A DNA stretch of 37,267 nucleotides from an uncultured Alphaproteobacteria bacterium (GTDB taxonomy: Bacteria; Pseudomonadota; Alphaproteobacteria; HIMB59; GCA-002718135): NCBI GenBank assembly GCA_902541215.1, contig CACBPV010000012.1, positions 1 through 37,267 on the forward strand, given 5' to 3'. The position numbers and the translations under genes are program-made. Below the pieces are notes generated by a model, which saw only the letters and a program-made list of their open reading frames with translations, was not told the DNA's origin and ran no database searches. Positions 1 through 37,267 of the stretch are shown one piece after another (position 1 is the first letter of the stretch; each line of letters opens with the position of its first letter).

Positions 1-2192
1 AAGGACTTTCTAATGCAGTTAAGAAAGTTTTTGTTAATTTATTTAATGATGGAATTATTTATAAAGATAAGAGATTGGTTAATTGGGATCCAAAACTTTT
101 AACTGCTATTTCTGATCTAGAAGTAGAACAAAGAGATACTGAGGGAAGTTTATGGCATATTAAATATCCTATAGATGAAAATAATCATATTATAGTTGCA
201 ACAACAAGACCTGAGACAATGTTAGGCGATACTGCAGTTGCTGTTCATCCAAATGATGAAAAATATAAAAATTTAATTGGTAAATTTTGTAACTTACCAA
301 TTTCAAATAAAAAAATACCAATCATTGCTGATGAATATGCAGATCCTGAAAAAGGTTCTGGAGCTGTGAAAATTACTCCTGCACATGACTTTAATGATTT
401 TGAGGTAGGAAAGAGACATGATTTAGAATTTATTAATATTTTTGATGAAAATGCTAAACTGAACTTAAATGTACCTGAAGAATTTCAAAGTTTAGATCGA
501 TATGAAGCAAGGAAACTAATTTTAAAACAATTAGATGAAATGAATTTATTAATTAAAGAAGAAAAACAGCAAATGGTCATACCATATGGTGATAGATCAG
601 GTGTTGTTATTGAGCCATGGCTGACAGACCAATGGTTCTGTGATGCAAAAAAGTTATCAGTTGATCCAATATCAGCTGTTAAAGATAATAGTTCTAAATT
701 TATTCCCAAACAATGGGAAAATACATTTTATAATTGGATGGAAAATATCCAACCGTGGTGTATTTCAAGACAGTTATGGTGGGGACATCAAATTCCAGCG
801 TGGTATGGTCCTGATAATAAATACTTTGTTAGTGAAACTCTAGAAGGAGCACAAAATCAAGCAAAAGAATTTTATGGAAAAGAAGTTGAGCTTAGACAAG
901 ATGAAGACGTTCTAGATACTTGGTTTTCTTCAGCTCTATGGACATTCTCTACTTTAGATTGGCCAAATAAAACCTATGAATTAGATAAATTTTATCCTGG
1001 TAACGTTTTGGTTACTGGTTTTGATATCATATTTTTTTGGGTTGCGCGGATGATGATGATGGGTTCTTATTTTATGAAGAAAACTCCATTTAAAGATATT
1101 TATATTCATCCTTTAATACGTGATGAAAAAGGACAAAAAATGTCTAAATCAAAAGGAAACATAATTGATCCTTTAGAGTTATTAGATAAATATGGAGCTG
1201 ATACATTAAGATTTACACTAACTGCACTATTAAATCCTGGACGAGATGTAAAATTATCTGAAGCTAGAGTTAAAGGATATAAATCATTCACAAATAAAAT
1301 TTGGAATGCTGGAAAATTTTTACAATTGAATAATTCAATTTTTATAGATGATATATCAATTGATTCAATTATTTTTGATGCAAACAAATGGATAATAAAA
1401 GAATTGAATGATTTGAACACTCAACTTGATCAATTAACTAAAAAGTATTTGTTTCATGAAATAGCCAATAAAATTTATCATTTCGTATGGCATACTTATT
1501 GTGATTGGTACATTGAAATTATTAAACAAAATTTTGAAAATGAAAAATTTGCTGATGAAATTAAAAAGGTTTCTGGATGGACATTTATTCAAGTTTTAAA
1601 GATAATACATCCCATAATGCCATTTATAAGTGAAAAATTATGGAGATCTTTAGTTGACGATAAATCATATTTAATGAACCAAGTTTTTCAAAATTATTCA
1701 ACAAATAATTCTTTTAATAATTCTAAAAAAAACTTCGAAATATTTATTGAATTCATAACATCTATAAGAAATTTGAGATCAGAACTAAATATACCCTATA
1801 AACAATTAATTAATATCTCCATAGAAGCAAAAAATGAAGAACTTAATAATTTTCTAATTGCCTATAAAAATGAAATAAGTAATTTTTTAAAAACCAAAGA
1901 TATTAGTTTTGATAAAATTCAACCTAATAAGAATTCAGCTTTAATTGTGTTAACATCATTATCAGTTTTAATCCCTTTAGATGGTATTATTGACTCAGAA
2001 GCAGAACTAAAAAAATTAAATAAGAAAAAGCAAGTTGAGCAAGAAAAATTTAATAGAGTTAATGACAAATTAAAAAATGATAACTTCATGAATAAAGCTT
2101 CAGAAGAAATTATTAATAAATTTAAAAATGAGGCAAATATTTATAAATCTTCTATTGAAAAAATTGACCAAATAATAAATACTATCAAATAG
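1..2192 (+). CDS. valS: Valyl-tRNA synthetase, 3' part (5' end outside window)
   Basis: Class I aminoacyl-tRNA synthetase that charges tRNA-Val in the cytoplasm. The open frame runs in from base 3 (the first visible residues read [13 protein letters not shown]), so the TTG at 75 is internal and the true start lies upstream; about 730 residues are visible. The CP1 editing domain is recognisable ([17 protein letters not shown], about bases 200-260). The KMSKS signature ([10 protein letters not shown]) lies near base 1140, preceded by the [16 protein letters not shown] segment. The HIGH motif must lie before the window. The last 65 or so residues are a charged coiled coil, the usual ValRS C-terminal arm that contacts tRNA. 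It ends one base before ilvD, so the two are probably co-transcribed. Confidence 0.97.
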
Positions 2193-2193
2193 A

Positions 2194-3924
2194 ATGGAAG
2201 AAAAGGGTTCAAATAGAAAATCTAATCTACCTAGTAGATATGTTAGTGTAGGGCCTAAAAGTGCGCCTCATAGATCTTATTATTATGCTATGGGTCTGAA
2301 AGAACATGAAATTTATCAACCATTTGTTGGTGTTGTTAGCACCTGGAATGAATCAGCTCCTTGCAACATTACTCTTCAGGATCAAGCGCAACATGTGAAG
2401 ACAGGTGTCAAAGATGCTGGAGGAACGCCAAGAGAATTTACAACTATAACAGTAACAGATGGAATTGCCATGGGCCATGAAGCAATGAAATCCTCTCTTA
2501 TTAGCAGAGAAGTTATTGCAGACTCCATTGAATTATCTGTGAGAGGTCACTGTTATGATGCAATAGTTGGACTTGCTGGCTGTGATAAATCTTTGCCAGG
2601 TTTAATGATGGCTATGGTTAGATTAAATGTACCATCTGTATTTATTTATGGGGGTTCAATATTACCAGGAAAATACAAGGGTAAAGATGTTACCGTTATT
2701 GATGTTTTTGAAGCAGTTGGAAAACATGCTGCTGGAACTATCTCAGATCAAGACTTAAAAGATATTGAACAAGTTGCTTGCCCATCTGCTGGATCGTGTG
2801 GAGGTCAGTTTACAGCAAATACAATGGCATGTATTTCTGAAGCAGTTGGTTTAGCTCTAACAAATTCAGCTATGCCTCCAGCAGTAAATACTGAAGAAAG
2901 AAAAGCTTATGGTGAAAAGAGTGGTAAAGCTATAATGAATTTATTAGAAAAGAATATTAGACCAAGGGATATAGTAACTATTGATTCATTAGTAAACGCT
3001 GCAAGAGTAGTTGCAGCTACTGGAGGTTCAACTAATGCAGCACTCCATCTTCCTGCGATAGCTAATGAAGCGGGTTTAAAATTTACATTAAGAGATGTTG
3101 TAGAAATTTATAATTCGACTCCTTATATCGGAGATATGCAACCTGGTGGAAAGTACGTTGCTAAAGATTTATATGATGTAGGAGGTGTGCCAGTTGTTAT
3201 AAAATCTTTATTAGATGGTGGTTATATAAACGGAGACTGCATAACTGTTACAGGAAAAACAATAGCTGAAAATCATAAAGATGTAATATTTCCTACAAAT
3301 CAAGATGTTGTTTATAAATGTAATAATCCAATTAGTGAAAATAGTTCAGTCGTAGGGTTGTGGGGTAATCTTGCTCCAGATGGATGTATATCAAAAATAG
3401 CAGGTTTAAAAAATTTAACTTTTAAAGGAAAAGCTAAATGTTTTGACTCAGAAGAAGATGCTTTAACCGCAGTTTTAAAAAATGAAATTAAAGCAGGAGA
3501 TGCGGTAATAATTAGATATGAAGGTCCTAAAGGAGGACCTGGTATGCGTGAAATGCTTTCAACAACAGGTGCAATATATGGACAAGGGTTAGGTGAAACT
3601 GTTGCTTTAATTACAGACGGACGGTTTTCAGGCGGCACAAGAGGATTTTGCATTGGTCATGTAGGACCAGAAGCAGCTGTAGGAGGTATGATAGGTTTAC
3701 TTAAAGATGGCGATGAGATTATTATTGATGCTGTTAAAGGCGAAATCAACGTTACGCTTTCAGATCAAGAAATAGAAAAGAGAAAAAAAGATTGGAAGCC
3801 AAGAAAAACTAATCATAATTCTGGATCTATATGGAAATATTCTCAAACTGTTGGGCCAGCTTATGAGGGTGCTGTTACTCAACCAGGAGCAAAAGACGAA
3901 ACGCATACATACGCTGATATTTAA
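2194..3924 (+). CDS. ilvD: Dihydroxy-acid dehydratase
   Basis: Converts 2,3-dihydroxy-isovalerate or -3-methylvalerate to the 2-keto acid in valine, isoleucine and leucine synthesis. The 576 residues are full length for the IlvD/Edd family. Three conserved cysteines are visible: Cys57 (NESAPCNIT), Cys130 ([11 protein letters not shown]) and Cys202 ([11 protein letters not shown]). This three-Cys pattern is the one associated with [2Fe-2S] dihydroxy-acid dehydratases, and Lys132 is the likely carbamylated metal ligand. The C-terminal half carries the conserved [10 protein letters not shown] segment. The ATG follows the valS TAG by one base. It converges on xth with a 2-base gap and no visible terminator. 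Confidence 0.97.
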
Positions 3925-3926
3925 TA

Positions 3927-4712
3927 TTAATTAGCTAATTCAATCGTAACTGGTGTGTGATCAGAAGCTTTTTCCCATCCTCTTGGTTCACGATTAACAT
4001 TAACTGATTTAATCAAATCAGTTACTTCTGGTGTAGTAAGAAAATGATCAATTCGTAGACCATTACCTTTTTGCCAATTTCCACCTCTATAACCCCAAAA
4101 GGTCCAGTTTGTATTTCCATCAACAAAATATTTAACTGTATCAACAAAACCTAAATTCAAAAGATTTCTAAATTTTTCTCTTGTTAATGGATGGGCACAA
4201 GCATCATTTTTAAAATTTTCTGGTGAATATACATCTTCATCATTAGGTATTACATTAAAATCTCCACCTATAATAATTGGTTGATTATTATCAATTAATT
4301 CTTTGATATATTTATTAAAATTTATCATCCAATCAATTTTGTAATCAAATTTTTCAGTTTCAATTGGATTTCCATTTGGAAGATAAATATTTATTAATTT
4401 AATTTTATTTTTTATATTTTTTAAGGATATTTCTGTTTCAATAAGTCTGGAATTTACATCTTGGTAATTAGGAATTTTTAAGTTTGAAATTTCAATACTT
4501 TCTTTGCTTAGTATGGCTACCCCATTCCAAGCTTTTTGCCCATTCACATAACATTTATAATTAATATTTTCTAATTCCTCTTTAGGAAAACTTTCATTTG
4601 TGCATTTTAATTCTTGAATTAAATATAAATCTGATTGATCTTTTTTTATAAATTTTATTAAATGTTCTATTCTTGCATTAACTGAATTTACATTCCATGT
4701 AGTAATTTTCAT
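3927..4712 (-). CDS. xth: Exodeoxyribonuclease III-type AP endonuclease
   Basis: Cytoplasmic base-excision-repair nuclease of the exonuclease-endonuclease-phosphatase fold. It cuts DNA at abasic sites and removes 3' blocking groups. The 261 residues match the ExoIII/ExoA length. Visible motifs are WNVNSVNAR at the N terminus (metal-binding Asn7 region), QELK with Glu34, the Tyr110 region (INIYLPNG), GGDFNV with Asp151 and Asn153, and SDHTPV with Asp251-His252 near the C terminus. Its start codon directly abuts the stop of the upstream Fe-S carrier gene, so they form a two-gene operon. The xthA/exoA subfamily cannot be settled without alignment. Confidence 0.94.
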   Translation of the reverse strand: MKITTWNVNSVNARIEHLIKFIKKDQSDLYLIQELKCTNESFPKEELENINYKCYVNGQKAWNGVAILSKESIEISNLKIPNYQDVNSRLIETEISLKNIKNKIKLINIYLPNGNPIETEKFDYKIDWMINFNKYIKELIDNNQPIIIGGDFNVIPNDEDVYSPENFKNDACAHPLTREKFRNLLNLGFVDTVKYFVDGNTNWTFWGYRGGNWQKGNGLRIDHFLTTPEVTDLIKSVNVNREPRGWEKASDHTPVTIELAN

Positions 4713-5039
4713 TTATATTGAAAAAGAAGTACCACACCCACATGATGAAGATGCTAGTGGATTAGAAATTTTAAATGACGATCCAATCAATTCATTAACA
4801 TAATCAATTTTAGATCCTTTTATTAATTCAATTGAAGTTTTATCTATCAATACATCAGCATTTCTATAATTAAAGATTAAATCATCATCATTTGGTTTAT
4901 CAGAAAAATCAAATTTATATTGAAATCCAGCACAACCACCACCTAATACGGTAATTCTGAAATATTTAGATTTTTCAGAGACAAGTATCTTGTTTATATG
5001 ATTCTGAGCACTTTCAGTTACTTCAATTATATTGTCCAT
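4713..5039 (-). CDS. erpA: HesB/IscA-family iron-sulfur carrier, ErpA-like
   Basis: A-type carrier that passes Fe-S clusters to client enzymes. The 108-residue protein shows the family cysteines Cys36 (LGGGCAGFQY) and the C-terminal pair Cys100 and Cys102 (SSCGCGTSF). The GFQYKFDF stretch after the first Cys is close to ErpA; separation from IscA or SufA rests on overall resemblance only. It is transcribed away from dgt across a 54-base gap and is directly followed by xth. IlvD, encoded nearby, is a plausible client, but this is inference. No obvious Shine-Dalgarno precedes the ATG. Confidence 0.9.
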   Translation of the reverse strand: MDNIIEVTESAQNHINKILVSEKSKYFRITVLGGGCAGFQYKFDFSDKPNDDDLIFNYRNADVLIDKTSIELIKGSKIDYVNELIGSSFKISNPLASSSCGCGTSFSI

Positions 5040-5050
5040 TTATCTAAATA

Positions 5051-5081
5051 TTGTTATTAGTTATTTTTTTACAACTATAAT
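5051..5081 (+). promoter_or_regulatory. Putative sigma70 promoter for dgt operon
   Basis: A perfect -10 hexamer TATAAT lies at 5076-5081. A TTGTTA at 5051-5056 is a possible -35 at a long 19-base spacing. The dgt ATG begins only 12 bases after the -10, so the predicted transcript would have almost no leader. The same gap must also drive erpA in the opposite direction. Confidence 0.4.
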
Positions 5082-5093
5082 ATAAATTCTCTT

Positions 5094-6212
5094 ATGTTCA
5101 AACATTTAGCTTCAAATCCAGATAATTCAAATGGAAGATTATATAATGAGCTCGACGAAGATTTGAGAAATCCATTTGAAAGAGATAGAGCTAGAGTTAT
5201 TCACTCTAATTCTTTTAGAAAATTAAAACACAAAACCCAAGTTTTTATTGAAAGTGAGAGTGATTATTTTAGGACTAGACTAACTCATTCTTTGGAAGTT
5301 GCCCAAATATCAAGATCAATTTGTAGATTACTTGAATTAGATGAAGATCTAGGTGAAACAGTTGCTCTCGCACATGATTTAGGCCATCCTCCTTTTGGTC
5401 ATATTGGTGAAGATGCACTTGATAATTCAATGAAAAAGTTTGGGGGTTTTAATCATAATGATCAAACCTTAAGAGTTTTAACATTTATAGAAAAAAGACA
5501 CCCTGATTTTGATGGATTAAATCTAACATGGGAGAGCTTGGAGGGAATAATAAAACATAATGGAATTTTAAGTGATCATTTACCTTATCACTTAGATAAT
5601 TATTCAAAATTACACAATCTAAATCTAACTGATCAGCCTTATTTAGAATCACAGATAGCAAGTATATCTGATGATATTGCATATAATAATCATGATGTAG
5701 AGGATGCTATTAGAGCAAACTTAATATCATTAGATGATATTGCAGAGTTAAGTTTTTTTGAAAAAATTATAATTAACTTAAAGGATCACTACAAAGATAT
5801 TCCAAATAAACTTCTAGTGTATCAAGTTTTAAGAAACTCCATATCTAATATGATAAATGATATATATGAAACTACAAAAAAAAATTTGATTGAAAATAAT
5901 ATCAATTCTATTGATGATATTCGTAAAAAAAATAATTTCGTTGTTTCATTTTCAAATGATATGAAGAAAAATTGTGACATAATTAAAAAATTCTTATTTG
6001 ATAAAGTTTATAATCACAATCATTTATCAGATAAGAGACAGTATTCAAAAAAGGTAATATCTACTTTGTTTACTTATTTCGAAAAAAATAATAATAAACT
6101 ACCAGTAGATTGGAGAAATCAAAATATTGAAATTGAAAGATTAATTTGTGATTATATTTCAGGAATGACGGATAGATTTGCTCTAAATTTGTATAAGGAG
6201 ATTAGTGAATAA
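5094..6212 (+). CDS. dgt: dGTPase-like HD-domain triphosphohydrolase
   Basis: Deoxyguanosine triphosphate triphosphohydrolase-like protein that hydrolyses dNTPs to deoxynucleoside and triphosphate, acting in nucleotide-pool control. The 372 residues fit the short, non-E. coli clade usual in alphaproteobacteria. The N terminus has the family signature FERDRARVIHSNSFRKLKHK. The HD metal-site residues are His65 (RLTHSLEV), His94-Asp95 (LAHDLGHPPFGH) and an Asp at 193/194 (SISDDIAYN). It heads a tightly packed run with argS, overlapping it by 8 bases. The dgt-argS pairing is common in alphaproteobacteria. Confidence 0.93.
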   Translation: MFKHLASNPDNSNGRLYNELDEDLRNPFERDRARVIHSNSFRKLKHKTQVFIESESDYFRTRLTHSLEVAQISRSICRLLELDEDLGETVALAHDLGHPPFGHIGEDALDNSMKKFGGFNHNDQTLRVLTFIEKRHPDFDGLNLTWESLEGIIKHNGILSDHLPYHLDNYSKLHNLNLTDQPYLESQIASISDDIAYNNHDVEDAIRANLISLDDIAELSFFEKIIINLKDHYKDIPNKLLVYQVLRNSISNMINDIYETTKKNLIENNINSIDDIRKKNNFVVSFSNDMKKNCDIIKKFLFDKVYNHNHLSDKRQYSKKVISTLFTYFEKNNNKLPVDWRNQNIEIERLICDYISGMTDRFALNLYKEISE

Positions 6213-7935
6213 TTTTATAAACGACCTTTCAGATTTTTTATTTGATTTTACAGATTTTTTAGAAAGTAATAAATTCATATCTCCAATCAATAAAAAACAA
6301 ATTAGTATCGATTATTCTTCAAATAATAAACAAGGTGATTTAGCGACGAACTTTTATTTGATAGTTAAAAGAAAAATTATTAATAAAAATTTAAATATTG
6401 AAAAAGAATTAAATGATAGAATTAAATCAATTGAATTTATCGATCATTTAGTGGTTTCAAAAAATGGTTTTATAAATTTTTTTCTTAAAGATACATTTGT
6501 ATTAAGAAGTTTAAATGAAATTTATAATAAAAATTTTTTAAATTATATCAATTTTGGTGCAGGTAAAAAAATAAATGTTGAATTTGTTTCAGCTAATCCA
6601 ACTGGACCATTACATATAGCCCATATAAGAGGTGCTGTATTTGGAGATGTATTAAGCTCACTTTATACTAAAACAGGTTTTGATGTTACCAGAGAGTATT
6701 ACGTAAATGATGCAGGCTCTCAAATTGATAAATTATCAAACTCTCTATTGAAACGATATTTACAATTATTTGATAAAAAAATTGAATTAGATGAAGATGA
6801 GTATCCTGGTGAATACCTAATAGATATTGCAAAAAAAATTAAAAATGAAGATGGTAATAAGTGGTTAAACTTTCAGCAAGAAGAAACTATTCAATATTTT
6901 AAAAATTTTGCATTAAAAAATATACTTTTAAGCATAAAATCAGATTTAGAATTAATAAATATAAGATTTGATAAATTTACTCACGAAACTGAAATAGAAA
7001 AAAGTAAAATTATTGATGAACTTTTTACAATTTTGGATGAAAAAAAACTATTATATGAAGGTATTTTAGAGAAACCAAAAGGTGATGACTCTGATTGGGA
7101 ACCAAGAGAACAATTATTATTTAGATCCTCTAAATTATTTGACAATGAAGATCGAGCATTAAAAAAATCAAATGGTGAATGGACCTATTTTGCAAATGAT
7201 GCAGCATATCATTTAGATAAATGTAAAAGAAATTTTGATAGATTAGTAAATATTTGGGGGTCTGATCATATTGGCTATATTCCAAGAATGAATTCGTTAA
7301 TTAAAGCTATTAAAGATGATGAAACTTATTTAAACATTTTAACTTGTCAGATTGTAAGTTTAATTCAAAATAAACAAAAAATTAAAATGTCAAAAAGATC
7401 TGGAAATTTTGTGACATTAGCCAATGTTTATTCTAAGGTTGGAAAAGATCCTATAAGGTACTACATGATTTCTACTAAAAATGAGACAGCAATTGACTTT
7501 GATTTAGATGCTGTTGTTGAAAAAAATAAAGATAATAAAGTTTTTTACTGTCAATACGCACACGCTAGAGCTTCATCAGTAATTAATAAAGCAAACGAAT
7601 TAGGTATAAAAATTAAAAATGATTATAATTTTTCTGCAATACAAAATCTATCTGATGAGGAGGTAAAATTAATCAAAAAATTAATTTGTTATCCTTATTT
7701 GTTGTATCAATCATCATATTATAATGAACCACATAGATTAATCAATTACTTAGAAGAAATATCCTCTGATTTCCATTCAATTTGGAATAAAGGTAAAGAT
7801 AATGAATCACTTCGTTTTATAGATGAAAAAAATGTAGGAAAGACAATTGCAAAAATATTTTGGTTGGAGTCATTTAGAGTTGTTTTAAAAGATATATTTT
7901 CAATTATTGGTATAAGCGCGCCTGAAAAAATGTAA
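6205..7935 (+). CDS. argS: Arginyl-tRNA synthetase
   Basis: Class Ia synthetase charging tRNA-Arg. The 576 residues are full length. The HIGH-type motif is HIAH at 137-140, within SANPTGPLHIAHIRGA. The KMSKS-type loop is KMSKRSGN at about 394-401. YVNDAGSQ is also family-typical, and an N-terminal Add-1-like region precedes the catalytic core. The start is a GTG inside the end of dgt (8-base overlap), chosen because it gives the expected N terminus. The stop shares its last A with the ATG of the next gene (TAATG), so translational coupling is likely on both sides. Confidence 0.96.
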   Translation: MNNFINDLSDFLFDFTDFLESNKFISPINKKQISIDYSSNNKQGDLATNFYLIVKRKIINKNLNIEKELNDRIKSIEFIDHLVVSKNGFINFFLKDTFVLRSLNEIYNKNFLNYINFGAGKKINVEFVSANPTGPLHIAHIRGAVFGDVLSSLYTKTGFDVTREYYVNDAGSQIDKLSNSLLKRYLQLFDKKIELDEDEYPGEYLIDIAKKIKNEDGNKWLNFQQEETIQYFKNFALKNILLSIKSDLELINIRFDKFTHETEIEKSKIIDELFTILDEKKLLYEGILEKPKGDDSDWEPREQLLFRSSKLFDNEDRALKKSNGEWTYFANDAAYHLDKCKRNFDRLVNIWGSDHIGYIPRMNSLIKAIKDDETYLNILTCQIVSLIQNKQKIKMSKRSGNFVTLANVYSKVGKDPIRYYMISTKNETAIDFDLDAVVEKNKDNKVFYCQYAHARASSVINKANELGIKIKNDYNFSAIQNLSDEEVKLIKKLICYPYLLYQSSYYNEPHRLINYLEEISSDFHSIWNKGKDNESLRFIDEKNVGKTIAKIFWLESFRVVLKDIFSIIGISAPEKM

Positions 7936-8447
7936 TGATTAAAAGAATTATTTTTAAAAGAAAAAATAATTACATTTTAAAATTTTCTTTATTATTATTG
8001 CTATTTATTATTATTCTATATCTTATCTCATTTTATTATTTTAGTAATAGGGAGTATTTTGTTATTCCCAAATTTACTGATAAATATTTTGTTATTCCTA
8101 CTAATAAAGAAGGTGAAGTTGTTGATTATTTAGACAAGAAAAGTTTAAATAACATAGATAATAAAATTCAAGATTTTGATTTTAAAAATATAGACGAACT
8201 TGATTTTACTATTCAATTATATAGCAATGATAATTTTGAAAATATTAATAAATACTTAAACAATTTATTAGAAAATAAAAAAGAAATTTTAGATCCTGAA
8301 GATATTTTTGTTTTTTATAAAATAACTGAAATAGGTACTCAATATTTCATTACCTATAAAAATTTCATTTCTAAGAATAATGCTTCTGAAGCTTGTGATT
8401 TATTAACTATTGTTAAGAGTTGCATAATACTTAATTTACAAAATTAA
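7935..8447 (+). CDS. Single-pass membrane protein with divergent SPOR-like domain
   Basis: The 170-residue protein has one membrane segment at about 14-36 and a C-terminal region of about 75 residues. That region reads like a degenerate SPOR domain (TIQLYSNDNFENINKYL, then TQYFITYKNFISKNNASEAC). SPOR domains bind denuded peptidoglycan at division septa, which would put this domain in the periplasm. Position supports the call: many alphaproteobacteria carry a SPOR protein between argS and scpA. The middle, residues 40-85, is low in complexity and unassigned. The nagZ gene often found after it is missing here. The membrane topology is clear; the domain assignment is moderate. Confidence 0.7.
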   Translation: MIKRIIFKRKNNYILKFSLLLLLFIIILYLISFYYFSNREYFVIPKFTDKYFVIPTNKEGEVVDYLDKKSLNNIDNKIQDFDFKNIDELDFTIQLYSNDNFENINKYLNNLLENKKEILDPEDIFVFYKITEIGTQYFITYKNFISKNNASEACDLLTIVKSCIILNLQN

Positions 8448-8450
8448 TAA

Positions 8451-8469
8451 TATTGAGAGAATCTCAATA
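8451..8469 (+). other. Short inverted repeat between SPOR gene and scpA
   Basis: TATTGAGA (8451-8458) and TCTCAATA (8462-8469) form a perfect 8-bp stem with a 3-base GAA loop. It lies 4 bases after the SPOR-gene stop and 17 bases before the scpA GTG. The following bases are AT-rich but not a clean T-run, so it is at best a weak terminator or an RNA-processing or stability hairpin. Confidence 0.4.
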
Positions 8470-8486
8470 ATTTTATATAAAAAATT

Positions 8487-9254
8487 GTGTTAAATGTTCC
8501 AGATAAAGAAATAAAAGAAAGTCAATTTAACCTATTATTAGACAATTTTGAGGGTCCCATAGACTTTTTGTTGGTTTTGGCTAGATCACAGAAGGTTGAT
8601 TTATCTGATATATCGATATCCGAATTAGCTGATCAATATATTAATTTTATTAATCAATATAGAAATATTCATATTGAAATAGCTGCAGATTATTTAGTGA
8701 TGGCAGCATGGCTAACGTATTTGAAATCAAGATTACTATTGCCAAAAGAAGAAAAAACAGATGATTATACAGCCGATGAGTTAGAAGAGGCTTTAAAATA
8801 TCAATTACAGAGACTAGAGGCTTTTCAAAATATTTCTAAAATCATATATTCAAGACCTCTTGTCAATAGAGATGTATTTTATGGCGGGTCATCTGAAGGT
8901 CTCAAAGTTAAATATAATATAAATTATACTTCTAATTTATATGATTTACTAAAATCATATAGTCAAATACTTAAATCGAATGATCAGGTAAAACAATTAA
9001 CTATTGAGTATTCAGAACTTTATTCAGTTGATCAAGCAGTTAAAAGATTAAAAGGTATTTTTGGAAATATTACAGAATGGACTAATTTTTTAAATGTAAT
9101 TCCAAATTTAATTAAAGCTAATAAAACAGTTAATAAATCAATTATCTCATCTAACTTTGTTGCTTCTTTAGAATTATCAAAAAATGGCTTTATTGATTTA
9201 AAACAAGATGAAAGTTTTGGTAATATTTATATAAAATTTAATCATAATGGATAA
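8487..9254 (+). CDS. scpA: Segregation and condensation protein A
   Basis: The kleisin subunit of the bacterial SMC condensin complex, bridging SMC heads and binding ScpB for chromosome organisation. It has 255 residues. The N terminus carries the diagnostic LDNFEGPIDFLLVLARSQ and the SISELADQYINFI helix that binds the SMC neck. The C terminus has the winged-helix-like segment. The start is taken as GTG at 8487 because it fits the family N terminus and no better in-frame ATG precedes the conserved region. It overlaps scpB by 8 bases. Confidence 0.93.
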   Translation: MLNVPDKEIKESQFNLLLDNFEGPIDFLLVLARSQKVDLSDISISELADQYINFINQYRNIHIEIAADYLVMAAWLTYLKSRLLLPKEEKTDDYTADELEEALKYQLQRLEAFQNISKIIYSRPLVNRDVFYGGSSEGLKVKYNINYTSNLYDLLKSYSQILKSNDQVKQLTIEYSELYSVDQAVKRLKGIFGNITEWTNFLNVIPNLIKANKTVNKSIISSNFVASLELSKNGFIDLKQDESFGNIYIKFNHNG

Positions 9255-9882
9255 TAAAGATAGTAAAATTTTAGAAGCAATATTATTTGCATCGGGAGAG
9301 CCACTTGATGAAAATGATTTAAAAGAAAAAATTAAAAATAAAAATAATGTAAGTAAGCTATTACTAGAAATTAAAGATTTTTATAAAAATAGAGGTATTA
9401 ATTTAATCAAAACTGGCAACAAATGGTCTTTTAGAACAGCTGAAGATCTCAGTGATAAATTAACAATTTTTAAAACACAGAAACGAAAATTATCAAGAGC
9501 AGCACTAGAAACATTATCTATAATTGCTTATCAACAACCAATAACAAGATCAGAAATTGAAAATATTAGAGGAGTTCAAATGGGTAGAGGCTCTCTAGAT
9601 CATTTGATGGAAATAGGATGGATACATCCTTCAGGTAGGAAAAGTATACCAGGTAAACCTACTTTATGGTCTACTACAGATTTGTTTGTCGAACATTTTG
9701 GATTGAATAGTTTATCCGATTTACCTAATAAAGAGGAGCTAAAGGCAAGTGGTTTTCTAGATAAACGTGCTGCGATTGCAACTATAAGTGATCTTGCTAA
9801 AAATGATGAAAATTTACAAAGTATTGATAATTTAGAACAGGATGATGAAAATAATATTGATGATTTTATTTCAAATAATTAA
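9247..9882 (+). CDS. scpB: Segregation and condensation protein B
   Basis: Winged-helix dimer partner of ScpA in the SMC condensin complex. It has 211 residues with the family signatures EAILFASGEPL near the N terminus and ALETLSIIAYQQPITRSEIE in the middle, then IRGVQMGRGSLDHLMEIGWI. The tail, residues 185-211, is acidic and low-complexity. Its ATG lies inside the end of scpA. In many alphaproteobacteria scpB is followed by tatA. Here a 4.3-kb minus-strand operon separates them. Confidence 0.94.
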   Translation: MDNKDSKILEAILFASGEPLDENDLKEKIKNKNNVSKLLLEIKDFYKNRGINLIKTGNKWSFRTAEDLSDKLTIFKTQKRKLSRAALETLSIIAYQQPITRSEIENIRGVQMGRGSLDHLMEIGWIHPSGRKSIPGKPTLWSTTDLFVEHFGLNSLSDLPNKEELKASGFLDKRAAIATISDLAKNDENLQSIDNLEQDDENNIDDFISNN

Positions 9883-9894
9883 TTAATTTTATTA

Positions 9895-11220
9895 TCAACA
9901 ATCTAGAGTGTTATCTTTTTCCCATTTAGTCACTGATCTTTTCTTATCAAATCGCCCCTGTTTTTTGAAAGCGTTCAATTCGTTTCTCTTTAATTTTATA
10001 TAACTATTAATATTTTTTTTTCCAAACGCTTTATTTAGAACTTTACTATTACCTAACATATTTAGTGCTTCAGAAATATTATTTGGTAGCTTTGGTAAAT
10101 TAGGATATTTCTTATAATCTGCATACATATTACAGAATAAAGGTTCCCCTGGATTTATTTTTTTATCCATGCCCTCTAAACCAGCAGCAAGTACGCCAGC
10201 CTGTAATAAATATGGATTAGCCGAACCATCCATTAACCTAAGTTCAAATCTTCCTTGTTCAGGAATTCTGATCATATGTGTTCTATTATTTCCTGTATAA
10301 GATATGCTGCTAGGAGACCAAGTTGCCCCTGATTTAGTTGGTGGAGCATTTATTCTTCTGTAACTGTTTATTGTCGGATTAAAAAAAGCTGATAAAGGTT
10401 GAGCATTCTTAATCACTCCACCTAAAAAATTGTAACCCAATTTGCTAAGACCTAATTTATCTTTCTTATCTAGAAATTGATTTTTACCATTTCTCCAAAC
10501 AGAAATATGTGCATGGCAACCATTACCTGTTAAATTATTGAATGGTTTTGGCATAAATGTTGCTCTTAGACCATGTTTTTCAGCTAAATTTTTAACCATA
10601 AATTTAAAAAATACGTGTCTATCTGCAGTTACTAAACAATCTGAGTAATCCCAATTCATTTCAAATTGACCATTCGCATCTTCATGGTCATTTTGATAAG
10701 GTTTCCATCCCAACTCAATCATACTGTCACATATCTCTTTAATTAAATCATATCTTCTCATTAATGCTGATTGATCATAACATGGTTTTGACTGTATATC
10801 TCTTTGGTCAGCAATAGATGATCCATCTTCAGAGATTAAAAAATATTCACACTCAACACCTGACTTCATTTGAAGTTTTTTTTCACTTAATTTTTTTATT
10901 TGATTTTTTAACATTACTCTAGGTGATGCATCTACAGCTAAACCATCCATATATAAATCTGAAGCTAACCATCCTATTTCTTTATTCCATGGCAATTGAA
11001 TTAAACTATTTGGATCAGGTATTGCAAACATATCACTGTCTGCTGGGGACATATCTAGCCAAGTAGCAAAACCTGCAAAACCAGCTCCATTCTTTTGCAT
11101 CTCATTAATTGCTTGTGCTGGTACTAACTTTGATCTTAACACTCCAAATAAATCTACAAAACTTATTAGAAAATATTTAATTTTTTTAGATTTGGCTATT
11201 TGAGACAAATTTTTAGGCAT
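9895..11220 (-). CDS. glnT: GlnT/GmaS-type glutamine synthetase family enzyme
   Basis: ATP-dependent ligase of the glutamine synthetase fold. The 441 residues and the N terminus (YFLISFVDLFGVLRSKLVPA, then GAGFAGFATWLDMSPADSD) fit the rhizobial GlnT / gamma-glutamylmethylamide synthetase (GmaS) branch rather than GlnA. Conserved synthetase segments include the GVECEYF metal-binding Glu strand, TGNGCHAHIS, and RFELRLMDGSANPYL. The substrate could be ammonia or methylamine, and motifs alone do not decide. It is last in the glxB-glxC-glxD-glnT operon. In methylamine users the same four genes make gamma-glutamylmethylamide and N-methylglutamate, but no N-methylglutamate dehydrogenase genes are present here. 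Confidence 0.88.
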   Translation of the reverse strand: MPKNLSQIAKSKKIKYFLISFVDLFGVLRSKLVPAQAINEMQKNGAGFAGFATWLDMSPADSDMFAIPDPNSLIQLPWNKEIGWLASDLYMDGLAVDASPRVMLKNQIKKLSEKKLQMKSGVECEYFLISEDGSSIADQRDIQSKPCYDQSALMRRYDLIKEICDSMIELGWKPYQNDHEDANGQFEMNWDYSDCLVTADRHVFFKFMVKNLAEKHGLRATFMPKPFNNLTGNGCHAHISVWRNGKNQFLDKKDKLGLSKLGYNFLGGVIKNAQPLSAFFNPTINSYRRINAPPTKSGATWSPSSISYTGNNRTHMIRIPEQGRFELRLMDGSANPYLLQAGVLAAGLEGMDKKINPGEPLFCNMYADYKKYPNLPKLPNNISEALNMLGNSKVLNKAFGKKNINSYIKLKRNELNAFKKQGRFDKKRSVTKWEKDNTLDC

Positions 11221-11257
11221 TAAATATAATATGAATAAAATTACTAAGTAGCAATAT

Positions 11258-12583
11258 TTATTTATTATTTATACCAGGTATCCAAGTAGTCCCAGCTAAA
11301 GGCACTCTTGCCATTGCTGCAGCCTCAATTGTTAAGGCGCACAAATCTTCAGGCTCTAAATTATGAAGGCTATTTTTTCCACACGATCTAGCTAGTGTCT
11401 GAGCTTCTAACGTCATTACTTTTAAATAGTTTGATAGTTTTTTCCCAGCTTTTATTGGATCTAACCTTTTCATTAATTTTGGATCTTGAGTCGAAATACC
11501 TGCAGGATCATTTCCTTCATGCCAATCATCATATGCACCAGCAGTAGTTCCAAGTTTATTATAATCTTTTTCCCATTTAGGATCATTATCTCCAATAGCA
11601 ATCATTGCTGCGCTACCAATTGAAACTGCGTCAGCTCCTAGAGCTAATGCTTTAGCTACATCTGCTCCATTTCTTACACCACCAGATATAATTAATTGAA
11701 CTTTCCTATGCATATCTAAATCTTGAAGAGCATCAACAGCTGGTCTTATGCATCCCAAAGTTGGTTGACCAACATTTTCTATAAATACTTCTTGAGTTGC
11801 AGCAGTTCCACCTTGCATGCCATCTAAAACAACAACATCTGCTCCGGCTTTAATTGCTAAAGCTGTATCATAATAAGGCCTTGATCCTGCAATTTTTACA
11901 AATATTGGTACATTCCACTTAGTAATTTCTCTTAATTCTAAAATTTTGATTTTTAGATCATCTGGTCCAGTCCAATCTGGATGTCTGCATGCAGAACGCT
12001 GATCAACTCCTTTAGGTAATGTTCTCATTTCAGCAACTCGATCACTAATTTTTTGACCCAAAAGCATCCCACCTCCACCTGGCTTTGCACCTTGCCCTAT
12101 CACTACTTCTATTGCGTCTGCTTTTCTTAAATCATTAGGATTCATACCATATCTAGATGGTAAAAGTTGATAAACTAGATGTTTTGACTGTCCTCTTTCT
12201 TCTGATGTCATACCTCCATCACCAGTTGTTGTAGATGTACCTGCAGTACTTGCACCACGTCCTAAAGCCTCTTTTGCTGATCCTGATAATGCTCCAAAAC
12301 TCATTCCTGCAATTGTTATTGGTATTTCAAGTTCTAAAGGTTTTTTTGCATACCTTGTACCTAATGTAACATTTGTTGAACATTTCTCTCTATATCCTTC
12401 CAAAGGATATCTAGATATAGATGCTCCTAAAAATAAAAGATCATCAAAATGAGGAAGTCTTCTTTTAGATCCTCCTCCTCTTATATCATAAATTCCTGTT
12501 GCAGCCGCTCTTCTAATTTCAGAATTTGTGTATTCATCAAAAGTCCAAGACTGTCTTGGTAATGTTTTTTTATCTTTTTTCAT
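11258..12583 (-). CDS. glxD: Glutamate synthase FMN-domain subunit, GlxD/MgsC-like
   Basis: Stand-alone version of the FMN-binding synthase domain of glutamate synthase, homologous to rhizobial GlxD and N-methylglutamate synthase MgsC. It has about 441 residues. Visible signatures are ITIAGMSFGALSGSAKEALG, the glycine-rich GQGAKPGGGGMLLG loop, VPIFVKIAGSR, and the barrel end VQLIISGGVRNGADVAKALA. The region that holds the [3Fe-4S] cysteines in GltB (after SIGSAAMIAIG, before GISTQDP) has no cysteine. Translation could start at this ATG or six bases earlier at a TTG overlapping the glxC stop (TTGA). It acts with GlxB (amidotransferase) and GlxC (GXGXG) as a split synthase. Confidence 0.9.
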   Translation of the reverse strand: MKKDKKTLPRQSWTFDEYTNSEIRRAAATGIYDIRGGGSKRRLPHFDDLLFLGASISRYPLEGYREKCSTNVTLGTRYAKKPLELEIPITIAGMSFGALSGSAKEALGRGASTAGTSTTTGDGGMTSEERGQSKHLVYQLLPSRYGMNPNDLRKADAIEVVIGQGAKPGGGGMLLGQKISDRVAEMRTLPKGVDQRSACRHPDWTGPDDLKIKILELREITKWNVPIFVKIAGSRPYYDTALAIKAGADVVVLDGMQGGTAATQEVFIENVGQPTLGCIRPAVDALQDLDMHRKVQLIISGGVRNGADVAKALALGADAVSIGSAAMIAIGDNDPKWEKDYNKLGTTAGAYDDWHEGNDPAGISTQDPKLMKRLDPIKAGKKLSNYLKVMTLEAQTLARSCGKNSLHNLEPEDLCALTIEAAAMARVPLAGTTWIPGINNK

Positions 12584-12585
12584 AT

Positions 12586-13269
12586 TCAATAACTTGATAC
12601 ATTATCTATTTTAAAATTATAAAGTTTTCTCGCTGAACCATATCTTTTAAAATCTTTAGTTTTTAACTTTTCTAACTTAGCTTTTTTTAAAAGTTTTTCT
12701 AATTTCTTTAAATGTTTATTGTCCATTTTTTTTTCTATGCAATCAGCTCCTAAAGATTTAACTTTTCCTCTAATATAAATATCTGTTTCATATAAACTAT
12801 CACCTAATGCCTCACCTGCATTACCGCAAACAATTAAATTACCTGACTGAGCCATAAAAGCGGACATATGTCCCACAGAACCTTTTACAACAATATCAAT
12901 TCCTTTCATTGAAATTCCACATCTAGAACTTGCATCTCCATCAATGATTAAAAATCCTCCGTGTGCTGTAGCACCTGCAGATTGAGAAGCATTTCCCTTT
13001 ACGTGAATTTTTCCAGACATCATATTTTCAGCAACACCCGTGCCTGCATTTCCCTCTATAGTAATATTTGCATTTTGATTCATTCCACCACAATAATATC
13101 CCACGTGACCTTTTACAGTTATATCAATGTCGTCAGTTAAACCCACACAAATTGCATGATTTCCCTCTGGATTTAAAATTGTATAATTTTTATTATTTTT
13201 TTTTGGATCGATAGATTGCAACGTTTCATTTACTTTTCTAAGTTTCAATTTTTTTAAATCTAATTTCAT
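12586..13269 (-). CDS. glxC: GXGXG-domain subunit, GlxC/MgsB-like
   Basis: A 227-residue protein made mostly of the right-handed beta-helix GXGXG repeat found as the last domain of GltB. Repeats visible at about 55-175 include VKGHVGYYCGG, IEGNAGTGVAENM, VKGNASQSAGATAHGG, VKGSVGHMSAFMAQ and VCGNAGEALGD. In glutamate synthases this domain is structural. Here it is a separate subunit, as in Glx and N-methylglutamate synthase systems. The last 50 residues are lysine-rich. It overlaps glxB by one base (TAATG) and glxD at its other end, so translation is coupled. Confidence 0.9.
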   Translation of the reverse strand: MKLDLKKLKLRKVNETLQSIDPKKNNKNYTILNPEGNHAICVGLTDDIDITVKGHVGYYCGGMNQNANITIEGNAGTGVAENMMSGKIHVKGNASQSAGATAHGGFLIIDGDASSRCGISMKGIDIVVKGSVGHMSAFMAQSGNLIVCGNAGEALGDSLYETDIYIRGKVKSLGADCIEKKMDNKHLKKLEKLLKKAKLEKLKTKDFKRYGSARKLYNFKIDNVSSY

Positions 13270-14150
13270 TAATTACCCCAAGAATATACAATACCTGGTT
13301 GAGGCTCAAAAATGTTAGCTATATTAACACCAGGTAAATGTGCCATTGCTTGAAACTCTGATGCAATAGCAACGTAGTCTTTTGTTTCTGAAATAACAGC
13401 AGGTTTGCAAGCAATTTCATCTCTCACTATAGCAAACCCTTTTTTAGTTCCCGTAATAAAAGTGTAAAATCCATCTAAGTCACTTAAAGCACTTTCTAGC
13501 GTCTCTTTTAAATTTTTTTTATTCGATAAATGGTTAGAAATATAACCTGCTGCAACCTCAGTATCATTTTCTGACTTAAAATTTATCCTTCTTTTAATTA
13601 AATCTCTACGTAAATTATTATGATTTGATAATGATCCATTATGGACTAAGCATTCATCAGACCCTGTTGAGTAGGGGTGAGATCCGTCAGTTGTGATAGC
13701 ACTTTCTGTTGCCATTCTTGTATGACCTATAGCATGCGTGCCACTAAATTTTTCTAAATTGAATTTTTTTACTACATCTTTTGGATTTCCAATTTGTTTA
13801 AATATTTCAATAGATCTTCCATAACCAACTAAAGAAATTTCTTTAATTTCATTTAAAATAGACAGTACTTTATTAGGGTTTTCTTTAGAGCTTAAAATTG
13901 CGTGATCTGAATTTTTTAAGATTGAATTATATTTAATTTTTTTTGAAATATCTTTTTTAAATTTTTCAAATACTAAATTATTAATACAAATTGAGTATTT
14001 AAATTCCTCTTTTTTTTCTTTTTTATAAATTGCAAAACCAGCACTATCAGGTCCTCTAGATTCCATATTTACTAACATTCCAGATAGCATTTTACCCAAA
14101 TCTTTCTCAAATTTTTTTGATTTTAGATATATTCCAACTATTCCACACAT
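13269..14150 (-). CDS. glxB: Class II glutamine amidotransferase, GlxB/MgsA-like
   Basis: N-terminal nucleophile amidotransferase that hydrolyses glutamine (or a gamma-glutamyl amide) for the partner GlxD subunit. It has 293 residues. The catalytic Cys2 follows the initiator Met (MCGIVGIYL). Further class II motifs are ESRGPDSAGFAIY, GHTRMATESA, the HPYSTGSDECLVHNGSLSNH segment, NDTEVAAGYI and FAIVRDEIACKPAV. First gene of the operon, behind a recognisable promoter and an estimated leader of about 24 bases. In methylamine users the homologue is MgsA. Rhizobial GlxB has no settled role that I can cite. Confidence 0.9.
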   Translation of the reverse strand: MCGIVGIYLKSKKFEKDLGKMLSGMLVNMESRGPDSAGFAIYKKEKKEEFKYSICINNLVFEKFKKDISKKIKYNSILKNSDHAILSSKENPNKVLSILNEIKEISLVGYGRSIEIFKQIGNPKDVVKKFNLEKFSGTHAIGHTRMATESAITTDGSHPYSTGSDECLVHNGSLSNHNNLRRDLIKRRINFKSENDTEVAAGYISNHLSNKKNLKETLESALSDLDGFYTFITGTKKGFAIVRDEIACKPAVISETKDYVAIASEFQAMAHLPGVNIANIFEPQPGIVYSWGN

Positions 14151-14180
14151 AAAATTAATTAAATTAAAGACAATAAAATC

Positions 14181-14209
14181 TTTATAGTAAATCTCTTTTA
14201 CTTATACAA
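14181..14209 (-). promoter_or_regulatory. Putative sigma70 promoter for glxB-glxC-glxD-glnT
   Basis: Read on the minus strand, TTGTAT (14209-14204) is followed after exactly 17 bases by TATAAA (14186-14181). Transcription would start near 14174, leaving about 24 bases before the glxB ATG. Spacing and hexamers fit a sigma70 promoter well for such AT-rich DNA. Confidence 0.5.
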
Positions 14210-14435
14210 TAACGATGATTGCCGCATAGAAAACATACTTAGCTTTTTGTCATATAATTCATTCCACTATACTAGGTTTTTCATTTTCATCTTGATTTAA
14301 AATTGCAAATATAGCTAATAGTTTCCCGATAAGTCTATCAAATTTGTACCTTTAATTTTTATTCTTTTTTGTAATTTAAACATTTTTATTCCCATTATTT
14401 CTTGTTTTTTCTCATTCTTTCCTTATAAGCGTGGA
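14210..14435. other. Non-coding gap between glxB and tatA
   Basis: Together with the promoter region this 285-base gap (14151-14435) is long for the window. The tatA side (14341-14430) is pyrimidine-rich. On the minus strand, 14342-14259 can be read as 27 residues ending ...LLAIFAILNQDENEKPSIVE with no start in that frame. An ATG-led frame near 14390-14340 ([16 protein letters not shown]...) runs into a stop just where this second frame begins. It may be a frameshifted remnant or chance. I see no riboswitch, tRNA or clear tatA promoter. Confidence 0.35.
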
Positions 14436-14621
14436 ATGACACCAAGTATTTGGCAATTATTAATTGTACTCGTTATTGTCTTACTTCTTTTTGGAAGAGG
14501 CAAGATACCTCAGCTAATGGGTGATATGGCAAAAGGAATCAAATCATTCAAAAGAGGAATGTCAGACGAAGAAAAAAAAGAAGATAAAAATTTAGAGAAT
14601 AAAAACGACGAAGAAAAGTAA
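14436..14621 (+). CDS. tatA: Twin-arginine translocase subunit TatA
   Basis: Pore-forming subunit that exports folded proteins with twin-arginine signals. The 61 residues comprise one N-terminal membrane helix (about 5-20), the hinge [20 protein letters not shown] that is diagnostic of TatA, then a charged tail of Lys, Asp and Glu. It is short but within the alphaproteobacterial range. It heads tatA-tatB-tatC-serS-pcm, with tatB starting 5 bases after its stop. No strong Shine-Dalgarno is visible before the ATG. Confidence 0.95.
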
Positions 14622-14626
14622 ATACT

Positions 14627-14941
14627 ATGTTTACTTTTGGTTGGAGTGAAATTTTCTTAATTGGGATTATAGTAGTTGTAGTAATAGGCCCAAAAGATCT
14701 TCCAAAATTTATTAAGCAGGTTGGATCTTTCACTAAATATATTAAAAAAATGTCTTCTGAGTTCAAGTCATCTATAAATGAAATTGCAGAAGAAGAAGAG
14801 ATTAAAGAATTAGCTAAATCTGTTAAAGAAGTTAAGAAAATAAAAGATGGTATTAATATCAAAAAAAATTTTGAAAATGAGATTAAAGAAGTTCAAGAAA
14901 CAGTAAAAATGACTGAGGATGAATTTTCAAATAAAAAATAA
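14627..14941 (+). CDS. tatB: Sec-independent translocase protein TatB
   Basis: Partners TatC in the substrate receptor of the twin-arginine pathway. It has 104 residues: one N-terminal membrane helix (WSEIFLIGIIVVVVIGPKDL), then an amphipathic and coiled-coil region rich in Glu and Lys. The GPKDLP motif, and Glu8 in the membrane segment (FGWSEIF), mark TatB rather than TatA. It sits between tatA and tatC in the canonical order. Confidence 0.94.
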   Translation: MFTFGWSEIFLIGIIVVVVIGPKDLPKFIKQVGSFTKYIKKMSSEFKSSINEIAEEEEIKELAKSVKEVKKIKDGINIKKNFENEIKEVQETVKMTEDEFSNKK

Positions 14942-14956
14942 TTTGTTGTTTTTGTA

Positions 14957-15712
14957 ATGGCTGAAGAAAAATTTGAAGAAATGTCTTTAATAGGGCATCT
15001 TACAGAGTTACGAAAAAGACTACTGTGGAGTTTTTTATATATTTTATTAATCTTCATTGTTTGTTTTTACTTTGCAGATGAATTATTTGCCTTTTTAGCT
15101 AGTCCTCTTGTAGAACTATTTGATAAAGATAAAGGTCAAGGTTTTATTTATACAGCTTTACAAGAAGCTTTTTTTACAGAATTAAAAATAGCTTTTTTCT
15201 TTGCTTTATTTTTTTCATTCCCATTAATTGCAATACAAATATGGAGATTTATTGCGCCAGGATTATACAAAAAAGAAAAGAGAGCTTTTTTACCCTATTT
15301 AGTTGCGACTCCAATTTTATTTTTTGCAGGCGGTTCAATGGTTTATTATATTATTGCACCATTGGCATGGTCTTTTTTCTTATCATATCAAAACCTTGGT
15401 TCTAGTGGTGTTCCTATTCGATTAGAAGCTAAAATGGGAGAATATTTATCTCTTATGATGCGATTTATCTTTGCTTTTGGTTTAGCATTTCAGCTTCCTG
15501 TTGTTTTATCTTTAATGGCGAGAGTAGGGATGGTTACTTATGAATCACTTAAAAAATTTAGAAAATATGCAATTGTATTAGCATTTTTATCAGCAGCATT
15601 TTTAACTCCACCTGATCCATTTAGTCAAATAAGTTTAGCTCTGCCAATTATATTTTTATACGAAGTTTCAATTTATATTGCAAAACTAATACAAAAAAAT
15701 AAAGATAAGTAA
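14957..15712 (+). CDS. tatC: Sec-independent translocase protein TatC
   Basis: Six-helix inner-membrane core of the Tat translocase, which recognises twin-arginine signal peptides. It has 251 residues. The N-terminal cytoplasmic segment EMSLIGHLTELRKRLLWS is diagnostic. Later signatures are IWRFIAPGLYKKEKR, FGLAFQLPVVL and FLTPPDPFSQISLALP. The stop overlaps the serS start (TAATG). This gene and the two before it make a complete Tat system. Confidence 0.96.
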   Translation: MAEEKFEEMSLIGHLTELRKRLLWSFLYILLIFIVCFYFADELFAFLASPLVELFDKDKGQGFIYTALQEAFFTELKIAFFFALFFSFPLIAIQIWRFIAPGLYKKEKRAFLPYLVATPILFFAGGSMVYYIIAPLAWSFFLSYQNLGSSGVPIRLEAKMGEYLSLMMRFIFAFGLAFQLPVVLSLMARVGMVTYESLKKFRKYAIVLAFLSAAFLTPPDPFSQISLALPIIFLYEVSIYIAKLIQKNKDK

Positions 15713-16974
15713 TGCATAATATTAATTTTATCAGAGAAAATCCAACAGAATTTGATAATTATATGAAACATAGAGGTGAGCATCCAATATCAAATAAAAT
15801 ATTAGAACTAGATAAAGTCAAAAGAGAAACTCAGACTGTTCTTCAGAATCTTTTAGCAGAAAGAAACTCTATTTCTAAAAATATCGGTAAACTTAAAAGT
15901 GAAAATAAAGATGCTTCATCAGAAATGAGTAAAGTTGATGAAATTAAAAATAAAATTAATAATTTAAAGGAACTTGAGACAATTAAAGACGAGGAGCTAA
16001 AAACTATCCTTTCAAGACTTCCAAATATAGCTGATAAGACTGTACCCATAGGAAGGAATGAAGCAGACAATACAAAATATAGAGAATGGGGTGAAAAACC
16101 AGGATTTGATTTTAATCCTAAAACTCATTTTGAATTAGGGGAAAATTTAGGTTTAATGAATTTTGAAACTGCATCTAAATTATCAGGATCTAGATTTGTT
16201 TTATTAAAAAATCAACTTTCTAAGTTGGAAAGAGCAATAGCAAATTTTATGTTAGATAAGCATACGAATGAAAATGGTTATATTGAATATAATTTACCTT
16301 TTTTGGTTAAAGATTCTGCTCTTTTTGGAACAGGGCAATTACCTAAATTTGGTGAAGATTTATTTACTGCCGGGGAAGATCATTGGTTAATACCAACTGC
16401 TGAAGTTCCTTTAACAAACATGGTTAGAGAGGAAATACTTAACCAAAATCAATTACCCATGAGAGTAACTTCTTATACCCCCTGTTTTAGATCAGAGGCT
16501 GGTGCTTCTGGAAAGGATACTCGTGGTATGTTAAGACAGCATCAATTTACTAAAGTTGAATTAGTTTCAATAGTAGAGCCGCAGCATTCACAAGATGAAT
16601 TAGAAAGAATGCTTGAAAGTGCAGAGAGTATTCTTCAAGATTTAAATATTCATTATAGGATTATGACTTTATGTACTGGTGACATGGGCTTTTCAGCATC
16701 AAAAACATACGATATTGAAGTGTGGCTTCCAGGTGAAAATACTTATAGAGAAATTTCAAGCTGCTCTAATTGTAATGATTTTCAAGCTAGAAGAATGAAT
16801 ACAAGATATAAATTAGAAAATAAAAATATTTTTGTTCATACACTTAATGGATCCGGGTTAGCAGTTGGAAGAACACTAATTGCCATTCTTGAAAATTATC
16901 AAATGAAAGATGGAAATATTAAAATTCCAGAAGTTTTGAAAAAATATTTCAATAATTCTGATACTCTTATCTAG
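15712..16974 (+). CDS. serS: Seryl-tRNA synthetase
   Basis: Class II synthetase that charges tRNA-Ser and also the selenocysteine tRNA where present. It has 420 residues. An N-terminal antiparallel coiled coil (about 25-100) binds the long variable arm of tRNA-Ser. Motif 2 is visible in CFRSEAGASGKDTRGMLRQH and motif 3 in GSGLAVGRTLIAILENYQ. Start and stop both overlap neighbours (TAATG with tatC, TAGTG with pcm). The surE gene often found next in alphaproteobacteria is absent. Confidence 0.96.
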   Translation: MHNINFIRENPTEFDNYMKHRGEHPISNKILELDKVKRETQTVLQNLLAERNSISKNIGKLKSENKDASSEMSKVDEIKNKINNLKELETIKDEELKTILSRLPNIADKTVPIGRNEADNTKYREWGEKPGFDFNPKTHFELGENLGLMNFETASKLSGSRFVLLKNQLSKLERAIANFMLDKHTNENGYIEYNLPFLVKDSALFGTGQLPKFGEDLFTAGEDHWLIPTAEVPLTNMVREEILNQNQLPMRVTSYTPCFRSEAGASGKDTRGMLRQHQFTKVELVSIVEPQHSQDELERMLESAESILQDLNIHYRIMTLCTGDMGFSASKTYDIEVWLPGENTYREISSCSNCNDFQARRMNTRYKLENKNIFVHTLNGSGLAVGRTLIAILENYQMKDGNIKIPEVLKKYFNNSDTLI

Positions 16975-17600
16975 TGCTTGATGTAAGAAAAATAAGATTG
17001 ATACTCGAGTTACGAGAGTCAGGTATTAGCAATGCTGAAGTTCTCTCTGCAATTGAAAAAATTCCTAGAGAAAAGTTTATTAGTGAAGCTTACAGAAATC
17101 AAGCTTATGAAAATATAGCTTTACCAATTGAAAATAATCAAACAATTAGTCAGCCCTACGTTGTAGCTCGGATGACTGAACTGCTTGATGTTAAAAGTAA
17201 CCACAAGGTGCTAGAAATAGGTACTGGTAGCGGATATCAGTGTGCAGTATTATCAATCTTAGCGCGGCGTGTATACACGATTGAAAGAATTAAAAATTTA
17301 CATGAAAGCTCTAATTATATTTTTGAGAAATTAAAATTAACCAATATTGTTTCGAAATATGATGATGGAAATAATGGTTGGATTAAACAAATACCTTTTG
17401 ATAGAATAATATTTACAGCAGCATCAAAAAAAATAAATAATGAAATTTTTTCTCATATTGAAAATAAGGGAATTATTGTTTGTCCTATTGTTAAAAATAA
17501 CAAGCAAATACTAGTAAAATATATAAAAAAAAATAATAAAATTATTTCTGAAGAATATGATGATGTTTTATTTGTTCCAAATCTTCAAGGTGTTGTATAG
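16974..17600 (+). CDS. pcm: Protein-L-isoaspartate O-methyltransferase
   Basis: Uses S-adenosylmethionine to methylate isoaspartyl residues in aged proteins, starting their repair. It has 208 residues. Family features are IPREKFISEAYRNQAYENIALPI in pieces, QTISQPYVVARMTELL, and SAM-binding motif I VLEIGTGSGYQCAVLS. Starts with GTG overlapping the serS TAG. The last 16 bases overlap the 3' end of the convergent MATE gene. The usual partner surE is missing. Confidence 0.93.
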   Translation: MLDVRKIRLILELRESGISNAEVLSAIEKIPREKFISEAYRNQAYENIALPIENNQTISQPYVVARMTELLDVKSNHKVLEIGTGSGYQCAVLSILARRVYTIERIKNLHESSNYIFEKLKLTNIVSKYDDGNNGWIKQIPFDRIIFTAASKKINNEIFSHIENKGIIVCPIVKNNKQILVKYIKKNNKIISEEYDDVLFVPNLQGVV

Positions 17601-18958
17601 CTGCTTTGAATATTTCGAATTTTACTTGAAGAATAAAAATAATATAAGATACCGATTATCCAATGAACAAGAGTTAATCCAATAAACATATAGATATAGT
17701 TTTCTTCTATAAAATTATTTACAAATAATATTACAATTATAGGCACTAATACAAACCTAATTATGGCCATATACATTACTATTATTGCTTTTTTTAGTCC
17801 TTGAAATGATGCATTGGAAATAAAGAAGAATGGAAAAGCAGGAAAACCAAGTGCGTAAATTTTAAGATATATTGATCCATAGTAAATTACTTCTTTATCA
17901 TCAGTAAATAATCTCATCGAATCTTCTGCAGTTATAAATAAAATTAATCCTGCTAAAGTCAATATTATAACTCCTGTAATCATGGCTTTATTGTAAGTTT
18001 CTAAAATTCTTTCATATTTTTTAGCGCCAAAATTTTGACCCACAATGGCCGTTACTGCTGTACTTAACCCTAATAAAGGTAAGAAAAGCAGTTGTTCATA
18101 TCTTCCAGCTGAGGAAAAACCTGCAATTGCATCATTACCAAAACGACTCACAAAAAATAATAATATATACGATCCAAGAGCAATCATCATTAATCCTAAT
18201 GCTGCTGGAATAGCCTGAAATGAAATTTCCTTAATTAAACTTAATCTAGGAATTAAATAATTATTTTTAAAGTTTTCAAAAATCTCTGTTTTATAAATTT
18301 TATATAGTAAATATAAAAGACCAACTATTTGAGAGAGGATGGTAGCTATTGCTATTCCAGCTATACCCATTGGGGCAAATAATTCAAAATTAATTATTTT
18401 CCCTGTAATTAATATTGGATTTAAAATTATATTAAGAAAAAAACTAAAAATTAAAACATTTCTATAACTTTTAGTATCTCCTTGAGCTGATAAACATGAG
18501 TTACATACCATGAGTAAAAGAATTATGACTGATCCTAAATAAATTACGTTCATATATAATGATGAAAGATTAAGAGTTTTTGGATCATCATTTATAGATT
18601 CTAAAATTATGTTTCCAAAATAAAGTCCAAGAATTGTTATGCCTAAGCCTACTAAAATTGTTACAACAAAAGATTGTGAAAATGCATGACTTGCTTTTTT
18701 AATATTTTTTTCTCCTAAAGAATTGGCAACATTACTTGTTGTAGCTATGCTTAGTCCTATTCCAAGTGCAATAATTATAAAATATACAGGAAATGTTTGA
18801 CCAATAGCTGCTAAAGCTGTTTCAGAAATCATTCTACCTGCAAAAATAGTATCAACTAAAGAATACAGATTATTAAATATAGTTCCAATTGAGGCTGGCA
18901 AAGCAATTTTTATAAATAGCTTATAGATATCTTCATCAAGTAAATTAATTTTTTTCAT
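17585..18958 (-). CDS. MATE-family multidrug/toxin efflux transporter
   Basis: A 457-residue inner-membrane protein with about 12 hydrophobic helices. It has the MATE fold: IALPASIGTIFNNLYSLVDTIFAG at the start (in pieces) and a related sequence after the midpoint (IPAALGLMMIALGSYILLFF, then GFSSAGRYEQLLFLPLLGLS). MATE proteins export cationic or organic compounds using Na+ or H+ gradients, and the substrate is not predictable here. Its 3' end overlaps pcm by 16 bases. It follows rlmJ with a 2-base gap. Confidence 0.9.
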   Translation of the reverse strand: MKKINLLDEDIYKLFIKIALPASIGTIFNNLYSLVDTIFAGRMISETALAAIGQTFPVYFIIIALGIGLSIATTSNVANSLGEKNIKKASHAFSQSFVVTILVGLGITILGLYFGNIILESINDDPKTLNLSSLYMNVIYLGSVIILLLMVCNSCLSAQGDTKSYRNVLIFSFFLNIILNPILITGKIINFELFAPMGIAGIAIATILSQIVGLLYLLYKIYKTEIFENFKNNYLIPRLSLIKEISFQAIPAALGLMMIALGSYILLFFVSRFGNDAIAGFSSAGRYEQLLFLPLLGLSTAVTAIVGQNFGAKKYERILETYNKAMITGVIILTLAGLILFITAEDSMRLFTDDKEVIYYGSIYLKIYALGFPAFPFFFISNASFQGLKKAIIVMYMAIIRFVLVPIIVILFVNNFIEENYIYMFIGLTLVHWIIGILYYFYSSSKIRNIQSSYTTP

Positions 18959-18960
18959 AT

Positions 18961-19791
18961 TTATAAATATCTTAATTTAAACCTAGTACTATTTTCTTCT
19001 TGTTTTAAAATATTTTGAATTTCGTGTATTACCTCTTTGAGGTTTTTCATTATAGATCTATTTGAAAAATTTATTAATAATAAACCACTTCCTTGCATTC
19101 CAACATTGTCTCCATATTTCATAATAGGAACTTCAACATTGATAATATTATTTATACCTTTTTTTCTAATATTCTGAATAAAGGAATCATTTTCCAAAAT
19201 ATTCAAAACTGGATACCATATTATGATTTTGGATTTTGAGAATAAATTATCAATATTATTCAGTATTTCATCTACTTTTTCAAAATCATCCTTTATTTCA
19301 TATGATGGATCTATAAATACAAAATAACTTTTCTCTTTATTAACTTTATTAAAAATAAAATTAAATCCATCAGCATTTAATATTTTAGTGTTGGTATATT
19401 TGTTTAAGTTTTTTTTTAATAATTTATATTCATTATTGTGGAGTTCACAAAAAAATAATTTATCTTTTTGATTTGCTATTGATGAAATAAATATAGGTGA
19501 GCCAGGATAAAAATTATTTTTTTCAGTAATTTTATAAATAGTTGAAAGATAATTTTTAATTAAAATATTATTACCTTTGTAATTTTGTATCTTTTTAATT
19601 CCTTCTTTATACTCTTTATTTTTATCCATATACTTAGATATATATTTATAAATTCCATTACCAGAATGACTATCAATATAACTTATTGAATTATTTACTT
19701 TTTTTTCAATATTGTATAAGTAAAGGATAATAATGTGTTTAAAAACATCTGCATGATTTCCAGCATGATATCCGTGTCTATAGCTAAGCAT
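18961..19791 (-). CDS. rlmJ: 23S rRNA adenine-N6 methyltransferase RlmJ
   Basis: SAM-dependent enzyme that methylates 23S rRNA at A2030 (E. coli numbering). It has 276 residues. The N terminus LSYRHGYHAGNHADVFKHI is highly characteristic of the family, formerly YhiR/DUF519. The catalytic DPPY-type motif appears as FIDPSYEI near 160. YIDSHSGNGIYK and YPGSPIFISSI are also typical. It is divergent from the cold-shock gene, with 125 bases between them. Confidence 0.92.
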   Translation of the reverse strand: MLSYRHGYHAGNHADVFKHIIILYLYNIEKKVNNSISYIDSHSGNGIYKYISKYMDKNKEYKEGIKKIQNYKGNNILIKNYLSTIYKITEKNNFYPGSPIFISSIANQKDKLFFCELHNNEYKLLKKNLNKYTNTKILNADGFNFIFNKVNKEKSYFVFIDPSYEIKDDFEKVDEILNNIDNLFSKSKIIIWYPVLNILENDSFIQNIRKKGINNIINVEVPIMKYGDNVGMQGSGLLLINFSNRSIMKNLKEVIHEIQNILKQEENSTRFKLRYL

Positions 19792-19916
19792 AAAAATAAA
19801 AAAAATTGTTGAAATTAATTTCTTATTAGTTATTTAAAGAATTAAATTAATCAATATACAATATTTATATAAGTTAAATAAATTAATCCCCCGATAATAA
19901 ATAAGGAGAATACAAT

Positions 19917-20120
19917 ATGCCAAGTGGTAAAATTAAATGGTTTAATCCGACCAAAGGTTATGGATTTATAGAAAATGATGATGGAGGAAAAGATGTTTTT
20001 CTTCATGTTTCAGCTTTAGAAGCTGCTGGTATTGATACTTTAGAAGAAGGTATGCCAGTTGAATTTGAAATCGGTGAAAACCGTGGAAAAGAAAACGCTA
20101 TTAATATTAAGAAAAAATAA
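19917..20120 (+). CDS. cspA: Cold-shock-domain RNA chaperone
   Basis: A 67-residue single OB-fold protein that binds single-stranded RNA or DNA and melts RNA structure. RNP1 (KGYGFIEND) and RNP2 (DVFLHVSAL) are intact. It has one of the best ribosome binding sites in the window, AAGGAG at 19903-19908, 8 bases before the ATG, fitting strong expression. The 125-base upstream gap may hold a long 5' leader, but I see no clear fold. No terminator separates it from the small membrane gene 7 bases downstream. The csp paralogue class cannot be assigned. Confidence 0.93.
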
Positions 20121-20127
20121 CATTTAA

Positions 20128-20356
20128 TTGAATTCAAACAAACTTTTAGAATGGATTGGCGTAACTACAGCAATCCTTTATTCCCTACTAGTTGCATTTA
20201 ATATTGGATTAGAATTTATTGGCTTTTCATTATTATTGCTATCAGCAGTATTAATTGGAATCTGGGCCTATAAATTAAAACACAATGGAATATTGTTTTT
20301 ACAATTTTTTTTATGCTTGTGCAGGTATTATAGGAATGTACAGATGGTTTGGATAA
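20128..20356 (+). pseudogene. Small three-helix membrane protein, frame broken by one base in a T8 run
   Basis: From a TTG at 20128 the frame encodes hydrophobic helices (LEWIGVTTAILYSLLVAFNI, then IGFSLLLLSAVLIGIWAYKL) up to LFLQFF. It then enters a run of eight T (20305-20312). In the zero frame it continues as LCLCRYYRNVQ and fuses into the next gene. If one T is removed, the frame reads YACAGIIGMYRWFG and stops at 20354-20356. That gives a 75-residue protein with a third helix and a sensible end. The second reading looks like the true protein. The break may be a sequencing or assembly slip, a real mutation, or transcriptional slippage on the T-run. Function unknown. Confidence 0.65.
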
Positions 20357-20592
20357 AAATATTTTTTTTATTTTTACTTTTATATTCTTCAATTGCATAT
20401 TCTTCTGAATTAAGTGAAGAAGAAGAAATGTACTTTAATTTTGTTGATTTAAACAATGATGGAGTTATTTCCTATGAAGAAATTGAACAATCATTAAATT
20501 TACTCTTTCAAATTATAGATCTGAATCAAGATAATAAAATTTCTCAAAATGAGATAAATGAATTAAAAGGCATAATTAGATCTTTAAGATGA
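20344..20592 (+). CDS. Secreted EF-hand calcium-binding protein
   Basis: An ATG at 20344 starts an 82-residue protein that would otherwise be hidden in a longer 154-residue reading. Residues 1-20 form a good Sec signal peptide (MVWIKIFFLFLLLYSSIAYS), followed by an acidic mature start (ELSEEEE). Two consecutive canonical 12-residue EF-hand loops follow, DLNNDGVISYEE and DLNQDNKISQNE, with Asp/Asn at 1, 3 and 5 and Glu at 12. A periplasmic Ca2+-binding role is inferred. The start overlaps the end of the small membrane gene by 13 bases, and the stop overlaps the J-domain gene (ATGA). The partner is unknown. Confidence 0.8.
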   Translation: MVWIKIFFLFLLLYSSIAYSSELSEEEEMYFNFVDLNNDGVISYEEIEQSLNLLFQIIDLNQDNKISQNEINELKGIIRSLR

Positions 20593-21332
20593 GTATTTGG
20601 GGAAGAGTTATTGGCGGAGCAGCTGGATTTGCTTTAGGAGGACCTATAGGGGCTATCTTAGGTGTAATGGCTGGTGGTGCTTTTGATAGAAGATCTAAAT
20701 CAAAATCATCATTTAACTTCAATCGAATAAATAATAATCAAAAACAACAAATTTTTACATTAAGTTTTATTATTCTAGCTGCAAAATTAGCTAAATCAGA
20801 TGGCATTGTATCAGATGATGAAATCAGAGCATTTAAAGAAAAATTTAAAGTTCCAAAATCTGAAATTCCTAAAGTTGCAAAAATATTCAATGAGGCAAAA
20901 AAAGATACGTATGGCTATAAACAAATAGCAAATCAAGTAGGAGATTTATTTTCAACTAATAAAATTTTATTAGAAGAATTATTAAATAATTTATTTTATA
21001 TTGCTGCATCTGATGGAAAGATATCTATTAGTGAAATAGATTTTTTAAGATCAATTTCTAAGTCGTTTAAATTTAGTGAAAAAGATTTTCAAAGAATTTT
21101 TCAATCAAATTTAAAAAATAGCGAATCTGATCCTTATAAAATATTGGGTGTAAATAGATCAAGCACTGATAATGAGATAAGAAAAAAATGGATAAAATTA
21201 AATAAAGAACATCACCCAGATAATTTAATTGCCAAAGGTATGCCTAAAGAATTTATTAAACAATCTAATAAAGAATTAGCAGCTATTAATATTGCTTATG
21301 ATAAAATAAAAGAAATTAGAGGAATTTCTTGA
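20589..21332 (+). CDS. djlA: TerB/J-domain co-chaperone, DjlA-like
   Basis: A 247-residue DnaJ-family co-chaperone. Residues 5-30 are a glycine-rich hydrophobic segment (GGAAGFALGGPIGAILGVMA), probably membrane-inserted. Residues 52-170 are a TerB-like helical domain (AAKLAKSDGIVSDDEI, then AASDGKISISEIDFL). Residues 181-245 are a C-terminal J domain (DPYKILGVNRSSTDNEIRKK) with the essential HPD at 209-211. This order matches DjlA, which stimulates DnaK at the membrane. It overlaps both neighbours by 4 bases (ATGA and TTGA). Confidence 0.88.
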   Translation: MSIWGRVIGGAAGFALGGPIGAILGVMAGGAFDRRSKSKSSFNFNRINNNQKQQIFTLSFIILAAKLAKSDGIVSDDEIRAFKEKFKVPKSEIPKVAKIFNEAKKDTYGYKQIANQVGDLFSTNKILLEELLNNLFYIAASDGKISISEIDFLRSISKSFKFSEKDFQRIFQSNLKNSESDPYKILGVNRSSTDNEIRKKWIKLNKEHHPDNLIAKGMPKEFIKQSNKELAAINIAYDKIKEIRGIS

Positions 21333-22300
21333 TACCTAAAGATTTATCTGTCGATAATATTAATAAAATTTATAAAAGAATTAGTCCATTTATTAATAAA
21401 ACACCTTTTTTAAAGTGCCCTAATGATATTGATAAATATTTTTCTACTAATTTATTTTTTAAATGTGAATTTTTACAAAAATCTGGTTCATTTAAGGCAA
21501 GAGGTGCGCTTAATAATATAATTTCTCAAGATCAGAATAAATTTAATAAAGGAATTACAGCAGTGAGTGCTGGAAATCATGCAATTGCTGCCTCATTTGT
21601 AGCTAATCAATTTAAATTGAAAAATAAAATTTTCTTATATGAAAGTGCTAATAAATATAGAGTTCAAACTTGTAAAAATTATGGTGCTAACCTTATCTTT
21701 ACTAATCCAAAACAAGCTTTTCGTGATGCTGAAAATGCGAAAAATGAAGGTTACTATTTTATTCATCCTTTTGACGGCCCATTGACTTTACAAGGTAGTG
21801 CTACATTGGGATTAGAAATTGTAGAATATTTAAAATCAATAAATGATAAAATTGACAATTTATTTATTTCAGTTGGAGGAGGTGGGTTAATAAGTGGTGT
21901 TTCTTCCTATGTAAAACAATTTTTTCCTAAGATTAAAATTATTGGCGTTGAGCCTGAAAATGCTAATGGATTAAATCAAAGTCTTGAAGCTAATAAACCA
22001 TTAAATAATGTTAAAATTAATAGTATTGCTGATAGCCTTTCAGCGCCATTACACATGCAATATTCATTTGATGTAGCAAAAGAAGTAATTGATGAAATGG
22101 TAACTGTTTCTGATGATCAAATGAAAGAATTTATGGTATTTTGTTATAAAAAATTTAAGTTTTTTCTTGAACCTGCCTGTGTAGCTGGACTTGCTGCCTT
22201 AAAAAATAAAATCAATAATGAGCTTATTGGTCAAAATACAATGGTAATATTGTGTGGCTCAAATATTGATAAAAAAACTTGGATAAAGTTAACTAATTAA
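21329..22300 (+). CDS. Threonine dehydratase-like PLP enzyme (fold type II)
   Basis: A 323-residue pyridoxal-phosphate enzyme of the threonine/serine dehydratase family. The cofactor lysine is Lys56 in KSGSFKARGAL, the phosphate loop is SVGGGGLISGV, and AGNHAIAASFVA is also family-typical. The short length without a C-terminal ACT domain fits a catabolic threonine ammonia-lyase or a serine racemase/dehydratase rather than biosynthetic IlvA. Substrate choice cannot be settled from sequence. It starts with TTG overlapping the previous stop (TTGA). The 3' end overlaps the convergent anmK by 4 bases. Confidence 0.88.
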   Translation: MIPKDLSVDNINKIYKRISPFINKTPFLKCPNDIDKYFSTNLFFKCEFLQKSGSFKARGALNNIISQDQNKFNKGITAVSAGNHAIAASFVANQFKLKNKIFLYESANKYRVQTCKNYGANLIFTNPKQAFRDAENAKNEGYYFIHPFDGPLTLQGSATLGLEIVEYLKSINDKIDNLFISVGGGGLISGVSSYVKQFFPKIKIIGVEPENANGLNQSLEANKPLNNVKINSIADSLSAPLHMQYSFDVAKEVIDEMVTVSDDQMKEFMVFCYKKFKFFLEPACVAGLAALKNKINNELIGQNTMVILCGSNIDKKTWIKLTN

Positions 22301-23403
22301 TCTGGAAAATATAAAGTACCACCACTTAAATTTTTTTTCACACCTGTAGTATTTATATTACTTATTGTCAAATTTTTAAAAGATCTCATACCAATATATG
22401 CAAACATTTGAGATTCTACTAAATCACCATTTATTTTATATTTATCTATAAGTTCAATTTTTTTATTTAGTTTATTAAATAATATTTCTTTGAGTAATTT
22501 ATTTTTTCTTCCACCTCCAGTAAGTAATATTTTTTCAATCCTAAATTTCTTATTTTTTAATAATTCTTTAAATCCTATATAAGTCATGAAGTTAGCAGTC
22601 ATCAATGCATCATATTTGTCCAATTTAATAAGCTTATTATAGTATTTTCTAAAATAATTTCGATCTAATGATTTTGGGAAACTTTTTTTAAAGAACTTAT
22701 CCCTTTTAAATTTATCTATTAATTTACTATCAATTTTACCTTTTCTTGCATTATTTCCATTTTTATCAAATTTTTTTTTAAAAAAATATTTACTTAGATC
22801 ATCTGTTAAACAATTTGCTGGTCCAATATCAGATGATATTAAAGTTTTTGAAACTAAAGTTGAAAAATTTGCTATACCACCAAGGTTTATTATAACTACT
22901 TTTTCTTTAAATTTTTCTATTAAAAACTTATGATAATAAGAACCAATTGGCGCTCCCTGACCTCCATTTTTAATATCATTATCTCTTAAATTACTTATAG
23001 TTTTTATTTTAATTTTTTTTGCAATTTTTTTTCCATTTCCTAATTGTATAGATATTTTATTTGAAGGGTCATGATAAACAGTCTGCCCACTAATAGATAT
23101 TAAATCAATATTTTTTTTATTAATTTTTTTTTGTTTTAAAAACAAAATTATTTTTTTTTCTAAAATATCTGTAACAAAATCATCTTTTTTTAAAAAATAT
23201 TCTTTAATTTTATTATTATTTTTTGGTTTATTTATTATTAGTTTATTTATTATATTTTGATAATTTTTATTAAATTTATACGATTTTTCACATTTAATTT
23301 TTACAAAGTTAGTCCCATTTGTATTAATCAAACTGATATCAACTCCATCCATTGACGTACCTGTCATAACTCCTAAGACATTAAATTTCGAATTTTTATT
23401 CAT
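22297..23403 (-). CDS. anmK: Anhydro-N-acetylmuramic acid kinase
   Basis: Cleaves and phosphorylates 1,6-anhydro-MurNAc to MurNAc-6-phosphate during peptidoglycan recycling. It has 368 residues, full length. Signatures are GVMTGTSMDGVDISLI at the N terminus (phosphate 1 loop), SISGQTVYHDP, INLGGIANFS and ILLTGGGRKNKLL. It is unusually lysine- and asparagine-rich, in keeping with the base composition. The upstream side faces the small RNA region. NagZ, another recycling enzyme, is absent from its common place between argS and scpA. Confidence 0.94.
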   Translation of the reverse strand: MNKNSKFNVLGVMTGTSMDGVDISLINTNGTNFVKIKCEKSYKFNKNYQNIINKLIINKPKNNNKIKEYFLKKDDFVTDILEKKIILFLKQKKINKKNIDLISISGQTVYHDPSNKISIQLGNGKKIAKKIKIKTISNLRDNDIKNGGQGAPIGSYYHKFLIEKFKEKVVIINLGGIANFSTLVSKTLISSDIGPANCLTDDLSKYFFKKKFDKNGNNARKGKIDSKLIDKFKRDKFFKKSFPKSLDRNYFRKYYNKLIKLDKYDALMTANFMTYIGFKELLKNKKFRIEKILLTGGGRKNKLLKEILFNKLNKKIELIDKYKINGDLVESQMFAYIGMRSFKNLTISNINTTGVKKNLSGGTLYFPD

Positions 23404-23488
23404 TTTTAAGCAAGCTTAATTTTGCACATTTTATTAACAAACATATCAACAAAATAAATTAAATTATTTTGAAAAATACATTTTTTTA
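23404..23488. other. AT-rich spacer upstream of anmK and the sRNA promoter
   Basis: A very AT-rich stretch within the 282-base gap between anmK and the FKBP gene. It must hold the anmK promoter on the minus strand, but no hexamer pair stands out. The rest of the gap is taken up by the small RNA gene. Confidence 0.4.
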
Positions 23489-23517
23489 TTGATAGATAAA
23501 TAACAAATAGATATTCT
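23489..23517 (+). promoter_or_regulatory. Putative sigma70 promoter of the small RNA
   Basis: TTGATA (23489-23494), a 17-base spacer, then TATTCT (23512-23517). The predicted start near 23524 falls at the foot of the first RNA hairpin (23525), an agreement that supports both calls. Confidence 0.55.
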
Positions 23518-23523
23518 AATTTT

Positions 23524-23639
23524 AATTATTACACGCAAAGGTAATAATCAATTTAATAAAAGGAAACGATTATTAAATTGTATCGGGAGGAAATGCACGA
23601 TACACAAAAGGGACCTAGCTTGCTGGGTCCTTTTTTTTT
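23524..23639 (+). ncRNA. Unassigned small RNA with four stem-loops and intrinsic terminator
   Basis: About 116 bases with its own promoter and terminator and no convincing reading frame. Hairpin 1 pairs ATTATTAC (23525-23532) with GTAATAAT (23541-23548), loop ACGCAAAG. Hairpin 2 pairs an 11-base arm CAATTTAATAA (23549-23559) with TTATTAAATTG (23570-23580), loop AAGGAAACGA. Hairpin 3 pairs TATCG (23581-23585) with CGATA (23598-23602), loop GGAGGAAATGCA; it gains two more pairs if it takes 23579-23580 from hairpin 2. Hairpin 4 is the terminator. Purine-rich AGGA/GGAGG motifs sit in two loops. It does not look like tmRNA, RNase P RNA, SRP RNA, 6S RNA or a tRNA. The following gene starts 46 bases after the T-run, so a leader role is possible but less likely. 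Confidence 0.65.
23607..23639 (+). terminator. Strong intrinsic terminator of the small RNA
   Basis: GGACCTAG (23611-23618) pairs with CTGGGTCC (23623-23630) through a CTTG tetraloop. One G-T pair is in the stem and flanking A/T pairs extend it outward. Nine T follow at 23631-23639. It is the only textbook Rho-independent terminator I found in the window. Confidence 0.85.
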
Positions 23640-23685
23640 GTTTTATAGACAAATTTGATAAATAAAGTAACAACATCATTTATTA

Positions 23686-24408
23686 ATGGTTAAATTTTCT
23701 TTATTTTTGTTTGTCTTAATTTTTTGTTTTAAATCATTTTCTAACGAAGTTACAATTTTAAATGAAACTATAGGTAATGGTTTAGAGGTTAAAAATCACT
23801 CTAAATTATCTGTTCATTACATAGGTAGACTCGAGGATAATACTGTTTTTGATAGTTCATATGATAGGGGACAATTTTTTGATTTTCAAATAGGCGTAAG
23901 AAAAGTAATCCTAGGTTGGGAAACTGGGTTACTTGGTATGAGAGAGGGTGGAAAAAGAACAATATTTATTCCTTATCAATTGGCTTATGGAGAAAGTGGT
24001 GCAGGAAATTTAATTCCTCCAAAATCAAATCTTATTTTTGATATTGAAGTAATAAAAGTAATTCCACCTGGGTATAAGGAAATAGATGGTTATCAATTAA
24101 AACTAGCGATGACTGATGATTTTAAAATAATAGATATTAGAAATGAAGATCAAATAAATAATAAAAATAAAATACCAGGAGCAATACAGATAACTGCATT
24201 TGATAAAAATGGAAATTTTTTCCCAGATTTTTTTGAAAAGTATAAAGAAAATGTTCAAATAGGAGAGAAAGTTATTTTTATAAGCCAAAAGGGAGACGTA
24301 TCTTCAATTTTAGCTAATGGATTTGTTGAGCAGCTAAATCAAGTAAATATTTATCACTTAAAGGATGGTGTATTAGGTTTAGAAAAAATAAATTTTGATT
24401 TTGAATAA
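23686..24408 (+). CDS. Secreted FKBP-type prolyl isomerase fused to a rhodanese-like domain
   Basis: A 240-residue two-domain protein. Residues 1-19 are a Sec signal peptide (KFSLFLFVLIFCFKSFS), so it is probably periplasmic. Residues 30-127 are an FKBP peptidyl-prolyl isomerase domain: LSVHYIGRLEDNTVFDSSYD, VILGWETGLLGMREGGKR, IPYQLAYGESG, then a final FDIEVIKV strand. Residues 135-235 resemble a rhodanese fold (FKIIDIRNEDQ, KIPGAIQI, VIFISQKGDVSSILANGF, IYHLKDGVLGL). The position of the catalytic rhodanese Cys is Ser200, so no sulfurtransferase activity is expected and a binding role is more likely. Partner proteins are unknown. Confidence 0.87.
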   Translation: MVKFSLFLFVLIFCFKSFSNEVTILNETIGNGLEVKNHSKLSVHYIGRLEDNTVFDSSYDRGQFFDFQIGVRKVILGWETGLLGMREGGKRTIFIPYQLAYGESGAGNLIPPKSNLIFDIEVIKVIPPGYKEIDGYQLKLAMTDDFKIIDIRNEDQINNKNKIPGAIQITAFDKNGNFFPDFFEKYKENVQIGEKVIFISQKGDVSSILANGFVEQLNQVNIYHLKDGVLGLEKINFDFE

Positions 24409-24409
24409 A

Positions 24410-25213
24410 TTAAAAATCTATTTTTTTATTATTTTCAGCTGCATAATTAATAATAAATTGCCATGCTGATCTACCTGTTCTATTTCCTCTTTCTAAACTC
24501 CATTTAATTGCTTCTTTTTCAGTTTTTACATTAAAAGGAAGTTTAAATTTTTCACAATACTTTAAAATTATATTAACAAAATCATTTTGAGAAATATTAT
24601 GAAAGCCAATCCATAAACCAAAACGATCACTTAAACTTATTTTTTCTTCAACACTTTCATCTGTATGAATAGCAGAAGATCTTTCATTTTCTATCATATC
24701 TCTTGGCATTAAATGTCTTCTATTAGAAGTTACATAAAGAACAATATTTTTAGGCTGATTTTGTATACTTCCATCTAAAGTAGATTTAATTATTTTGTAA
24801 TCATTATCTATATTTTCAAATGATAAATCATCAATAAAAATTATAAAATTATAATTCTTTAAATTTGCGTATTTTTCATAAATAATTTCAATATCAAAAA
24901 TATTATTTTTATTTAATTGTATTAATTTTAAGTTCTTATTTTTTTTGTTTATCTCAAAAAAAACTGATTTAATTAATGAGCTTTTACCATTACCCCTTGA
25001 TCCCCATAATAAGGCATTATTTGTAAAATTTCCTTCAGCAAAATTTTTTGTATTATTATAAATAGTTTTTTTTTGTCTTTCTATTCCGACTAAAAGATCA
25101 AGATCTAAACATCTAAAATTAGAGATTATTTTAAGGTTTTTTATTTTACTATCCCAAATAAATGCCTTTCCTCTTGAGAGTGTAAGATTTGATAAAAAAT
25201 TGCTTAAAAACAT
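24410..25213 (-). CDS. DUF815-family AAA+ ATPase
   Basis: A 267-residue P-loop ATPase. Walker A is GSRGNGKSS at 71-79 and Walker B is FIIFIDDLSFE with Asp128-Asp129. A sensor-like stretch YVTSNRRHLMPRDM follows, then the family segment SLSDRFGLWIGFH. The N-terminal 30 residues with an FIW motif precede GIERQKKTIYNN. In alphaproteobacteria this gene commonly sits divergently beside yajC-secD-secF, as here. The cellular role is not established and the neighbourhood does not prove a link to secretion. Confidence 0.87.
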   Translation of the reverse strand: MFLSNFLSNLTLSRGKAFIWDSKIKNLKIISNFRCLDLDLLVGIERQKKTIYNNTKNFAEGNFTNNALLWGSRGNGKSSLIKSVFFEINKKNKNLKLIQLNKNNIFDIEIIYEKYANLKNYNFIIFIDDLSFENIDNDYKIIKSTLDGSIQNQPKNIVLYVTSNRRHLMPRDMIENERSSAIHTDESVEEKISLSDRFGLWIGFHNISQNDFVNIILKYCEKFKLPFNVKTEKEAIKWSLERGNRTGRSAWQFIINYAAENNKKIDF

Positions 25214-25248
25214 TATAAATACTTTATTTGATTTTTCTTATTACACAG

Positions 25249-25254
25249 TATAAT
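25249..25254 (+). promoter_or_regulatory. Putative -10 element for yajC-secD-secF
   Basis: A perfect TATAAT with a start site predicted near 25261, 28 bases before the yajC ATG. A TTGATT at 25228-25233 is a possible but closely spaced (15-base) -35. The overlapping bases read TATACT on the minus strand, so the divergent ATPase gene may use the same spot. Confidence 0.4.
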
Positions 25255-25288
25255 AAATCTCTCAAATTAAATCATCATAGGTACTATT

Positions 25289-25630
25289 ATGGAAGCATTT
25301 GGAACATTTTTACCACTTATATTAATATTTGTAGTTTTTTATTTTTTGTTAATTAGACCACAGCAAAGAAAAGTTAAACAACATAAAGAAATGCTATCCA
25401 ATCTCAAAAGAGGTGATAAAATCGTAACTTCAGGTGGAATTATCGGAACTATTAATAAGGTAGCTGATAATAGGGAATTAACCTTAGAAGTTGCTGAAAA
25501 TGTTGAAATAAAAATTGCATCAGGAATGGTTGCGGATTTATATTCAATGCCAGAAGTTCAAAAAAAAGAACCACTAAAAGAAGAGAATAAAAGTAAATCT
25601 GGCTTCTCTTTATTTTCTAGAAAAAAATAA
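25289..25630 (+). CDS. yajC: Preprotein translocase subunit YajC
   Basis: A 113-residue inner-membrane accessory protein of the SecDF-YajC complex. One N-terminal helix (about 5-22, LPLILIFVVFYFLLIRPQQR) runs into the diagnostic RPQQRKVKQHKEMLSNL. KRGDKIVTSGGIIGTI and a compact cytoplasmic domain follow, then a lysine-rich tail. First gene of yajC-secD-secF, with 12 bases before secD. Confidence 0.95.
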   Translation: MEAFGTFLPLILIFVVFYFLLIRPQQRKVKQHKEMLSNLKRGDKIVTSGGIIGTINKVADNRELTLEVAENVEIKIASGMVADLYSMPEVQKKEPLKEENKSKSGFSLFSRKK

Positions 25631-25642
25631 ATTTTTTTATTA

Positions 25643-27193
25643 ATGAAAAATTATCCTATCTGGAAATCATTTACTGTAATATCTTTAGTTTTATTGGGAA
25701 TAATTTTTGCAATTCCTTCAATTATTTATGATGAAAATTCAAAAAATTGGTTTTTAAAAAATAAGATTAATTTAGGTTTAGACTTACAAGGTGGATCATA
25801 TTTATTATTAGAAGTTCAACTTGATGTTTTATATAAAGAAGAATTAGATAATTTTGTTGATAGTGTTCGTTTGATTGCTAGAGATCAAGCTGTAAAATTT
25901 AAAAAAATTGATATTCAAGAAAGTGAGGTCGTTGTTTTATTTAATAATAAAGAGAAGATAAATGATATTAGAGATAGTTTTTTTCAAATGTACAGAGGAG
26001 TTACATTACAAATTAATAATAATAAACTAATTATAAAGTTAAATGATGAATATAGAAAAATTATTCAAGATTCAGCAATTAAGCAATCACTTGAAATTGT
26101 TAGAAAAAGAATTGATGAATCTGGAACTAAAGAACCTCTAATCCAAAGATCTGGCAAAAAAAGAATACTTTTACAATTGCCAGGAGTAAAAGACCCAGAA
26201 AGAATTAAAGATTTATTAGGTAAAACTGCAAAATTAACTTTTCACATTGTTGATACTGAGAATACTTCAGCTCTTCAAAATAATTTAGCACCTTTTGGAA
26301 AAATTATTGTTCCAGACATGTATGATGAAAATACAAAATATTTATTAGATAAAAGAGCAGTTGTAGGTGGAGAAAATTTAGTAGATGCCAAAGGTTCATT
26401 TGATCAAACAGAAGGTCATGCAGTCTCATTCCGTTTTGATACAGAAGGTGCACAAAAATTTGGTAAAGTTACAACAAACAATATTGGTAAAAATCTTGCT
26501 GTTGTATTAGATGGTGTTGTTATTACTGCTCCTAGAATTAGTAGTGCTATTACAGGAGGTTCAGGTATCATAACTGGAAATTTTAATGCCCAAGAAGCCT
26601 CTGATTTAGCAGTTTTATTAAGAGCTGGTGCTTTACCTGCACCTTTAGAAATAGTTGAAGAAAGATCAGTAGGCGCTGGTTTAGGAGCAGACTCAATAGC
26701 TGCAGGTCAAATAGCTGCTATCATTGGTATGGTTTTAGTTTGTGTATTTATGATACTGATTTATGGAACTTTTGGTGCTCTTGCTAATGTTTCATTAATA
26801 GTAAATTTATTTATAATTATTTCATTATTAGGAATAATAGGTGCAACATTAACATTGCCTGGTATAGCTGGAATAGTATTAACAATTGGAATGGCAGTAG
26901 ACGCCAATGTTCTAATTTTTGAAAGAATTAAAGAAGAGAGTTTAAAACAAACAAAAGTTTTTCAGATTGTAAAAAATGGTTTCGATAGAGCTATGTCAAC
27001 TATACTTGACGCCAATATTACTACTTTGATTGCTGCTATTTTACTATTTGCATTTGGCTCTGGTCCAATAAGAGGTTTTTCCATTACATTGTCTTTGGGT
27101 GTCTTAGCATCAATGTTCACCGCTTTAATGCTTACAAATTTTTTAGTATATATGTACTTATCATTTGCAAATAAAAAGGAATTAAAACTATAA
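25643..27193 (+). CDS. secD: Protein translocase subunit SecD
   Basis: Membrane-embedded subunit that uses the proton gradient to help finish Sec-dependent export. It has 516 residues. Helix 1 is near 8-26, followed by INLGLDLQGGSYLLLEV (D1 motif) and a large periplasmic P1 domain. Five C-terminal membrane helices contain IVLTIGMAVDANVLIFERIKEE in pieces (D5/D6 motifs). The stop overlaps the secF ATG (TAATG), so the pair is translationally coupled. Confidence 0.96.
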   Translation: MKNYPIWKSFTVISLVLLGIIFAIPSIIYDENSKNWFLKNKINLGLDLQGGSYLLLEVQLDVLYKEELDNFVDSVRLIARDQAVKFKKIDIQESEVVVLFNNKEKINDIRDSFFQMYRGVTLQINNNKLIIKLNDEYRKIIQDSAIKQSLEIVRKRIDESGTKEPLIQRSGKKRILLQLPGVKDPERIKDLLGKTAKLTFHIVDTENTSALQNNLAPFGKIIVPDMYDENTKYLLDKRAVVGGENLVDAKGSFDQTEGHAVSFRFDTEGAQKFGKVTTNNIGKNLAVVLDGVVITAPRISSAITGGSGIITGNFNAQEASDLAVLLRAGALPAPLEIVEERSVGAGLGADSIAAGQIAAIIGMVLVCVFMILIYGTFGALANVSLIVNLFIIISLLGIIGATLTLPGIAGIVLTIGMAVDANVLIFERIKEESLKQTKVFQIVKNGFDRAMSTILDANITTLIAAILLFAFGSGPIRGFSITLSLGVLASMFTALMLTNFLVYMYLSFANKKELKL

Positions 27194-28092
27194 TGTTTGG
27201 TTTAAATAAAATTATTCCAGTTGAACCTAATATTAATTTTTTAGGCTTAAGAAGAAATTTTTTAATTTTTTCTATTTTAGCCATATTAATCTCAATAGGC
27301 TTATTAAGTATAAAGGGTTTAAATCTTGGAATTGATTTTAAAGGAGGTACTTTAATTGAAGTCAGTACAAAAAATACTTCAATTGGCGAGCTAAGAGAAA
27401 TTTTATCTTCTTCTTATAGTGATCTATCTTTACAGGAATTTGGTAATGAGAATATTATTTTAATACGACTTCAAAATAAAAGTAATCAAGAAAGTATTGA
27501 AACAGTTAATTCTGTCAAAAATTTAATTCAAGACAAGGTTGTTGAGTTTAGAAGGTCTGAATTTGTTGGCCCTACAATTAGTTCTGAACTTCTGTTTAGA
27601 GGATTTCAAGCTGTTTCTTTTGCACTAATTGCCATTTTAATTTACATTTGGCTGCGTTTTGAATGGCAATTTGGTTTTGGTGCAGTTGTTGCATTAACTC
27701 ATGATGTATTGTTTACTCTTGGATTGTTATCTATTCTAAATGTAGAATTTTCTCTTGCAACAATAGCAGCAATTCTAACAATTGCTGGATATTCTATTAA
27801 CGATACAGTGGTGATATTTGATAGAGTTCGTGAAAATTTAAGAAAATATAAAAAACTAGAATTAGTAGATTTATTTAACTTATCGGTTAATAACACTTTA
27901 TCCAGAACTATAATGACAAGTTTAACAACGCTTCTTGCATTAGTTTCTTTATTTATATTTGGAGGAGAGGTTATTAGACCTTTCGCCTTAACAATGATTA
28001 TAGGTGTAATAATTGGTACTTATTCATCTGTTTTTATTGCGGTCCCAACTTTATTAATTTTTAAGTTTAGACCGCAAGATGAAGATGATTAA
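27193..28092 (+). CDS. secF: Protein translocase subunit SecF
   Basis: Partner of SecD in the proton-driven export motor. It has 299 residues: one N-terminal helix, the signature LGIDFKGGTLIEV, a smaller periplasmic domain, then five membrane helices. These contain FGAVVALTHDVLFTLGLL and IAGYSINDTVVIFDRVREN. The C terminus is acidic (PQDEDD). The 3' end overlaps the convergent sodB by 4 bases. Confidence 0.96.
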   Translation: MFGLNKIIPVEPNINFLGLRRNFLIFSILAILISIGLLSIKGLNLGIDFKGGTLIEVSTKNTSIGELREILSSSYSDLSLQEFGNENIILIRLQNKSNQESIETVNSVKNLIQDKVVEFRRSEFVGPTISSELLFRGFQAVSFALIAILIYIWLRFEWQFGFGAVVALTHDVLFTLGLLSILNVEFSLATIAAILTIAGYSINDTVVIFDRVRENLRKYKKLELVDLFNLSVNNTLSRTIMTSLTTLLALVSLFIFGGEVIRPFALTMIIGVIIGTYSSVFIAVPTLLIFKFRPQDEDD

Positions 28093-28685
28093 GCGTTATT
28101 TAAGTTTTCTGTAACTTTTTCCCAATTAACTAAATTATCGATAAAAGCTTTTAAATAATCAGGTCTTCTGTTTCTATAATCAACATAATATGAGTGTTCC
28201 CAAACATCACATCCAAGTAGAGGAGTCTGTCCATGTACGATTGGGTTTTCTCCATTTGGTGTTTTTGTAATTTCTAGTTTTCCATTATTTAATACTAACC
28301 AACACCAACCTGATCCAAATTGACCAATACCTGCATTTATAAAATCATCTTTCATTTTTTCTACTGAACCAATATCCGCAACTATCTTATTTTCGAGTTC
28401 AGAGGGAATTTTACCATCTGGATTATTTTTCATTACTTCCCAAAAATGAACATGATTTATATGTTGTGCTACATTATTGAATACTGGAGCATTTTTTTGA
28501 TATGAGTTAATAACAATATCATTGACATTATCATCTGATATATTCTGTTCTTTAATAAACTTATTTCCATTAGTAATGTAAGCCATATGATGCTTATCAT
28601 GATGCAACTCTAAAGTTTCAGCCGACATATACGGCATTAGAGCATCTTTACTATAGGGTAGATCTGGTAACTCTAGATTTATCAT
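28089..28685 (-). CDS. sodB: Superoxide dismutase, Fe/Mn family (SodB-like)
   Basis: Converts superoxide to peroxide and oxygen. It has 198 residues with no signal peptide, so it is cytoplasmic. Metal ligands by alignment with the family are His28 (LELHHDKHH), His78 (AQHINHVHFW), Asp160 and His164 (CDVWEHSYYVDY). Gln74 occupies the position of the second-sphere Gln of Fe enzymes, and QFGSGWCWL is also conserved. Fe is more likely than Mn, though cambialistic use is possible. The gene has a good ribosome binding site (AAAGGA six bases before the ATG). It lies 15 bases downstream of uvrA on the same strand, so they may be co-transcribed. Confidence 0.94.
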   Translation of the reverse strand: MINLELPDLPYSKDALMPYMSAETLELHHDKHHMAYITNGNKFIKEQNISDDNVNDIVINSYQKNAPVFNNVAQHINHVHFWEVMKNNPDGKIPSELENKIVADIGSVEKMKDDFINAGIGQFGSGWCWLVLNNGKLEITKTPNGENPIVHGQTPLLGCDVWEHSYYVDYRNRRPDYLKAFIDNLVNWEKVTENLNNA

Positions 28686-28700
28686 TTTATTTCCTTTAAT

Positions 28701-31505
28701 TTATAAAATTTTCTTTAAGAATTCACCTGTAAAGCTTTTTTTATTATTTGCAATATCTTCGGGGGTACCAGTTCCAACAATTTGACCACCATTTACACCT
28801 CCTAGAGGACCCAAATCAATTATATGATCAGCTGTTTTAATAACATCAAGATTATGCTCAATAACGATTACTGTATTACCTTCATCAACAAGAGTATGAA
28901 GAATTTTAAGTAATTTTTTTACATCATCAAAATGAAGACCGGTAGTTGGTTCATCAAGAATATATAGTGTTTTTCCTGTTGATCTTTTTGATAATTCTTT
29001 TGATAATTTTATTCTTTGCGCTTCACCACCTGATAAAGTAGTAGCTGATTGTCCAATTTTTATATAATCTAATCCTACATCCATTAAAGTTTGTAATTTT
29101 TGTTTTATTGCAGGAATTTTATCGAAAAATTTGTAACCTTCTTCAACAGTCATTTCTAAAACATCAGAAATAGATTTATCCTTATATTTTACTTCTAAAG
29201 TCTCCCTATTGTACCTTTTACCTTTGCAGATATCGCACTCAACATAAACATCAGCTAAAAAATGCATTTCTATTTTTTTCACTCCATCGCCTTCACATGA
29301 TTCACATCTACCGCCTTTAACATTAAATGAAAAACGACCTGGTTTATAGCCTCTAGCACTTGATTCATTTAAATTAGCAAACCAATCTCTTATCGGAGTA
29401 AAACATCCTGTATATGTTGCTGGGTTTGATCTTGGTGTTCTTCCAATAGGTGATTGATCAATATCAATTACTTTATCAATATGATTAATACCTTTAAAGT
29501 TAAAACGACTTTCATCTTTATTTAAAGATTTATTGAAATACTCATCTAACCTTTGATACAATGTATCAATAATTAATGAAGATTTACCACTTCCAGATAC
29601 ACCTGTAACAGTAATAAAATTTCCTAAAGGTAAAGTTATATTAAGATTATCTAAGTTGTTTGTTTTTATTTTATTAAGCTTAAAAACTTTATTTTTATTA
29701 AATTTTCTTCTATTTTTTGGAACTTCTATTTCTAAGGATTTATTCAAATATTTTGCTGTCAAACTTTTATTATTTTTAAGTATTTTTTTAAGTCCTCCTT
29801 CTGCAATTATGTGCCCTCCATTAACTCCTGCTTTAACACCAATATCAATTATATGATCAGATTGTCTAATTGCATCCTCATCATGTTCAACAACAATTAC
29901 AGTATTTCCTAAATCTCTTAATCTAAATAATGTTTCAATTAGTTGCTGATTATCTTTTTGATGTAATCCAATAGATGGTTCATCCAAAACATATAAAACT
30001 CCTGTTAAACCTGAGCCAATTTGACTTGCTAGTCTAATTCTTTGACTTTCACCTCCAGACAAAGTTTTACTAGCTCTTGCTAATGATAAATAATCTAAAC
30101 CAACTCTATTTAAAAAAACTAATCTATCTTTTATTTCTTTAATAACTCCTTCAGCAATTTTTTTATTATTTTTATCAAGTTTACTTTCCAGTGATGAAAA
30201 CCAGTTTAAACATTCGCTAATTGATTTTTTAGTAATATTTCCAATATGATTTTCATCAATTCTGACGGCTAAAGCTTTATCGTTAAGACGGAAACCATTG
30301 CAAACTTCACAGTCTCTTTCAGATAAATATTTTTCTAATTCATACTGAAGCCACCATCTCTCAGTTTCCTCATATTTTCGATCAATAAAGTTAATTATTC
30401 CCTCAAAATCATATAAAAAATTTAGTTCACTATTCTCATCTCCATAAAGAATTATATTTTTTACTTTTTTTGGAATTTCACTCCACGGAACATTTTTCTT
30501 AACTTTGAATTGTTTTAAAATTTTATCTATTGTTTCAACAAAATATTTTTTTTGATAACCAAATACTTTTGTTTCCCATGGTTTAATAGCTCCATCAGAA
30601 ATTGATCTAGTCTCATCTGGCACAATCTTGTTTTCGTCAAAATATTTTTCAACTCCTAACCCATCACACTCAGAACATGCACCCTGTGGTGCATTAAAAC
30701 TAAATAATCTAGGTTCAATCTCTTCAATACTAAATCCAGACACAGGACATGCAAATTTTGATGAAAATATCGATATTTTATTCGTATCTAGATTTTCTAA
30801 ATATAACAAACCATCTGATAAAGTTAACGCAACTTCTATACTTTCACTCAGTCTTTGTTGGATATTTTTTTTTACAACAAGTCGATCAATTACAACATCA
30901 ATATTATGTTTAAAATTCTTTTTAAGTGAAGGCACTTCATCAATATCATAGACAACATTATCTACTTTAAGTCGTTGATAACCTCTTTTTTTTAAATCTT
31001 CGATTTCTTTTCGATATTCACCTTTTCGATCTCTAACTATTGGAGATAAAATATAAATTCTTTTATCAATATTATTTTTAATTATAAGATCTGTCATTTC
31101 ACTAACTGATTGCGATTTAATTGGTTTACCTGTTGCTGGAGAGTAGGGAACGCCAACTCTAGCATATAGGACTCTTAGGTAATCGTAAATTTCTGTGACT
31201 GTACCTACAGTACTTCTTGGATTTTTTTGTGTAGTTTTTTGTTCTATAGAAATAGCTGGTGATAGACCATCAATACTATCTACATCAGGCTTATTCATCA
31301 TTTGAAGAAATTGTCTTGCATATGCTGATAGGCTCTCAACATATTTTCTTTGTCCTTCAGAATAAATTGTATCAAATGCCAAAGTTGATTTACCTGAACC
31401 ACTTACACCTGTAATTACAACAAGTTTATTTTTTGGTATTTCTAAGTTGATATTTTTAAGATTGTGCTCTCTTGCACCTTTTATAACAATTTTATCTAAA
31501 TTCAT
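28701..31505 (-). CDS. uvrA: Excinuclease ABC subunit A
   Basis: Damage-recognition ATPase of nucleotide excision repair. It has 934 residues, full length. There are two ABC modules, each with a Walker A (GVSGSGKSTLAFDTI and GVSGSGKSSLIIDTL) and a signature (LSGGESQRIRLASQIG and LSGGEAQRIKLSKEL). Zinc-site cysteines are in GACSECDGLG, GRCESCEGDGVKK and YVECDICKG. The first zinc region begins CPVSGFSI, where many homologues have CxxC. I recall the same Ser-containing form in other alphaproteobacteria. It is divergent from ssb, a common arrangement. Confidence 0.97.
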   Translation of the reverse strand: MNLDKIVIKGAREHNLKNINLEIPKNKLVVITGVSGSGKSTLAFDTIYSEGQRKYVESLSAYARQFLQMMNKPDVDSIDGLSPAISIEQKTTQKNPRSTVGTVTEIYDYLRVLYARVGVPYSPATGKPIKSQSVSEMTDLIIKNNIDKRIYILSPIVRDRKGEYRKEIEDLKKRGYQRLKVDNVVYDIDEVPSLKKNFKHNIDVVIDRLVVKKNIQQRLSESIEVALTLSDGLLYLENLDTNKISIFSSKFACPVSGFSIEEIEPRLFSFNAPQGACSECDGLGVEKYFDENKIVPDETRSISDGAIKPWETKVFGYQKKYFVETIDKILKQFKVKKNVPWSEIPKKVKNIILYGDENSELNFLYDFEGIINFIDRKYEETERWWLQYELEKYLSERDCEVCNGFRLNDKALAVRIDENHIGNITKKSISECLNWFSSLESKLDKNNKKIAEGVIKEIKDRLVFLNRVGLDYLSLARASKTLSGGESQRIRLASQIGSGLTGVLYVLDEPSIGLHQKDNQQLIETLFRLRDLGNTVIVVEHDEDAIRQSDHIIDIGVKAGVNGGHIIAEGGLKKILKNNKSLTAKYLNKSLEIEVPKNRRKFNKNKVFKLNKIKTNNLDNLNITLPLGNFITVTGVSGSGKSSLIIDTLYQRLDEYFNKSLNKDESRFNFKGINHIDKVIDIDQSPIGRTPRSNPATYTGCFTPIRDWFANLNESSARGYKPGRFSFNVKGGRCESCEGDGVKKIEMHFLADVYVECDICKGKRYNRETLEVKYKDKSISDVLEMTVEEGYKFFDKIPAIKQKLQTLMDVGLDYIKIGQSATTLSGGEAQRIKLSKELSKRSTGKTLYILDEPTTGLHFDDVKKLLKILHTLVDEGNTVIVIEHNLDVIKTADHIIDLGPLGGVNGGQIVGTGTPEDIANNKKSFTGEFLKKIL

Positions 31506-31562
31506 GAATATTAGTGTTATCTAATAACGTTAATATGTTATATGGATATATATAGAAATCTT

Positions 31563-32036
31563 ATGGTTGGTAGTGTTAATAAAACAATTTTATTAGGAAA
31601 CTTAGGAAGAGATCCTGAAATTAGGTCTATGCAGTCTGGAGCTAAAATGGCTTCATTTTCAATTGCAACTTCAAAAAGATGGAAAGATAGAAATACTCAA
31701 GAACAAAAAGAAAAAACATCTTGGCATAACATTGTTGTTTTTGGAGACGGCTTAGTTGATATAGTAGAAAAATACGTAAAAAAAGGTTCTAAAATTTACG
31801 TTGAAGGAGAGCTTCAAACAAGGAAATGGCAAGATAAAGATGGAAATGATAGATACACCACTGAGGTCATTTTACAAGGATATAATTGTAATTTAACCCT
31901 CTTAGACAGCAGAAATAGTAATTCTCAGGTATCTGATAATTCTCAAGAAATGGATCAATCTAAGCCTATTGAGGAAAATTCTTTTGGAAATCAATCAGGT
32001 GATTCTGAAGATTTAGATGAGGATATCCCTTTTTAA
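31563..32036 (+). CDS. ssb: Single-stranded DNA-binding protein
   Basis: Coats single-stranded DNA in replication, repair and recombination. From the ATG at 31563 it has 157 residues beginning MVGSVNKTILLGNLG, which matches the usual SSB N terminus. An in-frame ATG at 31542 would add seven residues (MDIYRNL) with no family support. The OB fold spans about 5-105 (PEIRSMQSGAKMASFSIATS, WHNIVVFGD, GSKIYVEGELQTRKW). The tail is disordered and acidic, ending DLDEDIPF, the conserved tip that recruits partner proteins. Confidence 0.95.
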   Translation: MVGSVNKTILLGNLGRDPEIRSMQSGAKMASFSIATSKRWKDRNTQEQKEKTSWHNIVVFGDGLVDIVEKYVKKGSKIYVEGELQTRKWQDKDGNDRYTTEVILQGYNCNLTLLDSRNSNSQVSDNSQEMDQSKPIEENSFGNQSGDSEDLDEDIPF

Positions 32037-32178
32037 ATAATTTTATTAGATAATATTATTTAATTACTGAAAAATAAAGTTTTTTTAATATAACTTTATC
32101 ATTTATTTATAGTGGTTTAAATTGTGCTTTTTGATATAAAAAATTCTTAATTTTTCTTAGAAAACTTGGATTTTTTTA

Positions 32179-34857
32179 GTGCCTGACGATATAGATACAT
32201 CAAATAACGACAATCAAGAACCTACTAATATACCTTCAGTAAGTTTAGAGCAAGAAATGCAAAAATCCTATCTGGATTATGCAATGTCTGTAATAGTTAG
32301 TAGGGCACTTCCAGACTGCAGAGATGGCTTAAAGCCAGTTCATAGAAGAATATTGTACTCTATGAGTGAATCAGGGTACAATTTTAATAAACCATACAAA
32401 AAATCCGCAAGAATAGTCGGTGATGTAATGGGTAAATATCATCCACACGGAGACTCAGCTATTTACAATTCTATGGTTAGAATGGCACAAGATTTTTCTA
32501 TGCGATTAGAGTTAGTTGATGGTCAAGGGAATTTTGGATCTTTAGATGGCGATCCTCCTGCTGCAATGAGATATACTGAAGCAAGACTTGCTAAAGTATC
32601 CGAAAAGCTTGTTGAAGATATTGATAAAAACACTGTTGCGTTTCAGTCTAATTATGATGATACAACAAAAGAACCCTCAGTTTTGCCATCCCAATTTCCA
32701 AATCTTTTAGTTAATGGAGCATCAGGAATAGCTGTTGGAATGGCGACTAATATTGCCCCACATAACTTAGGAGAAGTTATAGACGCATCTTTATATCTTA
32801 TTAAAAATCCAGAATGTAATATCTCAGACCTTCAAAAATATATTTTTGGTCCTGATTTTCCAACAGGAGGTCAAATAATTGGTAAAAAGGGCATAACAGA
32901 AGCATTTGAAACTGGAAAAGGAGGGTGTGTAGTTAGGTCAAAGACTAGTATTGAAAATTTTAAAAAGGATCGTGAAGCAATCATTCTTCATGAAATACCT
33001 TATCAGGTTAATAAATCAAAATTATTAGAAAGGATTGCGGAAATTGTAAAAAATGGAATTGTTGAAGGAATTTCAGATTTAAGAGATGAGTCAGATAGAA
33101 ACGGTGTTAGGGTTGTTATAGAATTAAAAAAAGATGTAGACCCAAATATTATTCTCAATCAATTATATAAACATACGTTAATTCAAACGACATTTAATTC
33201 TAATATGCTTGCTTTAAATAAAGGTAAGCCAGAGCAAATGAATTTAAAAGAAATTTTATCTTCATTTTTAGATTTTAGAGAAGAAGTAATAATAAAAAGA
33301 ACATTATTTGACCTTAATAAAGCTAGAGAAAAAGCTCATATTTTAGTTGGATTGGTTGTTACTAATGAACATATTGATGAAATTATAGAATTAATAAAAA
33401 GTTCAAAAGATACAAAAGAAGCAAAAGAAAAATTAATTAAAAAGAAATGGAAAGTATCTAAACAAAATCTTAATTTTATTAAATCAGTTGAGGATGATAC
33501 TGTAGAGTTAAAAAACAACACTTTCAATTTTTCTGAAGCACAGGCTAAAGCTATTTTAGAATTAAGATTACAAAAATTAACTGCTTTAGAAAGAGAAGAT
33601 ATACAAAAAGATTTAGAAAGTTTAATTTTAGAAATTAAAAATTACCTATCTATACTTAATTCTAGGGATATTCTTCTAAAGGAAATAGAAAATGAATTAG
33701 CTGAAATTAAAAAAGAATTTGCAACTGAAAGACGTAGTGAGATTATTGATCAAGAATATGAGCAAGTAGATGATTTAAGATATATTCAAAAAGAAGATAT
33801 AGTTTTAACTATTTCTAATAATGGATACATTAAAAGATCACTATTATCTAATTATCGTTCTCAAAATAGAGGAGGTAAAGGTAAAACTGGTATGTCAACA
33901 AGGGAAGAAGATTTTGTTAAAGAAATTCACTTTGCAGATACTCATACTAAACTTTTAGTTTTTTCTTCATTAGGAAAGGTTTATTCTCTAAAATCTCATG
34001 ATATTCCTGAAGCTAGTTTAAAGGCAAGAGGAAAGCCTATAGTAAATTTATTGCCATTTAAAAATTCTGAAAAAATATCAACTTTTCTAACATTACCCCT
34101 AGATGAAAATCAGTGGGAAAAATTTTATGTTATTTTTACAACTAAAAATGGAATGGTTAGAAAAAATAAATTAATTGATGTTGCTAAGAGTGGAAAAAGA
34201 GAATTGAGGGACTCAGGTAAAGTATCTATTAGGCTTGATGAAAAAGATGAATTAATTGGTGTTAAGCTTTGTACTGTAGATGATGATATTTTACTTTCTT
34301 CATCAAATGGAAAATGTTTACGTTTTCCAGTTGAAAAATTAAGATTATTTTCTGGTTTAAATTCTTCAGGTGTAAGGGGTATAAAATTAGATAAGGGCAA
34401 TACAATCATTTCTTTAGCAATTTTAAAACATTCAGTGATTGATATGAGCATTCGTCAAGAATACTTAAAGGCAGCATCCGAAAGTAGAAAAGAAACTTCA
34501 TCACTCAAAAATGGATTTGAAGAATTAAATAATAATGAGGAATTTCTTTTAGCTATAACATCAAAGGGTTTTGGAAAAAGATCATCCGCTTATGAATATA
34601 GAATTTCAAATAGAGGAGGGAAAGGTATAACTGGTATAATTACATCAGAAAAAAATGGTAAAGTTGTTGATTGTTTTGTTGTTAAGGACAACGATGAAAT
34701 TATTCTTGTTAGTGATAAGGGTCAAATAATTAGAGTTAATGTAAACCAAATTAGAATAGCTGGAAGATCAACAAAAGGTGTAAGTATTTTTAAGATTCCA
34801 GAAAGTGATAGAATTGTTTCTGTTTCTAGAATACAAGAATTCGAAAATGATGAATAA
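32179..34857 (+). CDS. gyrA: DNA gyrase subunit A
   Basis: DNA-cutting subunit of gyrase, which introduces negative supercoils. It has 892 residues from a GTG at 32179. The catalytic Tyr132 lies in [10 protein letters not shown]. The quinolone-determining region reads [19 protein letters not shown], with Ser93 at the E. coli Ser83 position and Asn97 at the Asp87 position. The GyrA box is QNRGGKG, a one-residue variant of QRRGGKG, in the C-terminal beta-pinwheel. A second related repeat [10 protein letters not shown] occurs near 820. It follows ssb after 142 bases and overlaps coaD by 8 bases. Confidence 0.97.
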
Positions 34858-35341
34858 AATTGGAATATATCCGGGTACTTTTGATCCTATGACTGCAGGT
34901 CATATGGACATAATTAAAAGATCATTAAGAATAGTAGATAATTTAGTAATAGCTGTCGCTAATAATATTAACAAAGATTCATTATTTAGTGTTCAAGAAA
35001 GAATTAATATTATCAAAAATGATATCAGTTCTGTAAATGAGCTAAACTCAAAAATTAATGTTACCGAATTATCAGGATTACTTACAACTTTTGCTAAAGA
35101 TCAAAATGCCACATGTATAATACGTGGTTTAAGAGCAGTATCTGATTTTGAGTATGAATTCCAAATGACAGGCATGAACTATCAACTTAACCCCGATATC
35201 GAGACAATATTTCTTATGACTTCAGAAAAAAACTCATTCATTTCATCTAATTTTGTTAAAGAAGTCCACAAACTAGGTGGTGATGTTTCAAATTTTGTTT
35301 CTAAAAATGTTTTAGAGCAGCTTAATAAAAAAAACTCTTAG
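34850..35341 (+). CDS. coaD: Phosphopantetheine adenylyltransferase
   Basis: Makes dephospho-CoA from 4'-phosphopantetheine and ATP, the fourth step of coenzyme A synthesis. From this ATG it has 163 residues, the normal length, starting [20 protein letters not shown]. The nucleotidyl-transferase motif is [21 protein letters not shown] and [19 protein letters not shown] are family-specific. A tandem ATG lies at 34847, and a longer reading from 34805 adds residues not expected in the family. The start lies inside the end of gyrA. Confidence 0.95.
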
Positions 35342-35349
35342 TTAATCAC

Positions 35350-35378
35350 TTGCGCTTACAATATTTGAACTATATAGA
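35350..35378 (+). promoter_or_regulatory. Putative sigma70 promoter of tRNA-Lys
   Basis: TTGCGC (35350-35355), an exact 17-base spacer and TATAGA (35373-35378), placing the start site about 6 bases before the mature tRNA 5' end. Confidence 0.55.
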
Positions 35379-35391
35379 ATACAAATTCGAT

Positions 35392-35467
<76 letters not shown>

Positions 35468-35473
35468 TCCAAA

Positions 35474-35656
35474 ATGAAAAAAGCAAAAATTAAAAATATT
35501 GCATCAGGTATTGAGAAAAATTGTGACATTTTAAGAAAAAATGATAACATTCTTGAAGTAGTTCTTGAAGGAACAACAATAAAGATATTGCTTAAAAAAA
35601 AGACTAATAAATATATCGGATATTTTAAAGAAATGGAATTTGAGTCTGATGGTTAA
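35474..35656 (+). CDS. Small basic protein of unknown function
   Basis: 60 residues beginning 7 bases after the tRNA CCA end. The sequence is lysine-rich with alternating hydrophobic residues (NILEVVLEGTTIKILLKKK), suggesting a small beta-rich fold, and has no signal peptide or membrane helix. The TAA overlaps the convergent YkgJ-type gene by 4 bases. It probably shares the tRNA-Lys transcript. Family not recognised. Codon use resembles its neighbours, which favours a real gene. Confidence 0.6.
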   Translation: MKKAKIKNIASGIEKNCDILRKNDNILEVVLEGTTIKILLKKKTNKYIGYFKEMEFESDG

Positions 35657-36090
35657 TTTTTATTCCTAATATTTAATTCGTTTTCATAATCAATTTGTAC
35701 TTGTTTTAAAATTTCTTTCTTTGTTTTTACTTTACCTTTACCTACACCAGGGCAATTTTTAGCAATATCGTTATTCCAAGTTTTTGTATTCATATTTTCA
35801 GGCCAAAAAGGCCAAGTTCTACATTGTATAGGTCTTGATTTATAAACAGTGCATTTGTTATCCTTCAAAAATATACAATTTCCATTATTTTTTTTTAGTT
35901 CCTTTAAGTGAATGAAACCATCAGTTTTTTGACAATAGTTTTTTACAAAGTTTTGTTCTGTTGTTTTAAATCCATCTGACAATTTTTTAATATCTTTCTT
36001 GCTTAAATAAACAAAACCATAGGTACCTCTTGAAACACAACAATTTCCAGAACCCTGGCATTCAAATCTAATACCTTTTTCTATATCCAT
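35653..36090 (-). CDS. YkgJ-family cysteine-cluster protein
   Basis: 145 residues with the pattern of the YkgJ (zinc/iron-chelating) family. Cys11, Cys17 and Cys18 lie in FECQGSGNCC, and later cysteines in NCIFLKDNKCTVYKSRPIQC (Cys-x8-Cys-x9-Cys). RPIQCRTWPFWPE is also typical. The clustered cysteines suggest metal or Fe-S binding. The biochemical role of most members is not known. It lies 4 bases downstream of recG on the same strand and is probably co-transcribed. Confidence 0.87.
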   Translation of the reverse strand: MDIEKGIRFECQGSGNCCVSRGTYGFVYLSKKDIKKLSDGFKTTEQNFVKNYCQKTDGFIHLKELKKNNGNCIFLKDNKCTVYKSRPIQCRTWPFWPENMNTKTWNNDIAKNCPGVGKGKVKTKKEILKQVQIDYENELNIRNKN

Positions 36091-36094
36091 AATA

Positions 36095-37267
36095 TTATCC
36101 AGCAGTAAGTGTTAAAATTGCAGCATCTCTTTCTTGAAGATACAATAAGTTTCGAAGATTTTCTCCTTCTATGTTTTCCAATTTTGGATTTTTGGATAAT
36201 ATATCTTCTACCATAATTTTAGCATCTTCTAATAGATCGTAATCAAAACTAAGATCAGCTACATAAAAAGATGGGTTGCCAGATTGTTTTTTTCCTAAAA
36301 TTTCTCCTGGACCTCTTATTTTTAAATCCTCTTCAGCGATTTTAAAACCATCATTTGTTTGCTTCATTATATCTATTCTTTGTTTTGAAATTTCCCCAAT
36401 ATTATCTTTATGTAAAAGTATACAATATGATTGAATGTCATTTCTACCAACACGACCTCTCAATTGATGAAGTTGAGCTAAACCGAATCTTTCTGCATGT
36501 TCGATTACAATTGTTGTTGCAGAAGGAATATCCACACCAACTTCAATAACAGTTGTTGAAACTAAAATTTTATAATCCTCATTTTTAAACTTTGTCATTA
36601 TTTCTTCTTTTTCTATTTCACTTAAACGTCCATGCATTAAAAGAACTTTATTTTTGAAATATTTTTTTAAAATTTTGTATCTTTCCTCTGCAGCTTTTAG
36701 ATCTAACTCTTCAGATTCTTCTATTAAAGGGCATACCCAGTAAAATTTAGACGATGAATTTTTAATTTTTTCTTTTATTCTATCAATAAGTTGATTCTCT
36801 TTTTTTAATGACAAAGAGTTAGTTATAATTGGTTTACGACCTAAAGGTTTTTCAATTAATTTACTTTCTTTCATATCTCCATATGCTGCTAAGGTTAATG
36901 TTCTTGGAATGGGAGTCGCACTCATTACTAAAATATTTGGTTTATGATTTTTATGGTTAAATACCATTCTTTGATAAACACCAAATCTATGCTGTTCGTC
37001 AATAACTGCTAAACCTAAATTGTTAAATTTTACTGTATCTTGTATTAAAGCATGTGTTCCAATTATTATATCTGCTTTTCCCTTTGCAATTTCTTCTAAT
37101 TTTTCTTTCCTTTCCTTACCCTTGTCCTTTCCTGTAAGAACAAGCACATTTATTTTTGAATCTTTTAATAATTTTAATATATTTTCATAATGCTGAAATG
37201 CGAGAATTGTAGTAGGTACCATTAAAGCAGATTGAAAATTGCTTTCAAATACTTTTATCATTGATAT
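36095..37267 (-). CDS. recG: ATP-dependent DNA helicase RecG, C-terminal part
   Basis: Remodels stalled forks and branched DNA. The frame runs off the right edge, so only the last 390 or so residues are visible; the wedge domain and Walker A lie outside. Visible helicase motifs are LMVPTTILAFQH (Ia), IIIGTHALIQ, VIDEQHRFGV (DExH box), LVMSATPIPRTL (III), STTVIEVGVDIPSATTIVIE (V) and QLRGRVGRNDIQSYC (VI). The C-terminal GFKIAEEDLKIRGPGEILG is RecG-specific against PriA or Mfd. The Met at 37261 is internal. Confidence 0.95.
   Translation of the reverse strand: MSMIKVFESNFQSALMVPTTILAFQHYENILKLLKDSKINVLVLTGKDKGKERKEKLEEIAKGKADIIIGTHALIQDTVKFNNLGLAVIDEQHRFGVYQRMVFNHKNHKPNILVMSATPIPRTLTLAAYGDMKESKLIEKPLGRKPIITNSLSLKKENQLIDRIKEKIKNSSSKFYWVCPLIEESEELDLKAAEERYKILKKYFKNKVLLMHGRLSEIEKEEIMTKFKNEDYKILVSTTVIEVGVDIPSATTIVIEHAERFGLAQLHQLRGRVGRNDIQSYCILLHKDNIGEISKQRIDIMKQTNDGFKIAEEDLKIRGPGEILGKKQSGNPSFYVADLSFDYDLLEDAKIMVEDILSKNPKLENIEGENLRNLLYLQERDAAILTLTAG

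Follow-up and report, generated by a model that had tools for sequence, protein, structure and literature searches.

IMES-4 (Rfam RF02037) is an already known RNA family that is catalogued from seawater DNA. It was reportedly first described from marine metagenomes via comparative genomics by Weinberg and colleagues in 2009, and to the best of our knowledge it has no known function; no mention of IMES-4, RF02037 or IMES RNAs was found in the literature searched. Other described RNAs to which it can be compared include 6S RNA, whose defining feature is a long helix that mimics an open promoter by means of a central bubble, the protein-titrating RNAs of the CsrB/RsmZ type, and the alphaproteobacterial anti-Shine-Dalgarno-loop small RNAs (sRNAs) of the cuckoo/alpha-r14 type, whose CCUCC loops bind Shine-Dalgarno (SD) sites. 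Four less-supported candidate RNAs of Pelagibacter were also considered and set aside, as their contexts and shapes differ from those of IMES-4 (PMC2704228). IMES-4 was formerly known only as a structure, to which an owner, a promoter and a terminator are now attached. Because the family is already catalogued, the claim to discovery is an ordinary one; new here are the owner lineage, the full four-hairpin anatomy, the promoter positions and the seeming absence of the usual sRNA helper proteins.

The window, i.e., the whole 37,267-nt stretch of DNA analyzed, contains a full-length match to RF02037 (Table 1), which lies above the Rfam 15 gathering score of 48 bits and has an E-value of 3e-16 with the window as search scope. 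An earlier note on this DNA had described a free-standing small RNA gene with no obvious known family. The latter part is wrong because RF02037 matches over all 80 positions of its model, and the Rfam search that the note had named as a check hence returns a known family. Its view that the gene does not encode a housekeeping RNA is right; the 6S RNA model (RF00013) has no match in the window or at the locus. The window RNA shares with IMES-4 three consecutive covarying hairpins (helices 1-3), the loops CACGCAAAGG, GGAAAC and GGGAGGAAAUG, which are invariant in the Rfam alignment and in the sequences of relatives, and a marine source, the named matches with real stems being marine single-cell genomes or metagenome-assembled genomes (the AG- series single-cell genomes, SAG-MED31, MarineAlpha5 bins and an ETNP MAG). 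The Rfam model, however, does not extend to the terminator hairpin, although the relatives conserve this hairpin too. From its sequence, positions 23525-23639 of the forward strand are almost certainly the complete gene for IMES-4, a structured RNA of about 115 nt that belongs to the AEGEAN-169/HIMB59 lineage.

Table 1. Positions in the window of the IMES-4 gene elements and of the two neighboring genes.
Feature	Position	Strand	Description
anmK (anhydro-N-acetylmuramic acid kinase)	22297..23403	-	Divergent upstream neighbor; Pfam PF03702, 218.5 bits
Promoter	23489..23517	+	-35 TTGATA at 23489-23494, 17-nt spacer, -10 TATTCT at 23512-23517
Rfam RF02037 IMES-4 match	23525..23604	+	101.7 bits, model 1-80/80
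Hairpin 1	23525..23548	+	8-bp stem, loop ACGCAAAG at 23533-23540; Rfam alignment
Hairpin 2	23550..23579	+	~10-bp A-U stem; GGAAAC apex at 23562-23567, a G(GAAA)C tetraloop
Hairpin 3	23580..23603	+	6-bp stem, 12-nt loop GGAGGAAAUGCA at 23586-23597, core GGGAGGAAAUG
Hairpin 4/intrinsic terminator	23606..23639	+	CUAGCUUGCUGG apex, CUUG tetraloop, nine T; outside the Rfam model
FKBP-type isomerase with rhodanese domain	23686..24408	+	Downstream neighbor; Pfam PF00254, PF00581

For the whole unit, the folding energy is -34.7 kcal/mol (z = -6.6), a value that none of 200 shuffles matched. Three perfect-stem hairpins followed by a fourth with nine T had been described for this locus; this holds, except that the stem of hairpin 2 is imperfect, with a 2x2 mismatch beneath the G(GAAA)C cap. 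The terminator stem consists of eight GC-rich pairs plus A-U pairs and is followed by the nine T at 23631-23639. It had been said to have no comparable rival, and it is indeed the only terminator found in a 2-kb scan, in which 0.5 are expected; the 12-mer at its apex is unique in the window's genome. Judged from the sequences of the relatives, the terminator hairpin is the conserved fourth element of the IMES-4 RNA.

The hairpins are also borne out by the covariance analysis that had been named as a check. In a set of 38 distinct sequences that span six genera, standard pairs fill 94.4% of the pair cells, compared to 32-44% with the partners slid, and double changes are found in 24 of the 36 pairs, counts that related sequences inflate, although the changes are nonetheless spread across genera. 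None of 500 shuffles reaches any of the covariation values. Helix 1 is paired in 98% of the cells with three double-change pairs, helix 2 in 89% with double changes in 11 of 13 pairs and helix 3 in 99.6% with four double-change pairs, while hairpin 4 covaries in six of nine pairs. An unguided consensus fold yields the same four hairpins. Mean conservation is 0.99 for the loop of hairpin 1, 1.00 for the apex of hairpin 2, 0.97 for the loop of hairpin 3 and 0.92 for that of hairpin 4, compared to 0.78-0.92 for the stems. The GGAAAC apex is invariant in all 38 distinct sequences on a stem whose sequence varies yet stays paired, and all members retain the GGGAGGAAAUG core, including those with a rewritten stem of hairpin 3 (L041, L034 and L035): the rewritten stems GUAAG/CUUAC and AAAUC/GAUUU leave it unchanged. 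In L041, for instance, stem 3 reads GUAAG/CUUAC instead of GUAUC/GAUAC and the terminator stem GGCUU/AAGCC instead of GACC/GGUC, with GGGAGGAAAUG and CUAGCUUGCUGG intact. The most divergent member is L031 (G109, 1501-1582), which has CUCUUCAAAAG in place of ACGCAAAG in loop 1; therefore, AAAGG alone is universal in this loop. The same conservation bears on whether the locus is a small protein gene, in which GGAGG-AA-AUG in hairpin 3 would start a short open reading frame. About 21 codons can be read from that AUG in the window, but the SD-AUG spacing is just 2 nt, the frame stops after two codons in L034 and L035 (AUG UCU UGA) and differs elsewhere, and the hairpins account for all the conservation, which leaves this explanation with a next to negligible probability.

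As a pattern, the promoter is no better than chance in AT-rich DNA (13 found vs. 14.3 expected). Its bases are conserved at a fixed distance from hairpin 1, with TTG at -36 to -34, A at -12 and T at -8; in a set of 17 upstream sequences less than 75% alike, G at -34 is found in 11, against a background of 6% (p = 5e-10). The promoter that had been proposed, with a start beside the hairpin chain, is present, and 17 diverged relatives keep its positions. With the upstream gene pointing away from it in most members, the RNA needs a promoter of its own. The start is predicted at about 23524/23525, so that a sigma-70-type promoter would begin the RNA at hairpin 1, and transcription would stop in the T run.

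The genes that surround IMES-4 vary. In most close relatives the order is a gene for a PLP enzyme, divergent anmK, IMES-4, a cytidine-deaminase-like gene, a glycine riboswitch and gcvT-gcvH-gcvP, while other genera and certain species have a same-strand EamA transporter gene between anmK and IMES-4, or a gene for a solute-binding protein on the opposite strand downstream. The downstream gene is consequently a deaminase gene, gcvT, the FKBP gene or, in L037-L039, the opposite-strand solute-binding protein gene; among the genomes examined, FKBP occupies this place in the window and G063 only. G021 and G092 each carry two IMES-4 copies 218 bp apart, each copy with its own terminator. Because the neighbors change while the RNA persists, IMES-4 most likely acts in trans. 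The changing neighbors on both sides, the mostly divergent upstream gene, the covariation, and the conserved promoter positions and terminator together uphold the earlier description of a free-standing small RNA gene.

A leader or attenuator acting in cis on the downstream gene, which in relatives would serve the deaminase gene and the glycine-cleavage operon, would fit the position of the unit, which in most relatives precedes gcvTHP and has a same-strand gene about 50 nt downstream, as well as that of the tandem copies, 217 bp before gcvT in G021 and G092. Such a role is nevertheless highly improbable, because the flanking genes differ and the tandem copies carry their own terminators. No same-strand gene or operon is constantly found downstream, given FKBP in the window and G063 and the opposite-strand gene in L037-L039; the gcv operon carries a glycine riboswitch of its own; and the consensus fold gives four hairpins only, with no conserved alternative antiterminator pairing. 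IMES-4 shares the neighborhood upstream of gcvT in relatives with the glycine riboswitch (RF00504), but the riboswitch has its own separate match and IMES-4 occurs without a riboswitch adjacent to it. Regulation of gcvT in cis by the tandem copies was likewise rejected, as the glycine riboswitch at that site is distinct from IMES-4.

Glycine riboswitch aptamers before gcvT and downstream of IMES-4 were observed in L152 (1383-1547), L033, L034, L036, L041, L059, L061, L063, L078, L136 and L168, with two matches back to back in L152. In the window, a synteny breakpoint follows directly after the terminator (23640-25630), where FKBP-rhodanese, a DUF815 ATPase and yajC replace the deaminase-glycine riboswitch-gcvTHP block. 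The FKBP junction is common to the window and G063 (L019/L118), with FKBP and DUF815 in both and then yajC in the window.

The AEGEAN-169/HIMB59 group is an abundant lineage of the surface ocean; in a Red Sea data set, AEGEAN-169 made up 4.55% of 16S reads (PMC5069720). IMES-4, which is single-copy in the window's genome, was found in 78 of the 162 genomes of the order HIMB59, every one of them from the window's family. When 385 genomes sampled across the class were searched, only the window's own genus had it. Among genomes at least 90% complete, it is present in 10 of 10 of the window's family and in 0 of 10 of the sister family, the split between the two families being read from genome labels. 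The owner of IMES-4 is the AEGEAN-169 group (GTDB genus AG-337-I02, order HIMB59). AG-337-I02 corresponds to the AEGEAN-169 marine group of the order HIMB59, formerly SAR11 clade V (PMC8692485). Candidate homologues in the sister family (f2, by inference that of HIMB59 itself) were rejected, as the best two, at 24.8 and 24.6 bits, are ordinary gene-end terminators. Such a gene-end terminator in L179 and L180 of the sister family (G136 C1 and G155 C1) has a CUAG...CUGG apex like that of the IMES-4 terminator, without preceding IMES-4 hairpins. All seven pattern matches in IMG/VR, which would have been viral copies, and the pattern matches in unrelated bacteria (Clostridia, Bacteroidetes and others) lack the stems and were dismissed as chance.

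The HIMB59 lineage is apparently without the common small-RNA helpers. Hfq (PF17209) and CsrA (PF02599) were each found in 0 of the 162 genomes of the order and ProQ in 0 of 92 genomes, with positive controls throughout (E. coli, B. subtilis and T. maritima for CsrA), although the models used may miss very divergent proteins. The persistence of IMES-4 without recognizable Hfq, CsrA or ProQ raises a testable question about the role of a universally kept sRNA in a streamlined genome. The host protein of an Hfq-dependent sRNA is thus not found, and this bears on a conventional trans-encoded base-pairing sRNA, which would pair with several mRNAs independently of Hfq through a short seed in loop 1 or loop 3. 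A free-standing unit with a terminator and invariant single-stranded loops is what many sRNAs look like, but neither Hfq nor ProQ was found, and in 59 genomes loops 1 and 3 have no recurrent perfect 10-nt target on the sense strand. The perfect complement of loop 1, CCTTTGCGTG, occurs there almost solely within IMES-4 itself, and that of loop 3, CATTTCCTCC, shows outside IMES-4 no clear excess over the reversed control; 38 of the 40 sites of the latter whose gene context was read are antisense to coding. We consider this explanation possible but rather unlikely. The search covered perfect 10-nt matches, with short (6-8 nt) or imperfect mRNA pairing beyond its reach. As long recurrent antisense targets are not found, a single conserved partner is therefore favored, while short seeds may still be in use.

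A protein-titrating RNA of the CsrB/RsmZ type is very doubtful. IMES-4 resembles such RNAs in being a series of hairpins with GGA-containing loops, GGA lying in or close to the loop in both hairpin 2 and hairpin 3, but it has fewer such loops, with the GGA of hairpin 2 partly in the closing G-C pair, it shows no sequence relation to them, and its order lacks the host CsrA/RsmA; the explanation survives only with a protein other than CsrA. A functional stand-in for 6S RNA, i.e., a decoy for RNA polymerase, is scarcely credible. RF00013 recognizes no 6S RNA in 59 genomes with positive controls, which would leave a place for a stand-in, but a divergent 6S RNA may escape the model, and IMES-4 has four separate short hairpins with fixed loops instead of a long helix with a central single-stranded, open-promoter-like bubble.

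The loops are invariant on covarying stems, and therefore something presumably reads the loops. We propose that the stems may merely present the loops ACGCAAAG, G-GAAA-C and GGGAGGAAAUG, and that one conserved and abundant partner, an RNA-binding protein or the ribosome, would read them, rather than their pairing with many mRNAs. On the sequence comparisons, IMES-4 is probably a trans-acting RNA whose invariant purine-rich loops are recognized by a single conserved partner. The most concrete form of this proposal starts from GGAGG, which is present in loop 3 of every member and is complementary to the CCUCC of the 16S anti-SD. The same genus has the 16S 3' end GGATCACCTCCTT, which was confirmed as SSU rRNA in one relative; E. 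coli shares this anti-SD. The duplex predicted with it is -11.2 kcal/mol for loop 3, -5.8 for hairpin 2 and -3.0 for hairpin 1, compared to -16.5 for a perfect SD. Loop 3 GGAGG, supported more weakly by the AAAGG(A) of hairpins 1 and 2, would contact the 16S anti-SD, and IMES-4 might occupy or sequester 30S subunits or an SD-recognizing factor and hence tune translation globally. That IMES-4 is such an SD mimic binding the 30S anti-SD is an unlikely suggestion: the 6-bp stem that closes the 12-nt loop restricts pairing within this loop, which counts against it, and the GGAGG 5-mer could be conserved for protein binding instead. Like the cuckoo/alpha-r14 type RNAs, IMES-4 is small and free-standing with invariant loops beside an intrinsic terminator, whereas its GGAGG is of the opposite polarity to their CCUCC. 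If true, the SD-mimic reading would mean that translation is tuned by an RNA in a streamlined lineage seemingly without Hfq, CsrA, ProQ and a recognizable 6S RNA.

Among the tandem copies (L032 of G021, 1501-1840; L033 of G092, 1501-1840), hairpins 2-4 are identical between the two copies of G021, and the second copy of G092 is of the common type, a pattern that looks like gene conversion. The divergent tandem copies have the terminator loop GCAA in place of CUUG.
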